Shown here in pieces: positions 1-62,379 of a stretch of DNA of 62,379 bases. The DNA lies in the IMG/VR virus record IMGVR_UViG_3300047444_000176, positions 1 through 62,379 of that record. The stretch is one strand, 5' to 3'. The position numbers were made by a program, and so were the translations under genes. This DNA comes from a virus. Below the pieces are notes generated by a model, which was not told the DNA's origin, made no database searches, and was given only the letters and a program-made list of their open reading frames with translations. Position 1 is the stretch's first letter, and every line of letters starts with the position of its first letter.

Positions 1-2
1 CT

Positions 3-242
3 GGTGCGACCATCACGGTCCACACGCGTGAAGAGCGCGACCCCACGAAGCGCCACGGCCTCGTCAGCGTCGAGGCTCGCATCCCCATCGCCCACGTTCC
101 CACCGACTACTGGTTCTCGCCCACCACGGACGACAACCTCATGACGGTCGACGAGCAAGGCAAGTCCACGCACGGCGAGCCCGTGAAGTGGGGCCTGCTC
201 CGCAACGCGTCCACACTGCCCACGCCGGGAGGGAAGTCATGA
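3..242 (+). CDS. Hypothetical protein, 5' end cut by window edge
   Basis: This open frame enters from the left edge without a start and stops at 242, giving 79 visible residues (beginning GATITVHTREERD). Its stop overlaps the ATG of the next gene by four bases, the usual coupling in this arm, which supports it as coding. No family was recognised. Reading the same frame back across a hypothetical join to the right end of the window meets a stop after a few codons with no start codon, so the true beginning is not in this window. Confidence 0.6.
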   Translation, partial: GATITVHTREERDPTKRHGLVSVEARIPIAHVPTDYWFSPTTDDNLMTVDEQGKSTHGEPVKWGLLRNASTLPTPGGKS

Positions 243-388
243 GCCTGAAACGCTTCTGGGTGTACGCCACGGTGAACGGTGTCACGCACGTCCGCTTCGT
301 GGACGAGCGGCACCTCGACGAGACGCTGACGGCCTTCGCCAACACGTTCGCGACCGAGCCCTACACGGTCGAGCGGAGGGCTGCATGA
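239..388 (+). CDS. Small hypothetical protein (49 aa)
   Basis: The ATG at 239 overlaps the preceding stop by ATGA, and the gene's own stop overlaps the next ATG the same way. An internal start was preferred to the longer frame opening at 188 because of this coupling. The product begins MSLKRFWVYATVNGV and is probably a small soluble protein. Function not recognised. Confidence 0.65.
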   Translation: MSLKRFWVYATVNGVTHVRFVDERHLDETLTAFANTFATEPYTVERRAA

Positions 389-642
389 GAAACATGACCG
401 TTCACGTCGACGGCGACCGCCGGCCCGGTGCCTTGGTGGTGACCGAAACGTACTATGTCGGCAAGGTCCATGCGCCACTCGCGACGCAGCTTCCGGGCGT
501 CACCGTGCTCGACGCGGCGAAGGATACTCGCTGGTTCCCCGACGCCGCGCTCGCGCTCGCGTGGGCACGCACCATGACGCGCGCCAAGGCCGGCACCGCG
601 AACATCGCGGTCACGCAGATGGTCTGGGAGGACGCCGCGTGA
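385..642 (+). CDS. Hypothetical protein (85 aa)
   Basis: The ATG at 385 sits about five bases after a GGAGGG ribosome-binding site and overlaps the previous stop. The protein (MRNMTVHVDGDRR start) has no recognised motif. A second ATG three codons in is possible but less well placed. Its stop overlaps a GTG that starts the next small membrane protein. Confidence 0.65.
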   Translation: MRNMTVHVDGDRRPGALVVTETYYVGKVHAPLATQLPGVTVLDAAKDTRWFPDAALALAWARTMTRAKAGTANIAVTQMVWEDAA

Positions 643-770
643 CGCTGCTCCGCATACTCGTTATCGTCGCCATCACACTGCCCTACTGGGTGGTGCTCTT
701 CGGCCGCGTCATCGGTCCATGGTTCACCACGCCTCAGCCACCCGTACGCCGCAAGCGAGGGCACAAGTGA
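639..770 (+). CDS. Small membrane protein (43 aa), GTG start
   Basis: The GTG at 639 overlaps the upstream stop (GTGA). The first 25 residues (VTLLRILVIVAITLPYWVVL) form a hydrophobic, probably membrane-spanning segment, followed by a basic tail (RRKRGHK). This is typical of single-pass phage micro-proteins of unknown role. It is coupled by GTGA to the next gene. Confidence 0.55.
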   Translation: MTLLRILVIVAITLPYWVVLFGRVIGPWFTTPQPPVRRKRGHK

Positions 771-985
771 TACTCGTCCACGTCGTAGTCGAAACGTCAG
801 CGTGCTCCTTCGCTGAGTACTCGGTCCACGCCAACAACCGCTCGCGGCACGCCCTGTCGGGTGCCATCCGCAACGCCTTCCGCAAGTACCCCAACGCACG
901 CTCGGTCGAGGCAGAGTTCGCCGACGAGCGCGACTCGCGTCTCACGCTCACGCGCGCCAACACGCTGCGCGCTCAGGAGGCATGA
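767..985 (+). CDS. Hypothetical protein (72 aa), GTG start
   Basis: The GTG at 767 overlaps the preceding stop, which makes it a better start than the upstream in-frame ATG at 719 lying inside another gene. The product (VILVHVVVETSACSFAEYSV) is a short soluble protein with no recognised domain. The next gene starts at its stop. Confidence 0.55.
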   Translation: MILVHVVVETSACSFAEYSVHANNRSRHALSGAIRNAFRKYPNARSVEAEFADERDSRLTLTRANTLRAQEA

Positions 986-1137
986 TGTTCAAGCTGACCG
1001 ACTTCACCATCGAACGTGCGGGCAAGAACTATGCGGTGTACCTCGCCGCACAGGCGTCGAACGGGCCCATCGCCACGCTGCCCACCGTCGAGGAGTGCGC
1101 CCGGTTCGTGCGTGCCCTCGTGGACGAGAGGCTCTGA
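982..1137 (+). CDS. Hypothetical protein (51 aa)
   Basis: It starts at the ATG at 982 (ATGATG, with the second ATG also possible), overlaps the previous stop and lies just after a GGAGG site. The sequence MMFKLTDFTIERAGKNYAVY continues to a C-terminal helix. No function recognised. Confidence 0.55.
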   Translation: MMFKLTDFTIERAGKNYAVYLAAQASNGPIATLPTVEECARFVRALVDERL

Positions 1138-1310
1138 TGCCCACCTTCAAGTGGCACCACATCGCGACGGGCAAGTCCATCACGCTCGTCTGCACGCTCA
1201 CGAACGGCAAGGTCTGCGTGCGTGACGAGGATGGGAACCGTCTGTACCTGAGCAAGTCCGACCTTGCGGCCGAGTACAAGGCCGCCACGCTTCACTGGCA
1301 GGGGAGGTAG
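1137..1310 (+). CDS. Hypothetical protein (57 aa)
   Basis: The ATG at 1137 shares a base with the preceding TGA. The product (MPTFKWHHIATGKSITLVC) has a compact beta-rich look and resembles no family I know. It ends three bases before the next ATG. Confidence 0.55.
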   Translation: MPTFKWHHIATGKSITLVCTLTNGKVCVRDEDGNRLYLSKSDLAAEYKAATLHWQGR

Positions 1311-1313
1311 CAC

Positions 1314-1709
1314 ATGAGCAGCGGCGGGTACCAAGGCGCGCTCGAAGCAGCAGGCGCGACCGTCCACACGTTCGATTCATTCGGCGACTATCAAGGCTCG
1401 TGGCTCGCCAAGGTCACCTTCAACGGCGTGACCGGTTGGGTGAGCGGCAGCTACGGCTCCTGCTCGGGCTGCGATGCGTTCGAGGCCGAGATGGGCTACG
1501 AGCCCTACGACGACTCGCCCGACTACGCGGCCGAAAAGGCCGAGTGGGACGCCAAGCTCAAGCGTTTCGGCGCGAGCTACCTGCACGCCATCGCATCGCA
1601 CGAGGAGATGGTCGCCGAGGCTCAGGCCGTTGTCGACCGCCACAAGCGCGACGACTGGCACGACGAGGACGATGACGAGCGCCTCAAGTTCCTGAAGGAG
1701 AACGCATGA
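1314..1709 (+). CDS. Hypothetical protein (131 aa), acidic C-terminus
   Basis: ATG after a GGGAGG ribosome-binding site. The N-terminal half is glycine- and tyrosine-rich with a close Cys pair (SCSGC, around residues 48-52). The C-terminal half is charged and helical, with an acidic patch (DDWHDEDDDE). Cys spacing alone does not establish metal binding. Function unknown. Its stop overlaps the next ATG. Confidence 0.65.
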   Translation: MSSGGYQGALEAAGATVHTFDSFGDYQGSWLAKVTFNGVTGWVSGSYGSCSGCDAFEAEMGYEPYDDSPDYAAEKAEWDAKLKRFGASYLHAIASHEEMVAEAQAVVDRHKRDDWHDEDDDERLKFLKENA

Positions 1710-1900
1710 CCACCTACACATTCCACATCCCGGTCACGCTCGTCGTGACCATCACCGCACGCCACGCGGAGGATGCAACGGAAGAGGCGTGCAACATCGT
1801 CTCGCTCGTGAAGCTGGATGACAACGCCATCACCATCCTCAATCAGGACTCGCCGCTCAACGTCAGCCTTGTGGATGTGAGTCCACACGACGAGTCCTAG
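1706..1900 (+). CDS. Hypothetical protein (64 aa)
   Basis: The start overlaps the upstream stop by ATGA. The product (MTTYTFHIPVTLVVTITARH) looks like a small beta-alpha fold protein without recognised motifs. It is the last gene before a structured noncoding spacer, so it may end a transcription or processing unit. Confidence 0.6.
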   Translation: MTTYTFHIPVTLVVTITARHAEDATEEACNIVSLVKLDDNAITILNQDSPLNVSLVDVSPHDES

Positions 1901-1906
1901 CAGTGC

Positions 1907-2012
1907 CAGTGGGGCAACGTAGCGTCACGGCCGGTACGCAACTTCGGCGGCAAGTCGAGGCGTACGCGGTAGCCGTCGCACGGCGGGCGGTGCACACGTC
2001 CGTGCCCCACTG
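1907..2012 (+). ncRNA. Candidate structured RNA (closed multi-branch element)
   Basis: The first sizeable gap between genes in this arm (1901-2033) contains a perfect 10-base inverted repeat, 1907-1916 (CAGTGGGGCA) with 2003-2012 (TGCCCCACTG). It encloses two more hairpins: 1934-1939 with 1960-1965 (GTACGC/GCGTAC, carrying an inner ACTT/AAGT stem) and 1972-1976 with 1980-1984 (GCCGT/ACGGC). It could be a regulatory leader for the gene at 2034, a processing signal or an independent small RNA. The pairing is seen directly; the function is inference. Confidence 0.4.
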
Positions 2013-2033
2013 ACCCCTCACTCTGGAGGCAAC

Positions 2034-2246
2034 ATGGCAACGCTCGTACCCGAGTACACGAACGGCCGCCTGCGCGTCCGCAGTATCACCGACGCCACGG
2101 TTGCAGGTTGGGACCTTGCCCTCGACATCGAGGGTAGCGTCATCTACATGAGCTTCGATGAGGCACGTACGCTCGTCGCGGCCTTCGTCGCCCTCATCCC
2201 CAACACGTCCACCCCCACAACCCAACCGACCGAGGAGGTCCTGTGA
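2034..2246 (+). CDS. Hypothetical protein (70 aa)
   Basis: It starts at an ATG after CTGGAGG, immediately downstream of the structured spacer. The protein (MATLVPEYTNGRLRVRSITD) is small and beta-rich at its N-terminus with a threonine/proline-rich tail. Its stop overlaps the GTG of the DUF932 gene, so the two are probably translated together. Confidence 0.65.
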   Translation: MATLVPEYTNGRLRVRSITDATVAGWDLALDIEGSVIYMSFDEARTLVAAFVALIPNTSTPTTQPTEEVL

Positions 2247-3376
2247 GCATCAACCTCATGCAAGCGAACCGTCAGTGGGCCGAGCGCCCGGCTGACGAGC
2301 GGTTCCAGTCCCTGTCCGACATGCACTCGTCGATCGCGAAGCGCGACGGCGTCTCGACCGACGGCAAGGTCCGTATGAGTCAGGTTGGGCTGCACGTCAA
2401 CGGCGATATCACGATGGTCGGCAGCACCCGCAAGGCCCGCTTCACCCACTGGTCGGCCGGCCAGATGCTGTCCAAGCTCGGTGTGCCCCGTGACCTGCTC
2501 GCGAAGCTCTCGCCCGAGGTCGCCACGTCCGTGCTGATGGACCGGCTGCCTGCTGCCCTGAAGGAGGGCGTCATCGACGAGCGGCAGCGGATGCTGCTCC
2601 AGAACGTGGGCGAGGGCACCGATGTTATCCGGGCGTTCCACGGCTCGCGGTACGAGCGCCTGTGGGACAAGCAGGTCACCGGCATGCTCATGGAGTACCT
2701 GCCGCCCGGCTGGCGCAACCCTGTCGCGTTCGACAAGGGCAAGTGGGGCGCTCCGCTGGTTCCCTCGGGGCTGTACGCGGGCGACCGCGACATGTTCGCC
2801 ATCTTCATCGACGGCGGCGACTGGAAGGACCAGCCGGGCTCGTTCGACGTGGACGGTGATGCCTTCCACCGTGGCTTCATGACGTGGAACAGCGAGGTCG
2901 GCGCGCAGTCCTTCGGCTTCATGCCGTTCAACTTCCGCGTCATCTGTGGCAACAACATCATCTGGGGCGCTGAGAACGTGCAGGTGTTCAAGGCCCGTCA
3001 CGCTGGTGGCGCGCACGACATCTTCAAGGGCCTGCGCCGGTTCCTGACCACGCTCAACGAGAGCACGAACGCCGACAGCTTCGTGGTCGCCGTCCGCGAC
3101 GCGAAGGACACCATCGCCATCTCGCTCAAGGGCGCGAGCACCAGCATGGGCCGCGAGCGCATCCTCGACGAGGCGTTCGGCAAGTTCAAGGGCAAGTTCA
3201 CGCAGACGGTCATCACCGACTCGCTCGACGCCATCCTCCGCGAGGAGAAGGGCGCGAAGGGCACCCGGTGGGACTGGCTTCAGGGCTTCACCTCGGTCGC
3301 GCGCACCACGGTGAACGCGGACGAGCGCACGAAGATCGAGACGACCGCGAGCAAGCTGCTCCTTGCCACGCGGTAA
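2243..3376 (+). CDS. DUF932 (phage/plasmid-like) family protein
   Basis: A 377-residue protein starting at a GTG that overlaps the upstream stop. Its length, the N-terminal segment with a conserved GLHVNGD-like strand, and the central region (FNFRVICGNNIIWG) resemble the DUF932/phage-plasmid-like protein family, which is common on phages and plasmids but of unsettled function. No catalytic motif is evident. It is bracketed by two spacers with strong RNA secondary structure (1907-2012 and 3382-3501), an unusual arrangement in an arm where most genes overlap. Family assignment is by overall resemblance only. Confidence 0.7.
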   Translation: MSINLMQANRQWAERPADERFQSLSDMHSSIAKRDGVSTDGKVRMSQVGLHVNGDITMVGSTRKARFTHWSAGQMLSKLGVPRDLLAKLSPEVATSVLMDRLPAALKEGVIDERQRMLLQNVGEGTDVIRAFHGSRYERLWDKQVTGMLMEYLPPGWRNPVAFDKGKWGAPLVPSGLYAGDRDMFAIFIDGGDWKDQPGSFDVDGDAFHRGFMTWNSEVGAQSFGFMPFNFRVICGNNIIWGAENVQVFKARHAGGAHDIFKGLRRFLTTLNESTNADSFVVAVRDAKDTIAISLKGASTSMGRERILDEAFGKFKGKFTQTVITDSLDAILREEKGAKGTRWDWLQGFTSVARTTVNADERTKIETTASKLLLATR

Positions 3377-3381
3377 CATCA

Positions 3382-3501
3382 TGGGCCACGTCCAATAGAC
3401 ACTCGCCTGCGCGAGACCGGCCGGTAACACGCAGGTTGGTCCCGGTGAGACTCCGGGGCTGGCCCACGCTTTCACACACAACGAGGCGTCGTTGCACGCC
3501 T
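3382..3501 (+). ncRNA. Candidate structured RNA between DUF932 gene and coiled-coil gene
   Basis: A 159-base gap (3377-3535) holds a 7-bp outer helix (3382-3388 with 3460-3466). It encloses hairpins 3405-3411/3430-3436 (GCCTGCG/CGCAGGT, one wobble pair) and 3441-3445/3453-3457 (CCCGG/CCGGG, 7-base loop). A separate hairpin follows at 3484-3489/3496-3501 (AGGCGT/ACGCCT). No T-run follows, so a simple terminator is unlikely. The 83-base branched part is roughly tRNA-sized, but I could not fit a tRNA. Function unknown. Confidence 0.35.
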
Positions 3502-3535
3502 ACAACCCCATGGATGGGGAGAGGTGAAAGGCACC

Positions 3536-3808
3536 ATGGCACACCCTGACGCGAGACGACGAGCATTCCGAGCAGTCGAGGAGACCTGTCCGATTGTCGA
3601 CCGGGAAGCCGAGCGTGTCGGTGACGCTCTCGACGAGATGGTCAAGCGTATCAAAAGCGATTGCACGGAAGCACTCCGCGAGGCCCTCATTGACGCATTC
3701 GATCAGGTCATCGAGCTTGAGGGTGAACGTGACGAGTTGCAGGAACGAGTCGAGGAGTTGGAAGGTGAACTGGAACAGGCACAACGCGCGCAACAGGAGG
3801 CGTCATGA
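3536..3808 (+). CDS. Coiled-coil protein (90 aa)
   Basis: ATG at 3536; an in-frame GTG at 3524 is the alternative. The C-terminal half is an uninterrupted charged helix with heptad-like spacing (VIELEGERDELQERVEELEG), a clear coiled coil. Its stop overlaps the ATG of the nucleotidyltransferase gene, so the two may be made in fixed ratio. No enzymatic motif; possibly an oligomerising partner, which is inference. Confidence 0.65.
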   Translation: MAHPDARRRAFRAVEETCPIVDREAERVGDALDEMVKRIKSDCTEALREALIDAFDQVIELEGERDELQERVEELEGELEQAQRAQQEAS

Positions 3809-4578
3809 AACTGTACCTTGTCGGTGGCACCGTCCGTGACCACCTGTTCGGGCTGCCGCAGGGAAACGATGTCGACTTCGCTGTCGAGGCCGAGTCGTTC
3901 GCTGAGATGGAGTCGTTGCTCGTCGCGCGTGGCCTGCGCGTCTGGCAGTCTCGTCCCGAGTTCGTCACAGTCCGAGGGCAGATGCCACTCTCGGCGCTCG
4001 GCTCCTTCGGTGGGCTTCTCGACATGCCGAAGGGCAAGCACGGCAAGGTCGGCTTCAGCCGTGACCACGTTGTCCTCGATGCAGACTTCACCCTCTGCCG
4101 TGCCGAGACTCAGTACAGCGACGGCCGGCACCCTGACTCGGTGACACCTGCCACGCTGGCCGTCGACCTCGCGCGCCGTGACTTCACGGTGAATGCAGTC
4201 GCCGTCAGCGAGGACGGGGATTGGGTCGACCCGTTCGAGGGCAGGCGTCACGCCGACTGCTGGACCCTCAAGACCGTGGGACGGCCGCTCGACAGGTTCG
4301 ACGAGGACCCGCTGCGCGTGCTCCGGGCCCTCCGCTTCAGCGTCAAGCACCACCTGAGACTTGCGGGCGATCTGGAGGCCGCCCTCAACAACGAGGCACT
4401 CGTCGACAAGCTCGGCACGCTCCCAGTCGAGCGCGTCCGTGAGGAGCTTGGCAAGGCGTTCGCACACGACTGGCTCGCGACCGCACAGGCACTCTCGACC
4501 GACTTCTCGACGGTCGCGCACGCTGTCCAGCAGCACTTCCCCAACCTGTGGCTAAAGGCCACGACAGAGGAGCGTTAG
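3805..4578 (+). CDS. tRNA nucleotidyltransferase / poly(A) polymerase head-domain protein (CCA-adding type)
   Basis: A 257-residue class II nucleotidyltransferase. The N-terminal signature LVGGTVRD (GG at residues 7-8) is followed by the metal-binding DVD at 22-24, then the RRDFTVNA motif near 124-131 and DEDPLRVLRALRF near 166-178, in the order seen in bacterial CCA-adding enzymes and poly(A) polymerases. Family enzymes add CCA to tRNA 3' ends or A-tails to RNA. It is much shorter than typical cellular enzymes of about 400 residues and lacks most of the C-terminal body. The phage carries tRNAs, one without encoded CCA, plus two RNA ligases, suggesting tRNA repair or maturation. CCA versus poly(A) activity cannot be decided here. 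Confidence 0.85.
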   Translation: MKLYLVGGTVRDHLFGLPQGNDVDFAVEAESFAEMESLLVARGLRVWQSRPEFVTVRGQMPLSALGSFGGLLDMPKGKHGKVGFSRDHVVLDADFTLCRAETQYSDGRHPDSVTPATLAVDLARRDFTVNAVAVSEDGDWVDPFEGRRHADCWTLKTVGRPLDRFDEDPLRVLRALRFSVKHHLRLAGDLEAALNNEALVDKLGTLPVERVREELGKAFAHDWLATAQALSTDFSTVAHAVQQHFPNLWLKATTEER

Positions 4579-4579
4579 C

Positions 4580-5053
4580 ATGCAACTCAACACGAGTAAC
4601 CGTCGGCACTATGACATCCTCACCGGCCTCCGTGGGCCCGACTTCCACGGGCCCATCCCCTCAATCGCGAAGGACGTTACCACCGCCGTCCTCCGGTGGC
4701 TTGTCGGGATGCGGCACCCCTCGCACTGCATCATCAACTCGCCCGGCGACGCGAAGGATCGTTGGGATGGGCTGACGCCGGAAGTCAGACAGGAGGTCAG
4801 CAACTTCCTCGTGAACGAGCCGCACTTCGAGCGGCACTTCCGCTACGGGATGATCTCGCTCATCAAGGAGGAGATCGACCCTAACTCCCCGATAACCGGT
4901 GGCATGTACGCCTTGGCGCAGGCGAAGCGTGAGACGACGGTGGCCGAGCAGTATCTGAAGTGGTACGAGGAGAACGTCCTCAAGCCGGGCGTCTTCGTCT
5001 CGCCCTTCGACCGGCCCGGCCGCGTCTTCTCGGTCAGTGGTCCCGCCGTCTGA
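4580..5053 (+). CDS. Hypothetical protein (157 aa)
   Basis: ATG at 4580 after a GGAG site, one base after the previous stop. The protein (MQLNTSNRRHYDILTGLRGP) is soluble and mixed alpha/beta, with a conserved-looking central stretch (GLTPEVRQEVSNFLVNEPHF). No family recognised. Its stop overlaps the start of a small membrane protein. Confidence 0.65.
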   Translation: MQLNTSNRRHYDILTGLRGPDFHGPIPSIAKDVTTAVLRWLVGMRHPSHCIINSPGDAKDRWDGLTPEVRQEVSNFLVNEPHFERHFRYGMISLIKEEIDPNSPITGGMYALAQAKRETTVAEQYLKWYEENVLKPGVFVSPFDRPGRVFSVSGPAV

Positions 5054-5256
5054 TGAACCACCACTGGCTTCCCTCGGAGATCATCCTCGCCTGCATCGGA
5101 GGCAGCGGCCTGCTCGTCGTCGAGATCATGATCGTCATGGGCATTCGCGACTTCATCCGCTGGAAGAGCTACGGGATGGCGTGGCTCGGTGTCTTCCTGC
5201 TGCTCGTGGTGCCAGCACTCGCACTCGGCATCATCCTTCACGGCTTCGGCATGTGA
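5053..5256 (+). CDS. Small membrane protein (67 aa), paralogue of the 13213-13422 product
   Basis: Two hydrophobic segments (about residues 9-27 and 40-63) flank a short basic loop with the signature DFIRWKSYGMAW. The protein encoded at 13213 has the same layout and a near-identical loop (DFFRWRSYGSAW), so the two are paralogues about 8 kb apart. Both probably sit in the host inner membrane with the RW/SYG loop exposed. Role unknown; duplicated membrane micro-proteins in early phage regions are often host-takeover or exclusion factors, which is inference. Confidence 0.65.
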   Translation: MNHHWLPSEIILACIGGSGLLVVEIMIVMGIRDFIRWKSYGMAWLGVFLLLVVPALALGIILHGFGM

Positions 5257-5456
5257 TGCAGAAGGCCACGCTGACAGTCATGTTCCGCCAGATGCCGGCA
5301 GACCTGCTGGCGTCCGGCGTGGTCGAGGACGAGGACCTGTTCCGCAACGTCCGCTTCGGTTCTCTGGACGAGGCACTCAAGTACATGCAGAACAGGTACC
5401 AGTCCGCCTACAAGGTCATCCTGAACATCCCCTCCAACGTCAAGAGGAACACATGA
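5256..5456 (+). CDS. Hypothetical protein (66 aa)
   Basis: ATG at 5256 shares a base with the preceding stop; a GTG one codon earlier is also possible. The product (MQKATLTVMFRQMPADLLAS) is a small alpha/beta protein of unknown function. It is coupled by ATGA to the next gene. Confidence 0.6.
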   Translation: MQKATLTVMFRQMPADLLASGVVEDEDLFRNVRFGSLDEALKYMQNRYQSAYKVILNIPSNVKRNT

Positions 5457-5746
5457 AGATCGAAGTCCGCTTCCGCAACTACGAGAGCCCCGAGCGCCCC
5501 GAGGTCATCGCGTACGAAGTCCGCCTCAAGGGCAAGCGCACATGGGAGTACATCACCATCCACGTCAGCCGCGTGCTCCGCGAGAACATGGGCTCTCTCA
5601 CCGACAAGTGGGTGCAGGTGAGCACGACGAAGGAAAAGGGTGCCTTCAAGCTCCCGGCTCTGACCCGTCAGTGCCTCTGCACACGCGGCGTGAAGGACTT
5701 CTTCGGCCGCGTCCCGGCGAACATGTACTTCAAGGTCATCCAGTGA
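5453..5746 (+). CDS. Hypothetical basic protein (97 aa)
   Basis: An internal start at 5453 was chosen over the longer frame from 5189 because it overlaps the preceding stop. The product (MKIEVRFRNYESPERPEVIA) is basic with alternating strands and could bind nucleic acid, but no domain was recognised. Confidence 0.6.
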   Translation: MKIEVRFRNYESPERPEVIAYEVRLKGKRTWEYITIHVSRVLRENMGSLTDKWVQVSTTKEKGAFKLPALTRQCLCTRGVKDFFGRVPANMYFKVIQ

Positions 5747-5949
5747 AGACGACCGTCCTCACCTCGCTCGTGCAGGCGCAGAACTCGGCGGCTGCCATCG
5801 ACGAGATCGACCACGCCATCGTCGCCCTCCGCCGGGCGCAGGTCTACCTCGAATCGGCCGGCCGCTTCCCGGACGCAACGAGGGCGGCCGACCGTGCGTT
5901 GAAGCTGGTTGACTTCAAGCAGGCGCTCCAACGGAGGTCTCTCTCATGA
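5743..5949 (+). CDS. Hypothetical helical protein (68 aa), GTG start
   Basis: The GTG at 5743 overlaps the upstream stop. The sequence (VKTTVLTSLVQAQNSAAAID) is almost entirely helical with repeating alanine and leucine, suggesting a helical bundle. Function unknown. Confidence 0.55.
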   Translation: MKTTVLTSLVQAQNSAAAIDEIDHAIVALRRAQVYLESAGRFPDATRAADRALKLVDFKQALQRRSLS

Positions 5950-6158
5950 GCCACATCCTCGCGAAGGGCGAGAGCAAGGTCAACATTCGGCTCGACTACA
6001 TCCTGCCGGCTGACTGGGACGAGGCGAACAACAAGTTCGGTGGGGGCTACGTCACGCTCACCGAGGTTGCCAAGGTAGCCGTCGACCGGTACATCGCGAA
6101 CGTGATGGCGATGCAGCGGGCGATCAAGGAGATCAGGGCGAAGGAGGCGGCCAAGTGA
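5946..6158 (+). CDS. Hypothetical protein (70 aa)
   Basis: ATG coupled to the preceding stop, with an upstream GGAGG site. The product starts MSHILAKGESKVNIRLDYI and ends in a lysine-rich helix. No recognised domain. Confidence 0.6.
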   Translation: MSHILAKGESKVNIRLDYILPADWDEANNKFGGGYVTLTEVAKVAVDRYIANVMAMQRAIKEIRAKEAAK

Positions 6159-6439
6159 AGGACATCCTACGCACGCTCGTCGGGCTCGCACTCATGACCG
6201 GACTGCTGCTCGGCGGACACTGGATCGGGATGCACATTCCGACAGGTGGCCGGCAGCCGTTCCCACAACGGGACGCGCTCGACTGGGTAGCTGCCGCCGT
6301 GTTAGGGGGCGCGGTCGCAGTCCTCGGGCTGATGCTCATCACCGTCCTCTGTATCGGCGCACACAGCATCGGCGAACTGTTCATTCCACCCAAGAAGAAG
6401 GAGACTCCCGATGGCCCGGAAGCATACCCTCAAACGTGA
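6155..6439 (+). CDS. Membrane protein (94 aa), GTG start
   Basis: Two predicted membrane spans (about residues 7-26 and 43-70, VLGGAVAVLGLMLITVLCIG) separated by a short loop, with a hydrophilic proline-rich tail. The GTG overlaps the preceding stop. The 3' end overlaps the next gene by 29 bases in another frame, more than the usual four. Role unknown. Confidence 0.6.
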   Translation: MKDILRTLVGLALMTGLLLGGHWIGMHIPTGGRQPFPQRDALDWVAAAVLGGAVAVLGLMLITVLCIGAHSIGELFIPPKKKETPDGPEAYPQT

Positions 6440-6656
6440 CCGAGTCTCGCAGTACGTTCCCCGGACGCTCGTGACGCCGGCCCAGACCGAGCGCAAGATC
6501 ATCCTGAACCCGGTGACCAACCTGTTCGAGGTTCAGCATGTGGTCGTGAAGCCGGCCGTCTACAAGCAGGGCACGGCAGGCGGTCCGACGCTCAAGCAGC
6601 GAGGGAAGCCCAACGTCCCGCCGTCCACGACCAAGTCGACTGGAGGCAAGAAGTGA
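6411..6656 (+). CDS. Hypothetical basic protein (81 aa)
   Basis: It starts inside the end of the membrane-protein gene, about seven bases after an AAGGAG ribosome-binding site. Very basic (MARKHTLKRDRVSQYVPRTL start, TKSTGGKK end), suggesting nucleic-acid contact. No family recognised. Confidence 0.6.
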   Translation: MARKHTLKRDRVSQYVPRTLVTPAQTERKIILNPVTNLFEVQHVVVKPAVYKQGTAGGPTLKQRGKPNVPPSTTKSTGGKK

Positions 6657-6982
6657 AGCTCGCAGAACTCGTCCCGCACAAGTTCCTCGATGGCCCGATG
6701 GGCGGCCGTACGATCGACCTCCCTCGTGGCATCGAGACGTTTCTCGTCGGCCCTGCCGGCGCGCCCTTCTTCACCTACGAGTACGCCGGCAAGGATGGCA
6801 TCACCGTCCTGCTCGCGAAGCGTGGCCGCAGTCGGCAGCTTCGCCGGCTCGTGCTCAACTACATCGGCAAGAAGGGCAAGCACCCGGCGCTCGTCGCCCT
6901 CGGCTGGCGGCGTCAACCGACCGTTGGCAAGACGGTCAAGACCGGCAAGGGCGCTGCTGCCCGTGCCGCGAAACGTGTCTGA
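6653..6982 (+). CDS. Hypothetical basic protein (109 aa)
   Basis: GTG start overlapping the upstream stop. The N-terminal 70 residues look globular (MKLAELVPHKFLDGPMGGRT) and the C-terminus is a Lys/Arg/Ala tail (TGKGAAARAAKRV), as in some small nucleoid-like or RNA-binding phage proteins. Function unknown. Confidence 0.6.
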   Translation: MKLAELVPHKFLDGPMGGRTIDLPRGIETFLVGPAGAPFFTYEYAGKDGITVLLAKRGRSRQLRRLVLNYIGKKGKHPALVALGWRRQPTVGKTVKTGKGAAARAAKRV

Positions 6983-7232
6983 GATCCAGATCGTCGCGAT
7001 CCAGAACCCGACCGGCCGGCAGCACGAGCATGTTCGTGTCTTCGGCTACCGGGTGACCGACACGCTGCGTCGTATCGTCGAGGTCGCCGTCAGCGTTGCC
7101 GACGCGGCCGATCTGATTGCGGACACTGCCGCCCTCAAGGAGTTCCCGTCCATCGAGGTCGACGACAAGCACGTCGTTGGCTGCCTCAACACAGGAGACA
7201 TCGAGATGATTCATCTGAAGGAACAGCCGTGA
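6975..7232 (+). CDS. Hypothetical protein (85 aa), GTG start
   Basis: The start is best placed at the GTG at 6975 (VSEIQIVAIQNPTGR), just inside the end of the preceding gene. The longer frame from 6690 is a shadow of that gene. Soluble alpha/beta protein; function unknown. Confidence 0.5.
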   Translation: MSEIQIVAIQNPTGRQHEHVRVFGYRVTDTLRRIVEVAVSVADAADLIADTAALKEFPSIEVDDKHVVGCLNTGDIEMIHLKEQP

Positions 7233-7660
7233 AGCGAGGGCCGGCGCTCCACCCGCTCACGATCGAACTCTTCAAGGACACGAAGAGCCGTACAGAGATG
7301 GACTTCGCCAAGAAGACGACGACCGTCCAAGACGGGATGAGGACAGGGGCCAGTCCATTCGAGGAGCCCAAGGTCGACATCGTTGGCTCCGAGTTCCTCG
7401 CTCCCACAGTCGAGGAGCAACTGACTACACCCGGAAGTAGTCTCACGGGACGCAGCATCGTGGAGGAACTCACGGAGGACCGGATGTTCCGCAAGATCGA
7501 ACCGTTCACACCGGGCCCCATCGGTGCCTACAAGCGCCGGCCGGTGCCCCGTCCGTACACCATCAAAGACTGGAGAGACCCGTCACTCGTCAGGAAAGAG
7601 ATGCTGGAACTACGCGCGAAGAACGATGCAACCCTCAAGTCGCTGGAGGAACGCCTGTGA
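7229..7660 (+). CDS. Hypothetical protein (143 aa)
   Basis: A GTG start overlaps the previous stop. The protein is hydrophilic with long loop-like stretches and a C-terminal helix (LVRKEMLELRAKNDATLKSL). No recognised motif. Coupled to the next gene by GTGA. Confidence 0.6.
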   Translation: MKRGPALHPLTIELFKDTKSRTEMDFAKKTTTVQDGMRTGASPFEEPKVDIVGSEFLAPTVEEQLTTPGSSLTGRSIVEELTEDRMFRKIEPFTPGPIGAYKRRPVPRPYTIKDWRDPSLVRKEMLELRAKNDATLKSLEERL

Positions 7661-8097
7661 CAACGTACGAAGAACGCCGAGAACTCATGCAGATGGCCGA
7701 GGCCGTGCGCCTCGAACTCCGCTCGGTCTCGAAGCGTATCGACATCCTCATCAACAAGATCCTCAGCGAGCGTGACGCCCTCGCCCTCCAGTCGGCCGAC
7801 GAGGTGACGGCCGGCGAGCAGTTCACCGTGAAGCCGATCACGTACGACAAGAAGCAGCCCCGGCTCACGCAGGCTCCGGTCGAGATTGCCACGCCCGTCC
7901 TGACGAAGGGCCTGAAGGGCATCCGCGCCGGCCTGAAGAAGACCGAGCAGTCTGCCGAGGCAGCACTCGCGGCAGTCGACTCGGCCAAGAAGGCGAAGCC
8001 GAAGCGCAAGCTGAAGAAGCCCATGTCACCCGAGCGGAAGGCCCAGTTGGTCGCATCGCTCGCCAAGGCCCGCGCGGCCAGAGGAGGCAAGAAGTGA
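7657..8097 (+). CDS. Hypothetical protein (146 aa), lysine-rich C-terminus
   Basis: The N-terminal 45 residues form an amphipathic helix (EERRELMQMAEAVRLELRSV). After a linker, the last 40 residues are strongly basic (KKAKPKRKLKKPMSPERKAQ) and end ARAARGGKK, resembling histone-like DNA- or RNA-binding tails. Function not established. Confidence 0.65.
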   Translation: MTTYEERRELMQMAEAVRLELRSVSKRIDILINKILSERDALALQSADEVTAGEQFTVKPITYDKKQPRLTQAPVEIATPVLTKGLKGIRAGLKKTEQSAEAALAAVDSAKKAKPKRKLKKPMSPERKAQLVASLAKARAARGGKK

Positions 8098-8297
8098 AGA
8101 GTCCAGCACTGCGCCAGATACTTCGTGATGCACTCGCCTCGTTCGAGGCCGACTTGGAGGAGGCGCTCGACAATGCCTACAACGAGGGCTACGACGTAGG
8201 CCACGAGGAAGGCGTCGACGAGACCGAGGACACGGTCTACGACCGTGGTTACGAGGACGGCGTCGAGGCCGGCCGCAACGAGAAGCCTGAAGACTGA
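8094..8297 (+). CDS. Acidic helical protein with GYxxGxxxG repeats (67 aa)
   Basis: GTG start coupled to the upstream stop. The second half repeats the pattern YNEGYDVGHEEGV ... YDRGYEDGVEAG, a periodic Gly/Tyr/acid motif. The product of 8377-8598 carries one similar unit (YETGFDEGV) and a long acidic tail, so the two may share origin. Function unknown. Confidence 0.6.
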   Translation: MKSPALRQILRDALASFEADLEEALDNAYNEGYDVGHEEGVDETEDTVYDRGYEDGVEAGRNEKPED

Positions 8298-8380
8298 TGA
8301 CCATCGCACTCATCGTGCTGTTAGTTCTGTACCTCCTGCCGGCCATTCCGGGCCGGCGTCACGACTGGTGGAACAAGTGA
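8297..8380 (+). CDS. Tiny membrane peptide (27 aa)
   Basis: The ATG at 8297 overlaps the upstream TGA and the stop overlaps the next GTG, so the frame fits between two coupled genes. The product is one hydrophobic helix (MTIALIVLLVLYLLPAIPG) with a basic/aromatic tail. Single-span micropeptides like this are common in phages; role unknown. Confidence 0.45.
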   Translation: MTIALIVLLVLYLLPAIPGRRHDWWNK

Positions 8381-8598
8381 ACGCAGAGAAGGGCATCGAG
8401 CAGATTCTGAAGGGCTTCACCGAGTACGACGAGGGCAAGATCACCACGGCCGCCGTCTCGGTCATCGTCCGTGCGACAGTCGAAGCGGTGGCTGGCGAGG
8501 CGTACGAGACTGGCTTCGACGAGGGCGTCATGAGTGACGAGGATGAGATGGAACTCGACCTCGACCTCGACGAGATGGACGAGGAGGACGAACAGTGA
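8377..8598 (+). CDS. Acidic protein (73 aa), GTG start
   Basis: The GTG at 8377 overlaps the preceding stop. The helical N-terminus leads to YETGFDEGV and a tail almost entirely Asp/Glu/Leu/Met (DLDLDEMDEEDEQ). It is similar in style to the product of 8094-8297. Such acidic tails can mimic DNA or bind basic partners; that is inference. Confidence 0.55.
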   Translation: MNAEKGIEQILKGFTEYDEGKITTAAVSVIVRATVEAVAGEAYETGFDEGVMSDEDEMELDLDLDEMDEEDEQ

Positions 8599-9008
8599 GA
8601 GTCCAAGACCTGCTGGCGAAGATCAAGGACGGCCGGGTGCTCAACGCGGGCATCCGGCTGGACAGCGAAGAGACGGCTCTGCTCGACGCCTACCTCCGCA
8701 CGCTGGCCGATACGGCCGACGCAGCAAGGGAGAGCGCACAGAGGTACAAGGAGGCGGCCTACGCCAAGACGTACGGCGCGACCGAGAAGGACATCCAGAA
8801 CGCCATGGGCCTCCCGGAGCCGTTCGGCTCCTTCCACGTTATGGCGAAGTCGGACCACGCGCTCAAGATGTTCATCCGCAACAACCCGTCGGCCGACGAG
8901 TACTCCGTGCTCCTCGACATCGTGAAGAGCCGTGGCACCACCATCAGCCGGGCCGGCTTCAAGACGCTCGACGACGCACTCACCTTCATCAAGGAGAACC
9001 TCAAGTGA
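8595..9008 (+). CDS. Hypothetical protein (137 aa)
   Basis: GTG start overlapping the previous stop. Helical N-terminal half (MRVQDLLAKIKDGRVLNAGI) with a tyrosine-containing coiled segment, then a mixed C-terminal half. No family recognised. Coupled to the next gene. Confidence 0.6.
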   Translation: MRVQDLLAKIKDGRVLNAGIRLDSEETALLDAYLRTLADTADAARESAQRYKEAAYAKTYGATEKDIQNAMGLPEPFGSFHVMAKSDHALKMFIRNNPSADEYSVLLDIVKSRGTTISRAGFKTLDDALTFIKENLK

Positions 9009-9475
9009 CCAAGTACGAAGCGTTCTGCGAGTACGTCCTCAACGAGATCGCCGAGGGAGCTACTCGGGTCTACACGTCCATCGCGCAGATCGTCCTCTGG
9101 GAGAAGGGACACGACACCCAGTCCGGCCTCCGCCGTGAAGCACTCCTCTTCAAGGCCGAGTTCCCTCAGCACGCACGCACACTCAGGACGCGACGGCCGG
9201 TCACGAACCGCAAGCCCAACACGAGGGCCCAGACGCTGCGGCTCTTGCGTGAGGCCGTCCTCTGGGTCCGGTCACATCCGTACGAGTTCGCGGCCATCAC
9301 GAGCCGCTTCGCTCGGGCGTCGCGGCCCCTCAGCATGCGCGTAGTCATGATCGAGCTTGGTGTCGGGGCCAAGTCGGGCCTGCACGCCGGCATCGGCCAC
9401 ATCATGGTCAAACGCAATCCGCACCTCGCCGACCGCATCCGCTTCCGCAAGCGGGCGCTCCAAGAAGTTGCCTGA
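9005..9475 (+). CDS. Hypothetical basic protein (156 aa), GTG start
   Basis: The start was placed at the GTG at 9005, coupled to the preceding gene; the longer frame from 8534 is a shadow. Strongly basic (for example TRRPVTNRKPNTRAQTLRLL) with helices that could bind nucleic acid. No domain recognised. Confidence 0.55.
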   Translation: MTKYEAFCEYVLNEIAEGATRVYTSIAQIVLWEKGHDTQSGLRREALLFKAEFPQHARTLRTRRPVTNRKPNTRAQTLRLLREAVLWVRSHPYEFAAITSRFARASRPLSMRVVMIELGVGAKSGLHAGIGHIMVKRNPHLADRIRFRKRALQEVA

Positions 9476-9717
9476 TGGGACGCGTCCTGCTGCTGGCCGC
9501 TATGCTCGTCGCTCCTGCCTTCTGGTGGGAGCGGCACCCACCGTTGCAAACTGCACCGGTCCCACCGCCATCACGGACCCGTTGGCGGACTCATGACATC
9601 GGCGGCTTCAAGCTCACCCTCGGGAAGCGCGAGATGGTCTTGCCACCGGGCTCGGAACTCTCGATCCCGTATGAGGTTGCGCCGGCCGACTCTCTGCCCG
9701 ACTGGTCGAAAGTCTGA
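9475..9717 (+). CDS. Putative membrane-anchored or exported protein (80 aa)
   Basis: The N-terminus MGRVLLLAAMLVAPAFWW is a short hydrophobic segment that could be a signal peptide or anchor, followed by a proline-rich linker and a beta-rich domain. No lipobox Cys is present. It is the last gene before the 9.74-kb promoter, so a transcription unit may end near here. Confidence 0.55.
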   Translation: MGRVLLLAAMLVAPAFWWERHPPLQTAPVPPPSRTRWRTHDIGGFKLTLGKREMVLPPGSELSIPYEVAPADSLPDWSKV

Positions 9718-9719
9718 TG

Positions 9720-9760
9720 TTGCACGGGGGCTCGGTGATGGTAGACTAGAGTTACCCACC
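9720..9760 (+). promoter_or_regulatory. Promoter with shared phage element, copy 1
   Basis: A -35-like TTGCAC (9720-9725), a 16-base spacer and a -10-like TAGACT (9742-9747) are followed directly by AGAGTTACCCACC (9748-9760). The same -10 plus identical 13-base block recurs at 22312-22330 and on the minus strand at 62113-62131. The gene at 9778 follows with an AAGGAGG site. The repeat is seen directly; promoter function is inferred. Confidence 0.7.
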
Positions 9761-9777
9761 GAGCCCAAGGAGGACAC

Positions 9778-10134
9778 ATGAACCATCCCGGCGATGACGC
9801 CCGTAGCGCGTGGAACCGTGGCCCTGAGATCATCGCAGCCGAGGAGCGCATCCTGCTGTACGCCGACGGGCTCCTCTCGTTCATGCGCTCGGAGAAGACA
9901 GACATCCTCAGCGAGTCGGCCGGGGCGATCGCCTTCTTCACGCACCGCAACGGGCAAGGCTTCGCGCCCAACCCGTTCGACAAGCCGATCGGCACCACGC
10001 AGAAGTACCTGCTGGAACGGATGGACCCAGACAACAACCGCCTGCTGGCGGAACTCCTGCGCGCAGCATGGGACCTCCGCTGCTGGCGCGAGCACTATCA
10101 CGAGATCACACCAGAGGAGAGAGACCGCCTATGA
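9778..10134 (+). CDS. Hypothetical protein (118 aa)
   Basis: First gene after the 9.74-kb promoter, with a strong AAGGAGG site seven bases before the ATG. Helical, soluble protein (MNHPGDDARSAWNRGPEIIA). Its stop overlaps the rtcB start, so it is co-translated with the RNA ligase. No family recognised. Confidence 0.65.
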   Translation: MNHPGDDARSAWNRGPEIIAAEERILLYADGLLSFMRSEKTDILSESAGAIAFFTHRNGQGFAPNPFDKPIGTTQKYLLERMDPDNNRLLAELLRAAWDLRCWREHYHEITPEERDRL

Positions 10135-11333
10135 AGTTCTACGGTGACATCCCAGTCTGGGGCGACCCGGTCGACGAGGGCGCTCTCGCGCAGGCTCAGG
10201 TCTGCCTCCGCACCGCCAAGCACGTCGCGATGATGGCCGACCACCATCTCGGCTACGCCGTTCCGATCGGTGGCGTCGTCTCCTACGAGGGAGCCATCTC
10301 GCCCTCGGGCGTCGGCTACGACATCGGCTGTGGCAACAAGGCCGTTCGGCTCGACATCCCGGCGCACTACGTGACCGAGAACCTGCCGGCCATCATGGAC
10401 GCCATCGTGTCGCAGATCAGCTTCGGCATGGGCCGCACGAACGACACGCCTGTCGACCATCCCATCCTCGACCGGAGCGAGGCCCGCTGGAACCACCCGG
10501 CCGTGCTCCCGCTCAAGCGGATGGCGGCCGACCAGCTTGGCACCGTCGGCGGCGGCAACCACTACGTCGACATCTTCATGGACGAACTCCAGCGCATCTG
10601 GGTCGGCGTCCACTTCGGCTCGCGTGGCCTCGGCCACAAGACGGCCACATGGTTCCTCAAGCAGGGTGGCGCGAAGGATGCCATCAATGCCGAGCCACTC
10701 GTGCTGCCTCTCGCGAGCGCCCTCGGTGCCGAGTACCTCCAGTGCATGACGCTGGCGGGCGAGTACGCCTACGCCGGCCGCGACTGGGTCTGCGCCAAGG
10801 TGGCCGAGATCATCGGTGCCGAGATCGTCGAGGAGGTCCACAACCACCACAACTTCGCGTGGCCCGAGGAGCACTTCGGTCAGAGCCTCATCGTCGTCCG
10901 CAAGGGTGCCACCCCGATGTGGCCCGGCCAGCGAGGGTTCATCGGAGGTTCGATGGGCGACCCGGCCTTCATCGTGCGTGGCTTCGACCCGTTCACCATG
11001 GCGGCCAAGCGCGACCAGCTTCTCTCGCTGTACTCGGCTCCCCACGGGGCCGGCCGCCTGATGTCGCGCACTGCGGCCAAGGGCAAGTTCGTGAAGGATG
11101 CGAACGGCAAGAAGCAGCGCATGCCCGGCCTCGTCCGGCATGATGCGTGGGCCAAGTGGATGGAGGATGCCGGCGTGGAGCTTCGCGGTGGCGATCTCGA
11201 CGAGGCTCCGCAGGCGTACAAGCGCATCGAGGAGGTGCTCGCGCACCACACCTACATGCAGATCGACCACTCACTCCGCCCGATCGGCGTTGCAATGGCC
11301 GGCCGGGACGTCGTAGACCCCTTCAAGGACTAG
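10131..11333 (+). CDS. rtcB: RtcB-type RNA-splicing ligase
   Basis: A 400-residue RtcB family protein starting at the ATG at 10131, overlapping the previous stop. It shows the metal/GMP site signatures in order: VGYDIGCG with D64 and C67, GGGNH (N143, H144), the H-x-G region, EVHNHHN, GGSMG, and HGAGRLMSR with H305, which matches the family's guanylylated histidine region. RtcB joins RNA ends with 2',3'-cyclic phosphate or 3'-phosphate to 5'-OH using GTP and Mn(II), repairing tRNAs cut by ribotoxins. A second ligase, a CCA-type enzyme and tRNAs in the same phage support tRNA repair. Full length for bacterial RtcB. Confidence 0.93.
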   Translation: MKFYGDIPVWGDPVDEGALAQAQVCLRTAKHVAMMADHHLGYAVPIGGVVSYEGAISPSGVGYDIGCGNKAVRLDIPAHYVTENLPAIMDAIVSQISFGMGRTNDTPVDHPILDRSEARWNHPAVLPLKRMAADQLGTVGGGNHYVDIFMDELQRIWVGVHFGSRGLGHKTATWFLKQGGAKDAINAEPLVLPLASALGAEYLQCMTLAGEYAYAGRDWVCAKVAEIIGAEIVEEVHNHHNFAWPEEHFGQSLIVVRKGATPMWPGQRGFIGGSMGDPAFIVRGFDPFTMAAKRDQLLSLYSAPHGAGRLMSRTAAKGKFVKDANGKKQRMPGLVRHDAWAKWMEDAGVELRGGDLDEAPQAYKRIEEVLAHHTYMQIDHSLRPIGVAMAGRDVVDPFKD

Positions 11334-11336
11334 ACC

Positions 11337-11489
11337 ATGAGCAGACGTTTCTTTCAGGGCCTGATCGTCGGCGGCGGCCTCATCGGGATCGCCTTCGGCC
11401 TGTGGATGCGCGACATCAACGTCGTGATGTCGTTCGCCCTTCCGGCCGTCTTCATCGGCTTCATGACCTGCATCCCTGACCTCGACTGA
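11337..11489 (+). CDS. Small membrane protein (50 aa)
   Basis: ATG four bases after the rtcB stop. Two hydrophobic stretches (LIVGGGLIGIAFGLW and SFALPAVFIGFM) indicate one or two membrane spans. The stop overlaps the next ATG. Function unknown. Confidence 0.55.
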   Translation: MSRRFFQGLIVGGGLIGIAFGLWMRDINVVMSFALPAVFIGFMTCIPDLD

Positions 11490-11689
11490 TGAAGAAGTTC
11501 AATGTACTGTTCAGCCAACGTAGCGCACGCCGGAACGGCCGCTGGTTCTGGAAGGCCCTCAACCTCTCGCTCACCCTCTCGGCCGGGCCCGTCTTCTCGG
11601 GCGGCATCCGGCTCATCTGGTGGGGCTGCGACTGGGCGATCGGTTGGTGGGCTCCGATGACATTGACCGAGGTGGACCCCAGTGCGTAA
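11489..11689 (+). CDS. Hypothetical membrane-associated protein (66 aa)
   Basis: Basic N-terminus (MKKFNVLFSQRSARRNGRWF) followed by a tryptophan-rich hydrophobic segment (IRLIWWGCDWAIGWW), probably membrane-associated. The end overlaps the ATPase gene start by eight bases. Role unknown. Confidence 0.55.
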   Translation: MKKFNVLFSQRSARRNGRWFWKALNLSLTLSAGPVFSGGIRLIWWGCDWAIGWWAPMTLTEVDPSA

Positions 11690-12791
11690 GAGCCATCCCG
11701 TTTTGGTCGGCATCGAGAACGTCCGGCCGTACAAGCTGACGACGAGCGAGTCGCTCTACACCGTCAAGCCGCCCCCGATGCAGATCGAGGGCTTCCTCGC
11801 GGCGGGCGGCATCATGGGGATCACCTCGTACCCCGGCGTCGGCAAGACGTGGGTCGCGATGGAGGTCGCCCGCACCATCTCCTCCGGTACATCCTTCCTC
11901 GGCCGCAAGACGATTCGAGGCGGCGTCCTCTTCGTGGGCTCGGACTCTTCGCTCGACGACTATGCCCGCCAGTGGACCCGCCTCAGCAAGTTCACCGGGC
12001 TCGACTACGAGCCTGTCCGCTTCCTCATCCAGTCGCCCTTCATGCTGGAGTCGATCGACGAGATCCGCAAGCTGATCGCGACGCACCGCTCGTTCAAGTG
12101 GGGCGAGGTCGAGATCACCTCGCGCGGCCCCGAGCAGCCGCACGGCTTCAGCGTCATCGTGTTCGACACGCTCTCGCGCCTCACGAGGGCGAACCAGAAC
12201 GACAACAACGAGATGGAGGACGTCTTCCGCAACATCCGCATCCTGTCGGAGGCGACCGGCGCGGCGATCATCCTGCTCCACCACAACTCGAAGAAGTCCG
12301 AGTTCAACGACGGTAGCGACTGGCGCGGTGCCATGTCGCAGATTGGCGCGCTCGACTCATGGGTCCAACTGGTCCCGCACAAGTCGAAGAAGCACCTCAT
12401 CGGCATCCAGTTCAAGAAGTTCCGTGGCATCACGCCGCCCGACTTCGCCTACACGATGAACGTCGACGAGGTCGATCAGGCCACGCTCGTGGCATCCGAG
12501 GAGCCAGTCACGCTGGCGCAGCGGCTGCTGAAGGACGGCGTGTCGGAGGCAGTCCTCGCGCACATCAAGGCGCACCCCGGCCTCCGTGCCGGCGAGATCC
12601 GCGACGCGCTCTACGAGAAGTTCAAGTCGGACTTCACGGAGGGCAAGTTCAACACCTGCGTCCGCAACCGGCTCACGGCCCTCGGGGCCGCCGAGCACAT
12701 CGAGAAGTACCTGTCGCAGTACGGGAAGGCCCTGTATCGTGAAGCAGTCAAACCGCAACCTAACAAGGCTGGCGCAGTCGCTGCCGGCTGA
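11682..12791 (+). CDS. RepA-like AAA/RecA-fold ATPase (probable replicative helicase or loader)
   Basis: A 369-residue P-loop protein with Walker A SYPGVGKTW (K55), a hydrophobic Walker B strand SVIVFDTLSRLTR, and the sensor-like LLHHNSKK typical of AAA_25/RepA-like hexameric ATPases. The C-terminal 90 residues look like a winged helix (PGLRAGEIRDALYEKF). Family members unwind or load at phage and plasmid origins. No DnaB-like helicase was seen elsewhere, so this is the best helicase candidate. Start is the GTG at 11682, slightly overlapping the upstream gene. Confidence 0.8.
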   Translation: MRKSHPVLVGIENVRPYKLTTSESLYTVKPPPMQIEGFLAAGGIMGITSYPGVGKTWVAMEVARTISSGTSFLGRKTIRGGVLFVGSDSSLDDYARQWTRLSKFTGLDYEPVRFLIQSPFMLESIDEIRKLIATHRSFKWGEVEITSRGPEQPHGFSVIVFDTLSRLTRANQNDNNEMEDVFRNIRILSEATGAAIILLHHNSKKSEFNDGSDWRGAMSQIGALDSWVQLVPHKSKKHLIGIQFKKFRGITPPDFAYTMNVDEVDQATLVASEEPVTLAQRLLKDGVSEAVLAHIKAHPGLRAGEIRDALYEKFKSDFTEGKFNTCVRNRLTALGAAEHIEKYLSQYGKALYREAVKPQPNKAGAVAAG

Positions 12792-12806
12792 TGAACTGGA
12801 CGACCT

Positions 12807-13046
12807 GTGCCCCTCTACACGTACGAGTGCCCGGCCCACCACACATGGGAAGAGGTCCGAGGGATCAACGAGTCCTCGGAAGTCTCGGAGAGCCCGTGTG
12901 AAGCCTGCATGGAAGCAGCCGGAGGACCGTGGGTCGCAGGAGACAAGCCCGCCCCCTTCGGACGCAAGGTTCCCTCGCAGGTAAGCCGGCCCGTCCTCGG
13001 GCGCGGTGCCACTCCAACCTTCTACCCCAATCAGGAGCACAAGTGA
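12807..13046 (+). CDS. FmdB-like zinc-ribbon protein (79 aa)
   Basis: The beginning MPLYTYECPAHHTWEEVRG matches the FmdB/putative regulatory zinc-ribbon pattern (MPLYxYxC). The second metal pair is CEAC near residue 31; the first pair is C-P-A-H rather than CxxC. Family proteins are small metal-binding proteins of unclear role. Start is a GTG after a weak site. Confidence 0.65.
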   Translation: MPLYTYECPAHHTWEEVRGINESSEVSESPCEACMEAAGGPWVAGDKPAPFGRKVPSQVSRPVLGRGATPTFYPNQEHK

Positions 13047-13213
13047 AGATCACACTGAAAGAACCCGTCGAGATGAACGTCACCGCTCTCGTCCGCTACA
13101 AGGGACGCCCCGATGCCCTCTTCGCCTTCGAGATGAACGCTCACCAGTACATCACGATGCTCGTTGGCCGGGGCTATGCCCGTGAGAACTTCACGGTCGA
13201 GGTTCTCGCCTGA
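13043..13213 (+). CDS. Hypothetical protein (56 aa), GTG start
   Basis: The GTG at 13043 overlaps the preceding stop and lies after AGGAG. The product (VKITLKEPVEMNVTALVRYK) is a compact beta-alpha protein of unknown function. Coupled to a membrane-protein gene. Confidence 0.55.
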   Translation: MKITLKEPVEMNVTALVRYKGRPDALFAFEMNAHQYITMLVGRGYARENFTVEVLA

Positions 13214-13422
13214 TGAACTTCTTCAGCGTGCAGACCGAGTGGCACATCATCATGATCGCTGCCACGCTCCTCGGCATCATGGTCGAAGGCCTCTTCATCA
13301 AGGGCATCTCCGACTTCTTCCGCTGGCGGTCGTACGGCTCGGCGTGGATGGGCATCGGCCTGAACATCATCGTGGCCCTGATCGTGCTGGCGGGCATCAT
13401 CGAGATTCACCTCCACCCATGA
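13213..13422 (+). CDS. Small membrane protein (69 aa), paralogue of the 5053-5256 product
   Basis: Two membrane spans around a basic loop DFFRWRSYGSAW, the same layout and near-identical loop as the 67-residue product of 5053-5256. The rest has diverged, suggesting an old duplication with the loop under selection. It lies just before the NAD pathway genes. Function unknown. Confidence 0.65.
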   Translation: MNFFSVQTEWHIIMIAATLLGIMVEGLFIKGISDFFRWRSYGSAWMGIGLNIIVALIVLAGIIEIHLHP

Positions 13423-13661
13423 GAGTCTACAAGTACAACGACCACGAGGACACGATGGCCGACGCGATGGGCCGGCCGCCGGCACCACGCCCGTGGTACG
13501 ACGCCGAGTGGGTCTACATGATCGCCACTTTCCTCTTCGTCAACCTCTTCGTCGGGACGCAGGTCGCCCTCGTCATGAGGCACTGGAGCTACTGGTTCAC
13601 ATGGCCGTATCACGTGGTCGTCTTCATCTACCACAACGTCTTCGCGGGGATGACATGGTGA
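13419..13661 (+). CDS. Membrane protein (80 aa)
   Basis: The ATG overlaps the upstream stop. After a hydrophilic N-terminus, the segments YMIATFLFVNLFVGTQVALV and an aromatic stretch (WPYHVVVFIYHNVFA) suggest two membrane passes. It overlaps the NMN adenylyltransferase gene by seven bases. Role unknown. Confidence 0.55.
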   Translation: MRVYKYNDHEDTMADAMGRPPAPRPWYDAEWVYMIATFLFVNLFVGTQVALVMRHWSYWFTWPYHVVVFIYHNVFAGMTW

Positions 13662-14563
13662 AGTCGAAGGGTCTCGCAGTCGCCGTCGTCCGCATGCAGG
13701 TCGACGAGCTTCACGCCGGCCACAAGTTCCTCATCGAGTCGATGCGCGCCCTCCACGAGAAGGTGCTCATCGTGCTCGGCGCTTCACGCGCGCTGCTGTC
13801 GGTCACCGACCCCTTGCCGGTGGCCGCTCGGCGCGACATGATCCAGACGGCCTACCCGGACGTGACCGTGACCGCCCTCGCTGACGAGGCGTCGGATGCC
13901 GAGTGGTCGAAGAACCTCGACTGGCTCATCGGCATGTTCCGCACGGCGACAGGGACGGGCATCGAGCCGCCAACGCTTTACGGGGCCCGCGACAGCTTCC
14001 TCCCGCACTACAAGGGCATGTTCCCGACCTGTACGCTCACGTCGCCCGAGTCCGAGTCGGGCACTGACGTGCGGAACGCGATCCAGATGGAGGACGACCC
14101 GGCCTTCCGGCGAGGGATGATCTTCGCTGCGAAGTCGCTCTACCCCATCTCGTTTCAGACTGTCGACGCGGCCATCATCCAGCAGGGCAAGGTCCTGCTC
14201 GGGCGCAAGAACAAGGACGGCGGCGGTTGGCGCTTCATCGGTGGCTTCGTCGATCCGACCGACGCCTCGCTCGAAGATGCCATCCTCCGCGAGGTCCGTG
14301 AGGAGACTGGCCTCGAAGTAGCGCAGCCGACCTACATCGGCTCGTACCGCATCGACGACCCGCGCTACCCGAAGACGGGCCGCGACCGCATCCTCACGGC
14401 CTTCTTCTCGATGCCTGTCTCGTTCGGCTTCGCTCTGGCGCGCGACGACGTCGACGCGGTCGCATGGTTCGACATGCAGAAGCTGCCTCCACTGGTCGAG
14501 AGCCACTGGCCTCTCGGCCTCGCGTTCCGCACCCACTTCTTTGGAGCCCTCCGTGCTCGCTAA
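13655..14563 (+). CDS. Bifunctional NMN adenylyltransferase-Nudix protein (NadM type)
   Basis: A 302-residue two-domain enzyme. The N-terminal nucleotidyltransferase domain has the HxGH motif (HAGH, H20 and H23) used to join NMN and ATP into NAD. The C-terminal Nudix domain carries the box ending REVREETGL (R212 onward) after GGFVDP; the acidic position upstream of the core is shifted from the strict Nudix spacing. Such fusions occur in bacteria and phages; the Nudix part may hydrolyse ADP-ribose or NAD derivatives. It lies directly before a nicotinamide phosphoribosyltransferase, giving a two-step nicotinamide-to-NAD route. Start is the ATG at 13655 rather than the shadow frame from 13493. 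Confidence 0.88.
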   Translation: MVKSKGLAVAVVRMQVDELHAGHKFLIESMRALHEKVLIVLGASRALLSVTDPLPVAARRDMIQTAYPDVTVTALADEASDAEWSKNLDWLIGMFRTATGTGIEPPTLYGARDSFLPHYKGMFPTCTLTSPESESGTDVRNAIQMEDDPAFRRGMIFAAKSLYPISFQTVDAAIIQQGKVLLGRKNKDGGGWRFIGGFVDPTDASLEDAILREVREETGLEVAQPTYIGSYRIDDPRYPKTGRDRILTAFFSMPVSFGFALARDDVDAVAWFDMQKLPPLVESHWPLGLAFRTHFFGALRAR

Positions 14564-15932
14564 CAACATCCTGCTCCTCACCGACTCGTACAAGGTCAGC
14601 CACTGGAAGCAGTACCCCAAGGGCACGACGCACGTCTTCAGCTACCTCGAAGCGCGCGACGGCGGCGAGTTCGGTCAGACGCTCTTCTTCGGCCTCCAGT
14701 ACATCATCAAGAAGTACCTCGAAGGGCAGGTCGTCACCCGCGAGAAGATCGAGGAGGCGGCCATCTTCTTCAGCCGGCACTTCGGCAACGAGACGCTCTT
14801 CAACCGCGCCGGGTGGGAGCACATCCTGCTCGCGCACGACGGGCATCTGCCGGTCATCGTCAAGGCCGTGCCCGAGGGCTCTGTCGTCCCGACGGGCAAT
14901 GTGCTCCTGACGATCGAGAATACGGACCCCGAGACCCCGTGGCTCGTGAACTACTTGGAGACCCTGCTCGTGCAGGTCTGGTACCCGACGACCGTCGCGA
15001 CCCAGTCCCGCTACATGAAGCAGGTCATCCGCGACTTCATGGAGACCACGGGCAGCAGCTTGGCCGGGCTCGACTTCAAGCTGCACGACTTCGGCTACCG
15101 TGGCTCGACGAGCGTCGAGTCGGCCGGCATCGGCGGCTGCGCGCACCTCGTGAACTTCAAGGGCACCGACACGATGGCGGCCCTTCAGGTCGCGCACGAG
15201 TACTACGCCGAGGCGATGGCCGGCTTCAGCATCCCGGCCGCCGAGCACTCGACGATCACTTCATGGGGTAACGAGCGTGCAGCCTACGAGAACATGCTCG
15301 ACCAGTATCCGACGGGTCTGGTCGCGGTCGTGTCGGACAGCTACGACATCTTCAACGCCGCAGACAAGATCTGGGGCGTGGAACTGCGCGACAAGGTACT
15401 CTTCCGCGACGGCACCGTTGTCATTCGCCCCGACAGTGGCGATCCTGTCACCGTCGTCATCAAGCTGCTCGACATCCTCGGGCAGCGGTTCGGCACCTCG
15501 CTGACGCCGACCGGCCACAAGCTCCTGAACCCGAAGGTCCGCGTCATCCAAGGCGACGGCATCGACCGCAACATGCTCCTCCGCATCCTGCGTAACATGA
15601 TGCAGGCCGGGTGGGCAGCCGACAACCTCGCGTTCGGCTCGGGCGGCGGCCTGCTCCAGAAGGTCAACCGCGACACGATCCGCTTCGCCATGAAGTGCAG
15701 CGCGATCAAGATCAACGGCCAGTGGAACGACGTGCAGAAGCACCCGTCCACCGACCCGTCGAAGAACTCGAAGGCCGGCCGGCTCATCCTCTGCAACGAT
15801 GGCACGGAGCAGTACACGACGGCGCGCGAGGGCGCTGGCACCAACCTCCTCGGCGTCGTGCTGCGGAACGGCTGGATGCCCCGGATGCAGACGCTGGCCG
15901 ACATCCGCTCGCGGGCGCAGGACAATCTGTGA
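14553..15932 (+). CDS. nadV: Nicotinamide phosphoribosyltransferase (NadV/Nampt family)
   Basis: A 459-residue protein closely resembling Nampt along its length: TDSYKVSHWKQYP at the N-terminus, KLHDFGYRGSTS with the catalytic-region histidine (H178), then VNFKGTDT. It makes NMN from nicotinamide and PRPP, feeding the adjacent adenylyltransferase. GTG start at 14553, seven bases after GGAG; an in-frame TTG at 14541 is less likely. It overlaps the end of the upstream gene by 11 bases, so the pair is one unit. In phages this pair is known as an NAD-reconstitution pathway that counters NAD-depleting defences. Confidence 0.93.
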   Translation: MLANNILLLTDSYKVSHWKQYPKGTTHVFSYLEARDGGEFGQTLFFGLQYIIKKYLEGQVVTREKIEEAAIFFSRHFGNETLFNRAGWEHILLAHDGHLPVIVKAVPEGSVVPTGNVLLTIENTDPETPWLVNYLETLLVQVWYPTTVATQSRYMKQVIRDFMETTGSSLAGLDFKLHDFGYRGSTSVESAGIGGCAHLVNFKGTDTMAALQVAHEYYAEAMAGFSIPAAEHSTITSWGNERAAYENMLDQYPTGLVAVVSDSYDIFNAADKIWGVELRDKVLFRDGTVVIRPDSGDPVTVVIKLLDILGQRFGTSLTPTGHKLLNPKVRVIQGDGIDRNMLLRILRNMMQAGWAADNLAFGSGGGLLQKVNRDTIRFAMKCSAIKINGQWNDVQKHPSTDPSKNSKAGRLILCNDGTEQYTTAREGAGTNLLGVVLRNGWMPRMQTLADIRSRAQDNL

Positions 15933-16405
15933 GGAAGCAAGACGCGAAGAAGATCGCAGCCGAGCACCGCTGGTACGAGGGTCGGTTCGGGAAGGATGGC
16001 TTCGGCACCGGCAAGCGCCGGTACACCGAGGCCGAGAAGCTCGACGCGCTCAACGCCCGCGACGCGGTCATCTTCCGCCAGCGACGTGAGATCCTCCGGC
16101 TCAGGGCCAAGGTCAAGGTGGAGGCGTTCCTCCGTACCGAGATCGAGGCTCACGTCCGCGAGAAGCACAACTGCGACTTCATCTGCCAGCACGTCACGAC
16201 TATCGCACCCATCGAGACGCCCCTGTTCTCGATGGCCGAGAAGACGAAGGCACCCGGCACAATCCACGAGTGGATGGTTGACAAGCGCCGGGAGTACTCG
16301 CTCTGGGCCCGGTTCAAGAAGGCCCTCGACTGGGTGGCCGACTGGAACTGGATGGTCATCTCGGGCGACACGAGCCACATGAAGAAGACCGAAGGAGACA
16401 TCTGA
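15929..16405 (+). CDS. Hypothetical basic helical protein (158 aa), GTG start
   Basis: The GTG at 15929 overlaps the nadV stop. Rich in Lys and Arg with long helices (REILRLRAKVKVEAFLRTEI) and an aromatic C-terminal part. The closing segment (SLWARFKKALDWV) resembles the end of the next gene's product (SLWARFNRWLKQPV), hinting at a shared motif. Function unknown. Confidence 0.55.
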   Translation: MRKQDAKKIAAEHRWYEGRFGKDGFGTGKRRYTEAEKLDALNARDAVIFRQRREILRLRAKVKVEAFLRTEIEAHVREKHNCDFICQHVTTIAPIETPLFSMAEKTKAPGTIHEWMVDKRREYSLWARFKKALDWVADWNWMVISGDTSHMKKTEGDI

Positions 16406-16989
16406 TGAAGAAGCAGCCGAGCAAGAAGGGCAAGGCGATGACGGCGCTGGCGAAGGCCAAGCTCGACCTCGCCGAGAGCGATGCGCTCCGCGACCGCATG
16501 TCGGAGATCCTGCGTGGCACGGCCAACGCGCTCCACAACGGCCCTCTGGAGAACGGCTACTGGTCGTGGCACGATCTGCCGGAACTGGCGGACGGCCTCC
16601 AGTCGAAGCTCACCGCGCAGTTGCTGGAGATCAGCAGCCTCAAGAACACGAACCAGCAGTTGCTCACCTACATCAAGACGAACCCCGACCCGGTCGTCGC
16701 CAAGCGTGGCACGGCCTACGCCGACCACGTCGAGTTCTGCGCGCAGGCCGGCATGATGCCGATGACGCCTGCGGAGTTCGCCAAGGAAGACAAGCGGCTC
16801 GTGGTCGACTGGAACCGCCGCCGGCATGGCGTCGACCCCGGTCACACGTACCCGAAGCTCGGCCATCAGGCCGCGCAGTACGACGATGGCGATGGCACGT
16901 TCGGGCCTTGCATCCGCATCCTGAAGAAGCCCTCGCTCTGGGCGCGGTTCAATCGCTGGCTGAAGCAGCCGGTGTGGGGGAAGTACTGA
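16405..16989 (+). CDS. Hypothetical protein (194 aa)
   Basis: ATG start sharing a base with the previous stop. Basic N-terminus (MKKQPSKKGKAMTALAKAKL), a helical middle and a C-terminal SLWARFNRWL element shared with the upstream protein. No enzyme motif. The two proteins may be partners or distant paralogues. Confidence 0.6.
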   Translation: MKKQPSKKGKAMTALAKAKLDLAESDALRDRMSEILRGTANALHNGPLENGYWSWHDLPELADGLQSKLTAQLLEISSLKNTNQQLLTYIKTNPDPVVAKRGTAYADHVEFCAQAGMMPMTPAEFAKEDKRLVVDWNRRRHGVDPGHTYPKLGHQAAQYDDGDGTFGPCIRILKKPSLWARFNRWLKQPVWGKY

Positions 16990-17249
16990 TGAACTATCCC
17001 ACAGTCCTCAGCCCGTGGTTCGTGGTGCAGAAGACCGCCGGGCGCAACGAGATCGGTACGCGCGATCCGATCATCACGCACATCGTCTACTTCTGCTCAC
17101 AGGAAGTCTCGCCTGACGAGTGGACGACTGACAAGAAGAAGGCAATGCTCATGATGTCCATCCACTCGGCGGCACAGATCTCGAAGGCAACAGGCGGTGA
17201 GATCCGGGCCCTCGTCACCCAAGAAGACTCAGCGGAGTTCGGTCGATGA
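16989..17249 (+). CDS. Hypothetical protein (86 aa)
   Basis: ATG at 16989 coupled to the upstream stop. Soluble alpha/beta protein (MNYPTVLSPWFVVQKTAGRN). No family recognised. Its stop overlaps the GroES-like gene. Confidence 0.55.
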   Translation: MNYPTVLSPWFVVQKTAGRNEIGTRDPIITHIVYFCSQEVSPDEWTTDKKKAMLMMSIHSAAQISKATGGEIRALVTQEDSAEFGR

Positions 17250-17524
17250 TCCAGCCACTCGGTAACAGGGTTCTCATCTCGCGCATGCCGGAGCCGAAGC
17301 CGGTCACGTCGCTCATCATCCAGCCCGACTCGGTGCTCGACAAGCCGTCGCAGTTCGGCATCGTGCTCGCCATCGGGACGAAGGTGCGCGAGTCGCTCGC
17401 GGTCGGCGACACAGTCGTCCTGCGCGACTTCAGCGGTGCGCCCGTTTCGGCCGACATGGCCGAGGGCATCGACAACGCCTTCATGATCGTCGAAGACGAC
17501 ATCCTCGGAGTCCTCAATGCGTAA
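17246..17524 (+). CDS. GroES-like co-chaperonin (92 aa)
   Basis: Length and fold pattern match GroES/Cpn10: it begins IQPLGNRVLISRMPEPK, with the usual PLGDRVLV-type strand, a mobile-loop-like region near residues 18-32, the strand FGIVLAIGTKV and a C-terminal strand DDILGVLNA. Co-chaperonins cap GroEL, and phage versions (T4 gp31 and others) adapt host GroEL for capsid folding. No GroEL partner was seen in the window, so it presumably works with the host chaperonin. Coupled to neighbours by short overlaps. Confidence 0.82.
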   Translation: MIQPLGNRVLISRMPEPKPVTSLIIQPDSVLDKPSQFGIVLAIGTKVRESLAVGDTVVLRDFSGAPVSADMAEGIDNAFMIVEDDILGVLNA

Positions 17525-17726
17525 CGCTACGGAGAACCTCATCGTCGGCGCGCTCGCGCTCGTGGGCGGCATCGTCATCATCGGCGCGCTGATGTGCGCC
17601 AGCGGCCTCGGCATCTGGCTACTCTGGAACACCGTCGCGGCCGGCCTCTTCCACCTGCCGCACCTCTCGTTCCTGAAGGCGGTCGCGATCGGCGTCGCGC
17701 TCACCATCGTCTTCCCCCGCAAGTGA
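17517..17726 (+). CDS. Small membrane protein (69 aa)
   Basis: Two hydrophobic spans (LIVGALALVGGIVIIGALMC and a C-terminal one ending LTIVFPRK). It overlaps the GroES-like gene by eight bases and the next gene by four. Function unknown. Confidence 0.55.
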   Translation: MRNATENLIVGALALVGGIVIIGALMCASGLGIWLLWNTVAAGLFHLPHLSFLKAVAIGVALTIVFPRK

Positions 17727-18340
17727 GCCTGCCCACCTTCGCAGCGATCGTGACGGGGCACAAGCAGATGCCCTTCGCGATCATGAAGAACCTCGCCACG
17801 CAGACGGTGCCTCCGACCGACGTGCTCGTCGGGGTCTCCGAGTGTCCGCTGCCGTGGGTGGTTCCCTCGTTCCCGTTCCCGTTCACGGTCGTGCCATTCC
17901 CTACGGCCTACGACTTCGGCTACGCCAAGCGCAACCTGCTGCCGATGCTGACGAAGGCCGACTACCTCGGCTTCTTCTGTCAGGACGACAGCTATGACGG
18001 CGACTACATCGAGCAGATGCTGAAGGCGGTCGACAACACGAGGGCGGTCGCAGCCTACTGCCAGTGGGATGATGGCCTCACGAAGGACAGCGTCGGCCAG
18101 ACGTGCAGCTTCCACACCGACTCGTCGACCCTCGGCAACTTCATCGTCCGCCGGGACCTCTTCGAGCAGCTTGGTGGCTTCCCGGCCGGCACGCGAGGCG
18201 AGGGTCTTCGGGATGGCAATCTGATCGAAGCCATCCGCAGGGTGGCCGAGTCGGTGGCCCGAGTCAACATCACGCTGTATCACCACAACAAGCCGTACGA
18301 GGCCGGCGTCAGGGTGACCTCATGGGGCAAGGAGGTCTGA
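17723..18340 (+). CDS. Family 2-like (GT-A) glycosyltransferase
   Basis: 205 residues from the GTG at 17723. It begins with a GT-A-type strand (LPTFAAIVTGHKQMPFAIM), has FFCQDDSYDGDYIEQM carrying the acidic DxD-like nucleotide-sugar/metal site, and later FIVRRDLFEQLGGFP, a pattern common in GT2 enzymes. It could modify host surface glycan, virion proteins or hypermodified DNA bases. Its place in the early arm argues for an intracellular target, but which one cannot be told. The longer frame from 17594 is a shadow. Confidence 0.72.
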   Translation: MSLPTFAAIVTGHKQMPFAIMKNLATQTVPPTDVLVGVSECPLPWVVPSFPFPFTVVPFPTAYDFGYAKRNLLPMLTKADYLGFFCQDDSYDGDYIEQMLKAVDNTRAVAAYCQWDDGLTKDSVGQTCSFHTDSSTLGNFIVRRDLFEQLGGFPAGTRGEGLRDGNLIEAIRRVAESVARVNITLYHHNKPYEAGVRVTSWGKEV

Positions 18341-18603
18341 TGACACCGTTCCACCAGCAACTGGAGGCGATCGGTTCGGCACTTCTGCACATCGAGAAGT
18401 TGCCGCCCGACACACCTTGGTCGCTGTTCTGCACCAACGAGGACGACGCGAGTTCGCCCACGTCGCTGACCATCTTCACGCCGTACGCAAACTGGGACGG
18501 GCTCGTGGCGCTCCTCAAGCTCCGCAGCCGGCCTACCGAAGACACGCGCATCGCCCGAGCCTTCCAGCAGGGCACGCTCTACATCACCTTCACCGAGGAG
18601 TAA
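18340..18603 (+). CDS. Hypothetical protein (87 aa)
   Basis: The ATG at 18340 shares a base with the upstream stop, after GGAGG. Compact soluble protein (MTPFHQQLEAIGSALLHIEK) without recognised domain. Confidence 0.55.
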   Translation: MTPFHQQLEAIGSALLHIEKLPPDTPWSLFCTNEDDASSPTSLTIFTPYANWDGLVALLKLRSRPTEDTRIARAFQQGTLYITFTEE

Positions 18604-18605
18604 CA

Positions 18606-19274
18606 GTGGACGAGCAGCAAGTCGATCAGCCGGCAGTACCCGAAGTCGAGGTTCCCGCGTTCCTTCGTGATGTCGACCCGGCCAAGCGCGCCGAGGTTCT
18701 CGCGAAGCTGGCGGCGGCCCGTGCTCTCGGAGCCCAGAACGCGGCGGCCGAAGCCGAGGAGCCTGCCGAGGAGCCTGCCGCTCCGCAGGCGCAGGTCCTG
18801 TTGGGCAAGGACGTCGACTGGACCGCCTACCGGCTCCAGTACAGCGTGAAGCATCTGTACCCCGAGGCGCGCTACCAAGACACGCCGCAGGGTCCGCACT
18901 GGGTCGCGATGGTGGACGAGTTCTTCTCGACCGAGCGCGACTTCCGCAGCCACAACAAGCTCGTGAAGAACCTGCGTGGTGAGGAGGTCGAGCAGTTGAA
19001 CCTCGGCATGTACCTCAATGACATGCTGAACGGCCCCGAGGGCTGGAAGCTGATCTCGGTGCTCCCCTCGTCGAGTGGGCGCGCCGGCATCCTGATGCAG
19101 CGGCAGGTCCCGGTGCTCCTGCCACACCCCGAGAAGATCGAGACCGAGACGACCGTCGAGGCTCCGAAGGACGAGGAACTGGCAGCGACGCAGGCGGCAG
19201 CGGATGCCTTCGCAGCAGAGGTTGGTGGCGCGGACGTCGTCGAGACGCCTGCTCAAGAGGAGGTCCAGCAGTGA
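18606..19274 (+). CDS. Hypothetical protein (222 aa), Ala/Glu-rich flanks
   Basis: GTG start at 18606. A central domain (about residues 65-170, DWTAYRLQYSVKHLYPEARY onward) is flanked by low-complexity Ala/Glu/Pro regions (EAEEPAEEPAAPQ and the acidic C-terminal tail). No family recognised. Coupled by overlap to the RNA ligase gene. Confidence 0.6.
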   Translation: MDEQQVDQPAVPEVEVPAFLRDVDPAKRAEVLAKLAAARALGAQNAAAEAEEPAEEPAAPQAQVLLGKDVDWTAYRLQYSVKHLYPEARYQDTPQGPHWVAMVDEFFSTERDFRSHNKLVKNLRGEEVEQLNLGMYLNDMLNGPEGWKLISVLPSSSGRAGILMQRQVPVLLPHPEKIETETTVEAPKDEELAATQAAADAFAAEVGGADVVETPAQEEVQQ

Positions 19275-20299
19275 ACAGCTTTTCAGCGTACCCCAAGGTG
19301 TGGAACCTCGGTCACCCCTCGGTGGCCGACATCCTGCTCGACGACGTGATCGTCGAGGAGAAGGTCGATGGTTCGCAGTTCAGCTTCGGCCTCGACGAGA
19401 ACGGGGTGCTCAACATCCGCTCGAAGGGCGTCGTGATGAACATCGACGCGCCCGAGGGCATGTTCAACAAGGCCGTCGCGACCGTCAAGGAACTGGCGGC
19501 CGAGGGCCTGCTCCGTGCGGGCTGGACGTACCGCGCCGAGTTCCTCCAGCAGCCGAAGCACAACGCGCTCGCCTACGATCGCGTGCCGAACAAGCACCTG
19601 ATCCTCTTCGACATCACGGTCGGGACCGAGACGTACCTCGACCGCGCGAACAAGGAGGAGGAGGCCGCGCGCATCGGGCTGGAGATCGTGCCGCTCGTGT
19701 TCATGGGCAAGATCACGGACATCGACTTCTTCAAGTCGCTCCTCAAGCAGACGAGCATCCTCGGTGGGCAGCAGATCGAGGGCGTCGTCGTGAAGAACAA
19801 CCTGCGCTTCGGCAAGGATGGCAAGCCGCTGTTCGGCAAGTTCGTCAGCCCGGAGTTCCGCGAGGTCCACAAGGGCGAGTGGAAGAAGGCCAACCCGCTG
19901 TCGCAGGACATCATCGACCAGTTGGTCGCGCAGTACCGGACGCCGGCCCGTTGGGCGAAGGCGGTCCAGCACCTGCGTGAGGCCGGCAAGATCCAGAACA
20001 TGCCGCAGGACATCGCGCTGCTTCTGCCCGAGGTCGTCCGCGACATCGAGGCCGAGTGCATCGACAAGATCAAGGACACGCTCTACAAGTGGGCGATGGC
20101 GAAGGGACTCAAGCGCGGCGTGACGGGTGGCCTGCCCGAGTGGTACAAGGCGTCGTTGCTGGAGCAGCAGTTCGCGCAGCCGATCCCGGTCGACTCACCA
20201 CCTGACCCGCGCAACGATCAGTACACCCGTGCGTACAGGGCCGTCGACCCGTCGCCCGACATGGGCTACGCGCAGGGCGGTCCTGCCGGAGCACTCTGA
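19271..20299 (+). CDS. ATP-dependent RNA ligase (Rnl family)
   Basis: A 342-residue nucleotidyltransferase. Motif I is EEKVDGSQF with the adenylylated lysine K31; motif III-like LILFDITVG, motif IV IEGVVVKNN and motif V LFGKFVSPE follow in order. This matches the RNA_ligase/T4 Rnl2-like core, with a C-terminal extension of about 120 residues. These enzymes seal 5'-phosphate and 3'-OH RNA ends, complementary to RtcB chemistry. No kinase-phosphatase (Pnkp) partner was recognised in the window. GTG start coupled to the upstream gene. Confidence 0.85.
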   Translation: MNSFSAYPKVWNLGHPSVADILLDDVIVEEKVDGSQFSFGLDENGVLNIRSKGVVMNIDAPEGMFNKAVATVKELAAEGLLRAGWTYRAEFLQQPKHNALAYDRVPNKHLILFDITVGTETYLDRANKEEEAARIGLEIVPLVFMGKITDIDFFKSLLKQTSILGGQQIEGVVVKNNLRFGKDGKPLFGKFVSPEFREVHKGEWKKANPLSQDIIDQLVAQYRTPARWAKAVQHLREAGKIQNMPQDIALLLPEVVRDIEAECIDKIKDTLYKWAMAKGLKRGVTGGLPEWYKASLLEQQFAQPIPVDSPPDPRNDQYTRAYRAVDPSPDMGYAQGGPAGAL

Positions 20300-20415
20300 T
20301 GGGCCACTTCTGGTGGTGCGACGACTGCGGTCACTCGTGGGTCCACTACGACGAGCAGCATCGTCCGCAGCCATGTCCGAAGTGCAAGAGCACGAACGTG
20401 CAGGAAGGCATGTGA
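20299..20415 (+). CDS. Zinc-ribbon micro-protein (38 aa)
   Basis: A very short gene whose ATG overlaps the ligase stop and whose stop overlaps the next ATG. The product has two metal-binding pairs, CDDC (residues 7-10) and CPKC (26-29), with the spacing of a rubredoxin-like zinc ribbon. Possibly a nucleic-acid-binding accessory to the ligase or the following nuclease, which is inference. Confidence 0.7.
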   Translation: MGHFWWCDDCGHSWVHYDEQHRPQPCPKCKSTNVQEGM

Positions 20416-21332
20416 TGTACCGCGTCAACGTGTCGGCAGTCAAGCAGTTCATGCAGTGCCGCTTCCGCTGGTGGGCCCAGTTCGTCATGAACCGGGTTCC
20501 ACTGGTGACGCCGGCCGCGCTCGACGGGGGCAAGATCCTCCATCGGGCGTTCGAGCGGTTCGAGAAGGGGACGGCCTCTCTGGCCGACTCGCTGGCGGCG
20601 GAGTGCGCGGAGTTTCGGGCGAAGATCCCGGCCGAGCATCCGTCCTGCGAGTCTACGCTGGTCAAGGCCGTCACTACATTCGAGGACGTCATCGAGGCGA
20701 TGCACCTCTGGGAAGACAAGTTCCCGGTGACGCGCGTGCTCGAAGTCGAGAAGGCCCACTCGTGGGTCGACCCGGAGCTTGACGATGTCGAGTGGCTGCT
20801 TCGTCCCGACAAGGTCGTCGTGATCGGTGGCCGCGTCTGGCATCAGCAGCGCCGAGGGCTGGCCGCGCAGAAGAACTTCGCGACCTACGTGCGGCTCCAG
20901 AACCGGAGCTACCACGAACACCTCTACGGCGAAGTGCTGCACCTCGACTACCCGGACTACCCGTACGGTGGCACCGTGTTCGACCTGCTCCGCAAGCTGA
21001 AGTACCGGACGAACGTCGGCAAGAAGAACGAGCAGGTGAAGACGGCCGAGGAGATGTTCTGCCAGATCCCGATGCGTGTCAGCCTGAAGAACGGTCTGCA
21101 CGGCTCGGTAATGGCCTCGCTTCGGCAACACGTTGAGGACATGCAGGAGTGCATCCGCAAGTGGGAGCTTCGAGGGATCATCCCGGCCCCGAACGAGGAC
21201 CAGAACGGCGGCTACTCGGGTAGCAGCGAGGACCCGTACTTCCGGGTGCTCATGGGAGAAACGACGCTCGATGACGACACCCTCTTCAAGGATCGGCAGG
21301 ACCAGTATGCTGAAGCGTCCGAGAGAGACTGA
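20415..21332 (+). CDS. PD-(D/E)XK (RecB/Cas4-like) nuclease-fold protein
   Basis: 305 residues. The N-terminal VSAVKQFMQCRFRWWAQFV resembles the S-x-L-xx-F-x-x-C-P region of PDDEXK_1 proteins, and GKILHRAFERF matches their G-x-xxH-x-x-L helix. An acidic strand precedes LRPDKVVVIGGRVWHQQRRG, which aligns with the GRxDRVD-(D/E)xK segment but has Gln-Gln-Arg where the catalytic acid and lysine usually sit. It may be an inactive or altered nuclease. In phages such proteins sit with recombinases, as here (Sak4-like gene downstream). Confidence 0.65.
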   Translation: MYRVNVSAVKQFMQCRFRWWAQFVMNRVPLVTPAALDGGKILHRAFERFEKGTASLADSLAAECAEFRAKIPAEHPSCESTLVKAVTTFEDVIEAMHLWEDKFPVTRVLEVEKAHSWVDPELDDVEWLLRPDKVVVIGGRVWHQQRRGLAAQKNFATYVRLQNRSYHEHLYGEVLHLDYPDYPYGGTVFDLLRKLKYRTNVGKKNEQVKTAEEMFCQIPMRVSLKNGLHGSVMASLRQHVEDMQECIRKWELRGIIPAPNEDQNGGYSGSSEDPYFRVLMGETTLDDDTLFKDRQDQYAEASERD

Positions 21333-22311
21333 TGAACTGTGGCACGTACTGCCTCATCCTGATGAGGACTCAGTGGTACGTGTGTTCGCTCGCGGTGGCG
21401 ATCATCGCGATGGTGACTTCGCTCGTAGTGCGGCAGAGATCCGCCGCTTCGCGAAGGCGAAGTCGGGCTGCAATGTATACGTTGCTCCGAACCCGACCGC
21501 TGCCACCGGAGGCTCCCGCCACTCGGCCTCGGACGTAACGCACTGGAGCTACCTGCTCATTGACATGGACCCCGTCAGTGAGCCGAACGATCCACGCGCT
21601 GCCATGGATGACGCGCTACTCTGGCTTGGCGAATGGTGTGGGCGCGACTTCCGTGATGGCAAGTCAGGCCGCCCGATCATCATCGACAGTGGGAGAGGCG
21701 TGCAGGCGTGGATCAGGCTCGACGACATCGAACTCAGTGACACGGTCGATCAGGGTCGGATCATCTACGACGCCATGGCCGGCCGAACACTCATTCACCG
21801 GGCCACAGCACGGCGCGTCAACGGGCACTGGCTCCAGAAGCTGGACAAGTTCCTCGGTGAGCGGTACGGCTGCAAGATCGACACGAGCGTCTCGGACCTC
21901 CCTCGCGTCATGCGGTGTCCGGGTACGCGCAACCTGAAGACGAAGCGGCTCGCGCGGTTCATCCATGCGACCGATCACATCTTCGAGGGGCTGGCCGAAC
22001 TGCTTGTCACGGGCACGCCGACCAAGTCCCTGTTCGACCCGCCGGCCCCCGAGGGAGTGGCCGCCGGCCAGCCATGGACAGACGTCTTCGCGCACCTGAC
22101 GAAGGCGGCACAGGACTACCTGACGCTTGGGCAAGCCGAGCCGGGCCGCCACAAGGCGATGTGGCACACGGCCATGAAGTTGAAGGAACTGGGCGTCACG
22201 CGGGCCGAGGCCCGGAAGGCGCTCCGTTGGGGCAACCGACTGCGAGGGAAGGAGGAGAAGCTCCCGGCCGACCAGATCGAACACGCCCTCGACACCGCCT
22301 ATCAGAAGTGA
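21307..22311 (+). CDS. Archaeo-eukaryotic-type primase / primase-polymerase
   Basis: 334 residues from the ATG at 21307, overlapping the upstream gene by 26 bases. It shows AEP motifs: YLLIDMDPV with metal-binding D86 and D88, the SGRGVQAWIRL element (usually SGxGxH; here Gln133 replaces His), and LPRVMRCPGTRNLKTKRL, typical of phage primase-polymerases. The C-terminal part resembles a PriCT-like helical domain. It would prime synthesis for the family A polymerase encoded downstream. The His-to-Gln change is unusual and may alter activity. The -10 element of the next promoter overlaps this gene's stop codon. Confidence 0.78.
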   Translation: MLKRPRETDELWHVLPHPDEDSVVRVFARGGDHRDGDFARSAAEIRRFAKAKSGCNVYVAPNPTAATGGSRHSASDVTHWSYLLIDMDPVSEPNDPRAAMDDALLWLGEWCGRDFRDGKSGRPIIIDSGRGVQAWIRLDDIELSDTVDQGRIIYDAMAGRTLIHRATARRVNGHWLQKLDKFLGERYGCKIDTSVSDLPRVMRCPGTRNLKTKRLARFIHATDHIFEGLAELLVTGTPTKSLFDPPAPEGVAAGQPWTDVFAHLTKAAQDYLTLGQAEPGRHKAMWHTAMKLKELGVTRAEARKALRWGNRLRGKEEKLPADQIEHALDTAYQK

Positions 22312-22330
22312 TACAATAGAGTTACCCACC
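22289..22330 (+). promoter_or_regulatory. Promoter with shared phage element, copy 2
   Basis: TCGACA (22289-22294), a 17-base spacer and extended -10 TGATACAAT (22309-22317), then AGAGTTACCCACC (22318-22330), identical to copies at 9748-9760 and, inverted, 62113-62125. It begins inside the stop codon of the primase gene and would drive the recombination and replication genes that follow. The best sigma70-like match of the three copies. Confidence 0.75.
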
Positions 22331-22347
22331 AACCACCCGGAGGAAGC

Positions 22348-22542
22348 ATGAACACGACCACCAGTACCGAGCCCCGCTACACCGTCGAGCAGTACGGCAC
22401 CCAGACGTTCGTCGTCATCGACGCCACGACCAAGCTGACCGTGCGGTCGCGCTTCGGCCTGACGCGCTACTTCACGTCGCACGCCTCGGCCCGCAAGGCC
22501 ATCACGCGCCTGAACCGTCCCGTCGGCGACCGTCACCGGTAA
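22348..22542 (+). CDS. Hypothetical protein (64 aa)
   Basis: First gene after the 22.3-kb promoter, with a CGGAGGAAGC ribosome-binding site before the ATG. Small basic protein (MNTTTSTEPRYTVEQYGTQT) ending in NRPVGDRHR. The last base is shared with the next ATG. No family recognised. Confidence 0.65.
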   Translation: MNTTTSTEPRYTVEQYGTQTFVVIDATTKLTVRSRFGLTRYFTSHASARKAITRLNRPVGDRHR

Positions 22543-23453
22543 TGGCGAAGCCACAGCGGAACATCCTGACCTTCCACCGGGGTCGGGATCTGACCAAGCG
22601 TGCGAAGGAGCGCATCCTGATCTACGGCCGTGCGGGCTCGGGCAAGTCCCGGTTCGCCCTGTCGTACCCCGAGTCGTGGGGCAGGTGCGCGTACTACGCG
22701 GCTGACAAGAACTCGTGGCTCCTGCCCTCGATCTCGCCGAAGAAGCGCGAGCGCGTCGAGGTGGTGAACCCCGAGGGACCGGACCCCGAGGCCCTGTTCC
22801 AGCAGTTCTGCATGATGGATCTGGACGCTCAGTTCGGTGAGATCGGCGTCATCGTGGTGGACACGTACACGAAGATCGCGATGGATTCGCTGTCGCACAT
22901 CTCCAACACGTTGCAGGTCACGCGCGAGCCGCACGCCATCATCGGCGACCTCGACGCGGGTGGCGTTGCCATCCCGACCCGCAGCGACTTCCAAGGAGTG
23001 GATGCACTGTCGAAGCAGTACCTCGACGACCTGTTCGACCTGCATGCGGACAAGCACATCATCTTCATCATGCACGAAGAGAGCAAGATGATCGGTGGTG
23101 CGAACGGTACGCTCGTCGGCGGCCCACAGCATCCGGGCTGGACGATGATCGACTACTTGCCGTCGCAGTTCAGCACGGTCATCCGGCTCGTCAGGGACGA
23201 GGTCCTCATCCCCGGCGCTGCCGACATCTCGCCTGTCGTCGTTGCCATCACCGAGTACGACGGGAAGTTCCCGGCGAAGCTCCGCACCTGCGACGAGGAG
23301 GCTGCCAATCCGATCGCCCGTGTGACGCTCGACAGGAACCCGTCAGGCTGGTGGGTCAACTACGAGGCGTACATGCAGGGCCTGCTCACTGGTGAGCCGG
23401 TCGTCGTCAAGAAGAAGAAGAAGAAGCTCCTCACACCCTCCAACGGAGAGTAA
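22542..23453 (+). CDS. Sak4-like RecA-fold ATPase (single-strand annealing/recombinase type)
   Basis: 303 residues with Walker A YGRAGSGKS (K35), Walker B GVIVVDTYTK (D107), and the overall layout of phage AAA_24/Sak4-like proteins. It is followed directly by an SSB-like gene, as is common for these recombinases. The C-terminus has a run of six lysines before LLTPSNGE. Likely role: annealing or strand exchange during phage replication, with the SSB. Confidence 0.8.
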   Translation: MAKPQRNILTFHRGRDLTKRAKERILIYGRAGSGKSRFALSYPESWGRCAYYAADKNSWLLPSISPKKRERVEVVNPEGPDPEALFQQFCMMDLDAQFGEIGVIVVDTYTKIAMDSLSHISNTLQVTREPHAIIGDLDAGGVAIPTRSDFQGVDALSKQYLDDLFDLHADKHIIFIMHEESKMIGGANGTLVGGPQHPGWTMIDYLPSQFSTVIRLVRDEVLIPGAADISPVVVAITEYDGKFPAKLRTCDEEAANPIARVTLDRNPSGWWVNYEAYMQGLLTGEPVVVKKKKKKLLTPSNGE

Positions 23454-23459
23454 CTCAAC

Positions 23460-24218
23460 ATGGCAAAGACGCAGCAGCAGGCAGCCCCGGTCGTTCCGAA
23501 CTTCCGTGACATCGACAAGGAAGCCGCGACGCGCGCCTCGGCGGCCATCGCTGGTGGCAATCAGGCCCTGAAGGTGCCGAAGACCGCGAAGGTCTCGGTC
23601 GACAAGAAGGGTGTCAAGCGCAGCCGCTGGACCGAGCAGGCCACGGTCGTCGAGGCGTATCGCTCGGTGACGAAGAAGGGCCTCCTCGACGTGACGGTCA
23701 TCCTCAAGGTTCGCCAGTCGGACAACGCGGGCGGTCGCGTGTTCGCTCACTTCTACAAGAACATGAGCGCGAACGTGCCCGAGAACCACGTCAACATGAA
23801 CGAGCGCAGCGACGGCGCGATCATCTCGCTCCTGACGGTGACGGGCTTCCTGCCGGCCGGCGGCGAACTGCGTGGCTCGCTGCTCGACAAGATGTTCCCG
23901 CCGAAGGGTCAGCCGGGCGCGGTCAGCCCGCTGAACAACAAGGTGGTCGTGGCGAACGTCGTCCAGACCATGGAGGTCGTGAAGAACCAGAAGACGGGCA
24001 AGCCCGAACTCGACGACGAGGGTGACGAGATCCTCGAACCGCGCGACTCCGCCGAGTCCTTCCTGCCCTCGGCTGTGACGGCCACGGCTGCGGACGAGGA
24101 CGAGGACGAGGACGAAGACGCCGAAGAGGGCGACGAGGACGAGGACGAGGCTGAGGAGGAAGAGGAGGAGGAAGAGGCTCCTGCTCCGCTCCCGGTCAAG
24201 ACCCGGAAGAAGAAGTAA
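23460..24218 (+). CDS. SSB-like single-stranded DNA-binding protein with long acidic tail
   Basis: 252 residues. The N-terminal two thirds are beta-rich and basic (residues about 35-160). The C-terminal region is almost pure Asp/Glu (DEDEDEDEDAEEGDEDEDEA), then PAPLPVKTRKKK. Phage ssDNA-binding proteins (T7 gp2.5, T4 gp32 and others) use acidic tails to bind partners; here a short basic end follows the acidic run. Position beside a Sak4-like ATPase, primase and polymerase supports the call. No OB-fold signature can be proved by eye. Confidence 0.65.
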   Translation: MAKTQQQAAPVVPNFRDIDKEAATRASAAIAGGNQALKVPKTAKVSVDKKGVKRSRWTEQATVVEAYRSVTKKGLLDVTVILKVRQSDNAGGRVFAHFYKNMSANVPENHVNMNERSDGAIISLLTVTGFLPAGGELRGSLLDKMFPPKGQPGAVSPLNNKVVVANVVQTMEVVKNQKTGKPELDDEGDEILEPRDSAESFLPSAVTATAADEDEDEDEDAEEGDEDEDEAEEEEEEEEAPAPLPVKTRKKK

Positions 24219-24919
24219 TGGTCGACTACCCGGAGAACGACTTCACCCGGATGATCGAGATGACCAAGCTGGAGAACCGCAGTGGCGTGCGTCGGAACGT
24301 CGGGGTGGCTTCGGCCACTCCGATGCCGACCGTGCAGTCTGCGGCCGTTGGTCGTCCGGTCGAGGACGAGGTCCCGCTGACGGTGGAAGAGCGTGCGGAA
24401 CTGGACAAGAAGGCGATCGAGGCTGGCGTGCGCGACCCGCGTCTGGGCAACCAGAACCCGGACGGTACGTTCGTCGACGAGCCCCCTCCGGCCTACGCGT
24501 CTCTCGAAGAGGCCATCGCGGCCGGTGCTCCTGTCGAGCGGCCGGTGCCGGAGGCCGATCCGATCATGCACCCGAGGGATGACCGCATGACCGCCCGCGA
24601 GTTCATCGCCCGCAAGGAGAACGCTGCCGGCCGTAAGGCTCTCGGTGTCCCCTCGTTCGCTCCGCGCATCCCCGACTTCACGAAGATCGAGGGGATCGAC
24701 CTCGTCAATGACCGCGTCGTGGTGGACGGGCTCGACTTCCCGATCACCGTCGAGCAGTCGAACGAGTTCAAGGAGTTCGTGATGGGTGTCGTGCGCGACG
24801 CGATCCTCGCGAAGCTCGAAGAAGCGGCTACGTCCTTCGCCGCACGCCTGACCAAGGCGGAGGGAACTGATGGGGCAGCGGGAACTGCGAGCGAGGGCAC
24901 GACGGTACAACCGCAGTAA
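24218..24919 (+). CDS. Hypothetical protein (233 aa) of the replication cluster
   Basis: ATG shares a base with the SSB-like stop. The first 130 residues are loop-rich with short helices; the last 70 hold a strand-helix region (VDGLDFPITVEQSNEFKEFV) and a helix. No known domain. It overlaps the endonuclease VII gene by 50 bases. Confidence 0.6.
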   Translation: MVDYPENDFTRMIEMTKLENRSGVRRNVGVASATPMPTVQSAAVGRPVEDEVPLTVEERAELDKKAIEAGVRDPRLGNQNPDGTFVDEPPPAYASLEEAIAAGAPVERPVPEADPIMHPRDDRMTAREFIARKENAAGRKALGVPSFAPRIPDFTKIEGIDLVNDRVVVDGLDFPITVEQSNEFKEFVMGVVRDAILAKLEEAATSFAARLTKAEGTDGAAGTASEGTTVQPQ

Positions 24920-25445
24920 GGCTGGCGTAGCGCGCAACCTCCGGTGTGAGCACGGCATCGACCGGCCCACATCGGAGTACTGGGTGGACAGGATGTTTCA
25001 CCCCGGATCGCGCTGTGCCATCTGCGGGCTTCCAACGTATCTGTTGGAGGTCTACAGAGAGCAGGGCTGGCCGTGGTTCCTCGGGCGCAGGCACGGCGCG
25101 GGGAGCCATCCCCGGCTGACCCTCGACCATGTAGTGCCCGGCAACAACGATGGCGGCTTCCGGCTTCTGTGTCACGCCTGCAACAGCGAGCGTGGGGCGA
25201 GCCGGCTGTCCGATGAAGAGGTCCTCAACAGCGTACGCGGTAAGTGGCAGTGGTTCGTTGGACTCCGCTTTCTCTGGTGGATTCACACCAGTCCCGGTGT
25301 CGGTGGCCGACTGCACAGGAGTGAGACATGTGCGAAACGCGATGCTCAGTTTGCAGCCGGAGCTACACCCGAACTGCCCACAACCGCGAGTACGAAGAGT
25401 TTGGAATCTGCTTCCCCATCGACGTCTGCGAACTCTGCGGCGTGA
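24870..25445 (+). CDS. Recombination endonuclease VII-like (HNH, treble-clef) resolvase
   Basis: 191 residues. The zinc/HNH core is recognisable: CAICGLP, then LTLDHVVPGNNDGGFRLLCHACNSERGA, with the LDH histidine followed by the second Cys pair and Asn. Family enzymes cut Holliday junctions and branched DNA before packaging. The last roughly 40 residues (from about 25328) lie on DNA that also encodes the next protein in another frame and look low in information, so the C-terminus may be an overlap tail. Confidence 0.8.
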   Translation: MGQRELRARARRYNRSKAGVARNLRCEHGIDRPTSEYWVDRMFHPGSRCAICGLPTYLLEVYREQGWPWFLGRRHGAGSHPRLTLDHVVPGNNDGGFRLLCHACNSERGASRLSDEEVLNSVRGKWQWFVGLRFLWWIHTSPGVGGRLHRSETCAKRDAQFAAGATPELPTTASTKSLESASPSTSANSAA

Positions 25446-25600
25446 CGCTACAGCGTGCGCTCGCAGGGTTCGTAGACCTGTTGCGTCAGTCCCACGGTGA
25501 GAGACGCGAGCGAGTGCTGGACCGGCTCGCTGGCAAGCTCTCCGAGCAGGGCTTCGACATCACTACGTTCCCTCGGAGGGCGAATGAAGGCAGAAGGTAG
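25328..25600 (+). CDS. Zinc-binding hypothetical protein (90 aa)
   Basis: ATG at 25328 after a GGAGTGAGAC ribosome-binding site. Two Cys pairs (CSVC near residue 6 and CELC near residue 34) suggest a zinc finger, followed by a helical C-terminus (RERVLDRLAGKLSEQGFDIT). It overlaps endonuclease VII by 118 bases in a different frame and the polymerase start by 17. Function unknown. Confidence 0.6.
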   Translation: MCETRCSVCSRSYTRTAHNREYEEFGICFPIDVCELCGVTLQRALAGFVDLLRQSHGERRERVLDRLAGKLSEQGFDITTFPRRANEGRR

Positions 25601-28037
25601 AGCAGACTCACCGTACCTGTTCGTGATGGTGAGCAAGCCATCGGATGGCATGATGGCATGGTTCTGGCGGCAGGTTCACGCAGCGGGCATCCTCAAGGCG
25701 AAGTGCCGCCTCGTGTACCTGATCGACGAGCCGCCCGCAGGCGCGGGCAACAAGCCGCTCAAGTCGCAGATCCGCTCGGCGCGCACGCGCTTCGAGCAGG
25801 ACATCAAGCGTAGCAAGCCGCAGGTCGTCATCCCGATGGGCACCGAGCCCTTCAACCTGCTGACGGGCATCAACGAGGGCATCTTCGACGCGCGTGGTTA
25901 CCTGATCCAGAAGGACCTGTTCCGCCCCAAGGCGACCGAGGTCTGGAAGCAGGTCGGCACGTACGTCAACGCGAGCAAGGCGACCGGCGCGAAGGCCGGC
26001 GACCCGAAGATGAAGTGGGTGAAGGAACTCATGCCGGGCCTGCTGGACGGGTTCGACGGCTACGTCATCCCCACGTTCACGCTCGATCACATCCGTACTG
26101 AAGGTTATGCTGTGAGCCCGGCGTTCATCGCCGATCTCCAGCGCGTCTGCCGAGCAGGCAATGGGGACCTCCGCGAGGTTGCACTCTCCAACTACCACAC
26201 GGTCTTGGAGACCTGCCCCGACCCCGACCTGCTCGGTGATCTTGTGGCCGTCGACATCGAGACTCACGGAATCGACAACGAGGTCATCGACCTCGTCTCC
26301 TTCTCCGATGGGGAGACGACGGCCGCCCTCGACTGGAGCGAGGGAACTCGCGTCTACATCGAGCGCCTGATGAACCAGCCGGGCCGCATGATCGCGTTCC
26401 ACAACAGCCCGTTCGATCTGCCCCGGCTCCAAGCCAACGGCGTCTACGTGAGCCAGTCGGTCATCGACACTCAGTTGTTCGACACGATGTTCGCCTTCGT
26501 CAACGTCCAGCCCGACCTGCACAAGGCACTCGGGCGCGCGTGCTCCGTACTGCTGGACCTGCGTCCGTGGAAGACGAGCAGCCGCAACAAGGTCGACACG
26601 CACTGGCGCGCGATGGTCAAGTCGGACCCTCGGCGCTACGCGGCGAAGGACAGCTTCAACACGTACTGGCTCGCGACGCAGTTGATCGCGGTCATGAAGC
26701 AGCTTGGCGCGTGGGACTACTTCATGGGGCAGGGCAAGCATCCCGGCCCCGGCGTCATGGCGACCCTGCCCGTGCTGGCCGAGATGTCGCGCGGCGGCAT
26801 CCGAGTCTCACGTAGGGCCGCGCTGGCCCTCCAGCCCAAGCTGGAGAGGCGGGCGATGCGCTACGCCCAGATGTGGCGGCGGATGTTCCCGCTCGTGAAT
26901 CCGATGTCGAACCCGCAGTTGATGAAGCTCTTCTACAAGAAGTGGGGTCTGCCCCCGCAGCGCAACAAGGAGGACGGCATCAGCGTGGACGAACTCGCGC
27001 TGGTCCGGCTCTCGGCGTTCGTGAAGGACAACCGAGAGGACGAGACAATCCCCGGCGCGTGGCAGACCGACGCGCGCTCGGTGCCTCGGACGTTCGAGCT
27101 ACTGCTGAAGCTCCGCAAGGTGACCAAGATGCTCGGCACTTACGTCACGCCTGTCATGCTTGGCGAGGACCAGTGGGTGCATCCGAGCTACCTGCCGGCG
27201 TCGAAGGACTCCGAGCGGGGCGGTGCGAAGATGGACGCGAAGGGCGCGGCGGCTACCGGCCGGCTCGCCAGCTTCGGGCCCAACATCCAGAACCAGATGA
27301 AGGACGAGATCGCCGGCACGACCGTGCGGCACCTGTACGTGCCCGACACAGACGCGATGTGCTTCGTGCAGGCCGACTACTCGGCTGCTGAACTCTGGGC
27401 GCAGGGTGGCATGGCGAACGATCGGAAGCTGCTCAAGGACTTGCAGGGCACGAAGCCCAACGACATCCACACGCTGAACGCTGCCCGTATTGGGGTGAGC
27501 CGCAAGGTCTGCAAGAACGTGACCTACGCCTCGCAGTACCTCGCCGGTCCGGCCAAGGTGTCGTCGATGATCTTGGAGCAGGAGCACTTCTACGTCAGCG
27601 TCGCCGAGTGTCTCGAAGTCGCCAACGGCATCTGGGGCTACTACACCGATGTCACGGCGTACAAGGAGATGCTGGTCGACCTCTGCACGGAGCAGCGGTA
27701 CATCACCAACCCGTTCGGTCGCACCCGGTTCTTCCACTCCGGCAAGGCGACGGCGGCGGTCAACTTCATCCCACAGTCGATCGTGGCGGACATCCTCTGG
27801 TGCGTCCTGAAGCCCGTTGCGGACTTCGCGCGCTCCCTCGATGGCCGGCTCGTCACGACGGTCCACGACTCGATCCTCCTCTGCGTCCCGGCCGACAAGG
27901 TCGACGAGGCAGCGAGGGGGCTGAAGACGATCATGGAGCAGCGGTTCCACAACATCAGGAAGAACTTCTACATCCCCGTGAGCGTCGAGGTCGGAGCACC
28001 CGGCGCGTCGTGGGGCGAACTGGAGGAGATCGCGTGA
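25584..28037 (+). CDS. Family A DNA polymerase with UDG-like N-terminal domain and 3'-5' exonuclease
   Basis: 817 residues from the ATG at 25584. Residues about 8-185 resemble a uracil-DNA-glycosylase-superfamily fold (QVVIPMGTEPFNLLTG and the later YVIPTFTLD strand). A DnaQ-type exonuclease follows, with LVAVDIETHG (D224, E226) and YAAKD. The polymerase domain has motif A FVQADYSAAELW (D598), motif B RKVCKNVTYASQYLAG (K644, Y648) and motif C TVHDSILL (D762). Motif C reads HDS where most family A enzymes have HDE. All catalytic Asp and exonuclease acids are present, so it is probably an active proofreading replicase. A dATP/dGTP hydrolase gene follows at once. Confidence 0.92.
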   Translation: MKAEGRADSPYLFVMVSKPSDGMMAWFWRQVHAAGILKAKCRLVYLIDEPPAGAGNKPLKSQIRSARTRFEQDIKRSKPQVVIPMGTEPFNLLTGINEGIFDARGYLIQKDLFRPKATEVWKQVGTYVNASKATGAKAGDPKMKWVKELMPGLLDGFDGYVIPTFTLDHIRTEGYAVSPAFIADLQRVCRAGNGDLREVALSNYHTVLETCPDPDLLGDLVAVDIETHGIDNEVIDLVSFSDGETTAALDWSEGTRVYIERLMNQPGRMIAFHNSPFDLPRLQANGVYVSQSVIDTQLFDTMFAFVNVQPDLHKALGRACSVLLDLRPWKTSSRNKVDTHWRAMVKSDPRRYAAKDSFNTYWLATQLIAVMKQLGAWDYFMGQGKHPGPGVMATLPVLAEMSRGGIRVSRRAALALQPKLERRAMRYAQMWRRMFPLVNPMSNPQLMKLFYKKWGLPPQRNKEDGISVDELALVRLSAFVKDNREDETIPGAWQTDARSVPRTFELLLKLRKVTKMLGTYVTPVMLGEDQWVHPSYLPASKDSERGGAKMDAKGAAATGRLASFGPNIQNQMKDEIAGTTVRHLYVPDTDAMCFVQADYSAAELWAQGGMANDRKLLKDLQGTKPNDIHTLNAARIGVSRKVCKNVTYASQYLAGPAKVSSMILEQEHFYVSVAECLEVANGIWGYYTDVTAYKEMLVDLCTEQRYITNPFGRTRFFHSGKATAAVNFIPQSIVADILWCVLKPVADFARSLDGRLVTTVHDSILLCVPADKVDEAARGLKTIMEQRFHNIRKNFYIPVSVEVGAPGASWGELEEIA

Positions 28038-28396
28038 GCGACTTCGTAGTGAAGGACTCGGGCAAGCGCGAGTCGTACGACTCGGGCATGGTCCGCGACA
28101 CGCAGGACGGCAAGCTGATGTACGAACTCGTCTTCGACGGGCCCCTCGTAGATCGGCTGGCCGCGCACCTGACGAAGGGCGCAGTCAAGTATGGCAAGAG
28201 TAACTGGACGCTCGCGAACAGTGAAGCCGAGATGGAGCGGTTCCGCTCGTCGGCCACCCGGCACATGCGCCAGTGGCTGCGGGGCGATCAGGACGAGGAC
28301 CACGCGATGGCCGTGGTGTTCAATCTGAACGCCTATGAAATGGTCAAGGAGAAGCTGATGGGCGGTCGCCCAACACACAAGCAGGAGGGCAAGTGA
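28034..28396 (+). CDS. dATP/dGTP diphosphohydrolase-like protein (DUF5664, MazG-like)
   Basis: 120 residues from the GTG overlapping the polymerase stop. It has a KGAVKYGKSNW segment, then helices with RQWLRGDQDEDHAMAVVFNL; the E-D-H and N residues match the metal-binding pattern of DUF5664 phage hydrolases. Such proteins (for example MazZ of Z-genome phages) turn dATP/dGTP into monophosphates. No PurZ-like adenylosuccinate synthetase or DatZ-like phosphohydrolase is visible, so a base-substituted genome is not supported. Confidence 0.75.
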   Translation: MSDFVVKDSGKRESYDSGMVRDTQDGKLMYELVFDGPLVDRLAAHLTKGAVKYGKSNWTLANSEAEMERFRSSATRHMRQWLRGDQDEDHAMAVVFNLNAYEMVKEKLMGGRPTHKQEGK

Positions 28397-28626
28397 AGTT
28401 TCAGATCGCGGCGATTCGCCGCAAGGGCAGTTGGCGTGGTGCGCTCGTCGAGGAAGGGCGCTTCGTGGATGCACTCATCATGCCGGGTCTGTTCGACCTC
28501 GCCACGACGGCGCTGAGTCAACTTATCCTCCTGAACGACGAGCCGGATGGCACCTTGGTCACGATCGAGGTGACGCTCGCTCCGCCGGCTGCGGAGGGTT
28601 CCGAGGGTGGACAGCCTGCTTCGTGA
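28393..28626 (+). CDS. Hypothetical protein (77 aa)
   Basis: GTG start coupled to the previous stop. Small beta-rich protein (MKFQIAAIRRKGSWRGALVE). No motif. Its end overlaps the lysozyme gene by 20 bases. Confidence 0.55.
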   Translation: MKFQIAAIRRKGSWRGALVEEGRFVDALIMPGLFDLATTALSQLILLNDEPDGTLVTIEVTLAPPAAEGSEGGQPAS

Positions 28627-29077
28627 TGAACTGACGCGCGACGAGGGCTGTCGGCTCTCGGCGTACCAAGACACGCGGGGCTTCTGGACGATCGGCGTCG
28701 GGCACCTGCTCGGCAACGCCGCTCGGATGACCTCGATCACGCCGTACGAGGCGCTGTCGCTCCTCGCGGGCGATGTCGATGCAGCCCAGAAGGCCATCGA
28801 GGAACTGTTCCCCGACTGGTCACCCTGCGACTGCACGCACGTCATGTGTGAGGGCGATCGGGTGCGTAACCGGGCGCTCATCAACATGGTCTTCAACCGT
28901 GGCATCGGGGCGATGCAGACCTCGACGAGTATCACGCCGGCCATCAGGCAGGCGATGAAGGACAAGAACTGGGCCCCAGTGACGGTGGCGATCGCGGGTT
29001 CCGAATGGGCCCGCCAAGTTGGAGCGCGCGCCACCCGGCTCGCGTACATGCTGGAACATGGGGAGGTCATGCCGTGA
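28607..29077 (+). CDS. T4-type lysozyme (GH24 endolysin)
   Basis: 156 residues from a GTG. The catalytic triad E13, D22 and T28 keeps the exact T4 spacing (E11, D20, T26), in DEGCRLSAYQDTRGFWTIGVG. It cleaves peptidoglycan glycan strands. There is no signal peptide, so release needs a holin; a GTA-type 3-TM holin gene lies at 32322-32729 on the other strand, separating endolysin from holin. CDC and HVMC cysteines sit near the middle. Confidence 0.9.
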   Translation: MDSLLRDELTRDEGCRLSAYQDTRGFWTIGVGHLLGNAARMTSITPYEALSLLAGDVDAAQKAIEELFPDWSPCDCTHVMCEGDRVRNRALINMVFNRGIGAMQTSTSITPAIRQAMKDKNWAPVTVAIAGSEWARQVGARATRLAYMLEHGEVMP

Positions 29078-29229
29078 ACGAGCTTCGCGAAGCAGTCGTG
29101 CGTCTGTGCAACGCCGCCTACTGGGAGGACAACTCCGGCCGGAAGACCGAGTCCGAACAGCGGGCGCTCTGGCAGGCTGTCCTGAAGGCCGGCCTCATCA
29201 CCCGTGACGCGTTCGGAGTCTGGCGGTGA
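29074..29229 (+). CDS. Hypothetical protein (51 aa), GTG start
   Basis: The GTG at 29074 overlaps the lysozyme stop and the stop overlaps the next GTG. Helical protein (VNELREAVVRLCNAAYWEDN). Function unknown; could be a lysis accessory by position. Confidence 0.5.
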   Translation: MNELREAVVRLCNAAYWEDNSGRKTESEQRALWQAVLKAGLITRDAFGVWR

Positions 29230-29804
29230 GGATCGGACTCGACATCGACGGCGTGATGTACAAGTGGGACAAGACGGCGCGCTACATGCTCCGCGAAGTC
29301 CTGCCCAACAGCCCCTACAAGACGGGCCCGCTCAAGGAGAGCGAGTCGCAGTACTGGAACTGGATCAAGGACAACGTCTCGAAGGAGCACTGGCGCTGGC
29401 TCTGGGAAGAGGCAGTGGGCCTCGGCCTCTACCGGTACGGCCACCTGTACCCCGGCACGGTCCAAGCCGTGAGGGAACTGGCGACGATGGGCGAGGTCGT
29501 GCTCATCACGCACCGCCCGAAGGACGCCATCCGTGACACGGTCGCGTGGCTCTCGCTGCTCGACCTGCCGATCGCCGGGATGAGCTTCCTGACGAACATG
29601 GAACCTAAGTCCCTCGTGCTGCCGCACTGCGACATCTACCTCGACGACAAGCCGGAGAACATCGTCGACCTGCTGGAGAACACGAACGGCTACGCCGTCA
29701 TGATGCACCAGCCGTGGAACAAGGACCACCGCCATCTGGGCGGGGTCGCCACATGGGCCGCGTTCGTGGAGCGCGTCCGCAACCTCAAGGGAGTACCCGC
29801 GTGA
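29226..29804 (+). CDS. HAD-family 5'(3')-deoxyribonucleotidase-like phosphatase
   Basis: 192 residues. The N-terminal RIGLDIDGVMY gives the HAD nucleophile and acid (D5, D7); LITHRPKD and DIYLDDKPEN supply the threonine, lysine and acidic motifs of the NT5C group. It would dephosphorylate (deoxy)nucleoside monophosphates and could act after the dATP/dGTP hydrolase encoded at 28034. GTG start coupled to the upstream gene. Confidence 0.82.
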   Translation: MRIGLDIDGVMYKWDKTARYMLREVLPNSPYKTGPLKESESQYWNWIKDNVSKEHWRWLWEEAVGLGLYRYGHLYPGTVQAVRELATMGEVVLITHRPKDAIRDTVAWLSLLDLPIAGMSFLTNMEPKSLVLPHCDIYLDDKPENIVDLLENTNGYAVMMHQPWNKDHRHLGGVATWAAFVERVRNLKGVPA

Positions 29805-30337
29805 AGACGCTTCTCGTCGCACTGATGCTCATGCTCGCTGTCCCGGCCCATGCGGCCGTCTCGCTGTTCGCCACGGTCAATCCGCAGTCCGAAGTCCGCA
29901 ACCCGGTGCAGGGCGGAGCCTCCGTGGAGGGCAAGGGCCTGCGGCTCGGGGCCTCCCTCGGCGCTGCCGGCGCTGCCAGTGGCACGCTCGATCTGGTGGC
30001 GCGCACACGCTCGGGCCTCGTGCTCGGCGTCGGCGTCGTGGCCGACCGGCTGCTCGCGGATGACTACTCGGACGTGATCGTCGTGCTCGACTCGACGACC
30101 ACCGTCAGCCGTCACGATCAGGGCAAGCACAAAGGTGACAAGCACCAGCATGGCAACCGCACGTTCACGACGGTCCGCTCGTACCAGAGCGTCCTGTCCA
30201 TTGGCAACGTCGACCTTGGCCTGTCGTCCTCGCTGTTCCTCGGCGTCGGTGGCCCCCGTGGCCTGTTCGCCGAGTCGCGCGCCGTGTTCAACGGTGACGA
30301 GGTGAGCGACCGGGTCAGCGTGGGCCTGCGGTGGTAG
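29801..30337 (+). CDS. Secreted, outer-membrane beta-barrel-like protein (178 aa)
   Basis: It starts at a GTG coupled to the HAD gene. Residues 1-18 (VKTLLVALMLMLAVPAHA) are a clear Sec signal peptide with an AHA cleavage site. The mature part alternates short hydrophobic/polar strands with turns, contains a His/Lys-rich loop (HDQGKHKGDKHQHG) and ends in VSVGLRW, like the aromatic-ended C-terminal strand that BAM recognises. This suggests an outer-membrane or periplasmic protein and a Gram-negative host. A superinfection-exclusion or receptor-masking role is possible but unproved. Confidence 0.65.
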   Translation: MKTLLVALMLMLAVPAHAAVSLFATVNPQSEVRNPVQGGASVEGKGLRLGASLGAAGAASGTLDLVARTRSGLVLGVGVVADRLLADDYSDVIVVLDSTTTVSRHDQGKHKGDKHQHGNRTFTTVRSYQSVLSIGNVDLGLSSSLFLGVGGPRGLFAESRAVFNGDEVSDRVSVGLRW

Positions 30338-30519
30338 TGATCTGCGACGCGTACGCATGGGGCGACGTGCCTCCGCCATGGGCGTTACTGCCCGACGGGA
30401 CGCTCGTCGTCGTCATCGACCCCACGCGCGGTGGCAGTCGGGGCGATGGGACACCCATCCGGTGCTACCTTGCCGGTCGGGTCGAAAGTGGCAAGGTGCC
30501 ACACTGGACGGCCGTATGA
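30331..30519 (+). CDS. Hypothetical protein (62 aa), GTG start
   Basis: It overlaps the end of the secreted-protein gene by seven bases and the start of the exonuclease gene by four. The sequence (AYAWGDVPPPWALLPDGTLV) is beta-rich with a proline-rich loop. No family recognised. Confidence 0.5.
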   Translation: MVVICDAYAWGDVPPPWALLPDGTLVVVIDPTRGGSRGDGTPIRCYLAGRVESGKVPHWTAV

Positions 30520-31100
30520 ACAACAAGATGCTGCTGATCGACACCGAGACAGGGGGACTGGACGCCTCCTCTCACTCGATCCTCTCGCTGGCCGCCCTCG
30601 TGGTGGACTACGCGGGGCGGACGATCGACGAGATGTACACGCTCATCGACGAGGGCGAGAACGTCATCACCGAGGACTCGGCGCTCGCGATCAATGGCCT
30701 CTCGATGGTCACGATCCAGCAGCGGGGCGTCTCGCCGATCCGGGCCGTGGGCCTGCTCTACGAGATGCTGAACCGGCACAACATGCTGCACAACGTCACG
30801 GTCGTGGCACACAGCGTCAAGTTCGACTTCCCGTTCCTGCGGCGTCTGTTCCGCGAGGCCGGCATCAACGACACCTGCTTCAACGATGTGTTCTCCCACC
30901 GGACGATCTGCACGCAGGCCGGCGCGGGGCTCCTCATGCAGGCCGGCGTCATCAAGCCGAAGTCGACCTCCCTCGCTCATCTGTGCGAGTACTTCAAGAT
31001 CCCACTCGATCGGACGAAGGGCCACAACGCGCTGGAAGATGCACGGGCCGCGGCCGAGGTGTTCGAGTGCCTGATGCAACGCTGTCAGGAGGGACTGTGA
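30516..31100 (+). CDS. DnaQ-like 3'-5' exonuclease (DEDDh type)
   Basis: 194 residues from the ATG at 30516. Exo I LLIDTETGGLD (D and E), Exo II AHSVKFDFPFL, Exo III HNALEDA with the histidine of the DEDDh subgroup. These enzymes degrade or trim single-stranded DNA or RNA. The polymerase has its own proofreading domain, so this is a separate nuclease, perhaps for RNA processing near the tRNA genes or for host DNA degradation. Confidence 0.85.
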   Translation: MNNKMLLIDTETGGLDASSHSILSLAALVVDYAGRTIDEMYTLIDEGENVITEDSALAINGLSMVTIQQRGVSPIRAVGLLYEMLNRHNMLHNVTVVAHSVKFDFPFLRRLFREAGINDTCFNDVFSHRTICTQAGAGLLMQAGVIKPKSTSLAHLCEYFKIPLDRTKGHNALEDARAAAEVFECLMQRCQEGL

Positions 31101-31351
31101 AGCAGAAGCCGAAGATCAACATCGTGCTGGAGACGCTCTGTGGTTGCACGCGGACGTTGGAGAACGTCGAGCGGTTCACCGGCACGTACTACCAAGTGCT
31201 GCTGCCGACGGCTGCGAAGTTCTTCGACCCGGATCAGACCGATCTGTTCGACGTGAGCCCCGAGGTGAATCGGCGCACGTTCCAGATCGAGCAGACGACG
31301 TGGATCACGGATGACTACTGTGTGATGCACTACAAGGAGATCCGCAGGTAG
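31097..31351 (+). CDS. Hypothetical protein (84 aa), GTG start
   Basis: Last protein gene of the plus arm, GTG at 31097 overlapping the exonuclease stop. The product (VKQKPKINIVLETLCGCTRT) has one close Cys pair and a beta-rich middle. No domain recognised. It is followed by the RNA gene cluster. Confidence 0.55.
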   Translation: MKQKPKINIVLETLCGCTRTLENVERFTGTYYQVLLPTAAKFFDPDQTDLFDVSPEVNRRTFQIEQTTWITDDYCVMHYKEIRR

Positions 31352-31504
31352 GGTTCCGACACGGGTTCTAAGCGATTGCACCGTACGCCTAAGTCGGCGG
31401 CCCGGACCAGCCGCGTGCATGAGGTCTACAACGTGGGGAGCCGGCCAGTGGTTTATAGGGGGCCTGCGAGCGGAACGCGGTGGCGTCGGGTCCGCACCAA
31501 CACT
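31352..31504 (+). other. Noncoding spacer with hairpins before the tRNA cluster
   Basis: No convincing gene. Several stems are visible: 31356-31360 with 31393-31397 (CCGAC/GTCGG) enclosing 31361-31364 with 31381-31384, and 31470-31474 with 31491-31495 (GCGGA/TCCGC) enclosing ACGC/GCGT. CCA-like ends occur near 31409 and 31499, but no complete tRNA cloverleaf could be fitted. Probably part of the tRNA primary transcript; a decayed tRNA is possible. Confidence 0.35.
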
Positions 31505-31578
31505 GCCGGGGAGAACCGGATGTTCCATCTGGTCTCATAAGCCAGACTCCCGTGGTTCGACTCCACGCCCCGGCACCA
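31505..31578 (+). tRNA. tRNA-Met (CAT)
   Basis: Acceptor GCCGGGG pairs with CCCCGGC, followed by A and an encoded CCA. Anticodon loop CTCATAA on a 5-bp stem gives anticodon CAT. T-arm CGTGG/CCACG with loop TTCGACT. The D-arm is short but pairable (GAAC/GTTC). Elongator versus initiator type is not decided; the G1-C72 pair favours elongator. Confidence 0.85.
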
Positions 31579-31582
31579 TCTT

Positions 31583-31656
31583 GCGTCCCAATGTTCCAAG
31601 GCTTGGCGAGCGCGCCTCCAAAGCGTGCTGGCGGAGTTCGATTCTCCGGGGGCGCG
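31583..31656 (+). tRNA. Probable tRNA-Trp (CCA), atypical D-arm
   Basis: Acceptor GCGTCCC pairs with GGGGCGC (one G-T), T-arm CGGAG/CTCCG with loop TTCGATT, anticodon loop CTCCAAA on stem CGCGC/GCGTG gives anticodon CCA. The D-arm does not form a normal 4-bp stem, and no 3' CCA is encoded (GCAT follows), so maturation would need a CCA-adding enzyme. Confidence 0.65.
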
Positions 31657-31659
31657 CAT

Positions 31660-31735
31660 TGGCAAGTAGCTCAGTTGGTAGAGCGCCCGTCTGTTAAACG
31701 GGAGCGCGCAGGTTCGAGACCTGCCTTGCCAGCCA
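31660..31735 (+). tRNA. tRNA-Asn (GTT)
   Basis: Complete cloverleaf: acceptor TGGCAAG/CTTGCCA, D-arm GCTC/GAGC with AGTTGGTA loop, anticodon loop CTGTTAA (GTT) on CCCGT/ACGGG, T-arm GCAGG/CCTGC with TTCGAGA, discriminator G and encoded CCA. Confidence 0.93.
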
Positions 31736-31738
31736 TCA

Positions 31739-31812
31739 CGCCTCTTAGCTCAGTGGTAGAGCACGCGACCGATAATCGCGCGACGGTGGTTCGAGTCCAT
31801 CAGAGGCGACCA
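31739..31812 (+). tRNA. tRNA-Ile (GAT) with C33
   Basis: Acceptor CGCCTCT/AGAGGCG, discriminator A and encoded CCA; D-arm GCTC/GAGC; anticodon stem CGCGA/TCGCG with loop CCGATAA gives GAT. Position 33, almost always U in tRNAs, is C here. T-loop TTCGAGT present. Confidence 0.88.
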
Positions 31813-31814
31813 GC

Positions 31815-31889
31815 GTGACTGGTCGCGAAGAGTCGAGCGGGGAGGCTGTGAACCTCCCTTACCGGATGCGAGTTCCGGCAGTCACTCCA
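31815..31889 (+). tRNA. tRNA-His (GTG)
   Basis: Acceptor GTGACTG/CAGTCAC, anticodon loop CTGTGAA (GTG) on GGAGG/CCTCC, T-arm CCGGA/TCCGG with loop TGCGAGT, discriminator T and encoded CCA. The base before the acceptor is C, not the genomic G(-1) often encoded for tRNA-His. Confidence 0.85.
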
Positions 31890-31892
31890 CTG

Positions 31893-32016
31893 TGTGCGGA
31901 GTATGTTGAGCCGAACGAGCAGCGTTGCAGCGTAGGCTCGCGGTGAGAGCATCCGACCGGGACTGCAAGCGGGTGCTTGATGGCGCATCATCGGTTCGAG
32001 TCCGAGCCGCACACTT
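31893..32016 (+). ncRNA. tRNA-like element with over-long core
   Basis: A perfect 7-bp acceptor-like pair TGTGCGG (31893-31899) with CCGCACA (32007-32013) encloses a D-arm-like GCTC/GAGC with GCGGTGA loop, a 7-bp stem GCATCCG/CGGGTGC whose loop contains CTGCAAG, a GATG/CATC hairpin placed like a variable arm, and a T-loop TTCGAGT. At 121 bases it is too long for a normal tRNA and no anticodon stem fits. It may be a tRNA with an insertion, a decayed fusion, or a tRNA mimic. Confidence 0.4.
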
Positions 32017-32020
32017 CATC

Positions 32021-32130
32021 GTAGGTAGAGGCACCGCCACACTGGGAGGCGGGAGGATCGGCCGGACGCCGTCACTCAAGTACCGAGACCAGTCTGCGGG
32101 GCTACGTGAGCCTCCTCAGCCTCTACCTAC
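32021..32130 (+). ncRNA. Candidate structured RNA closed by a 12-bp helix
   Basis: GTAGGTAGAGGC (32021-32032) is perfectly complementary to 32119-32130. Inside are CCGCC/GGCGG (32034-32038 with 32048-32052), CGGC/GCCG (32059-32062 with 32068-32071) and TCAC/GTGA (32072-32075 with 32106-32109), a branched fold. It directly precedes the terminator, like a stand-alone RNA at the end of the tRNA transcript. No ORF covers it convincingly. Function unknown. Confidence 0.45.
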
Positions 32131-32136
32131 AAACGC

Positions 32137-32178
32137 AAAAAGCCCCGTCAGTCCATCACTGGACCGGCGGGGCTTTCG
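32137..32178. terminator. Bidirectional rho-independent terminator between the convergent arms
   Basis: AAAGCCCCG (32139-32147) pairs with CGGGGCTTT (32168-32176), with an upper stem GTCC/GGAC. An A-tract lies on the left and a T-tract on the right, so it can end transcripts from both directions. It lies between the tRNA transcript and the last minus-strand gene. Confidence 0.85.
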
Positions 32179-32191
32179 TGTTTCTACTGGG

Positions 32192-32320
32192 CTACTTCAG
32201 GTGCAGGCGCTTCTCGACGAGCATCGCGCCGACCGCGAAGCCCGCTCCGAAGAGCAGACCGTTCGCGACGATCCCGACGACCGACACGAGCAACTGCATC
32301 AGCATGAGAAGGACGTTCAT
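32192..32320 (-). CDS. Small membrane peptide (42 aa)
   Basis: Last gene of the minus arm. Mostly hydrophobic (MNVLLMLMQLLVSVVGIVAN ... GAGFAVGAML), one or two membrane spans with a short basic end. It follows the holin gene by one base, so it is probably a lysis accessory, which is inference from position. Confidence 0.55.
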   Translation of the reverse strand: MNVLLMLMQLLVSVVGIVANGLLFGAGFAVGAMLVEKRLHLK

Positions 32321-32321
32321 G

Positions 32322-32729
32322 TCAGTGGTTCCCCTGTGAGTTGTTGAGCTTCTCGACCGTACGCATGCCGCCGAGGCCGAGCATCCCGATGAGAATGGTC
32401 ATGAGCCCCTCGGTGGGGATGGCGGGGACCGTCACCGGATGTCCGGCGAGGGCCGCGCCCCACGAGAGGAGTGGGCTGAAGCACATGATCGCGAAGCCGA
32501 GCACGCAGACCCACCCGACGGCGGGTCGCCAGCCGGCGACGAACATGTTGGGGTTGGCGGCCTCAACCTCGTTGATGTGCGACTGGGCCGCGATGACCGC
32601 GAGGTCACCGTTCTGCTGCATCTCCAACAGCTTCTGCGTGGCCGCTGCCTTGGCCTGCGGGTCGGGGATGAGCTTGTCGATGAGGGCCTTGCCCACATCG
32701 AGTAGTGAACTGAGTGGATCGAAACCCAT
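32322..32729 (-). CDS. Holin, GTA-type 3-TM family
   Basis: 135 residues. The N-terminal helix DVGKALIDKLIPDPQAKAAA, the NPNMFVAGWRPAVGWVC element and three hydrophobic segments ending LMTILIGMLGLGGMRTVEK match the GTA_holin_3TM family. It would open the inner membrane for the lysozyme encoded at 28607. The start is the ATG at 32729; the longer frame is a shadow. Its first base is shared with the upstream gene's stop. Confidence 0.85.
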   Translation of the reverse strand: MGFDPLSSLLDVGKALIDKLIPDPQAKAAATQKLLEMQQNGDLAVIAAQSHINEVEAANPNMFVAGWRPAVGWVCVLGFAIMCFSPLLSWGAALAGHPVTVPAIPTEGLMTILIGMLGLGGMRTVEKLNNSQGNH

Positions 32730-32971
32730 TAGCGCCTCCGAGCGAGCAGCATGTCGAGCTTTCGATCCATGCTGTCGAGCTTCTTGTCGATGCCCTTCGT
32801 GTGGTCTTCGAGCACGCTGATGCGTGCCTCGTGTGTGTTCACGTTGCTGCTGATCCGCGAGGCCATGGCGACTGCGCCAGTAGCCATCGCGGCGATTACT
32901 GCACCGACCAGAGTCTTCACCATCCACGATGGGATGGTGGCGTTCTGGCCCGTGACTGTCATCATCTTCAT
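32729..32971 (-). CDS. Membrane-anchored coiled-coil protein (80 aa), lysis cassette
   Basis: One membrane span (about residues 17-38, MVKTLVGAVIAAMATGAVAM) then a heptad helix (ISVLEDHTKGIDKKLDSMDR). This layout recalls inner-membrane spanins or XhlA-like proteins, and it is directly upstream of the holin gene. Start at ATG 32971 after GGAGGG; it overlaps the upstream stop by four bases. Confidence 0.65.
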   Translation of the reverse strand: MKMMTVTGQNATIPSWMVKTLVGAVIAAMATGAVAMASRISSNVNTHEARISVLEDHTKGIDKKLDSMDRKLDMLLARRR

Positions 32972-35280
32972 TGGGTCCCTCCGGGTGCGACCAGCGGTAC
33001 TGACGTCTGGCCGGCCTGTCGGGCCTGCTGGTACGCCTGCGCGTTCGCTCTGATCCACTCGCTCCGAGCCTTCAGCCGCTCGGCCCTGATGTACGAACGG
33101 AGCACCGACTTCGCAGCGATCGGGTTCATGCCCTGCGTCCGCTGCGCTGCCTGTGTCGCCGCCGTGATGTCCGCCTGCTTGATCGCTTCCGCGTAGCTCT
33201 GCGCCTGCTCGATCGGGATCTCGCCCTTGACCCCGATGAACGGGATCGTCTCGGGCGTCAGCTTCGTCGAGTATGTCTGGAGTCCGACGCCGAAGGCTGC
33301 CGGCAGCGAGTACGCGAGTCCCTCGATGCCCTTGTCCTTCAGTGCGTCGTAGACGTCCTGCATCGCGAGCGGGACGGCGCGCTGAACCAGAGCCGTCGGC
33401 CAGTTGAACTTCTGGCCGCTCTGGTCCTTGCCCCGCATCCAGTCGGTCACGAACGAGGCCACGGGGGCTTCCTTCGCGATGACGAACTGCGTGAGCTTGT
33501 CGAGCCGTGTCGGGACGCCGTACTTCGAGCCGAGTTCCGTGACCTTGCCCGTGTCCGCGTTCAGCGACTCGTTCGACATGATCTGCGTGCCGAGCCGGAT
33601 GAACTGGAACATGCCGCCACCGAGGTCGATGCGCGTGTTGCCCACCCGGATCTTGCCAGCGTCCGAGGAGCGGAAGTCCCACGTCACCTTGGCTCCGCCG
33701 GCAGCCGCGAGGCCAACCAGCGAGACGATGGCCGCCGCCGAAGCGAGGTTCGTCTTGATCGCCTGCGCCCGAACGAACGGATGCAGGCCGACGTAGTAGC
33801 CGGGGTTCAGCGTCTGGATGCGGGCCATCGCCAGCCGAGGGCTGAACAGAACCGTCGACAGGAGGCCGGTAGGCAGGTCGCCGATCTTCCCTCGCCCTGT
33901 GGACGTGTTGACCCAGTCGGCGAGATCCTTGGTGAACTTGGCATCGTTGACATCCACGCCGGCCGCCGCCGCCTCGCGCAGCGTGTTCGAGAACACGTCG
34001 AAGCGGACGCGGTTGAGGAACGTCGTGTATGCCTGCTCCGACTTACGGATCATCGTGCCCGCGCCGAGCGGAAGCTGCTCCGCCATGCTGGAGGCGAACG
34101 CCTCCTCGCGTGGGGCGAGCTTGTTGTGCAGGTCCGTGAGCGCGAGCCCGCCGGACTGGGCGGCCTCGTAGTCAGGATGGTTGCGGATGTACGCCTGCGA
34201 CTCGTGGAACGTGGCGTCGTCGAACGCACCGAACATCGAGCCCATGTGCTGCCAGTACTCGGGACGCGACATCATGAGGATGCCCTGCCGGCCGGGGGCC
34301 GACACGTCAAACGAGGACATCACAGCGCGCGGCACACCGAGGGCCTGCTTGACGCGGTCCCACGAGGTGGCTGGCTTGTTCGAGTCGGCCCATGCGTCGA
34401 ACCGGTCGATGGTCGCGCGCGCGGCCTTGGGCAGCGGCACACCGTCGATCCCCGACTGCTGGTGGAACTTCACCAGTTCGCGGGTCCACGCATCGTTCGT
34501 CATGCCCTGTCCGTGCCACAGGCCCACCTGCTGTTCGAGCGAGGACATGTAGTTCAGGGCCTGCTGCCAGTTCGGCGTCTGGCCGGGCGGCGTGGCCGAG
34601 GTCTCGGGCTCGTGGAGCGCCTTGATGCTCTCCAGAGCCGATTGGATGCGGACCGGGTCCTGCGACTCGGTCGCGATCGCGAACTCGTTCCATGCGTTGT
34701 TTTTCTGCGTCTCGGCGACCGCGTCCAGCTTCGGCATCCCGCGTGCTGCCTTGGCCTGCGGCACCATCGGCGTGTCTTCGGGAACCTCGGTCGCGACCTC
34801 CCTCGCGCTGTTCATCGACCAGCGGGCCTTTGGCTTCGGCATCGCGATCGGGGCAGCGGCAGGAGCCGAGCCGGAGACTTCCTTCTCGGGCTTCGGCTTG
34901 ATGATCGTGCTGGTCACGTCCGGGTCGGGCGGCGTACGCGAGTTGACGTACAGGTCCTTCAGTGCCTTCTGCACCTCGGGGTCCGATTGGACGCGGGTCT
35001 CCAGCGTGTTCTGGAGTGACTGCCACGCGGGCACACTCACGTCGTCGACGTGCGTGAGCTTGCCTACCTCCGCCTGCTTGAGGGCGGCCGTGCCCCGCAA
35101 GTAGTCGTGGATGAGGGGCACCTGCTTCTCGGGCTGTGACAGCGAGTCACCGATCCAACGCTCGACATCGGTGGGCGTGTGACCGGCAGCGCCGGCCACC
35201 TTCCCACCAGACTCTTCGACGTCGCGACCGGTCGTCCCGATGAAGCGAGCGATCCCCTCCATCAGCGGTTCGTAGTCCAT
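32968..35280 (-). CDS. Internal virion protein (770 aa)
   Basis: Large, mostly helical protein at the position of podovirus internal core/ejection proteins, after the tail genes. It has a charged N-terminal half and a hydrophobic stretch around ASAAAIVSLVGLAAAGGAKV, suitable for membrane insertion during DNA ejection. No lytic transglycosylase motif was recognised. Role inferred from size, composition and order. Confidence 0.65.
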   Translation of the reverse strand: MDYEPLMEGIARFIGTTGRDVEESGGKVAGAAGHTPTDVERWIGDSLSQPEKQVPLIHDYLRGTAALKQAEVGKLTHVDDVSVPAWQSLQNTLETRVQSDPEVQKALKDLYVNSRTPPDPDVTSTIIKPKPEKEVSGSAPAAAPIAMPKPKARWSMNSAREVATEVPEDTPMVPQAKAARGMPKLDAVAETQKNNAWNEFAIATESQDPVRIQSALESIKALHEPETSATPPGQTPNWQQALNYMSSLEQQVGLWHGQGMTNDAWTRELVKFHQQSGIDGVPLPKAARATIDRFDAWADSNKPATSWDRVKQALGVPRAVMSSFDVSAPGRQGILMMSRPEYWQHMGSMFGAFDDATFHESQAYIRNHPDYEAAQSGGLALTDLHNKLAPREEAFASSMAEQLPLGAGTMIRKSEQAYTTFLNRVRFDVFSNTLREAAAAGVDVNDAKFTKDLADWVNTSTGRGKIGDLPTGLLSTVLFSPRLAMARIQTLNPGYYVGLHPFVRAQAIKTNLASAAAIVSLVGLAAAGGAKVTWDFRSSDAGKIRVGNTRIDLGGGMFQFIRLGTQIMSNESLNADTGKVTELGSKYGVPTRLDKLTQFVIAKEAPVASFVTDWMRGKDQSGQKFNWPTALVQRAVPLAMQDVYDALKDKGIEGLAYSLPAAFGVGLQTYSTKLTPETIPFIGVKGEIPIEQAQSYAEAIKQADITAATQAAQRTQGMNPIAAKSVLRSYIRAERLKARSEWIRANAQAYQQARQAGQTSVPLVAPGGTQ

Positions 35281-35289
35281 GTGTTCTCC

Positions 35290-38200
35290 TTACAGGCCCG
35301 CCTTCTTGACGAAGGAGCGGACTCGGTTGATCTGCTGCTTGTACCACGCGGGCTGTTCCTTGTAGTCCTTCGGCGGCAGGTTCTGCTTGCCCTTGTGGCC
35401 CGTCTCGGTGACTCCTTGGAACTCACCGCCGGGTCCGAGGTGCGCGACCGCAAGCTGCTTGTTGTCACGCGCGATCTCCATCGCCTTGTCCTTGTCGTCG
35501 ACCATGATGTTCAGGTCGAGACTGAACTCGCCCGTCGGCATCTTGGTCTTCGGGTCCGTGAGTTGCCAGACACCGATCGTCGGCTTGAGGCCCTTCTTCT
35601 CCATCTCGTCGATGAGCGGCTGGACCTGCTGCTTGAACTTGAGGATGCGGCCGGGGTAGAGCACGTTGCGCTTCGCGTTGTGCGAGATGAGCGAGACGAC
35701 GTTACCCTCGTGCTTGGCAGGCTCGAACGTGTTCGGGTCGAACGTGTGACCCGACTGATCGGCCGTAGCTCCCTCGGTCTTGACCCAGTGGCCCTCGTCC
35801 GCCTTCTCGATCGCCTTACGGACCGGCGCGAGCCCTTGGTAGAGGTTCTGCATCATCTTCAGGTGGTCGGTCGCCTCGTGCGCGTACTCCTCGGGCGTGA
35901 GCCCGCCGAGCTTACGATCGACGAGATCTTCGAGGGGACGAGCGGAGCCCGTCTTCGTCGAAGCTGCACGGCCGCCGATCGCTTCCTTCTCTTGGATCGA
36001 GCCGACGCGCGCACCTTCCCAGACGGCCGCTTGGAACTCGGCCGGGGACATGCTATTGTCGGCCGCAAGCTGCCGGACCGCGCTCTCGTACATCTTGTAG
36101 TTGTTCGGCTTGAGCGCCGTCACGTCGTTCATCTTGAGCGCGCGGAGCATCCACCGGTCGAGCACGACGGCGTTCGGGTCGCCCCGAAGCGCGTCGAGGA
36201 AGTTCTTGATCTTCGTGTTCGGGGGCAGCGGCTCGCCCTTTGCGGCGGACTCCAACTGGCCGCGCATCGAGTCACCACGGAAGCCCTCGAACGGCATGCC
36301 GCCCTTCCACTGCGAGTACGCCTTGAGGGCCATCGCAGCGCCGGACTCGGTCTGGCCGTTGGCCGACGTGACTGCGAGGAAGCGGAGGAACATGTCCGAG
36401 TCTTCCCCGAACTGCTGCTTCACCCACTTCGCCGTCTTGTCGTACCAGCCCATGCCGTACTTGCCCGACTCCTTGAGCGCGAGCAGGTCGTCGAGGTTCT
36501 TCTCGGCGGTGCCCGTGTCCTTGAACATGCGGGTGAAGCTCTTCTGCGCCATCGCGCTGATCTTCTCGATGAACGGCTTCACCACCTCGCCGTACTTGCC
36601 GACGAGGTACGACGCAAGGCTCTCCGGGTCACGGAGCTTCTTGGCGAACATGCTGGCCGCCAAGTCGAGGGCCGCGTCCCCGATCATCGTCGGGTCGAAG
36701 CCCGCGTTCGCGCGGCCGAGCTTACTGTTGAGGCGTGCCCTCGCTGCTTCCGCGACCTTGTCGAGGGACGCCGCGACCTGTGCCTGATGCTGGCCGATCG
36801 GCTGGCGGATGACGTCCGCCGTTGCCATCTGGCCCTCGGGCAGCTTCGTGCTCGCGGTGATCTCGAAGCCACGGGGCGCGAGGTAGTTCTTCATCTGCTT
36901 CTCGATCGGGATCTTGCCCCCGTTCGAGTCGATCTTCGTCAGCCGCATCGTGACGGGCACACCGTGCTCGTCGGCCGTCGTGGTGATGTGATCGAGGACC
37001 TTGCCCAGTGCGCCACGCTCGGCCTGCACGCCGCCGGGGAGCCCGAGACGCTCGATGTGTAGCGCGCCGTTCTGCTCCTTCACGACTGCGTGTTCACCCA
37101 CGGACAGCTTGCCGAGGGCCTCGGCCGCCCGGTTCGCGGGCGCTTCGGGTGTGGCTGGCGAGGCAGGAGTCGCACCTGCAACCTCCGCGTTCAGAGCGCG
37201 GGGCTCCACTGTTGAGCTACTCGCCGACGGTGCGGCCGGCGCGAGAGCCTCCTCACGCGGCGTGACAACTGGGGCCGGGACAGCGGCCGGGGCCGCCTCC
37301 ACTGCCTTGGCGCGCGGCTTCTTCAGCGGGGTCTCGGGGACACCGAGGACCTCGCGCACGCGCGCGTCCCGCATCGCCGGAGTCACCTCGGGCTGCGGCG
37401 GGACGGCAAGCCGCTCGCGGGGCTCGATGGCAGGCTCGGTGTTCGGAGCGATGCCGCTCGCGGGCGGGGCCTGAAGCTCATTCATCTGTGTGCGGAGACC
37501 GGTCGGCGGAAGCTGTGCTTCACCCTGCATGACCGGACGCGGTTCGAGTGGCCGCGTCTCCATCGTCGGTGCGGACTCGGCCGCTTGGCCGGGACCCGCG
37601 AGTGCGCCGGGCGACGTCAGCGAGGGAGGCCCGCCGGTTGGCTCGGTCGGAGGGAGCGCGACGTTCTTGAAGTTCGCCGTCTCGTTCTCGGCCGCCTGCG
37701 CGAGCTTGATCTTGTTGCCGATGACGTCGATCGCCTTGAGGCCGGCCGGCGTCTGGAGCGCGTCGGACCCGTGCTCGGAAGCGACGATGCCCTGCGCGAC
37801 GACGTACGGATCGCCTTGCAGCGGGTACTGCGTGCGGTCGGCCCGGAACGTGACCGCCGTGTTCGTGATCTTGTCGGCCTGCACCCGCTTCTGGTACGCA
37901 GCCGCACTCTCGTCGGACAGCTTCGACAGGCGTGCCTTGTCAGCGTACTCCGCTTGGTTCTTCCGCAGAGCCGCCGCATTGGCACCGCTCACCTCTTCAG
38001 CGACAGCATCAGCCTTGGCCGCAGCCTTGGCCGCACGCTCACCGGGAAGCCGCGCGAGCGCACCGACAGACTCGCCGAGCAGGCCGAGACCGCCGCCGAG
38101 TGCGAAGCCGCCCTCAGCGCCCTTGCTGCCCTCCTCGATGCCTCCGCGCACCATCTCGTGCGCGATGTCCGCCGGGCTCAGGTTCGCTGCGCCGGCTTCG

Positions 38201-39276
38201 AGAGCCGCCCGCGTTGCGCCCTGCACGCCGAGCCCGAGGCCGCCGACGATTGCGCCGGTAGCCGCGTGCTTCGCTGCTTGCAGGATCGGGTTCACGGCCT
38301 TGGCCGCGACTGCACCCTCCTTCGCCACGAGGCCCATGGCCTGAAGCGCCTTGTTGAGCGGGCCTGCGCCGGCCCCGAGGAACAGGGCATCGGCAGCCGC
38401 CCTCGCTGGCTCGGTGATCTGCGTGCGCTGCATCGCGTCGAGGTCCTGATCCATGGAGTCGATCGTCTGCTGCTTGCCGAGTTCGGCGTTGCGCGCCCGG
38501 CGTGACGCCTCACCCATGATCTCGTCGTCGGTGAAGCCCTGCGCCCGGAGGCCGGGAGCGAGCTTGCCGAAGTACTCCTGCGTGCGGCCCTCGACATTCG
38601 GGCCAGCGGCGACCTGCGCCATCTTCCGCTGCTGGTCGAGGATGAACGCCTCGTCCACCGCCATGTTGCCCGCGTGCCCGGCGGCGAACGCAAGCTGTGT
38701 CGGCGCGCCACCGAGGGCTTTCGCCACCTGACCGGCCCCCGCCTTGAACGCAGCGGTGCCAACGCCAGCGAGCATGCCCGGCACTTCGGCCGCCGCGTAG
38801 GGCGCGAGCCCAACGGCCGCCTCGCCCACTGCATGACGCAGCGGCGTGGTCGACTGCATGAGCGTCGGCTTGAAGTCGGCGAGGTACGTGTCCTTCAGCT
38901 TCTTGTCGTACGCCTCGGGCGTCATCTCGCTCGCGAAGCGCGCGCGATGCCGCTGGAGGATCTCGCGATCGGACATCCCGCTCATGTCGAAGTCGCCCTC
39001 GAACTTCGCGCGGATGCCGTTCGCGATGTGGTTGATCTTCGCCTCGTCGAGGTCGCCGCCCTTGTACTCCGGGGCACCAGCCTTCGGGGCAGGAGCAGGC
39101 GTGGGGACCGGAGCCGGAGAGTCCACGGTGTCGGCTTCATTCCCTGCAACGGGATCGGCCGCCGGGGCGTTCGGGTCCAACGCCGCCGTGTCGGTAGGCG
39201 TCGAGTACTGGGGACGTCCCGCCGCCGCCTCCTGCGCCCGCAGGCGCTTCATCATCTCCGAGAACTTCTCCGCCAT
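35290..39276 (-). CDS. Large internal virion/ejection protein (1328 aa)
   Basis: The longest protein in the window. It begins MAEKFSEMMKRLRAQEAAAG, with Ala-rich helices (about residues 110-430 include amphipathic and glycine-rich segments), a Pro/Ala-rich linker, and a C-terminal folded part (about 900-1328) with AAMALKAYSQWKGG, KLGGLTPEEYAHEATDHLKM and a Lys-rich end. Size and position match the channel-forming inner-core proteins of short-tailed phages. It is not an N4-type virion RNA polymerase: no polymerase motifs were seen and it is far shorter. Confidence 0.65.
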   Translation of the reverse strand: MAEKFSEMMKRLRAQEAAAGRPQYSTPTDTAALDPNAPAADPVAGNEADTVDSPAPVPTPAPAPKAGAPEYKGGDLDEAKINHIANGIRAKFEGDFDMSGMSDREILQRHRARFASEMTPEAYDKKLKDTYLADFKPTLMQSTTPLRHAVGEAAVGLAPYAAAEVPGMLAGVGTAAFKAGAGQVAKALGGAPTQLAFAAGHAGNMAVDEAFILDQQRKMAQVAAGPNVEGRTQEYFGKLAPGLRAQGFTDDEIMGEASRRARNAELGKQQTIDSMDQDLDAMQRTQITEPARAAADALFLGAGAGPLNKALQAMGLVAKEGAVAAKAVNPILQAAKHAATGAIVGGLGLGVQGATRAALEAGAANLSPADIAHEMVRGGIEEGSKGAEGGFALGGGLGLLGESVGALARLPGERAAKAAAKADAVAEEVSGANAAALRKNQAEYADKARLSKLSDESAAAYQKRVQADKITNTAVTFRADRTQYPLQGDPYVVAQGIVASEHGSDALQTPAGLKAIDVIGNKIKLAQAAENETANFKNVALPPTEPTGGPPSLTSPGALAGPGQAAESAPTMETRPLEPRPVMQGEAQLPPTGLRTQMNELQAPPASGIAPNTEPAIEPRERLAVPPQPEVTPAMRDARVREVLGVPETPLKKPRAKAVEAAPAAVPAPVVTPREEALAPAAPSASSSTVEPRALNAEVAGATPASPATPEAPANRAAEALGKLSVGEHAVVKEQNGALHIERLGLPGGVQAERGALGKVLDHITTTADEHGVPVTMRLTKIDSNGGKIPIEKQMKNYLAPRGFEITASTKLPEGQMATADVIRQPIGQHQAQVAASLDKVAEAARARLNSKLGRANAGFDPTMIGDAALDLAASMFAKKLRDPESLASYLVGKYGEVVKPFIEKISAMAQKSFTRMFKDTGTAEKNLDDLLALKESGKYGMGWYDKTAKWVKQQFGEDSDMFLRFLAVTSANGQTESGAAMALKAYSQWKGGMPFEGFRGDSMRGQLESAAKGEPLPPNTKIKNFLDALRGDPNAVVLDRWMLRALKMNDVTALKPNNYKMYESAVRQLAADNSMSPAEFQAAVWEGARVGSIQEKEAIGGRAASTKTGSARPLEDLVDRKLGGLTPEEYAHEATDHLKMMQNLYQGLAPVRKAIEKADEGHWVKTEGATADQSGHTFDPNTFEPAKHEGNVVSLISHNAKRNVLYPGRILKFKQQVQPLIDEMEKKGLKPTIGVWQLTDPKTKMPTGEFSLDLNIMVDDKDKAMEIARDNKQLAVAHLGPGGEFQGVTETGHKGKQNLPPKDYKEQPAWYKQQINRVRSFVKKAGL

Positions 39277-39288
39277 GGTGCTACCTCC

Positions 39289-40509
39289 TTAGAACTTCTC
39301 TTTCGCGCCTGTGGACTTGGCCTTCGGCGTGCCGGCCGCCTGCGTGTGCTTCGCTGGCGTCTGACCCTTCTCGCGCGCTTCCTCATCTTCGAGCATGGTG
39401 TGGAACTCTTCCGAGAGCGAGTCGAGATCGACCGGGTCGTAGGTCTTCGTCAGATCCTTGCCGTCGATCCCGCGCTTGGCGAGATGTTCGGCCACGGCCT
39501 TCATGAACATCTGCTGACCGGTCGGGTTGAGCCGCGAGGACATCGACTGTGCCCGCAGGAGCGCCGACTGGTACATCGTGTCGCCGCGCATCTTGGCCCG
39601 CTGGTTCTGGCCGGCGATGACCTCGTGCGTGCGCTGCTCTTCCTGCGCGTGCGTGAGATGCTGGTTGCCGACTTCGGCAGCCTGAGCCTTCTCCTTCTCG
39701 GAGAGCGCGACGCGCCAGTTGCCCTTCGCCTCGGCCTCGGCCGCCTTGGCCTCGTGCATCTTCTGCTTGAGGACCATCTGCGCCGAGAAGCTGTTGTCCG
39801 CGCGTGCGTTCCGCTCGGCAAGCTGCTGGTCGTAGTCGGCGAGCCCACTGCGGCCTGACTGCTTGACCGCCGGGTTCATGTCACCGAGCGCGAGCAGACC
39901 GCGCTTCCAGCCCTCGGGCTTCTCGCGGTTGGCCTCGTGCTCCTTCATCGCCTTGACCTCGGCCTCGTACTCCCCTTGGAAGTCACGGCCGGGGTGCATC
40001 TTCTGGAAGAGCGCATCGAGGTCGATCGCGTTCTGGTGGATCTCGACGCGGTGATCGTGCTCGGCCTTGTCGATGTTGTACTGGTCCTTGCCGCTCTCGC
40101 CCTTGTACTTCGGGTCGTTCGGGTCGGGCTCGACCAGTTCGGGCAACTGGAATCCGCGCTGAGGAGCCGCTGCGGCCGGAGTGCTCGTGCCGTCGGCAGC
40201 CGCCGAAGCGGGGGCCGGGGGTGCCGGAGCAGCAGCCGCCGGGGCGACTGACGCTGCGGACGCGGACGCCGGGGCAGCCGCTGAGGCCGGAGCGACAGCA
40301 GCCTGTGAAGGGCTGCCGGCCGGCTGACGGGCGGGCATGCCCATGTTCGCGGCAACGACCGGGCTCATCGGGCCCTGTCCAGCAGGGATCGCCGCACCGC
40401 CCTGCTGCGACATCAGGTCGCGGATCATCGCGAGCTTGGCCGGATCGGTGGTCGGGACCGGCTGCGCGGAATCACTGACAGCCTGCGTGAACTTGCGTGG
40501 AACGCTCAT
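39289..40509 (-). CDS. Internal virion protein (406 aa), Ala/Pro-rich N-terminus
   Basis: Start at ATG 40509 (MSVPRKFTQAVSDSAQPVPT); the longer upstream frame overlaps the next gene. Residues about 35-130 are Ala/Pro low complexity (PAAAAPAPPAPASAAADG), then a long helical, charged region (ENPEGWKRG..., KMHEAKAAEAEAKGNWRVAL). Probably a core or ejection protein. Confidence 0.6.
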   Translation of the reverse strand: MSVPRKFTQAVSDSAQPVPTTDPAKLAMIRDLMSQQGGAAIPAGQGPMSPVVAANMGMPARQPAGSPSQAAVAPASAAAPASASAASVAPAAAAPAPPAPASAAADGTSTPAAAAPQRGFQLPELVEPDPNDPKYKGESGKDQYNIDKAEHDHRVEIHQNAIDLDALFQKMHPGRDFQGEYEAEVKAMKEHEANREKPEGWKRGLLALGDMNPAVKQSGRSGLADYDQQLAERNARADNSFSAQMVLKQKMHEAKAAEAEAKGNWRVALSEKEKAQAAEVGNQHLTHAQEEQRTHEVIAGQNQRAKMRGDTMYQSALLRAQSMSSRLNPTGQQMFMKAVAEHLAKRGIDGKDLTKTYDPVDLDSLSEEFHTMLEDEEAREKGQTPAKHTQAAGTPKAKSTGAKEKF

Positions 40510-41096
40510 TAGCGACCTCGTGCGTTGTAGTAGTTGGTCTCGTCCTTGCCGACGCCGGGTGCCGGCGCGTCTGCATCGGAGCCAGCGGCCTTCTGCTTCG
40601 GCATCGTCGCCGCCCACTGGCCGGCCGCGCCCGCGATCTTCTCGAAGGGCGACGGCTGCTCGTTGTTGTAGATCTGCCCTCGCTCGGCGACGCCCGCGAG
40701 GTTCTGGTTCAGGCCGGTCGCGCTCGCGAGAGCGCCCTGCCACATGCCAGCCTTCTGCGTCGATTCGAGGGAGCCCTGAATCTGGGGCGCGGTCGCAGTG
40801 GCGAAGTCGGAAGCGCCCGAGGTCGCACCAGAGCCATTGCCCATGCCGGACGCAGCAGCGTTCGACGCGAGGTTGCCCTCAGCGGTCTGGCCCGAGGTGG
40901 CCGCCTGCCGGAGCAGGTTCTGGCCGTAGGGCGAGGACAGGATGTTGTTGTAGAGCTTCATGGCGTCGGCGTTGATAGCGTCAGGGCCGAACCGGCGGCG
41001 GAGTTCCTCCGGGTCAGCGTACTTGCGCTTCTTGCCGAAGATCGCGCCGAGGCCGTTCAGGATGTACGGAGCGGCGGTGAGGAGAGCAGCAGGCAT
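40509..41096 (-). CDS. Putative internal virion protein (195 aa)
   Basis: Starts MPAALLTAAPYILNGLGAIF, hydrophobic at the N-terminus, then a basic patch (GKKRKYADPEELRRRF) and a Gly/Ser/Ala/Gln-rich helical part, as in T7 gp14-like small core proteins. It sits between the tail-fibre side and large core proteins. Family by analogy. Confidence 0.6.
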   Translation of the reverse strand: MPAALLTAAPYILNGLGAIFGKKRKYADPEELRRRFGPDAINADAMKLYNNILSSPYGQNLLRQAATSGQTAEGNLASNAAASGMGNGSGATSGASDFATATAPQIQGSLESTQKAGMWQGALASATGLNQNLAGVAERGQIYNNEQPSPFEKIAGAAGQWAATMPKQKAAGSDADAPAPGVGKDETNYYNARGR

Positions 41097-41105
41097 GTGT
41101 ACCTC

Positions 41106-41492
41106 TTACGCGATGTAGCCCCAGACTTCGATGGTGGCGTTGGCCGCGAGTGTGCTTCCCGTGGTGACGGTAAGCTGGAAGTTGGCACCGCTTGCAAGCT
41201 CGGTGTACTGAGTCGGAGCGGTCGTGGTGATCTGGAAGATCGGGCCGATGGCGGCGTAACCCGTGGCAGCGGTCAGCGTCGCGAGGGAGAACGTCTGCAC
41301 GAAGCCCGTGAGGCTGTAGCTCGTGCCGCCCGCCAGTGAGGCCGTCGGGCTGTGGAAGACCACGAACATGACGCGCACCTTCTGGGTGCCCGAGAGTGTC
41401 GGGGCCGTGAAGATCGTGGTCGTTGCCGCCGTCTTCATGTCGATGGTCGCCGAGCCGAGAAGCGCGAGACCCTTCTGCTTCAATGAGGCCAT
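41106..41492 (-). CDS. Hypothetical virion protein (128 aa)
   Basis: Beta-rich, Thr/Ala/Ser-rich protein (MASLKQKGLALLGSATIDMK), with pattern like tail-fibre-associated or capsid decoration proteins. It lies between the tail fibre and core genes. No known domain. Confidence 0.55.
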   Translation of the reverse strand: MASLKQKGLALLGSATIDMKTAATTTIFTAPTLSGTQKVRVMFVVFHSPTASLAGGTSYSLTGFVQTFSLATLTAATGYAAIGPIFQITTTAPTQYTELASGANFQLTVTTGSTLAANATIEVWGYIA

Positions 41493-41502
41493 GGGTTACT
41501 CC

Positions 41503-43422
41503 TTACTGGTTGAGCGCACTGTAGTAGACGTTCTCGTCTTCCCACGAGACATGTTCGTCCTCGTAGAAGAGATCGGCACTGGTGCCAGTGAAGACGCCAG
41601 TTGCGGAGATGCTGGCTCGAACGGAGGGGATGCTGTCGAGGACCTGTAGGAAGTCGCCCGTCTGTCCCGAGCGGCGAGTCTGGAGCTTGAGGAGTACGCA
41701 GCCGTTCGCGCCGTTCGTGTCGTCCGCGATGATGCGGAGTACGGTGGTCGGGCTTGCCTCGGGGGCCGCAAAGCCCACAGCGCCAGCCTGCGCGTTCGTG
41801 ATGAGCGTGTAGGCGGAACTGATGCCGAAGCGGGTGAAGACGCCGTTACCCGCCGAGGAGAGGAAGACCGAGCGGTGTGTCGAAGCAAGGTCACCAACGA
41901 GCATCCGGAAGCTGTTCGCGATGTTGAGTGAGTCGGACCATGCGGCGACGTGGCTGACGTTGAACAGGTTCAGGTCACTCGTCGTCTGGAGGCACTGAAG
42001 GGCATCGCTCGCGCCAGCGAAGTAGCAACCGGCGCTGGTCTGTCCGATGACGACGTGTCCGTTGGCGGTCAGCACAGCGAAGTTCTGCGTGCCGAGCGTC
42101 TTGTTAGGGGCCGTGCCGGTCGTCGAGTTGTAGACGATGAAGTCCGCTCCCGAGATCGAGAGTGGCTCGTTCATGAAAAGGCCAGTCCACGCGGACGTGA
42201 AGTCCTGTGGGTTCGCGTTGAAGCCCCACCCGATCTGCGTCGCACCGGCTGAAGACTGGCGGCGAATCCAGCCCTTGTTCGTCGCGATGGTGATGAAGTT
42301 CAGTTCACCACGGTTCGGGCCGCCGAACTGAAGGTGGGCTCCGATGGCGTTGCCACTCACGACAGTGCCCGCCTCGAAGATCGAGAAGGCAGTCTGCCGC
42401 TTGAACGTCATCGTCTGCGTGGTGATCGTGGGAAGTGTGTTCGAGAGCGTCAACTGACCGCCCGTCACCTTCGTCACGACGTAAGTGCCTGACGGGATGC
42501 CCGAGCCGGTGACGATGTCACCCGAGGCGTAGCCGTTCGAGGCAGCGCCTGCATTGTCGAGGACGTTGCTGAAGGGCGTACCTGCTGCGGTCAGCGTACG
42601 CGTGCCGTTGACGGCCGAGCAACTGGCGACGACGAGACCGACGTTCGAGTCGTCCAACTGGTCAGACAGGATGCGGAGCGGGGCAGCCGTACCAGCCGTG
42701 ATGCGGAGCGCGCCGTTCAGGAAGAAGTCGATGTCGGTGCCCGACTCGTCGTTCGTACGACGGAAGAGGCCCACGTCCGTGAAGGTGACAGTCCCACCCG
42801 TGATCGTCCCGGTGAGGGCGACCGTGAGCGAGAGGTCCGTGTTGCCGTTGACGTGGCGGACGTAGGTGTTCGCCGCGACGTTGGTGCCCGTCACGAGCAT
42901 CCCGGCCGTGACCTGCGCGGTGCCACCGGAAGCGATGAAGCCCGCATCAGTCGAGGTCAGCTTCATGTCGCCGCTGGTGCCGTTGACCGTGTGCGTGACG
43001 CCGGTCGCGCCTAGTCGCACCATGCCGCTGCTGCCGACAACGTCAACGAGCGCCGAGGGAGCCACCGTGCCGAAGCCGAAGAAGCCCTGTGCTTCATCGA
43101 ACGCCGCCTGCGTCTGCGCGGAGCCGAAGAAGATCAAGCCCTTCGTCGCGTTGGCCGTCGAGACGAGAGTGAGGTCGCCCGAGGCCGCCGTGTCACCCTT
43201 GGCGATCTGCCCGCCTGAACGGCCGGCAAGTAGGAAGTATCCCGACAGGTCGGGTGCGGGTAGAGGGTTGCCCGAGGAGTCAGGCACCTCACCGCGTACA
43301 ACCGCCGCCGCTGCCTGAAACGACGACGTCGCGGCCCTGTTGAGGCGAGTGATCGCCTCGTAGAGCCACGGGGCGCAGTCGTCAGGGGTGCGGGGCGGAT
43401 GTACGGGGATGAAGGCTGGCAT
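41503..43422 (-). CDS. Tail fibre / receptor-binding protein (639 aa)
   Basis: Starts MPAFIPVHPPRTPDDCAPWL, with an N-terminal helix for virion attachment, then long Gly/Thr/Ser/Asn-rich beta repeats typical of phage fibres (STANATKGLIFFGSAQTQAA and similar). No intramolecular chaperone triad is obvious. It ends LFYEDEHVSWEDENVYYSAL, an acidic aromatic C-terminus. Position after tail tubular B supports the call. Confidence 0.8.
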   Translation of the reverse strand: MPAFIPVHPPRTPDDCAPWLYEAITRLNRAATSSFQAAAAVVRGEVPDSSGNPLPAPDLSGYFLLAGRSGGQIAKGDTAASGDLTLVSTANATKGLIFFGSAQTQAAFDEAQGFFGFGTVAPSALVDVVGSSGMVRLGATGVTHTVNGTSGDMKLTSTDAGFIASGGTAQVTAGMLVTGTNVAANTYVRHVNGNTDLSLTVALTGTITGGTVTFTDVGLFRRTNDESGTDIDFFLNGALRITAGTAAPLRILSDQLDDSNVGLVVASCSAVNGTRTLTAAGTPFSNVLDNAGAASNGYASGDIVTGSGIPSGTYVVTKVTGGQLTLSNTLPTITTQTMTFKRQTAFSIFEAGTVVSGNAIGAHLQFGGPNRGELNFITIATNKGWIRRQSSAGATQIGWGFNANPQDFTSAWTGLFMNEPLSISGADFIVYNSTTGTAPNKTLGTQNFAVLTANGHVVIGQTSAGCYFAGASDALQCLQTTSDLNLFNVSHVAAWSDSLNIANSFRMLVGDLASTHRSVFLSSAGNGVFTRFGISSAYTLITNAQAGAVGFAAPEASPTTVLRIIADDTNGANGCVLLKLQTRRSGQTGDFLQVLDSIPSVRASISATGVFTGTSADLFYEDEHVSWEDENVYYSALNQ

Positions 43423-43431
43423 CGGATTCCT

Positions 43432-46400
43432 CTACGTGGTGTTGCGGTTGGTGTCCGGGTAACCCTGCTCGCTGACCATGTAGGTGATCTGGTGCAACCG
43501 CATGTTGGTGCCGAGGTCGGCCCAAGTCAGCGTGTCACCGTTCGCGTCGAACGTGAGGGGAACCTTCTCGATCTGTAGCTCGAAGCCACGCCGGATGTTC
43601 GAGTTCACGATGCTGACGAGATCGCCAGCGAGCGTGGAGACGTAGTCCGTGCTGAGGCCCTTGACTGCCTCGCCGAGCCCGCTCCCTCGGATGCCGATTC
43701 CAATCGTGCCCGAGTCAACCGTGAGGGTGACACTGCCCGTGGTGTTGGCCGCCCGTGAGAGTGAGAGCGTAGCGACGTCGGTTACCACCGTGCAGATCGT
43801 GCCCGGATCAATGCCAGTACCCTTGACGCGGTAGCCGGCGATTGCGTTCACGAACGCGTTGGTGGGTGACGTGACCGTGGTGCTGTCCTTCGTCAGTGCG
43901 GACAGGGAGTACGTGAGTGAGTTCGACCCGTAGGGCGAGAACATCAGGTAGACCTTGTCGCCGAAGACGTCCCGGTCCATGCCCGCCGAGTAGATCTTGC
44001 GGGTGCGGATGAACGGGATGATCTGCACGTCCTGAACGGTGGCCTTGCCATCACCCTGCGTACTCGCCGTGGCCGTGTTGGTCACGCGGTAGCCCGTCGG
44101 GATGGTCGTGCCACTGTCTTCGAGGTAGACGAGGCCGTCGGTCTCCTGCCCAGTGAGCAGGTAGGCCGTGCCGTTGAGGTACGCCTCGCACGCACTGCGC
44201 GCCGAGACGACCGAGGGGCCAATGGCCGGAAGCTGGAACATGCCCTTCAGCTTGTCTTGCTGGTACGAGAAGTACATCACGCGCGTGTTACGCGAGTGCG
44301 TCGCACCAGCCGGGCAGTAGTAGAGCGCGAGCAGCTTCTGGCGCGGGTAGTTCTTGAGGACCGCCGACCCGAGCGCCGAGATCTTGACCGTGTTCTCCCA
44401 GTCGAGATCCATGTTGAGCGGGAGCGTCCAGATGCCGTTGCTGAGGAACATGCCCGACGTGGAGGCATAGGCCATGAAGACGCCGCGCCCCGGCATGTCG
44501 AACGTCGTCGCGCAGAGTGGACCGGGGATGCCGTGGTCCGTGGCGATGTCCTCGTGCGCGAGGCCCGAGGTCATGTCCGTGTCGGTCTCCCGAGGGAGGT
44601 ACATGACGCGCTTGACCGTGTTCTCCAGCCCGACGAACAGGTTGCCGTTGAGCGCCCGGATGAAGGTGATCCTGTCGCGCTTGCGCGTGTTGAACGTCAG
44701 CCGGTAGGGCTTCGGGAACGCCTCCGGGTCGTCCGGCAGCGAGTAGCGAAGCGTGTTGATCTGGCTGAGGTCGTTCAGGACGAGGCAGCCTTGGAAGAAG
44801 TCGCCCGTGGTGCAGACCGGCGGGAGCAGCCGCGCCGGGTCCGAGACCGTGGCCCCGACCTGATCGCGGTACGTCACGACGCGGTACGCGGGCCCGTTGA
44901 AGTCGACGTTCACCGAGGTGTACCACACCTTGATGTAGACATCGTAGACGTCGAGCCGGACATTGGGCGAGCCCTGCTTCATGATGCCGAGTTCGACGGC
45001 GAGCGTCGAGGTGTCCGTGTTCGTCCACGCAACGCCGAGCAGGTCCATGGGGCCGCCGAAGGCGATGCCCGTCTGGATCATGGGGACGCCCCGTGACAGG
45101 AGGCTCGTCTGTCGGCCGCTGGCGGTCGCCATCAGCTTGATCCACAGGCCGGCGACGTTCGTCGAGCGTGCGTTGACGACGACTTGGATGCCGATGGGAA
45201 CCTTGCTCGTATAGTCGACCGAGCCCACGACGCCCGTCGAGAAGCCGAAGGTCGTCAGCCGACTCGCACCGTCGGAGTAGACCGGCCAGTGCGTGCCGCC
45301 CGTCTGAACCGAGCCGTAGTCGAGGTCAGCCGCACCCGTAAGGTGGTCAGCATGGCTGAATGGCAACGCGTAGCCCGTGGCCGCAGCGAACGCGCCCGCG
45401 TACTTCTGCTGCGTGAGCGTCACGTCGGTCAGCGTGTAGGTCTGGCCGGCAGCGTAGGTCGTCATCGCGACAGTGGCGCACCGACGCATCGAGGCCAGCG
45501 AAGGCATGTCGGTGGCCGGTCCGTAGATGTAGATGCCCCAGTGGGTCGCGACGTAGCCGTCCTGACCGTTGTTCTGCACGGCCGGGAAGGTGATCGTGAT
45601 CGTGTCCGAGGCCGGCGTGGTGATGGCCGCCGAGAGGGGCAGGCCCGCCCCACCCTGTGAGCCCGTATCGCCCGTGGCCGCGTTGTTGACGCCGAGATAA
45701 GCTCCCTCGATGATCTGGAGCTTCTGGATCGGGTCTTTGAGCGCCGTGGCGATGTCGCCGTTGGGCGAGTAGATCTCCGTGATGAGGAACCAGTAGTTGC
45801 CTGCGCCCTTCGTCAGGTTCCAGCCCGTGGTCTGGCCGGTGTTGACAGCGAGCGTCGGCGCGATGAGGACCGGCTTGAGGCCGACCGGGCGCGCACTGAG
45901 TGCCGGCAGAGTGGCAGCGACCGCAGAACGATCAGCCCACTCGACGGCACGGAGCGCGGACGTGGTCCCGTCCCACACGAAGTACTTGCGGGCGTTGAAC
46001 TGGATCGCGTCGAGGATCTCGTTGCCGTTGTTGCCGAAGCCCACGGCGGTGCCGCAGGTGAAGACGGGCGTGTAGACCCCGTTGCCGCCCGAGGGCGCTG
46101 CGTTCAGCGTGGCCGTCTTGTAGTGGCCCGTGGTCCCGTCCTGATTCGAGACGGCCGTGACGTAGACGTTCGGGCCGATCGACGTGCCGATGACCCTCGC
46201 GCCGACGGCGGCGGCGAGGAACGGGTACTGCGTGAAGGTGAGCGTGACGGTGCCGTTGGTGGCAGACGTGTCGAGCGTGATGTTCGAGTTGTCCTGCACG
46301 GCCGAGACGCGAGTGCCAGCAGTGACGCCAGTGCCCGAGACGACCATGCCCACGACCACGTTGCCGAAGATCGCGGAGCCAGTGACGGCCGTGCCACTGA

Positions 46401-46827
46401 TGGTGCAGGAGGCGATGACGAGGTTGGCGTCGAACGCTGTGCTCGTGACCGTCCCGACCCACCGTCCCTGACCGCCGACCTCAGCGGGCGTGAGCCCGGA
46501 GGTGGCCGTGAAGTCGGCCGCGTAGACGTGCGTATCCGGCGAGGCCGGATTCTGGCCCGAGGTCCACGTCGGAGAGCCATCCGTGCGCCGGCCAAGCATC
46601 AGGATCTGCTCGGTGAAGTTGCCGTCGAACGACAGTTGCTTGAGCCCTCGGATGTCGGCACCGATGACGGTTGAGGTGAGAGCCGTGCGGCCCGGCGCGC
46701 GCCAGATGGCCGGGTCCTTCTCACGGTAGAAGCAGTCGTCCGCGCGTTGGAGTTCGCCCGATTCGAGCATCGCGCCAACGCGAGCGGTGACGAGTCCGCC
46801 GTTCAGAAGTTCAGTGACTGCACGCAT
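43432..46827 (-). CDS. Tail tubular protein B-like (1131 aa)
   Basis: A long beta-rich protein directly after the tubular A-like gene, with a start MRAVTELLNGGLVTARVGAM resembling the N-terminus of podovirus tail tube nozzle proteins. Contains repeated beta segments and glycine-rich loops. It is larger than T7 gp12 (about 790 residues), so extra domains are present. It forms the tail nozzle with tubular A. Confidence 0.75.
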   Translation of the reverse strand: MRAVTELLNGGLVTARVGAMLESGELQRADDCFYREKDPAIWRAPGRTALTSTVIGADIRGLKQLSFDGNFTEQILMLGRRTDGSPTWTSGQNPASPDTHVYAADFTATSGLTPAEVGGQGRWVGTVTSTAFDANLVIASCTISGTAVTGSAIFGNVVVGMVVSGTGVTAGTRVSAVQDNSNITLDTSATNGTVTLTFTQYPFLAAAVGARVIGTSIGPNVYVTAVSNQDGTTGHYKTATLNAAPSGGNGVYTPVFTCGTAVGFGNNGNEILDAIQFNARKYFVWDGTTSALRAVEWADRSAVAATLPALSARPVGLKPVLIAPTLAVNTGQTTGWNLTKGAGNYWFLITEIYSPNGDIATALKDPIQKLQIIEGAYLGVNNAATGDTGSQGGAGLPLSAAITTPASDTITITFPAVQNNGQDGYVATHWGIYIYGPATDMPSLASMRRCATVAMTTYAAGQTYTLTDVTLTQQKYAGAFAAATGYALPFSHADHLTGAADLDYGSVQTGGTHWPVYSDGASRLTTFGFSTGVVGSVDYTSKVPIGIQVVVNARSTNVAGLWIKLMATASGRQTSLLSRGVPMIQTGIAFGGPMDLLGVAWTNTDTSTLAVELGIMKQGSPNVRLDVYDVYIKVWYTSVNVDFNGPAYRVVTYRDQVGATVSDPARLLPPVCTTGDFFQGCLVLNDLSQINTLRYSLPDDPEAFPKPYRLTFNTRKRDRITFIRALNGNLFVGLENTVKRVMYLPRETDTDMTSGLAHEDIATDHGIPGPLCATTFDMPGRGVFMAYASTSGMFLSNGIWTLPLNMDLDWENTVKISALGSAVLKNYPRQKLLALYYCPAGATHSRNTRVMYFSYQQDKLKGMFQLPAIGPSVVSARSACEAYLNGTAYLLTGQETDGLVYLEDSGTTIPTGYRVTNTATASTQGDGKATVQDVQIIPFIRTRKIYSAGMDRDVFGDKVYLMFSPYGSNSLTYSLSALTKDSTTVTSPTNAFVNAIAGYRVKGTGIDPGTICTVVTDVATLSLSRAANTTGSVTLTVDSGTIGIGIRGSGLGEAVKGLSTDYVSTLAGDLVSIVNSNIRRGFELQIEKVPLTFDANGDTLTWADLGTNMRLHQITYMVSEQGYPDTNRNTT

Positions 46828-46835
46828 GGGTTACC

Positions 46836-47804
46836 TCAGTAGCGGTAAGGATCGAATGGACCGTTGCCCCAGATGGGCCGGTTGTAGTCGCCGACTTCGT
46901 ACTGGGACTTGAGCCCACGGTCGAAGTCGTCGTCGTCCGTGACCTGCTCATCCTGTGCGACCGCACTGTCCGTGCCATCCTTCGACATGGCCGTGTAGCC
47001 CTGTGGATCGTCCTGCGCCCGCTTCGTCGCGAGGAGCAGCGAGCGGGCGTAGTCGAGGAACTGGTAGAGGAAGTCGTCGATCACGTCGACATACGTGCCG
47101 GTCGGGTTGAACGCCCGGTAGTAGCGGAGCATGAGCGTGTCGGTGCCATCAGGGGTTGAGTCGAACTTCAAGTGCTTCGTGCCGAAGTTCTGCGTCTCTT
47201 CCGAGTAGGCGTTGTACACACCGTAATCGGACGGCGTCCGCGACACGGTCTGGTCGACGAGCACGCGATCCCACCACCGCTGGTCGCGGAAGGTAAGCGT
47301 GCGCTTGTTCGTGGTGAGCGTGGCCGAGAACGGAGCGAAGAAGTCTAGTGGCAGGTTGTAGTCGTTGACGCCCGCCCTCACGGGGATGTTGACGCTCGTC
47401 TTCGTGAGCGTGACGGCGGACGACGCATCGGAAGTCTTGTCGAACGTGACGAGGTTGATGTTGCCCGACGTATCGCGCGTGTAACTTACGACCGTGATCG
47501 TCCCGGTGAAGTGCGCGTCGGCCGTGAACGTGTCGCCGATGTTGACCGCGTTCAGGATGCCCGTGGCTGTGGCCGGGTCGCCCACCTCGTGGACGTACGC
47601 CTGTCCACTGTGCGCGTGGACCGAGAGCGTCGTGTTGGCAACGCTCGTGTCCTTCAGGAGGAAGCGCCAGAACTTCTTGTTCTGCCAGTCCTGATACGCG
47701 CGAAGGATGGCCTCGCCGGCCATGTCGAGCGACTCCTGCGACTCTGCGCCACCGCCGATAATGCGGGCGACGTAGATCTTCGCGTTGACCGTGGTCATGC
47801 TCAT
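46836..47804 (-). CDS. Tail tubular protein A-like adaptor (322 aa)
   Basis: Begins MSMTTVNAKIYVARIIGGGA; AGEAILRAYQDWQNKKFWRF is the helix typical of head-tail adaptors, and the C-terminal acidic/aspartate-rich end precedes YDVGDYNRPIWG-like segments. It lies immediately upstream of tubular B, as in T7-like phages. ATG 47804 follows AGGTAACAC; a second ATG two codons in is possible. Confidence 0.75.
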   Translation of the reverse strand: MSMTTVNAKIYVARIIGGGAESQESLDMAGEAILRAYQDWQNKKFWRFLLKDTSVANTTLSVHAHSGQAYVHEVGDPATATGILNAVNIGDTFTADAHFTGTITVVSYTRDTSGNINLVTFDKTSDASSAVTLTKTSVNIPVRAGVNDYNLPLDFFAPFSATLTTNKRTLTFRDQRWWDRVLVDQTVSRTPSDYGVYNAYSEETQNFGTKHLKFDSTPDGTDTLMLRYYRAFNPTGTYVDVIDDFLYQFLDYARSLLLATKRAQDDPQGYTAMSKDGTDSAVAQDEQVTDDDDFDRGLKSQYEVGDYNRPIWGNGPFDPYRY

Positions 47805-47807
47805 GTG

Positions 47808-49085
47808 TTACCTCAATGCCGTACCGACCTTCTTGATCTGCTCGAAGGTGGGACGATGGATGACGGGAGCGCCGAGTTCGCGCCGTTGGCGTGCTCGTGT
47901 CTCCGCGTAGAAGTCGAAGAGTCCGGGGATCGTCGCTTTCGGCGTACGGTTCTCCATGACCCACTCTCGTGCGCCAGCAGCAAGGCGAGCGCGCAGAGCC
48001 ACGTCCTCAATGAGGAGCGACAGCTTCTCCACGAACTCCGCAGGCGTGTTGAACAGGAGGCCCGTCTTGCCATCTTGGATCTCCCGGTAGGGCCCAGTGT
48101 TCTGCGCGAGGGTCGGTTCCGGCTTCCGCCACACGGAGCCTTCGTACCACTTGATGGCGGACTTGCAGGCGTTGAAGACGTTGTTCGCGAGGGGGCAGAG
48201 GTTGATGTCGATGTTCATGAGGCCGCGCTTCAGCTTGTACGCCTCGTACTCGACCCAGATGTGGTGCTCGATCTGCTCGGCGGGGATCACGTCGTGAATC
48301 CAGTGGAAGTACTCGCCGAAGATCACGAACTTCACCTTCGGGTACTTCTTCGCGATGGTGCCGAGCGCGTCGCGCAGCGGGTACCAGTCGATCCAGTGGC
48401 TCATGCCACCCTGCCAGAGGATGCGGATCTCGTCGTCCGTGCGGACGAGTTCGAGGTCCTCGTAGTCCTCGGGGACGATCGTGTTCGGGAAGAAGTAGGT
48501 GTTCGGGTTGCCGACCACGTCCTTGAAGTACTTGGCGAGCAGAGGCGAGGCGGCGGTGACGCCGTGCGCCTGCCGGATGATCTCGTGGCGCACCTTCATC
48601 TGCTGGAGGTTGCGCGCGATGTCCCAGACGCTGCCGTCGGAAGTCGTCTGCTGGTCGATGTACTCAGTGAGGTGCTTGCCCTTCGCGTCCTCGATCACGA
48701 GCCCGTCGCCCGGTTCGAGCAGCGACGTGTCGGGGTAGCCCCGAACGCCCATGCGCGCGAACTGCGTGTTGAACGGGTGGACGAAGTCGTTGTTATCGTC
48801 GTGGTCGTAGATGAGGGCCGGCGGGTAGATGGGCTCGCCAGCGCGCACCGAGGGCGCGATCTTCTTGTACGCGAGGAAGCGGTGGAGGAACGGCTCACCC
48901 GAGACCGCGTAGAACTGCGCCACGTCCGAGTGGACAAGCGCGAGGTTCGCGTCCTTCGTGTTCCCTCGCTCCTCGAAGACCTGAACCGAGGGTTCGATCA
49001 CGGGGAGATGGCGGAACGGGACTTGGATGCGGTAGTACGAGCAGGCGTTGTGTTTCGTGCTGAGGTTGAGGGTCCACAGGTACAC
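47808..49085 (-). CDS. GT4-like glycosyltransferase in the structural module
   Basis: 425 residues with a Rossmann-like N-terminal half (MYLWTLNLSTKHNACSYYRI) and a GT-B C-terminal half: FFPNTIVPEDYEDL, IRILWQGGMSHWIDWYPLRD, CPLANNVFNACKSAIKWYEG, where the K-x-x-K-x-x-E-like element is the donor-binding motif of family 4. It is unusual between the tail and head genes. It may glycosylate virion proteins or a host receptor. Confidence 0.82.
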   Translation of the reverse strand: MYLWTLNLSTKHNACSYYRIQVPFRHLPVIEPSVQVFEERGNTKDANLALVHSDVAQFYAVSGEPFLHRFLAYKKIAPSVRAGEPIYPPALIYDHDDNNDFVHPFNTQFARMGVRGYPDTSLLEPGDGLVIEDAKGKHLTEYIDQQTTSDGSVWDIARNLQQMKVRHEIIRQAHGVTAASPLLAKYFKDVVGNPNTYFFPNTIVPEDYEDLELVRTDDEIRILWQGGMSHWIDWYPLRDALGTIAKKYPKVKFVIFGEYFHWIHDVIPAEQIEHHIWVEYEAYKLKRGLMNIDINLCPLANNVFNACKSAIKWYEGSVWRKPEPTLAQNTGPYREIQDGKTGLLFNTPAEFVEKLSLLIEDVALRARLAAGAREWVMENRTPKATIPGLFDFYAETRARQRRELGAPVIHRPTFEQIKKVGTALR

Positions 49086-49099
49086 GGGGCCGCTCCTTC

Positions 49100-49534
49100 C
49101 TAGTTGAGGATGATCCGACCGCGCATGTCGCAGTCGATGCCCTGCTCGCGGAAGTAATCCACGAGGGCGTAGAAGAAGTCTTTGTTGAGTTCGACGTTCC
49201 CGCGTTCGGGGTTCGTCTTGTACAGCAGGCCGTCGTCCATCAGTTCGCCCTTCTCGTCGTAGCGGGCGAACATGTCGAGGATGAGCGTCCAGATGGCGGT
49301 GTCGAAGTTCGCGACGTGCTGAAACGTGCGCGTCGGGTCGAAGCCGCCGGTCTTCGTGTACTTCGCGAGGGTGGACAGGGCATCGGTCATGTTCTGCACC
49401 TCGCGCCGTGTCTCTGCCGTCGCCCTCAGGATCGGGACTCGCTCCTGAGCGAGCTTGGTAGCATCGCCCAGAAGTCCGAGTTCCGCCTTGTGGCGACTCT
49501 TGATGCGAGCGATCTTAAAGTCACCGCTGCTCAT
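49100..49534 (-). CDS. Hypothetical virion-associated protein (144 aa)
   Basis: Helical protein (MSSGDFKIARIKSRHKAELG) with a conserved-looking C-terminal half (FFYALVDYFREQGIDCDMRG). It lies between the micro-protein cluster and the GT4 gene. No known family. Confidence 0.6.
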   Translation of the reverse strand: MSSGDFKIARIKSRHKAELGLLGDATKLAQERVPILRATAETRREVQNMTDALSTLAKYTKTGGFDPTRTFQHVANFDTAIWTLILDMFARYDEKGELMDDGLLYKTNPERGNVELNKDFFYALVDYFREQGIDCDMRGRIILN

Positions 49535-49537
49535 GAG

Positions 49538-49720
49538 TTACGCTCCCTTCACCTTCTTGAGGTTGGGGTTGGCCTTCTTGGCCTTCGCACTGGCGTTCTG
49601 GGCGGCCGCTGCGATGATCGCCTTGCCGTGCGCGAGGGACTCGCCCTCGCCCGCAGCCGCGTTCTCCGCAGCAGCCTCGAAGCCGATGTGCTTCGTCGGA
49701 TTGCCACGCTTCCCTGCCAT
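49538..49720 (-). CDS. RNP-signature micro-protein 1 (60 aa)
   Basis: Begins MAGKRGNPTKH, a basic patch then Asn-Pro, followed by an Ala-rich helix and Lys-rich end (AKAKKANPNLKKVKGA, which repeats the NPNL-like pair). First in reading-downstream order of a run of small proteins that all carry Arg/Lys-x-Asn-Pro near the N-terminus. Function unknown. Confidence 0.65.
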   Translation of the reverse strand: MAGKRGNPTKHIGFEAAAENAAAGEGESLAHGKAIIAAAAQNASAKAKKANPNLKKVKGA

Positions 49721-49721
49721 G

Positions 49722-49850
49722 TTACTTCTTCCCCTTCTTGGCCTTCTTGTCGGCCGCGTCGGGCTTGCCCTTCTCGGCCTTCTCCATGGCTGCGCTTTCT
49801 CCCTCGGCTTTCGCTTCCTTCAGGAAGGAGAGGGGGTTCTTGCGGGCCAT
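49722..49850 (-). CDS. RNP-signature micro-protein 2 (42 aa)
   Basis: Too short for most gene finders, but its ATG (49850) overlaps the previous stop and its stop precedes the next gene by one base. Sequence MARKNPLSFLKEAKAEGESA then a Lys-rich tail ending KKAKKGKK. Shares the RKNP start. Confidence 0.6.
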   Translation of the reverse strand: MARKNPLSFLKEAKAEGESAAMEKAEKGKPDAADKKAKKGKK

Positions 49851-50038
49851 TACTTCTTGCTCGCGGAGGGGTTGCCCACCTGCTGCGAGATGACGGTCTT
49901 CTTGCCGACCGGCACGCGCATCTTGGCAGGATTCCCACCGTCCACGACCGCATCGTTCGCGATCGGGTTCACGACCTTCTGCGACAGCACCTTCGAGCGG
50001 AGTGGCTGCTCGATCGGGTTACCACGCTTGCTTCCCAT
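49850..50038 (-). CDS. RNP-signature micro-protein 3 (62 aa)
   Basis: Begins MGSKRGNPIEQ and repeats the element internally (VVNPIAND, GGNPAKM, VGNPSASKK), as if built from several Asn-Pro units. An in-frame GTG two codons upstream is possible. Coupled to its neighbour by overlapping start and stop. Confidence 0.65.
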   Translation of the reverse strand: MGSKRGNPIEQPLRSKVLSQKVVNPIANDAVVDGGNPAKMRVPVGKKTVISQQVGNPSASKK

Positions 50039-50045
50039 GTTCACC

Positions 50046-50288
50046 TCAGTCCTTGCAACCCTTCATTGCGGAGTGCAGGTTGTCGATGTGTTTCCGAGCC
50101 AACTTGGCCTCGGGCTGTTCACTGCCGAGGGCCTTCGGGAGGAGCTTCTCGCCCCCGTTCGACCACGGCTTACGGATCTTGTCGCCAAGCTGGTGCAGGG
50201 CATCGTGCATCTCCGAGAGCTTCTTCTGATGCGGATCTTGCTCGATGCTGTCCATGCTGGCGATCGGGTTCTTGCGGGACTTCGCCAT
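50046..50288 (-). CDS. RNP-signature micro-protein 4 (80 aa)
   Basis: MAKSRKNPIASMDSIEQDPH, then a helical segment and a C-terminus LARKHIDNLHSAMKGCKD. Same N-terminal RKNP signature; otherwise unlike its neighbours. Confidence 0.65.
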   Translation of the reverse strand: MAKSRKNPIASMDSIEQDPHQKKLSEMHDALHQLGDKIRKPWSNGGEKLLPKALGSEQPEAKLARKHIDNLHSAMKGCKD

Positions 50289-50512
50289 CAGTCCTCCGCG
50301 TCCGGTGCCGGCTGCTGCTTGTTGGCCTTGCGGGCCCGCTGCACAGCAACCTTCGCCGTCGTCTTGTTCTTCGCCTGAGCGACGTAGTCGCTCTCGGTCT
50401 TGTCCATCTTCGGGCCGGGCGACAGCGTCTTCTTCATGTCGTCGTCGACGCCGCCGCTGTCGTATGGAGCCGCGTAGCCGGCCGCCTTCGCGATCGGATT
50501 GCCGCGCGCCAT
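50288..50512 (-). CDS. RNP-signature micro-protein 5 (74 aa)
   Basis: MARGNPIAKAAGYAAPYDSG, followed by a charged, Ala/Gln/Lys helix ending in acidic EDAED-like residues. The RGNP motif starts at residue 3. Overlaps both neighbours by one base. Confidence 0.65.
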   Translation of the reverse strand: MARGNPIAKAAGYAAPYDSGGVDDDMKKTLSPGPKMDKTESDYVAQAKNKTTAKVAVQRARKANKQQPAPDAED

Positions 50513-50781
50513 TAGCCGGCCGCCCCCGGCATCGCAGGCGTCGGGCTCGACGTGGGCGTCGGGGCCTTGGAACGCATGTCTTTGCCGTTCGCGAACGGAG
50601 CCTGCACGGCCGACGGGTTGTCCCCATCGTTCGTCTTCATGCTCACGTCCGGCATGTCGTTGGCCTTCTCCTTCGCCGCGACATTCACGCCGCTCGGCAG
50701 GGGAAGGTTGTCCACGCCATCCACGGGAGCCGGCATGTTGACCGACGTACCGCTGATGGTGGGGTTCTTGCGCTGTGCCAT
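50512..50781 (-). CDS. RNP-signature micro-protein 6 (89 aa)
   Basis: MAQRKNPTISGTSVNMPAPV, then Pro/Ser/Thr-rich flexible sequence (SKAPTPTSSPTPAMPGAAG). First of the cluster after the capsid terminator. RKNP at residues 4-7. Confidence 0.65.
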   Translation of the reverse strand: MAQRKNPTISGTSVNMPAPVDGVDNLPLPSGVNVAAKEKANDMPDVSMKTNDGDNPSAVQAPFANGKDMRSKAPTPTSSPTPAMPGAAG

Positions 50782-50794
50782 GTTGTACCTCGAA

Positions 50795-50836
50795 AGCAGA
50801 AAGGGGCGGCGAAAGGTCTCGCCCTCCACCGCCCCC
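50795..50836 (-). terminator. Probable terminator downstream of the major capsid gene
   Basis: On the minus strand GGGGCGG (50835-50829) pairs with CCGCCCC (50809-50803), with a nested GGCGA/TCGCC, followed by TTTCTGC and more T. A terminator after the capsid gene is common in podoviruses; the T-tract is imperfect, so read-through into the micro-protein genes is likely. Confidence 0.55.
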
Positions 50837-50853
50837 ACTGTTGTACGTCGACG

Positions 50854-51873
50854 TTAGCTGACCGCCGACTTGTTGTTCACCGAGATCATGCGGCCGTTGG
50901 CCTTCTCGTTCAGGACCTCCAGCGTGACCTCGCCCACGACCAGACCAGCGACGGAATCACCGCGCTTGCCCACCAACTCGTGGTGGACAGGACGCAGCCA
51001 CGCGAGCCGGTTGATCGCACGCGACAGGAAGAACATCTGCCCGCCCGTGTTGGTCGCCGACGCGGTCGCCGTGGTCGTGTTGGTGCTCTCCGGCACCCAA
51101 CGATCGAGCACGATCTGGATCAGACCGAAATCCGAATCGTAGAAGTCGATCGCGCCGACCAGCTTCTTGTCCACCGCCGCGATGTTGCGCGCGTGCGGGG
51201 TGCCAGCAGCCGCACCCGGAACCGTGAACGCACTCACCTGACGCTTGACGCGCGGGGAGACGTACACCTGCTCGGGATTGCCACCAGCCACGTAGATGCT
51301 GTTCAGCATGTCCGCGAAGTCACCGACGGCCAACTGCCCATCGTGCGTCGCGTCACCGGGAGCGGTCCCGGCGTTGCTGCCCGCGTACGCCGTGTTGGTC
51401 GCGATGAAGGCCTGAAGACCCTTCATGACACGAGCCGCAGCGGAGGTACCGGTCGCGGTGCTCAGGGCACCGAAGACGCAGGTCTCCAGCTTCACAGCGA
51501 GTTCCTTCACCGCCTTCTGCACTTCGTAGGCGTACTGATCCGCGAAGCCAGCGGTGTCGACGGCGCGCTGCGACTCCGACAGCCCGATGTCCTTACGCAG
51601 GATCATCGTGATGTTGAAGATACGGCTCGGCGCGGTCGTGGTGGACAGCGACCAGTCGGCACCTTCGACAGCACCCGTCCCGTCCTGCGCGGACAGCGTG
51701 TCGATGAGCCACTGGTGGTAGATGTGCCGGCAGGCGACCTTGGGTGCCTGCGACACGAACGGCGTGTCGTACGGGGAGATGTTGGTGATCTGCTCCAGCA
51801 AGTCCTCACGAGCGACGCCACTCTTCAGGTCCGAGCCATCGAAGGCATACGAACCGAAGTTGAACGTGGTCAT
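50854..51873 (-). CDS. Major capsid protein (SU10/DUF5309-like HK97 fold)
   Basis: 339 residues from ATG 51873. Starts MTTFNFGSYAFDGSDLKSGV, with EDLLEQITNISPYDTPFVSQ, then FNITMILRKDIGLSESQRAV, patterns of the DUF5309/SU10-type capsid family, and a C-terminal beta region (GLVVGEVTLEVLNEKANGRM). It lies directly after the scaffold gene in transcription order. Hairpin (51887-51903) upstream may affect its translation. Confidence 0.85.
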   Translation of the reverse strand: MTTFNFGSYAFDGSDLKSGVAREDLLEQITNISPYDTPFVSQAPKVACRHIYHQWLIDTLSAQDGTGAVEGADWSLSTTTAPSRIFNITMILRKDIGLSESQRAVDTAGFADQYAYEVQKAVKELAVKLETCVFGALSTATGTSAAARVMKGLQAFIATNTAYAGSNAGTAPGDATHDGQLAVGDFADMLNSIYVAGGNPEQVYVSPRVKRQVSAFTVPGAAAGTPHARNIAAVDKKLVGAIDFYDSDFGLIQIVLDRWVPESTNTTTATASATNTGGQMFFLSRAINRLAWLRPVHHELVGKRGDSVAGLVVGEVTLEVLNEKANGRMISVNNKSAVS

Positions 51874-51886
51874 GTTGTTGTTCCCT

Positions 51887-51903
51887 CGCCCCATTGGGGG
51901 GCG
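51887..51903 (-). promoter_or_regulatory. Hairpin just upstream of the capsid ribosome-binding site
   Basis: CGCCCC (51887-51892) pairs with GGGGCG (51898-51903) across a 5-base loop, ending about a dozen bases before the capsid ATG and next to its GAGGG site. A second small hairpin (51931-51935 with 51942-51946) covers the scaffold stop. They could tune translation or be a processing signal; no T-run argues for a terminator. Confidence 0.4.
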
Positions 51904-51936
51904 TGTGGTGGTACTGCGTTGACCCTTTCTCCAGCG

Positions 51937-53136
51937 TTATTGCTGGTTGAGGAAACCAAGTGACGGGCCGATGACCATCTTGCGGAACGCCATAGCGCCC
52001 GGACTGCCGGGGGCTTCACCCTCACGGCGCATCCGTTCGCGGGCGGACTCGATCTCCTCGCGGGAGGCTCCAGTCGCACCCTTGTTCTCGTGGGCACCTG
52101 CACCGCCTGCGGAACCGCTGATGACGCCCGCATCTTTGCGTGCGATCTTCAACTGCTCCTGACGGACCTGTTCACGCGCGGCGAGATCGGCCTCCGTGGC
52201 CTCCGCCTTGGCATGATCGGATGCGGCAACCTGTGCGCCGTGGGCTCGCTCGAAGCTCACCCATGCGTGCTCGGTTGCGCCCTGCCGATCCCCCTGCGCC
52301 AGCAGTGCTTGCACTGCGCGCTTGACCAGCGGGTCGCTGTCGATGAAGACTGCGACCTCCTCGGAGAAGCGTTCGGCGTTCGGGTGTTTCTCCTTCATGT
52401 AGGAGTCCACCTGCCGCCAAGCCGCCCTGTCCGCATCACCCGCTGTGTCGCGGGCCGCGAACCTCTCCTCCACCTTCCAGTTGGCCGTCGCCTCGGCGAG
52501 TTCGCGGCTCGCCTTGCTCAACAGCTTCGAGGATTCCACGTCGAGAACGCCACCGCTCTCGCTGATGTCCGACAGCACCTTGTCGTACCGTACCTGTGCA
52601 GCATCGACGGCCGCCTGCGAAGCGAGCGTCGTCTGAACGGGCTGTGGAGCGACTGCGGCGGGGGCCGCAGCCGGGGGGTTGGCGAAGCGCGCTTCGAGGG
52701 AACGGACCTGCTCTGCGAGCCGATCACGCTCCGCGAGGGCGTCCTTCGCCATGTGTGTGAGGTGAACTCCACCCTTGATCGCTTCCTTCACGTCGACGTA
52801 CTTGCCCGCGATGAGACCCGTCTTGGGGTCCCGCAGGGCTTCGTAGCCGGCGATCAGGTCGTCGAGACTGGGGTTGTCCGCCTTGGTCCTGTCGGTCGCA
52901 GCCGCCTTAGCCGCAGCAGGCGCGGGTTGTCCGCCCTGTGCAGGAGTCGCTGGTGTTGCCGCAGTTCCGGGTGCGCCTTCGTTGCCGGGTAGTCCGTCGA
53001 CGAAAGCATTGATCTCTGCCTGTGATGCCTTCCCCTGTCGGCCGCCGTTGGCAGCGATGGGGATGATGACGTCGGGCACGACAATCGTACGCAACAGATG
53101 TTCGTGCAGTGCTGCCTCTTCTCTGGACTGTGCCAC
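51937..53136 (-). CDS. Scaffolding protein (399 aa)
   Basis: Begins MAQSREEAALHEHLLRTIVV, then Ala/Pro/Gly-rich low complexity (about residues 55-85), a long charged helical middle (AERDRLAEQVRSLEARFANP) and Glu/Arg-rich C-terminus. Helix-rich, low-complexity protein immediately before the capsid gene is typical of podovirus scaffolds. Confidence 0.75.
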   Translation of the reverse strand: MAQSREEAALHEHLLRTIVVPDVIIPIAANGGRQGKASQAEINAFVDGLPGNEGAPGTAATPATPAQGGQPAPAAAKAAATDRTKADNPSLDDLIAGYEALRDPKTGLIAGKYVDVKEAIKGGVHLTHMAKDALAERDRLAEQVRSLEARFANPPAAAPAAVAPQPVQTTLASQAAVDAAQVRYDKVLSDISESGGVLDVESSKLLSKASRELAEATANWKVEERFAARDTAGDADRAAWRQVDSYMKEKHPNAERFSEEVAVFIDSDPLVKRAVQALLAQGDRQGATEHAWVSFERAHGAQVAASDHAKAEATEADLAAREQVRQEQLKIARKDAGVISGSAGGAGAHENKGATGASREEIESARERMRREGEAPGSPGAMAFRKMVIGPSLGFLNQQ

Positions 53137-53171
53137 GTTGTTCTCCTTGAGGGGTCGTCCCTCAGTTGGAG

Positions 53172-53378
53172 TTACTTGCCCCGCTTCCGGCGTGTGCCGG
53201 CCAGAGGGTTGCGGTCGCCGCCGGACACGTATGTCCCGCCGTGCTCCGCCTCGTTGGCCTTCTCCGAGAGGAAGATGGCCTTCTCCTGCGCGGACCCGTG
53301 CTTCACGATGGGGCCGTTCTTGCTGCCGGAGTGTAGCTCGCCGGCCTTGCCTTTCTTGAAGACTTCATTGCTTGGCAT
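53172..53378 (-). CDS. Basic micro-protein with C-terminal RNP element (68 aa)
   Basis: MPSNEVFKKGKAGELHSGSK, ending GGDRNPLAGTRRKRGK. The RNP element seen at the N-termini of the 49.5-50.8-kb cluster appears here near the C-terminus. Located between scaffold and portal-side genes. Confidence 0.6.
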   Translation of the reverse strand: MPSNEVFKKGKAGELHSGSKNGPIVKHGSAQEKAIFLSEKANEAEHGGTYVSGGDRNPLAGTRRKRGK

Positions 53379-53379
53379 G

Positions 53380-53640
53380 TTACCTGTTCTCCGAGCCGGG
53401 CTGGTCACCGGGCTTCGCCTTCTTGGTGACCGCCGACTGGCGCGTCACGAGGGGCATCGGACCGATCATCTTCGACTTCGGTGCCATGCCCGCTGACGTG
53501 CGCCGGTTCTCGGCGAGATTGGTGAGGTCGCCCGCGACCATGTTGTAGCCGGATCGCCGGGCCATCTCTGCCATGTCTTCGGTGCTCGACACCTGATGAG
53601 CAGCGAAGTTCTGGGCGGGGTTGTTGCGTGCTCGTGCCAT
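53380..53640 (-). CDS. RNP-signature micro-protein 7 (86 aa)
   Basis: MARARNNPAQNFAAHQVSST with a RNNP start, then a helical and basic region. It extends the RNP-start family to the portal side of the capsid gene. Start base is shared with the next gene's stop. Confidence 0.6.
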   Translation of the reverse strand: MARARNNPAQNFAAHQVSSTEDMAEMARRSGYNMVAGDLTNLAENRRTSAGMAPKSKMIGPMPLVTRQSAVTKKAKPGDQPGSENR

Positions 53641-54062
53641 CAGTACTCTTCGGGGTCTGCTTCGCCCTCGTTCGGTGTGGACGGCTGATTGATGCCGACC
53701 ACTGGCTTGACGCCGCCCGCGTTGCGGCGAGCGTCGTAGAGTTGATCGTTGGACATCGACTGGAGCATCGCTTCGTGGATGCGTTCCATCGACGTCTCGT
53801 GGATCAGGAGCGAGAAGAACTTCAGGAGTCCCTCGCCGAAGCAGACGCCGCCCGCGAGGAACTCATCGGGATAGCGATCCTGCCGCTCGCGCGAGCGGTC
53901 CTTCCACATCGCGTTCATGCTCGCGATGATCGAGAGCATGTAGGGCTTGAAACTGTCGTCGTACGCCGGGCTGTTGAGCACGAACTCGATCTGACCGAGT
54001 TGACGCTCATCCAGCCGGCGAAGATCGAACATCTCGCGGAAGTCACCGCGTTGTCCTGCCAT
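53640..54062 (-). CDS. Hypothetical protein (140 aa) of the head module
   Basis: Helical protein (MAGQRGDFREMFDLRRLDER) with an acidic flexible tail (PSTPNEGEADPEEY). It follows the portal gene; possibly a head-assembly factor. No known domain. Confidence 0.6.
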   Translation of the reverse strand: MAGQRGDFREMFDLRRLDERQLGQIEFVLNSPAYDDSFKPYMLSIIASMNAMWKDRSRERQDRYPDEFLAGGVCFGEGLLKFFSLLIHETSMERIHEAMLQSMSNDQLYDARRNAGGVKPVVGINQPSTPNEGEADPEEY

Positions 54063-54074
54063 GGTCTACTCCTT

Positions 54075-56045
54075 TCAGGAGTGGTTCAACGCCGTCATCA
54101 TCATCGCGTTCTTGCCGATGTCAGGCGGGTTGAGCATGGAAGCCGGTGCGCCCATGCCGGCCGGCGCGCCTGTCGGCATGCCGGGTACGGCTGAAGGACC
54201 GCCGTTGGCGATCTGGCCTGAAGTCGGGATGCCCGCGAGACCTGCCGGACCACCCGCGCTCTGTGCCAGCGCCGCAAGCTGCGGGTTCTGGGTGAAGATG
54301 TCGTTGATCGAGGGGACCTCGAACACGCGGAAGATGCCACGGAAGAAGTTCACCGCGTTGATCTGACCCATCAGCGACTGCCCTAGGGGGCTCGACAGAG
54401 CTTGCAGGAGCGACAGCAGGTTCTGCTGCTGCATCTGCTTGCTGAGGCCCATCGTCGCGCCCATCGCCCGCGCTTGGTAGCTCGGGAACAGGTCGTAGCC
54501 GCTGAGGATCTCCCTCGACGCCGGGATCGGCATGTTGGTGTCGGGGTCCAACTGCGCGCCGTCCCCGAGGATCATCACCTCGATGGGCGGCTCAAGGAAC
54601 TGCTTCGAGAGCGCGCTGAACATGTTCGCCAGTGGCTCCAACATGGTCTCTTCATAGATGCGCGACTCCAGCATCAGGCGGGTGCCAGCAGCCTCGCGCC
54701 GGCCCACGAACTCGCGGGCGGTCTGGCGGCTGTCGGAACCGAGGCCCATGACGGCGTCGTCGACGAGGCCCGTGCCCATCTGGGCGAACTCGCGGACCTG
54801 TGCGATCTTGTTGTCGGCCACGGTGAGGCCCGACATGTCGTGACCCATCGGCATGATCGCCTGCGACGGGTTGCCGTTCAGGCCGATGAAACGGCCGGGG
54901 CGGCTGTAGAGGTTGCGCGTGATGAGGCCAGCGCCACGATCGTAGAACCACATCGGGTCGATCATCAGATCGGCCGCGTCGAGGCTCTGGTTCAGGTAGC
55001 GGTTTCCGACGATCTGGAGCTTCTCGATGATCTCGGCCTTGCCCGGCGCGTAGAAGTAGTGCGGGTCAGGCGTCGGCGAGAAGGCGAGGAACGGCAGCCG
55101 CCCGTGGTTGTACGGGTTCGGCCGGTTCCGCATCACGTAGCGGCGATTGGCAACAGTGACGACGCGGTTCAGGTCGCCGTCAGGCGAAAGCTCCGAGGGC
55201 ACACGGCCCCAGAACTCAAGGATCTCGATCGGGCGGGCGTACTTGTCCATGTAGCGCGCGGTCTCGTCGTCCATGCCCGTGCGGACTTGGAAGCGACGGA
55301 TCGAGGTGACGAGTTCGGAGTTGCCGCCACCGATTGCTCCCTCGCGCTCCATACGGGCCACTTCGGACTTGTCGAACGTGCCGATCTCCGCGAGGTAGCG
55401 GATGTCGTCGAGGTCGAGGAAGTAGCGGCGGACGACCCACTTCATGTCGCGCAGACGCGAGACGGCCGGCTGCGGGAAGAAGTCGAGGAGGTCGACCATG
55501 ATGGACTCGGGGCCGTCGAACATGACGACCTTGCCCTTGCGGATGTGGCGAACGACCTTGCCCGAGAGGGGCATGCGGTCGATCTGCTCCATGATCCGGG
55601 TCTGCTCGTCGCGCTTCCAGCCCACCTGCATCACGGCCACGCCGTAGAGGCCAGAGGCCACGAGGAGATCCACCTGCTTCAGGAAGGCGCTGTCGTCCTT
55701 CATCTGCGCGGCGTTCAGGGCCTCCTGCTTCTGCGCGGTCTTCCGGTCATCCGGGCCATAGCCCATGAAGTTGACGGGAGGATACGAGGAGAGCGAGGCT
55801 GCGGCCTTGCGCGCTGCGTCGGCCCACAGGGCGCTGAAGATCAGCGGGATGTGGACGTTGTTCTTGTGTGGGTGGAAGCGGCCAGACCACGAGCCACGCC
55901 AGAGGTCGTAGAGCCGGGGCCACTTGGAGCGGATGCCGTTGAACTGCGACTCGGAGTAGCGCAGGCAGTCGATGACCATGTTCGCCATCTGCTGCTTGTA
56001 GGCGTAGTCGGACGGCTCGCGCTGAATGGCAAGAGCAGAGATCAT
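54075..56045 (-). CDS. Portal protein (656 aa)
   Basis: Begins MISALAIQREPSDYAYKQQM. Contains a core layout of podovirus portals: NNVHIPLIFSALWADAARKA near residues 60-80, GVAVMQVGWKRDEQTR, and the later MPGHDMSGLTVADNK-like region. A Gly/Pro/Ala/Met-rich C-terminus (residues about 600-656) ends TALNHS. It forms the DNA-packaging portal ring. Position next to the scaffold and terminase supports it. Confidence 0.82.
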   Translation of the reverse strand: MISALAIQREPSDYAYKQQMANMVIDCLRYSESQFNGIRSKWPRLYDLWRGSWSGRFHPHKNNVHIPLIFSALWADAARKAAASLSSYPPVNFMGYGPDDRKTAQKQEALNAAQMKDDSAFLKQVDLLVASGLYGVAVMQVGWKRDEQTRIMEQIDRMPLSGKVVRHIRKGKVVMFDGPESIMVDLLDFFPQPAVSRLRDMKWVVRRYFLDLDDIRYLAEIGTFDKSEVARMEREGAIGGGNSELVTSIRRFQVRTGMDDETARYMDKYARPIEILEFWGRVPSELSPDGDLNRVVTVANRRYVMRNRPNPYNHGRLPFLAFSPTPDPHYFYAPGKAEIIEKLQIVGNRYLNQSLDAADLMIDPMWFYDRGAGLITRNLYSRPGRFIGLNGNPSQAIMPMGHDMSGLTVADNKIAQVREFAQMGTGLVDDAVMGLGSDSRQTAREFVGRREAAGTRLMLESRIYEETMLEPLANMFSALSKQFLEPPIEVMILGDGAQLDPDTNMPIPASREILSGYDLFPSYQARAMGATMGLSKQMQQQNLLSLLQALSSPLGQSLMGQINAVNFFRGIFRVFEVPSINDIFTQNPQLAALAQSAGGPAGLAGIPTSGQIANGGPSAVPGMPTGAPAGMGAPASMLNPPDIGKNAMMMTALNHS

Positions 56046-56629
56046 GTAGCCCTCTTGAAGTCGGCCGGAAGCGGCAGACGTGTGTATCCGCCGGGTCCGA
56101 TGAGGCCGTCGGTTTCGACGATCTTCATGAACAGGTCGAAGGTCAGGTGAACGTCGTCACCGCAGTAGCGGAAGAGCTTGCCGAACCGGCCCGTGCGGGC
56201 GAGTTCCTTGGCGTTGCCGCCATGCTCGATCTTCCCTCGGCCGAGGTTGCGGCGAGAGATGCGGTCCAGCGTGAGGTCGCCCTTGCCGGTCTTGATGCCG
56301 CGCTTGGCGCAGGCACCGGAGAGGGCCTCGAAGATGTCGAAGTGCTTGCGGACGCGCAGGGCCCGACGGGCCAACCCCTCCATGACGGGCAGGTCGAAGC
56401 CCACGGAGTTGAAGCCGACGAGGAGGTCGGCCTGCTCGATGTGGCGGGCGCACGCTTCGACCTCATGGTCGTCGTATGCGTAGAGCCACTGATCGCGTGT
56501 GTCGTACAGCACGATAGCGGACGCGCCCCCCTTGCCCTGCCGGAGGAGTTCCCACCCGTGCTCCTTGTCCTTGGGGTCGAGGTCCTCAGCCCAGAGGCGG
56601 GACTCGATGTCGAACACGATGACGCGCAT
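56042..56629 (-). CDS. DnaQ-like/RNase H-fold exonuclease (195 aa)
   Basis: MRVIVFDIESRLWAEDLDPK gives the DxE motif I (D7, E9). LLVGFNSVGFDLPVMEGLAR is the N-x-x-x-F-D motif II, and FRYCGDDVHLTFDL a YxxxD-type motif III, so a DEDDy-like exonuclease. It shares bases with the portal start. It is the third exonuclease domain in the window; role in the packaging module is unknown. Confidence 0.75.
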   Translation of the reverse strand: MRVIVFDIESRLWAEDLDPKDKEHGWELLRQGKGGASAIVLYDTRDQWLYAYDDHEVEACARHIEQADLLVGFNSVGFDLPVMEGLARRALRVRKHFDIFEALSGACAKRGIKTGKGDLTLDRISRRNLGRGKIEHGGNAKELARTGRFGKLFRYCGDDVHLTFDLFMKIVETDGLIGPGGYTRLPLPADFKRAT

Positions 56630-56702
56630 GGGCGTCCTTTCTGCGAGAGGAATGGAGGGGGCCGGCCGGAGTCACCGAGCGGCTGACGAGGCAGCTTCAC
56701 GT

Positions 56703-56718
56703 CGCGCCCGAAGGCGCG
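56703..56718 (-). promoter_or_regulatory. UUCG-capped hairpin in the 56630-56740 gap
   Basis: On the minus strand CGCGCC and GGCGCG pair perfectly around a TTCG tetraloop, one of the most stable RNA hairpins. It sits in the 111-base gap before the exonuclease gene. Possibly a processing or attenuation site; no T-run follows. Confidence 0.45.
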
Positions 56719-56740
56719 GGAGAACCAGCCCACCTCACAC

Positions 56741-56950
56741 TTACTTCAGTGGCTTCGACCCCCACCCTTGGTACCACGACGCTTCGTCGCCAGTACCGGC
56801 CGTGAAGCCCGAGGGGAGGAAGAAGTAGTTGTTCATCTGGCCGCTCAACTTGGGCGGCGAGGAACCGTTGTGCTCCCAGTTGCGGGTGCCGGGGACGAGT
56901 GCCCCGGCCATCGTGACGCTGGCCGCGCCGGCTTGGTTGTTCGCCGCCAT
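56741..56950 (-). CDS. Hypothetical protein (69 aa)
   Basis: MAANNQAGAASVTMAGALVP, Gly/Asn/Ser-rich, ends with SWYQGWGSKPLK. No recognised domain; probably virion-associated by neighbourhood. Confidence 0.55.
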   Translation of the reverse strand: MAANNQAGAASVTMAGALVPGTRNWEHNGSSPPKLSGQMNNYFFLPSGFTAGTGDEASWYQGWGSKPLK

Positions 56951-56951
56951 G

Positions 56952-57320
56952 TCAGCCGACCGTGATGTCGATCGTGTAGGCGATCGTATCGGTAGCGATG
57001 ACGTGGACGGGAGTGAACACCTCCCGGTACAGCATGTTCGTCATGACGTCGACGTCGAAGAGGGCGACCTCAGCGATGTCCGCTGTGCCACTGGCCGTGA
57101 TCGTCTTCGTGACGCGGTACTTGACCGAGCCCGAGACGGCGTTGACGCCAACCCACGCCTTGCCCGCGTTCAGATCGACCGCAGCCACGAGGGCGGTGTC
57201 GCCCACTGCGGGCGTGGTCGTGCCCGTGCCATGTGCGAGATACTTCGCCACGTTGGCCGTGACCATCGCCGCAGCGATGAGGCCCTTGCCGACCGTGGTG
57301 ACTACTGCTCCGTTTGCCAT
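56952..57320 (-). CDS. Hypothetical beta-rich protein (122 aa)
   Basis: MANGAVVTTVGKGLIAAAMV, then Thr/Val/Ala-rich strands (YLAHGTGTTTPAVGDTALVA). Composition like phage head decoration or tail-associated proteins. Start chosen at ATG 57320 rather than the longer frame. Confidence 0.6.
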   Translation of the reverse strand: MANGAVVTTVGKGLIAAAMVTANVAKYLAHGTGTTTPAVGDTALVAAVDLNAGKAWVGVNAVSGSVKYRVTKTITASGTADIAEVALFDVDVMTNMLYREVFTPVHVIATDTIAYTIDITVG

Positions 57321-57321
57321 G

Positions 57322-57471
57322 CTAACCTCTGCGCCGGCTCTCGCGGTTCCAGAGCCACAGGCGGATGCGGGCCACGAGGCGTTCGCCCCAGTGACCACCT
57401 TTGACGACTCCGATCTTGCGGGTGATGTTCCCGCGTGTCACGGAGATGCTGATGCGTGCTCTGGTCTTCAT
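57322..57471 (-). CDS. Small basic protein (49 aa)
   Basis: The ATG at 57471 overlaps the terminase stop by four bases. Sequence MKTRARISISVTRGNITRKI, strongly Arg-rich (NRESRRRG end). Not reported by simple length filters but well coupled. Unknown role. Confidence 0.5.
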   Translation of the reverse strand: MKTRARISISVTRGNITRKIGVVKGGHWGERLVARIRLWLWNRESRRRG

Positions 57472-59414
57472 ACGGGTTCCCTCGGTGGAATCCACCCGTC
57501 CTCCTCGAAGCCACGGACGCCGTCGTCGAGGTAACCGGAAGCCCGGAGTTCATCGCGCTCGGCCATCATGGTGAGGAGTTCATCGTTCGTCATGGGCTTG
57601 CCCATGTTCTTCAGGTCGTCGTCCCACGGGCGACGGACCGTTGTTCCCTCGTCCTGCACGAGGCCGGGGTCCGTGGTAGGCGGTCGCCACAGTTTCGGGG
57701 CGAAGCCGTCAGCCGCTGCATCGGCAAGGTCGTCGTGTGAGACCGTGTCAACCTTGAGGATCTGGTTGACCATCTTCCGCACGATCGGCGTCACGATGAA
57801 GTGAGGGCACTGCACGTAGACGAGCTTGTTTGTCTTCGGGTCGAGCACGGGAGGCGGGCACTTGCACTCACCCCTGTTGAGGAGGATGCGCGCGTAGCCG
57901 CCCTGCCAGTGACCGGCCGCCGTACGGATGCGGGACTTCTTGTCCTTGGTACGGTTGAACTGCATGAACTGGTCATCGCCGAAGTTGAAGCCGGCGGTGC
58001 GAAGGAGGCCGAGGATACGGTTCTTGTAGACGCCCTCTTTGCCACCCGGCTCGGTCTCGTCCGTGATCGCGCGAATGAAGATGCCGCGACGGCGGAGGTT
58101 GACGAGGACGGCAATCAGTTCCTTGTTGAAGTCCTCTTCGCGCCACTCGTTCGAGGCGCGGAGGAGTTCGGTGTCGAGGTAGAGCACGCCGTTGTTACGG
58201 GCGTCCTTCAGCCAGACCACGATTACAGAGTCGTCACCGCGCCCGATGTTCTCCTTGTTCTTGAACGCCGTGTCGATGTGGACGGTTGCCCACTCGACCG
58301 TCACGTCCCAGATGAAGTCCGGGTAGGAGACGTAGAGCCACGGGATCTGCCCCTCGACGAGCGGAGCGTGCTCCGATGCGCCGGGGTTGTTCTGCTGCTG
58401 GCCTGCGAACTCCTCGGCGTTGATGCGCTTGCGTCGCGCGATCTCGGCCACGGTCCACATCTTCGGGTGCGTCGGCAGGCCGGTGGTCTCGTCCTCGGTC
58501 TGCCAGAAGAAGACGTGCCAGATGCCTTGGCCGAAGGGCACCTTGTCGAACATCGACATGTGCGGGCAGGGCATGCCGGTCCACGAGGCGACGCCGTCCT
58601 CGTGCATGTGGTAGCCCGCGACGTCGTCGTCGAGGTACCGGGTGCATGTGAGGACACGGAGTCCGTTACGGTGGAGCGCGTTGGCCGACGACATGAAGGC
58701 TGACTTCTGCCCTCGCAGGTAGGCCGAGCGGTCCTTCTTCAGCTTCTCCTGTTCGAGCGGGTCATCCCAGAAGGACTGGCGCGGGTGGTAGCCCGTCGCG
58801 CCGATGCCGGCGGATGAGGCGTCGAACGAGGGCTCGCCGATGTTGCGCGCGCGCCGGTAGGAGTGCTTGATGAATGACTTGGTGCGCTCCTGCGCGCCAG
58901 TCACCCAGTCGCCGTAGAGCCATACGAACCACGAATCCGGGTCGTGGTTCTTCCCCCCACCGCAGACTGCAAGGATGGAACCGAGAATGTCACCGGACAG
59001 TTCGTCGGTCGCAGACTGGATGAGGGTCGTCATGTCGGGGTCGTTCAGGTGCGACCACAACGACCCGGCTTTGGTCGATGAGACCGTCTTCCCGAAGCCA
59101 CGCGGCAGGAGGGAGATCAGGTTGTACTGCTCGGGGATGCCAGCGAGGGCATGAGCCTTCCACTGGAGCAGGTGAGTCTGGAGCCATGTGGTGTACGGGA
59201 TGTGGAGCGGCTCGTACAGCCACTGGGGCTCTGCGGGATGCGACGCGAGGTAGTGCTCCGCGCCCCATGCGTGGCGGAGGAAGTGCCACAGGGAGTGCGG
59301 GTGCGTCGACCGCATGGGGTTTACATGCCACGCTTCCGGCGCGCAGATTGCCCGCCAGAGGACCCTCTCGGCTTCCATGTCCCAGTCTTGACGAAGCGCA
59401 GAAACTTGAGCCAC
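57468..59414 (-). CDS. terL: Terminase large subunit
   Basis: 648 residues from the GTG at 59414, which follows GGGAGG at good spacing; an internal ATG at 59315 lacks a site. Walker A SLLPRGFGKT lies near residues 101-110. The RNase H-like nuclease part shows HIDTAFKNKENIGRGDDSVI, AITDETEPGGKEGVY and VDTVSHDDLADAAADGF, the usual D-rich terminase motifs. It packages DNA into the prohead through the portal. The start overlaps the upstream gene by 94 bases. Confidence 0.9.
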   Translation of the reverse strand: MAQVSALRQDWDMEAERVLWRAICAPEAWHVNPMRSTHPHSLWHFLRHAWGAEHYLASHPAEPQWLYEPLHIPYTTWLQTHLLQWKAHALAGIPEQYNLISLLPRGFGKTVSSTKAGSLWSHLNDPDMTTLIQSATDELSGDILGSILAVCGGGKNHDPDSWFVWLYGDWVTGAQERTKSFIKHSYRRARNIGEPSFDASSAGIGATGYHPRQSFWDDPLEQEKLKKDRSAYLRGQKSAFMSSANALHRNGLRVLTCTRYLDDDVAGYHMHEDGVASWTGMPCPHMSMFDKVPFGQGIWHVFFWQTEDETTGLPTHPKMWTVAEIARRKRINAEEFAGQQQNNPGASEHAPLVEGQIPWLYVSYPDFIWDVTVEWATVHIDTAFKNKENIGRGDDSVIVVWLKDARNNGVLYLDTELLRASNEWREEDFNKELIAVLVNLRRRGIFIRAITDETEPGGKEGVYKNRILGLLRTAGFNFGDDQFMQFNRTKDKKSRIRTAAGHWQGGYARILLNRGECKCPPPVLDPKTNKLVYVQCPHFIVTPIVRKMVNQILKVDTVSHDDLADAAADGFAPKLWRPPTTDPGLVQDEGTTVRRPWDDDLKNMGKPMTNDELLTMMAERDELRASGYLDDGVRGFEEDGWIPPREPV

Positions 59415-59812
59415 TGGAACCTCCCTCGGCTGATGACGCCGTGCTCGAACGCTATCTCGGGCGTGAGGAGCACCATGTCCGGCTTCGCGCCGTTCTGGTA
59501 GATGTCTTCGAGGTGGTTGGTGAGTTCGCGCTCCCAGAGGGTGCGGACCGTGGGCATCTCACCGATGGTGAAGCCGAGGCGATGGAGTTCGTCGCCGTTG
59601 AGGAGCGCGCCGTGTTCGCCGTCGTCCGTGACGATGCCACGGGCTTCCATCTCGCCCGCGATGCGGAGGCGCTCCTTGCGGCGGTACTCGTCCCAGTACT
59701 TCATGGTCGCTTCGGCGTCGGAGGCGTCGGGGACGTCCGACTTGGCCTTGCGCTGTTGCAGGCGCGTGGAGATCAGCGCCGGCATGTCGTACTCACGGGG
59801 GTCGAGGCCCAT
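59321..59812 (-). CDS. Hypothetical protein (163 aa), terminase-adjacent
   Basis: MGLDPREYDMPALISTRLQQ, helical and charged, with a basic end (GGQSARRKRGM). The 3' end overlaps the terminase gene by 94 bases in another frame. It could be a terminase accessory or head completion factor. No family recognised. Confidence 0.6.
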   Translation of the reverse strand: MGLDPREYDMPALISTRLQQRKAKSDVPDASDAEATMKYWDEYRRKERLRIAGEMEARGIVTDDGEHGALLNGDELHRLGFTIGEMPTVRTLWERELTNHLEDIYQNGAKPDMVLLTPEIAFEHGVISRGRFQWLKFLRFVKTGTWKPRGSSGGQSARRKRGM

Positions 59813-59813
59813 G

Positions 59814-60086
59814 TCAGGCTCCTTTCGGAGGAGTGGGGATCACGCCACGGGTGGCGGAGAAGTCACGAGGGTCGACGCGGTTCGCGAAGACTGAGTGGGC
59901 GCGGGCCTGCCGCGACATGCGCTCGGCGTACATGATCTCGGACTCGGACGCGGTCGGGTTCTCGGCGGCATACACCTTGCCACCTTCCTTGCCCGCTGTG
60001 TCACAGGTGCCACACCATGGGGCGGCGAACTCGGACATCGGCTTCGGCGCACCGCAGATGGCGCAGTTGGCGGAGAGTGGGCTCAC
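59814..60086 (-). CDS. Zinc-ribbon protein (90 aa)
   Basis: Starts at a GTG (MSPLSANCAICGAPKPMSEF as translated). The Cys pairs CAIC (8-11) and CGTC (25-28) form a zinc ribbon, followed by a helical region. It starts overlapping the preceding gene's stop. Possibly DNA-binding; role unknown. Confidence 0.65.
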   Translation of the reverse strand: MSPLSANCAICGAPKPMSEFAAPWCGTCDTAGKEGGKVYAAENPTASESEIMYAERMSRQARAHSVFANRVDPRDFSATRGVIPTPPKGA

Positions 60087-60463
60087 CGGGTCACCTCGTT
60101 GGCGTCACGCCACGCGGTGTTGAGCGTGCCGGAGGCGCGTTGGCCGATGATGCCGGCGTGGAGCGAGACGATGTTCTGCCACTTGGTCTCGCCGACCATC
60201 CGCTCGATGCGCTCGTTCTGCCAGTTGAACGTGTTCACCCACATGATGAGCCGACACAGGCGGATGGTCCGCTCGGGGCCAAGCAGGAGTTGCTCGACGA
60301 GGCCGGGCAGCGGACGCGAGGGAATGGGGAAGACGGTGGAGACGGGCGACATGCGGTCCTCGCGGACCTTGGGGTCGTCGAACTGCTCCTTCGTCCACTC
60401 GGCTGAGGCCCAAGGGGCGACGAGTGCGACGTACTGCTGCATGGCTTTCACGGCGGGGTTCAT
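60083..60463 (-). CDS. Hypothetical protein (126 aa)
   Basis: MNPAVKAMQQYVALVAPWAS; helical with a Trp-containing middle (LIMWVNTFNWQNERIERMVG). It lies in the packaging gene block. No known domain. Confidence 0.6.
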   Translation of the reverse strand: MNPAVKAMQQYVALVAPWASAEWTKEQFDDPKVREDRMSPVSTVFPIPSRPLPGLVEQLLLGPERTIRLCRLIMWVNTFNWQNERIERMVGETKWQNIVSLHAGIIGQRASGTLNTAWRDANEVTR

Positions 60464-60774
60464 TAGAGACTCCTTTCGTTGGGCTCCACAGGGCCCTCGC
60501 CGAGCGTGATGTCGAGGGCGCGGGTGATCCATGGAGCATCAATGCCCCAGAGGACATCCGGGGAGGGGGCGAGCTTCTTGTCGCGCTCGCGCGCGGCAAC
60601 TCGGACGACCCGATGGATGTGGACGTCGTCGTTGTGTTCGACCACGAACATCAGGATGCCCTTGGCGTTCGTGTACCAGTACATCTTGTTCGGTTCGCAC
60701 CAGCAGTCGGTCGAGTCGCGATGACCGCTGTCGGCGAGGCAGATGTGGACTTCGTTGCGTCGTTCCATCTTCAT
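60463..60774 (-). CDS. Hypothetical protein (103 aa)
   Basis: MKMERRNEVHICLADSGHRD with Cys/His residues (DCWCEPNKMYWY) that could bind metal, then a beta-rich middle. An alternative start two codons later is possible. Function unknown. Confidence 0.6.
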   Translation of the reverse strand: MKMERRNEVHICLADSGHRDSTDCWCEPNKMYWYTNAKGILMFVVEHNDDVHIHRVVRVAARERDKKLAPSPDVLWGIDAPWITRALDITLGEGPVEPNERSL

Positions 60775-61169
60775 CCGGCCTCCTTGTCGGAGTCGATGAG
60801 CTTCGCGTTGATCGCCTCGGTCCACAAGGACACGCGCTTCGGTGACTTGCGGATGTAGGCGACCATGTGTGCGTCCATGGCGAGCGCGAGGACCTCGTCG
60901 AGATCGTCCTTGAAGCGCCCGAGCGACATGGGGTAGACCATGACGTGGAGCAGTTCGTGGACGACCGTGCCAATGTGGTCGACGTTGCCCGTCTGCTGGT
61001 TCGCATCGACCTTGATCTTGATGTCGGTCGGCGGGAAGATCTCGTTCCAGAGGTTGTGCCCCTGTTGCGCGGTCATGTGCTGGTAGGTGAGCGTGACTTC
61101 AGGGTGCCGGAGAAGCTCCAGCATCACCCGGTGTAGCGACTGCGTTGACAGCGGATACGAGCCCTTCAT
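60771..61169 (-). CDS. Putative zinc metallopeptidase-like protein with HELLH motif (132 aa)
   Basis: A helix with VVHELLHVMVYP (H71, E72, H75) is the HExxH zinc-protease signature, followed by a downstream acidic helix (DLDEVLALAMDAHMVAY) that could supply the third ligand. Resembles small SprT/DUF-type metalloproteins. It lies in the packaging operon, an unusual place. Activity unproved; the motif alone can occur by chance. Confidence 0.6.
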   Translation of the reverse strand: MKGSYPLSTQSLHRVMLELLRHPEVTLTYQHMTAQQGHNLWNEIFPPTDIKIKVDANQQTGNVDHIGTVVHELLHVMVYPMSLGRFKDDLDEVLALAMDAHMVAYIRKSPKRVSLWTEAINAKLIDSDKEAG

Positions 61170-61348
61170 CGGGGAGGCCACGACATGCGGCTCGGGATGT
61201 CCATCGGGACACCGTCCACGATGTGGCGTGCTCGGCGCGCTGTGTACTCGCGCGCGCTGATGAACTCGATGTCAGGCCCCTGCGGTGGGGCGTCCTTCAG
61301 TTGCTGGAAGAACCGGTCCAGCGTCTCCGGTGTGAGCTTGGCTTCCAT
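61166..61348 (-). CDS. Hypothetical protein (60 aa)
   Basis: MEAKLTPETLDRFFQQLKDA, ending PSRMSWPPR. It overlaps the terminase-small-subunit candidate by 77 bases in another frame and the next gene by four. Supported by coupling at its 3' end. Confidence 0.5.
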   Translation of the reverse strand: MEAKLTPETLDRFFQQLKDAPPQGPDIEFISAREYTARRARHIVDGVPMDIPSRMSWPPR

Positions 61349-61925
61349 CGGCTTCCTCCCTCGCTTCGAGGCGGGATGAGAGAGCCCTGACGACGTCGGC
61401 GGCCGGGTAGGAGGCGAAGAGCACCTCGACTACGAAGTCGACATCGGCGATCGACGAGGTCAGGTCCTTGTAGCGGTCGAAGGCCATGGCGCGCGTGAGG
61501 GGCGGGCCGGGGCCGAGGTCACGGATCTTGACGGCATCGCGGAGCTTGCCCCACTGGACGGAGGCGCTCATGCGCGTGTCGGCGTGGAGCTTGGGGTCGA
61601 AAGCGAAGCGGATGCACTGCTTGAGCATGCGCTTCTGGACTTCGTCGTCGTCGAGGTCTTCGAGGAGCGACATGTCAGCGAGCGCCATCATGGCGTCATG
61701 GTCGAGCATCCCCGAGGGCGGGGCCGGCTCGGCCGGCGTGGCGTCGGGCAGGACGGAGGCCGCCTTGCGCGAGGGCGCGAGCTTGCCCTCCTCGACGAGC
61801 CCCTTGCGCGCGATGGCGATGAGGGCGACCGAACAACCAGTGCCGGCTGCCTGCTGCTCCTTCGACTCGTCGGGGTGCGCGAGGATGTAGAGCCGGGCCT
61901 TCTGGAGCTTCGTCTGAGGGGCCAC
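61272..61925 (-). CDS. Putative terminase small subunit (217 aa)
   Basis: GTG at 61925, five bases after GGAG; first gene of the minus arm. The N-terminus has a helix-turn-helix-like region (ESKEQQAAGTGCSVALIAIA). The middle is acidic and helical, and the C-terminus is variable. Size and position, first in the packaging operon, fit TerS, which recognises DNA for packaging. Family not proved. Confidence 0.55.
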   Translation of the reverse strand: MAPQTKLQKARLYILAHPDESKEQQAAGTGCSVALIAIARKGLVEEGKLAPSRKAASVLPDATPAEPAPPSGMLDHDAMMALADMSLLEDLDDDEVQKRMLKQCIRFAFDPKLHADTRMSASVQWGKLRDAVKIRDLGPGPPLTRAMAFDRYKDLTSSIADVDFVVEVLFASYPAADVVRALSSRLEAREEADGSQAHTGDAGPVLPATEGRPTAGA

Positions 61926-62031
61926 AGGAACTCCTTGCAAAGGTTTGACGTTAGATACGTCCGAGTATATGGGCGGGACAGGGGCTGCCCACAATGTCGT
62001 AACATTCGGGCGGGTCACTGGGGGCCCTTGC

Positions 62032-62047
62032 TGGCACGCATCTTGCT
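62032..62047 (+). promoter_or_regulatory. sigma54-type -24/-12 site, plus strand, exact consensus
   Basis: TGGCACG, four bases, TTGCT: all defined positions match the published consensus (TGGCAC-R-N4-TTGC-W), with GG and GC 12 bases apart. It would drive rightward transcription. Confidence 0.6.
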
Positions 62048-62049
62048 TG

Positions 62050-62065
62050 GGCAAGGACCATGCCA
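62050..62065 (-). promoter_or_regulatory. sigma54-type site, minus strand, two mismatches
   Basis: On the minus strand TGGCATG, four bases, TTGCC. It pairs as an inverted repeat with the plus-strand site 62032-62047. Correct GG-GC spacing. Confidence 0.5.
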
Positions 62066-62071
62066 CGCTGC

Positions 62072-62087
62072 TGGCACGCTCTATGCG
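62072..62087 (+). promoter_or_regulatory. sigma54-type site, plus strand, weaker -12
   Basis: TGGCACG, four bases, ATGCG. The -24 half is perfect and GC spacing kept; T12 and the last base differ from the consensus. Confidence 0.45.
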
Positions 62088-62090
62088 TAG

Positions 62091-62106
62091 AGCAAGGCTC
62101 GTGCCA
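62091..62106 (-). promoter_or_regulatory. sigma54-type site, minus strand, exact consensus
   Basis: Minus strand TGGCACG, four bases, TTGCT: matches at all defined positions. It would read toward the packaging genes starting at 61925. It forms an inverted pair with 62072-62087. Confidence 0.6.
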
Positions 62107-62112
62107 CAGGTC

Positions 62113-62131
62113 GGTGGGTAACTCTAGTGTA
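62113..62131 (-). promoter_or_regulatory. Promoter with shared phage element, copy 3 (minus)
   Basis: Minus strand extended -10 TGGTACACT (62134-62126), then AGAGTTACCCACC (62125-62113), the same block as at 9748 and 22318. No good -35 at 16-17 bases was found. It reads toward the packaging operon through the sigma54-like cluster. Confidence 0.65.
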
Positions 62132-62379
62132 CCACGTTCCACCCTGCAACGCCCCCGCATGCGCCACGAAGCGTGTTATCACACGGAATGAGCCCGGCGG
62201 GCGGGGCGCGGGATGCCGGTGTGTCCATCCTGACACGGCCAGTTTCTAGCCGCTCCTCCCTCGATGGCCCTGTCCGGGCAGAAGTGCCCTAACCCCATGG
62301 CGCACAAGCACTTAGACCATTCGCTCCCAGACGCTCTAGGATGCCCCACAATCGCGTCGGCCCCCCTCCGAGGATGGCC

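Follow-up and report, generated by a model that had tools for sequence, protein, structure and literature searches.

A basic-Asn-Pro tag on unrelated small proteins around the scaffold and capsid genes of a soil phage lineage: a candidate docking motif for head assembly

Encapsulin cargo consists of unrelated proteins that carry a common short terminal peptide, which binds the inside of an HK97-fold shell. In phage P22, basic residues at the end of the scaffold protein bind the coat interior by means of a folded helix-turn-helix. In phage T4, the internal proteins and Alt are small, diverse head proteins that are loaded into the prohead by a common short N-terminal capsid targeting sequence (CTS) (PMC3012670, PMC7411985). 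Propeptides of the giant phage SPN3US, among them a C-terminal propeptide of the protease, are proposed prohead-targeting signals (PMC7411985).

Here, we describe a comparable arrangement in a soil phage, on a 62.4-kb window (the whole stretch of DNA analysed, 62,379 nucleotides, from an IMG/VR virus record). Unrelated small proteins encoded in its head region share a short terminal segment in which one or two basic residues are followed by Asn-Pro, hereafter the tag. A first-pass annotation of this DNA had stated that no family with this arrangement is described, thereby overlooking the T4 internal proteins with their diverse bodies and common CTS (PMC3012670, PMC7411985). The likeness lies in a short common N-terminal segment on unrelated head-region proteins, with one exception (F8, C-terminal). 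However, the T4 CTS, a propeptide, measures about 10-20 residues and is cut off by the gp21 prohead protease, whereas the tag described here spans 5-8 residues and can be C-terminal. Moreover, the coat is P22/LUZ24-like rather than T4-like, and no protease was found among the head-module genes searched against PHROGs (part of the genome). We regard the T4 CTS as a precedent for the logic of the tag, that is, as a functional analogy rather than as membership in the T4 system. The SPN3US propeptides differ in being long (64-130 residues), cleaved and not a common short tag, and the P22 coat-binding segment is a folded helix-turn-helix as opposed to an Asn-Pro motif. Compared with encapsulin cargo, the candidate cargo here would be tiny phage-head proteins.

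The head module of the window is podovirus-like and lies on the minus strand, with the following features:

Large terminase, 57468-59414, minus strand
Portal protein, 54075..56045, minus strand: phrog_1216 / phrog_332
G140, 53640..54062, minus strand: conserved 140-aa protein between portal and cassette, orthologs in 81 loci
F7, 53380..53640, minus strand: 86 aa, MARARNNP, upstream of the scaffold gene
F8, 53172..53378, minus strand: 68 aa, DUF6496 (PF20106) ortholog, C-terminal RNPLAGTRRKRGK, motif in the C-terminal tail GGDRNPLAGTRRKRGK
Putative scaffold protein, 51937..53136, minus strand: between F8 and the capsid gene, named from position only
Major capsid protein, 50854..51873, minus strand: P22/LUZ24 type, phrog_1328, E 2.5e-57 (profile match)
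F1, 50512..50781, minus strand: 89 aa, MAQRKNP...NDGDNPS...PAMPGA, first gene past the capsid gene, at the same site in most near relatives
F2, 50288..50512, minus strand: 74 aa, MARGNP then (R)VGNYxAPVDxxGMD...AVxRARKANK, lineage-specific
F3, 50046..50288, minus strand: 80 aa, MAKSRKNP then SEMHDALxxLGDKIRKP...LLP...ARKHIxxLHxAMK, lineage-specific
F4, 49850..50038, minus strand: 62 aa, MGSKRGNP then repeated VLSQxVVNP / ISQQVGNP units
F5, 49722..49850, minus strand: 42 aa, MARKNP then a Lys-rich body, closest relatives only
F6, 49538..49720, minus strand: 60 aa, start MAGKRGNP, followed by a body that belongs to a widespread phage family (HxGFxAAxxxxA...NPxLxKVxG)
G144, 49100..49534, minus strand: conserved 144-aa protein bounding the cassette on its downstream side, orthologs in 53 loci

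The order portal-G140-F7/F8-scaffold-capsid-F1..F6-G144 is shared by the window and its relatives, and a glycosyltransferase gene follows G144 in the window. Between terminase and portal, an ORF resembles a DNA polymerase exonuclease subunit (56042-56629, minus strand; phrog_403, E 1.7e-9). The putative scaffold (51937..53136) gave no profile match in PHROGs. The capsid gene likely starts at the Met at 51873 (MTTFN...) and not at 51894, with GGGCGAGG just upstream of 51873; the MGRGNNN stretch ahead of this Met was set aside as a tag, as the ribosome-binding-like GGGCGAGG falls inside it. Judging by gene overlaps and gaps, F1 to F6 look like one translationally coupled unit: F1-F2, F2-F3 and F4-F5 overlap by 1 base, and the remaining gaps measure 1 and 7 bases.

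All eight tagged ORFs (8/8) that the first-pass annotation had listed were recovered in place on the minus strand (49538-50781, 53172-53378, 53380-53640). Seven of these small genes start with a basic residue and Asn-Pro, the eighth (53172-53378) has R-N-P-L near its C-terminus, and F4 is indeed the member that repeats the Asn-Pro unit, with four copies overall. When residues were shuffled within each protein, a tag arose in the first nine residues in 0.4-1.9% of cases per gene; finding it in 7/8 proteins has P = 3e-14, which rules out a chance origin. The eight proteins hold 13 Asn-Pro pairs, compared with 2.8 expected from composition, while other late genes hold 20 vs 16 expected. In relatives, 456 tag-bearing ORFs lie on the coding strand vs 66 on the opposite strand over 1.35 Mb, raw totals that take in overlapping loci of one contig and thus overstate the number of independent genomes. 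With a stricter pattern, the coding-to-opposite ratio is 68 to 2 in the near clade and 22 to 3 in a middle group. In seven near-complete genomes (~60 kb each), 39/58 strict matches fall in the head cassette and on its strand; six of these 39 stem from a Met inside the portal gene (the 'MRNRPNP' start, discarded as a tag for this reason), leaving about 33 real cassette tags, compared with 19 matches outside the cassette over both strands. One gene far from the cassette carries a clear tag: in L194, a 54-aa gene at about position 8250 (MAKRSNPVMNLVDRVKKGMAAV, starting MAKRSNP) lies on the minus strand, the same strand as the head cassette, about 19 kb from the capsid gene. In 80 loci chosen solely for DUF6496, 2 strict and 11 relaxed matches were found on the coding strand vs 4 and 29 on the other; given this lack of a coding-strand excess, tag arrays are not a general phage feature.

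The DNA behind the tag is variable. A set of 50 distinct tag DNAs uses 7/8 possible Asn-Pro codon pairs, and synonymous identity of tags is 0.47 within a genome vs 0.41 between genomes, so neither a DNA repeat nor recent gene conversion accounts for them: the shared element is a peptide, not a DNA repeat. This result bears on the reading that the tag merely reflects favoured early codons, an RNA-level effect on translation start with no peptide function. After ATG, codons for Ala and Lys/Arg are frequent in many genes, which would fit such an effect. However, the freely varying synonymous codons led us to reject it, and it also leaves the C-terminal motif of F8, the second conserved Asn-Pro near the C-terminus of F6 and the rarity of the tag in other genes of the same genomes unaccounted for; we give it hardly any credence.

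The bodies behind the tags diverge, as had been claimed: profile-profile comparison gives probabilities below 1% throughout, and the families have no ORF in common. The tag is thus a genuine motif at the peptide level, borne by six or more unrelated families. The tandem layout, with stop and start codons that abut or overlap, might be expected from a relic of gene duplication, in which paralogs diverged except for their first residues. However, no relation between the bodies was detected, F6 and F8 are each part of a different, wider family, and the motif of F8 is C-terminal, so that a duplication origin is rejected as very improbable. For the same reason, the proposal of a 'modular family of head-interior proteins' fails as worded, since the bodies are unrelated and two of them belong to families that are widespread in other phages.

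The first of these two families is DUF6496. The window copy of F8 alone gave no PF20106 match at E 0.1; it can be aligned along its length to near-lineage orthologs (55-82% identity), and orthologs match PF20106 at E of about 1e-12 (48.6 and 48.2 bits, above the curated cut-off of 24 bits). By its orthologs, F8 is a DUF6496 member. In other phages and in most of the distant lineage members, DUF6496 proteins have a basic N-terminus and lack such a C-terminal tail. In contrast, near-lineage F8 starts MPSSEV, misses the basic N-terminal segment and has a C-terminal tail such as ERKNPLAGTRRKRK in every aligned row. Among the aligned rows, 13 (12 near-lineage and the distant L045) carry C-terminal Asn-Pro tails followed by Arg/Lys, and the rows from other phages do not. 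Neither a curated function nor a paper was found for DUF6496.

The second is an unnamed phage family of the form 'HPGFKAVQ...NPRLKRVKG', whose core, with its G-F start and invariant C-terminal NPxL..V.G, is conserved in F6, including a second Asn-Pro near the C-terminus. It comprises at least 460 relatives among at least 599 matching stretches, on hundreds of virus contigs, and no curated function was found for it. An F6-like domain is also present in Atu_ph07. Outside the lineage, most relatives lack an Asn-Pro tag and have starts such as MKKHPGFKAV, whereas this lineage sets RGNPT or similar ahead of the core. Both bodies are thus widespread in phages, generally without the tag, which here sits at opposite ends of the two proteins; of all arguments for a portable module, its gain at different ends of unrelated proteins weighs most.

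AlphaFold2 models of F6 (model m54e223b2506a, mean pLDDT 73) and F8 (model m402f959df615, mean pLDDT 71) show, at moderate confidence, a mostly helical core; no solved structure matched either model in a structure search. Residues 1-10 of F6 (pLDDT 51) and 51-68 of F8 (about 53) fall outside the better-predicted core. The tags of both proteins likely lie in disordered tails, with the caveat that low pLDDT fits disorder and is no proof of it.

The comparison with related phages that the first-pass annotation had suggested was run on relatives gathered by capsid and portal searches (62 and 44 loci). Families were gathered with profiles stripped of the N-terminal tag, so that the search itself did not select for tagged orthologs. 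A tagged cassette around scaffold and capsid was found in a clade of IMG/VR soil phages: with tag states compiled by hand, genomes with at least half of their genes tagged make up 13/15 rows of one capsid-tree clade (support 100/99), and one further such genome belongs to its sister group. Asn-Pro presence, likewise compiled by hand, agrees between genes of one genome in 169/213 pairs (permutation mean 105, maximum 137). Such agreement is what a shared partner predicts, and it is suggestive only, as shared descent inflates it and independent changes are few.

Farther out, the tag fades. F1, F2, F3 and F8 are present in distant relatives without Asn-Pro, usually with a looser basic-x-Pro start (F2, F3 and F8 N-termini read MARKMP, MARKSP, MAKRKSP and similar). 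F6 may retain MARHNP where F2 and F3 of the same distant genome have lost Asn-Pro, and in L210 it is present as MARKHIGFE. The motif is therefore dispensable, and the loss that the first-pass annotation had held against a tag function does occur in part: several genes are kept without Asn-Pro in distant relatives, usually with the looser start. Tag position and spacing also vary among members. In a collection scan, F2 was confined to this lineage and a single distant member, and F3 to this lineage and its distant members.

This pattern would fit a rival reading, in which the tags are nonspecific basic tails that bind nucleic acids. The small proteins would then be DNA-binding, packaged with the genome or acting on cell DNA, with Asn-Pro as no more than a cap where the tail meets the body. 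Lys and Arg abound in the tags and in most bodies, distant relatives swap Asn for Ala, Ser, Met or Asp while the basic residues and often Pro stay, and the ends of F8 and F6 are Lys-rich elsewhere too. However, pure electrostatics does not explain why Asn-Pro is kept in at least six families of one clade, nor the Asp variants, and F1 is not net basic (8 basic and 8 acidic residues). This is the main rival of a docking function, and one we consider possible though rather improbable.

In the lineage, nearly all tagged copies lie on either side of scaffold and capsid, in the stretch from portal to tail genes. Such a location argues against non-structural late products, for instance host take-over factors or inhibitors, whose tag would target a host factor or affect stability. 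DUF6496 and the F6 family do occur in many phages at varied positions, some outside the head genes, as this reading would have it, although some F6 or DUF6496 genes outside the lineage are also near terminase or portal. We consider a non-structural role unlikely.

Our preferred reading, held tentatively and at a little under an even chance, is that the tag acts as a short linear docking motif for head assembly. In this model, basic residues and Asn-Pro at the outer end of unrelated small proteins would bind one common partner, most likely the inward-facing surface of the coat or scaffold lattice, and the docked proteins would be taken into the head and be present in the virion. There, they might compact DNA or act in the newly infected cell, candidate roles suggested by the many Lys/Arg-rich proteins among them. 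The common docking signal for head proteins proposed in the first-pass annotation is thus plausible and partly supported, with the additions that it is a protein-level and portable element, largely restricted to one clade, placed at either terminus and outside the core in two models, all of them features to be expected of such a signal. No partner site for the tag was seen in the coat alignment. Scaffold C-termini of the lineage have a PG[S/N]P stretch, whose link with the tag is confounded by descent and at most a weak lead. A bolder version, which we find doubtful, has the tag work without a protease, as an 'address label' for P22/LUZ24-type capsids: appended to existing small proteins and active from either end, the basic residues and Asn-Pro would recruit a changeable head cargo. 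If true, tagged proteins would enter the head by a very short loading signal, and we know of none described for this capsid class. Should the tag direct head entry, it could be used for loading foreign cargo, head proteins could be predicted from the small unnamed proteins that soil phages encode, and DUF6496 and the F6 family would receive a hint of their function.

A few observations concern single genes or other phage groups. In a phage collection searched for cultured relatives, tblastn of F1, F3 and F6 gave nothing significant, and no capsid relative that would point to the host was found in genome contigs. The phiM5 protein gp13, a virion protein encoded right after the capsid gene, was considered as a cultured counterpart and dropped: its PRNPSRR is internal, and it has no terminal tag. 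In L029, L030 and L032-L037, F1 corresponds to two adjacent genes, ending PPFADGKDxRNRG and PAKPGA/PAMPGA; the two seem to be fused in the window F1 (50512-50781), or else a single gene seems to have been split in the others. In the distant L052, a MARKNPLTRAAV gene (7272) directly follows DUF6496, in a genome whose other cassette genes have no Asn-Pro. Among distant capsid relatives, a small gene with a start like M(S/A)GIRG(K/I)(R/K)NPMP is present in L058 (466), L061 (6150), L063 (3443), L057 (2002) and L060 (799), 3.7-7 kb upstream of the capsid gene, giving another phage group a similar basic-Asn-Pro start. Elsewhere in the window, the plus strand encodes an RtcB-type tRNA splicing ligase (10068-11333; phrog_1075, E 2.6e-74) and an ORF (13493-14563) that is cytidyltransferase-like in its N-terminal part and NUDIX-like in its C-terminal part, whose product is possibly an NAD-related bifunctional enzyme.

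Follow-up and report, generated by a model that had tools for sequence, protein, structure and literature searches.

The right end of a 62,379-base virus record from IMG/VR carries four sites of the sigma54 −24/−12 type, and these probably act as host-RpoN promoters arranged in two facing bidirectional pairs that drive both arms of an SU10-like phage. The existence and conservation of the sites are certain. Judged from their sequences, recognition by RpoN is very likely, it is likely that they serve the phage as its main promoters with activation by an enhancer-binding protein of the host, and bidirectional firing, together with its physiological meaning, is plausible.

Genome layout and the four sites

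The window (i.e., the whole stretch of DNA analysed, 62,379 bases) consists of two arms, with genes read rightward from position 1 to approximately 31 kb and leftward from approximately 62 to 32 kb. The leftward arm encodes the large terminase subunit (TerL) and a portal protein, major capsid protein (MCP), and adaptor of the SU10 type, and the rightward arm encodes a family A DNA polymerase, RtcB, nicotinamide phosphoribosyltransferase (NAMPT), lysozyme, and others. The rightward genes include those for a tRNA nucleotidyltransferase (3805–4578), RtcB (10131–11333), NAMPT (14553–15932), and a GroES-like co-chaperonin (17246–17524); in some bacteria, the host RtcB is itself under the control of a sigma54 activator, RtcR. 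Neither an integrase nor an RNA polymerase was found among the Pfam/PHROG families listed (25 of 31 and 25 of 55), so the phage is likely to be lytic and dependent on the host polymerase.

No GenBank phage matched the window at the DNA level, and the only GenBank phage matched by the TerL protein was Erwinia phage Pecta, with 23.5% identity; the SU10-like clade of the window has no isolate among GenBank phages. A host search with the MCP in GTDB genomes returned only a 32% match in a Rhodobacter MAG, which is uninformative on the host, and we assume that the host has RpoN. The ends of two relatives overlap, exactly over 127 bases in G021 and near-exactly over approximately 197 bases in G002, indicating that the genome map is circular (approximately 63–64.5 kb) and that a piece of the control region is missing from the window. 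The features discussed below are as follows.

57468–59414, minus strand: TerL, the query used to find relatives
61272–61925, minus strand: first gene of the leftward packaging arm (217 amino acids, GTG start, AAGGAG)
61926–62379, no strand: noncoding control region, its right end cut by the end of the record
62032–62047, plus strand: sigma54-type site 1, TGGCACGCATCTTGCT (TGGCACG-CATC-TTGCT, perfect consensus; predicted start at about 62058, rightward)
62050–62065, minus strand: sigma54-type site 2, TGGCATGGTCCTTGCC (TGGCATG-GTCC-TTGCC; predicted start at about 62039, leftward to the packaging arm)
62072–62087, plus strand: sigma54-type site 3, TGGCACGCTCTATGCG (TGGCACG-CTCT-ATGCG, weaker; predicted start at 62098, rightward)
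62091–62106, minus strand: sigma54-type site 4, TGGCACGAGCCTTGCT (TGGCACG-AGCC-TTGCT, perfect; predicted start at about 62080, leftward)
62032–62065, no strand: facing pair A (plus and minus sites starting 18 apart; 34-bp imperfect palindrome with a strong and a weaker half)
62072–62106, no strand: facing pair B (plus and minus sites starting 19 apart; a strong and a weaker half)
62221–62236, no strand: dyad GTGTC-CATCCT-GACAC, a candidate enhancer (UAS), centred approximately 150 bp upstream of the leftward start at 62080

The initial annotation of this DNA had described four sites of sigma54 geometry at 62032–62106, and its description held throughout: the spacing of GG and GC is fixed in all four; sites 1 and 4 match TGGCAC-R-N4-TTGC-W perfectly, and sites 2 and 3 have two mismatches each; the strands alternate as plus, minus, plus, minus, with the starts of same-strand copies 40 and 41 bases apart; and the sites are noncoding, upstream of the packaging arm. 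The outermost gene of this leftward arm begins at 61925; its product had no family match and, by inference, occupies the position of the small terminase.

In a weight-matrix scan of the whole window, which the initial annotation had proposed, the four sites ranked 1, 2, 3, and 6. The best score was 18.5 in the window versus 12.7 in the reversed sequence, with a matrix approximated from the published consensus; the matrix is not decisive for our conclusions, because IUPAC searches agree with it. Among 300 dinucleotide shuffles, no 80-bp stretch contained more than two above-threshold sites, versus four in the window, and sites scoring ≥18 numbered 15 in all 300 shuffles versus two in the real window. 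The initial annotation had not noticed the motif elsewhere by eye; the exact consensus occurred only at sites 1 and 4 in the record, with no control matches.

Conservation among TerL relatives

A TerL search identified 47 loci (47–100% identity). Strong sites, often 3–10 of them, were located 2.4–5 kb upstream of TerL in 25 of the 28 loci with at least approximately 2.5 kb of upstream sequence; the exceptions were L018, L033, and L037, which had no strong site in that region. Strong TGGCAY-R-N4-TTGC-W sites recur in the single divergent control region of a clade of uncultured SU10-like phages (TerL identities as low as 50%; GC contents of 39–65%), with variation in the four spacer bases, and in the near-complete relatives (G002, G004, G009, G012, G014, and G021; 57–66 kb), all sites scoring ≥16.5 fell within that region. 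One of them, G014, has a TerL identity of approximately 52% and a GC content of 39% versus 64.5% in the window, which suggests that a change of host took place while the control logic was preserved.

In the table of relatives' sites, the N4 spacer was free and GG and GC were fixed, a result that is partly circular because the set was selected with the matrix. Aligned neighbours, which were not so selected, differed at site 4 in the spacer alone (AGCC or GGCC) and, elsewhere, had CAC or CAT and G or A at R, so that substitutions among relatives were confined to the spacer or to the degenerate Y and R positions; conserved sites with a free spacer are the pattern of purifying selection. Whole sites were also turned over among neighbours: L010–L012 lack pair A, and their counterpart of site 3 is the full consensus TGGCAYGCTCCTTGCT. 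The initial annotation had regarded relatives that conserve the dyad while losing the −12 GC or the GG–GC spacing as evidence against sigma54. The comparison of relatives, also proposed there, revealed the reverse, because half-sites keep their exact spacing, whereas pairing is lost or rearranged and N4 varies, and this supports the sigma54 reading.

G002 aligns across both ends of the window and supplies the missing rightward side. Its control region extends approximately 1.4 kb to the first rightward gene and contains an additional plus-strand site, TGGCACACGGATTGCA, at G002:31574. Approximately 700 noncoding nucleotides (G002:31590–32309; L051 11590–12309) separate the last plus-strand sigma54 site from the first rightward gene and include a hairpin-like element, GCCGGTCCGAAACCGGC; an Rfam search of the G002 control region gave no match.

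Facing pairs and arrays across IMG/VR

Among the facing pairs within 70 bp in the TerL family, 10 had starts 18–21 apart and six had other distances. Across all of IMG/VR, the exact facing pair at offset 18 was present in at least 119 stretches, and no facing pair with an inner spacer of 3 or 5 was found there; the exact pair was likewise absent from 398 Pseudomonadota genomes. The 80 loci that were read spanned GC contents of 0.33–0.68, with contigs of up to 223 kb, and arrays were frequent in them, with same-strand periods of approximately 42 or 54. Most array-bearing contigs were loosely linked through shared proteins. The SU10 MCP, tried as a marker of these contigs, was rejected because its family was found in only 1 of 50, indicating that the feature is wider than the SU10-like clade.

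The facing pairs of L089–L168 were de-duplicated by their flanks. At offset 18, one TGGCAC half was combined with one TGGCAT half in 57 of 74 pairs. The halves differed in 58 pairs versus 37.3 expected, a number that may include a scan bias at this offset, and at the unseeded offsets (17 and 19–22), the TGGCAC/TGGCAT pairing occurred in 15 of 21 pairs versus 9.9 expected. The combination of a strong and a weak half may set the direction of a facing pair.

Placement of sites relative to genes

In G024, 9 of 25 sites preceded a gene start on their own strand by 23–105 bp, mostly 23–48 bp (tested range, 12–120 bp), versus none with the strands flipped and 2.8 expected at random. A gene-by-gene layout was evident at G024:13000–32000 (L228), where a plus-strand site lies 23–48 bp before each gene. 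For most rightward genes of G024, a minus-strand site also lies approximately 150 bp beyond the plus-strand site, and AGTCCGGATAGG recurs between the two (e.g., at 11408–11548, 12132–12299, 13171–13341, and 13730–13899), and this element may be an enhancer. Across all array loci, no enrichment at gene starts was detected (22 on the same strand, 18 flipped, and 25.6 at random). Arrays were mostly situated in long noncoding regions (median gap, 913 bp) and were over-represented at divergent gene boundaries (21 of 41 versus 24 of 145 in the background; p ~2e-5), with a divergent-to-convergent ratio of 21:8 (p = 0.024), which is a modest preference after de-duplication. From these placements, promoter function is well supported for the sites of G024 and plausible for those elsewhere.

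Sites in cultivated phages

One of the IMG/VR loci with a facing pair (L146) corresponds to vB_PaeM_C2-10_Ab02, a lytic Pakpunavirus of P. aeruginosa. In Ab1, a relative of Ab02, all of the strongest sites were confined to the terminal repeats (137–1064, with a second copy at the right end) and to the intergenic region 79749–79934, which contains a facing pair at 79901/79919; the reversed control had none. Some of the terminal-repeat sites of the Pakpunaviruses are antisense, inside an annotated ORF; terminal repeats of 1165 bp have been described in phage Adele (PMC12846349). The exact pattern occurred nine times in Ab1, six times in PaP1, and twice each in PAK_P3 and KPP10, and was absent from T4, KVP40, ICP1, phiKZ, LUZ7, LUZ19, LUZ24, PB1, YuA, SU10, phiEco32, Mx8, and Pecta. 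In PAK_P3 (KC862299), back-to-back sites lie 149 bp apart at 50797/50946, a spacing also found in KPP10, and three direct repeats resembling AAGGTACTCGACAGATTTTCAC lie beside them (approximately 50558–50661). The sigma54 sites go unmentioned in the PAK_P3 transcriptome paper (PMC4933390).

Supply of RpoN and of an activator

The RpoN DNA-binding domain (PF04552) was detected in none of 24 records, and the activator domain Sigma54_activat (PF00158) in none of 24 and none of 50, sets that comprise many fragments and several near-complete genomes; the host must therefore supply both proteins to the phages searched. A phage-encoded sigma factor of the phiEco32 type was likewise not among the 25 of 31 and 25 of 55 Pfam/PHROG families listed.

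The best candidate for a binding site of the host activator is GTGTC-N6-GACAC, the most widely shared dyad of the control regions, which was found in 8 of 16 family regions (the next dyad, in three) and is absent from the other half. It occurred eight times in 12.6 kb of control region versus four times in 258 kb elsewhere and was enriched 90–160 bp from the sites. GTGTC is a motif that we take to be that of the activator PilR, a candidate link to the phage dyad. A predicted FlrA/FleQ-type box, yGTCA-N6-TGACr, also has the GTCA/TGAC dyad in common with that of the phage, but its spacer is 6, versus 4 in the phage dyad (GTGTCA-N4-TGACAC) (PMC4641369), and because of this difference, we do not claim identity with that activator.

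Proposed mechanism and alternative explanations

Taken together, these sequences lead us to infer RpoN binding, transcription starts, an enhancer role for the dyad, and bidirectional firing. The sites would be recognised by host RNA polymerase with RpoN, and a host enhancer-binding protein, perhaps bound at the GTGTC dyad approximately 115–150 bp away, would open the complexes. Transcription would start 12 bases past each GC (at 62058 and 62098 rightward and at 62039 and 62080 leftward), so that the facing pairs would launch it outward into both arms of this lytic-looking phage, with rightward RNA entering the replication arm and leftward RNA entering the packaging arm behind leaders of approximately 114 and 155 nt. 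Because each predicted start lies inside the partner site, two holoenzymes could not occupy a facing pair together, and each pair would fire in one direction at a time.

It is rather unlikely that the sites bind the host RpoN holoenzyme but serve mainly as something other than promoters, namely as decoys, as roadblocks or silencers in which closed complexes stay stably bound, or as elements of a replication origin or of a packaging or terminal region. The arrays in long noncoding regions, often with no gene start nearby, and the position of Pakpunavirus sites in terminal repeats would suit such roles, whereas the same-strand placement near genes in G024 and the enrichment at divergent boundaries argue against them; for a decoy, the observed rules of orientation and spacing would also be unneeded.

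The initial annotation had offered repressor operators as an alternative, and the wider form of this idea, in which the dyads serve as operators for some regulator other than RpoN (a repressor or activator from either phage or host) and the half-site equals the sigma54 consensus by coincidence, appears improbable. In its favour, facing pairs are palindromic and prefer an offset of 18, and arrays have periods of 42 and 54. However, unpaired half-sites are common and conserved, which weakens it, no inner spacer altered by a single base was seen, and the sites agree with the published sigma54 consensus at each defined position, down to the Y, R, and W degeneracies; a repressor-type family was also missing from the 25 of 31 and 25 of 55 Pfam/PHROG families listed.

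That the palindromes form RNA or single-stranded DNA hairpins (a terminator, pac site, or recombination site) is very improbable: the minus strand of 62020–62120 folds better than shuffles (z = −2.9), but the plus strand folds like them (z = −0.4), half-sites also occur singly, and no terminator was found. This reading was rejected because complementarity between the N4 spacers is lacking (in 72 unique facing pairs, 86 matches versus 99.8 expected). Although single-mismatch matches to the motif do arise by chance, the prospect of a chance cluster is negligible, being refuted by the conservation in relatives and contradicted by the matrix ranks, shuffles, control counts, and survey of known phages.

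The host-RpoN promoter reading bears on how infection is controlled. If RpoN drives these phages, infection would hinge on host enhancer-binding regulators (of nitrogen, motility, pili, or membrane stress) and be tied to the physiological state of the host cell. More broadly, several unrelated lytic phage groups may independently have brought their main control regions under the host sigma54 switch through phage-specific facing sites 18 bases apart and arrays of these, with firing that is bidirectional but mutually exclusive and with infection gated by stress or nutrient cues from the host, a proposal that we advance tentatively and rate at slightly below an even chance. In P. aeruginosa, rpoN and pilS mutants show generalist phage resistance, for which no mechanism has been assigned (PMC6188897). 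Some phages may depend directly on sigma54, a candidate cause of that resistance that, if true, would explain rpoN-based phage resistance directly. Because the sites occur in the well-studied, readily grown Pakpunaviruses, the question is testable now.

Comparison with known systems

The remark in the initial annotation that sigma54 control is rarely described for lytic phages agrees with the open-access literature, in which we found no report of phage sigma54 promoters; the nearest cases are a putative sigma54-like protein of Pectobacterium phage Q19 (PMC7693777) and the rpoN-linked phage resistance of P. aeruginosa (PMC6188897). The phage sites have the GG-N10-GC core and TGGCACR-N4-TTGCW consensus in common with the bacterial sigma54 promoters of NtrC-, NifA-, and FleQ-type regulons, as well as the noncoding location and a candidate dyad at enhancer distance, and the Desulfovibrio sigma54 consensus, tGGcacg/tTGCt, matches theirs (PMC4641369). 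Unlike bacterial sigma54 promoters, they form facing pairs and alternating arrays, and no phage activator was found with them.

The Kuravirus-type phages phiEco32, 7-11, and SU10 have head genes related to those of the window (SU10 MCP, portal, and adaptor). phiEco32 and 7-11 use a sigma factor that they encode themselves and that has dedicated promoters (PMC8948821), and SU10 and phiEco32, unlike the phage of the window, lack the sigma54 pattern. Conversely, the Pakpunaviruses (Ab1, Ab02, and PaP1) and Nankokuviruses (PAK_P3 and KPP10) are myoviruses unrelated to this phage, but their long noncoding regions contain these same sites, as in the window.
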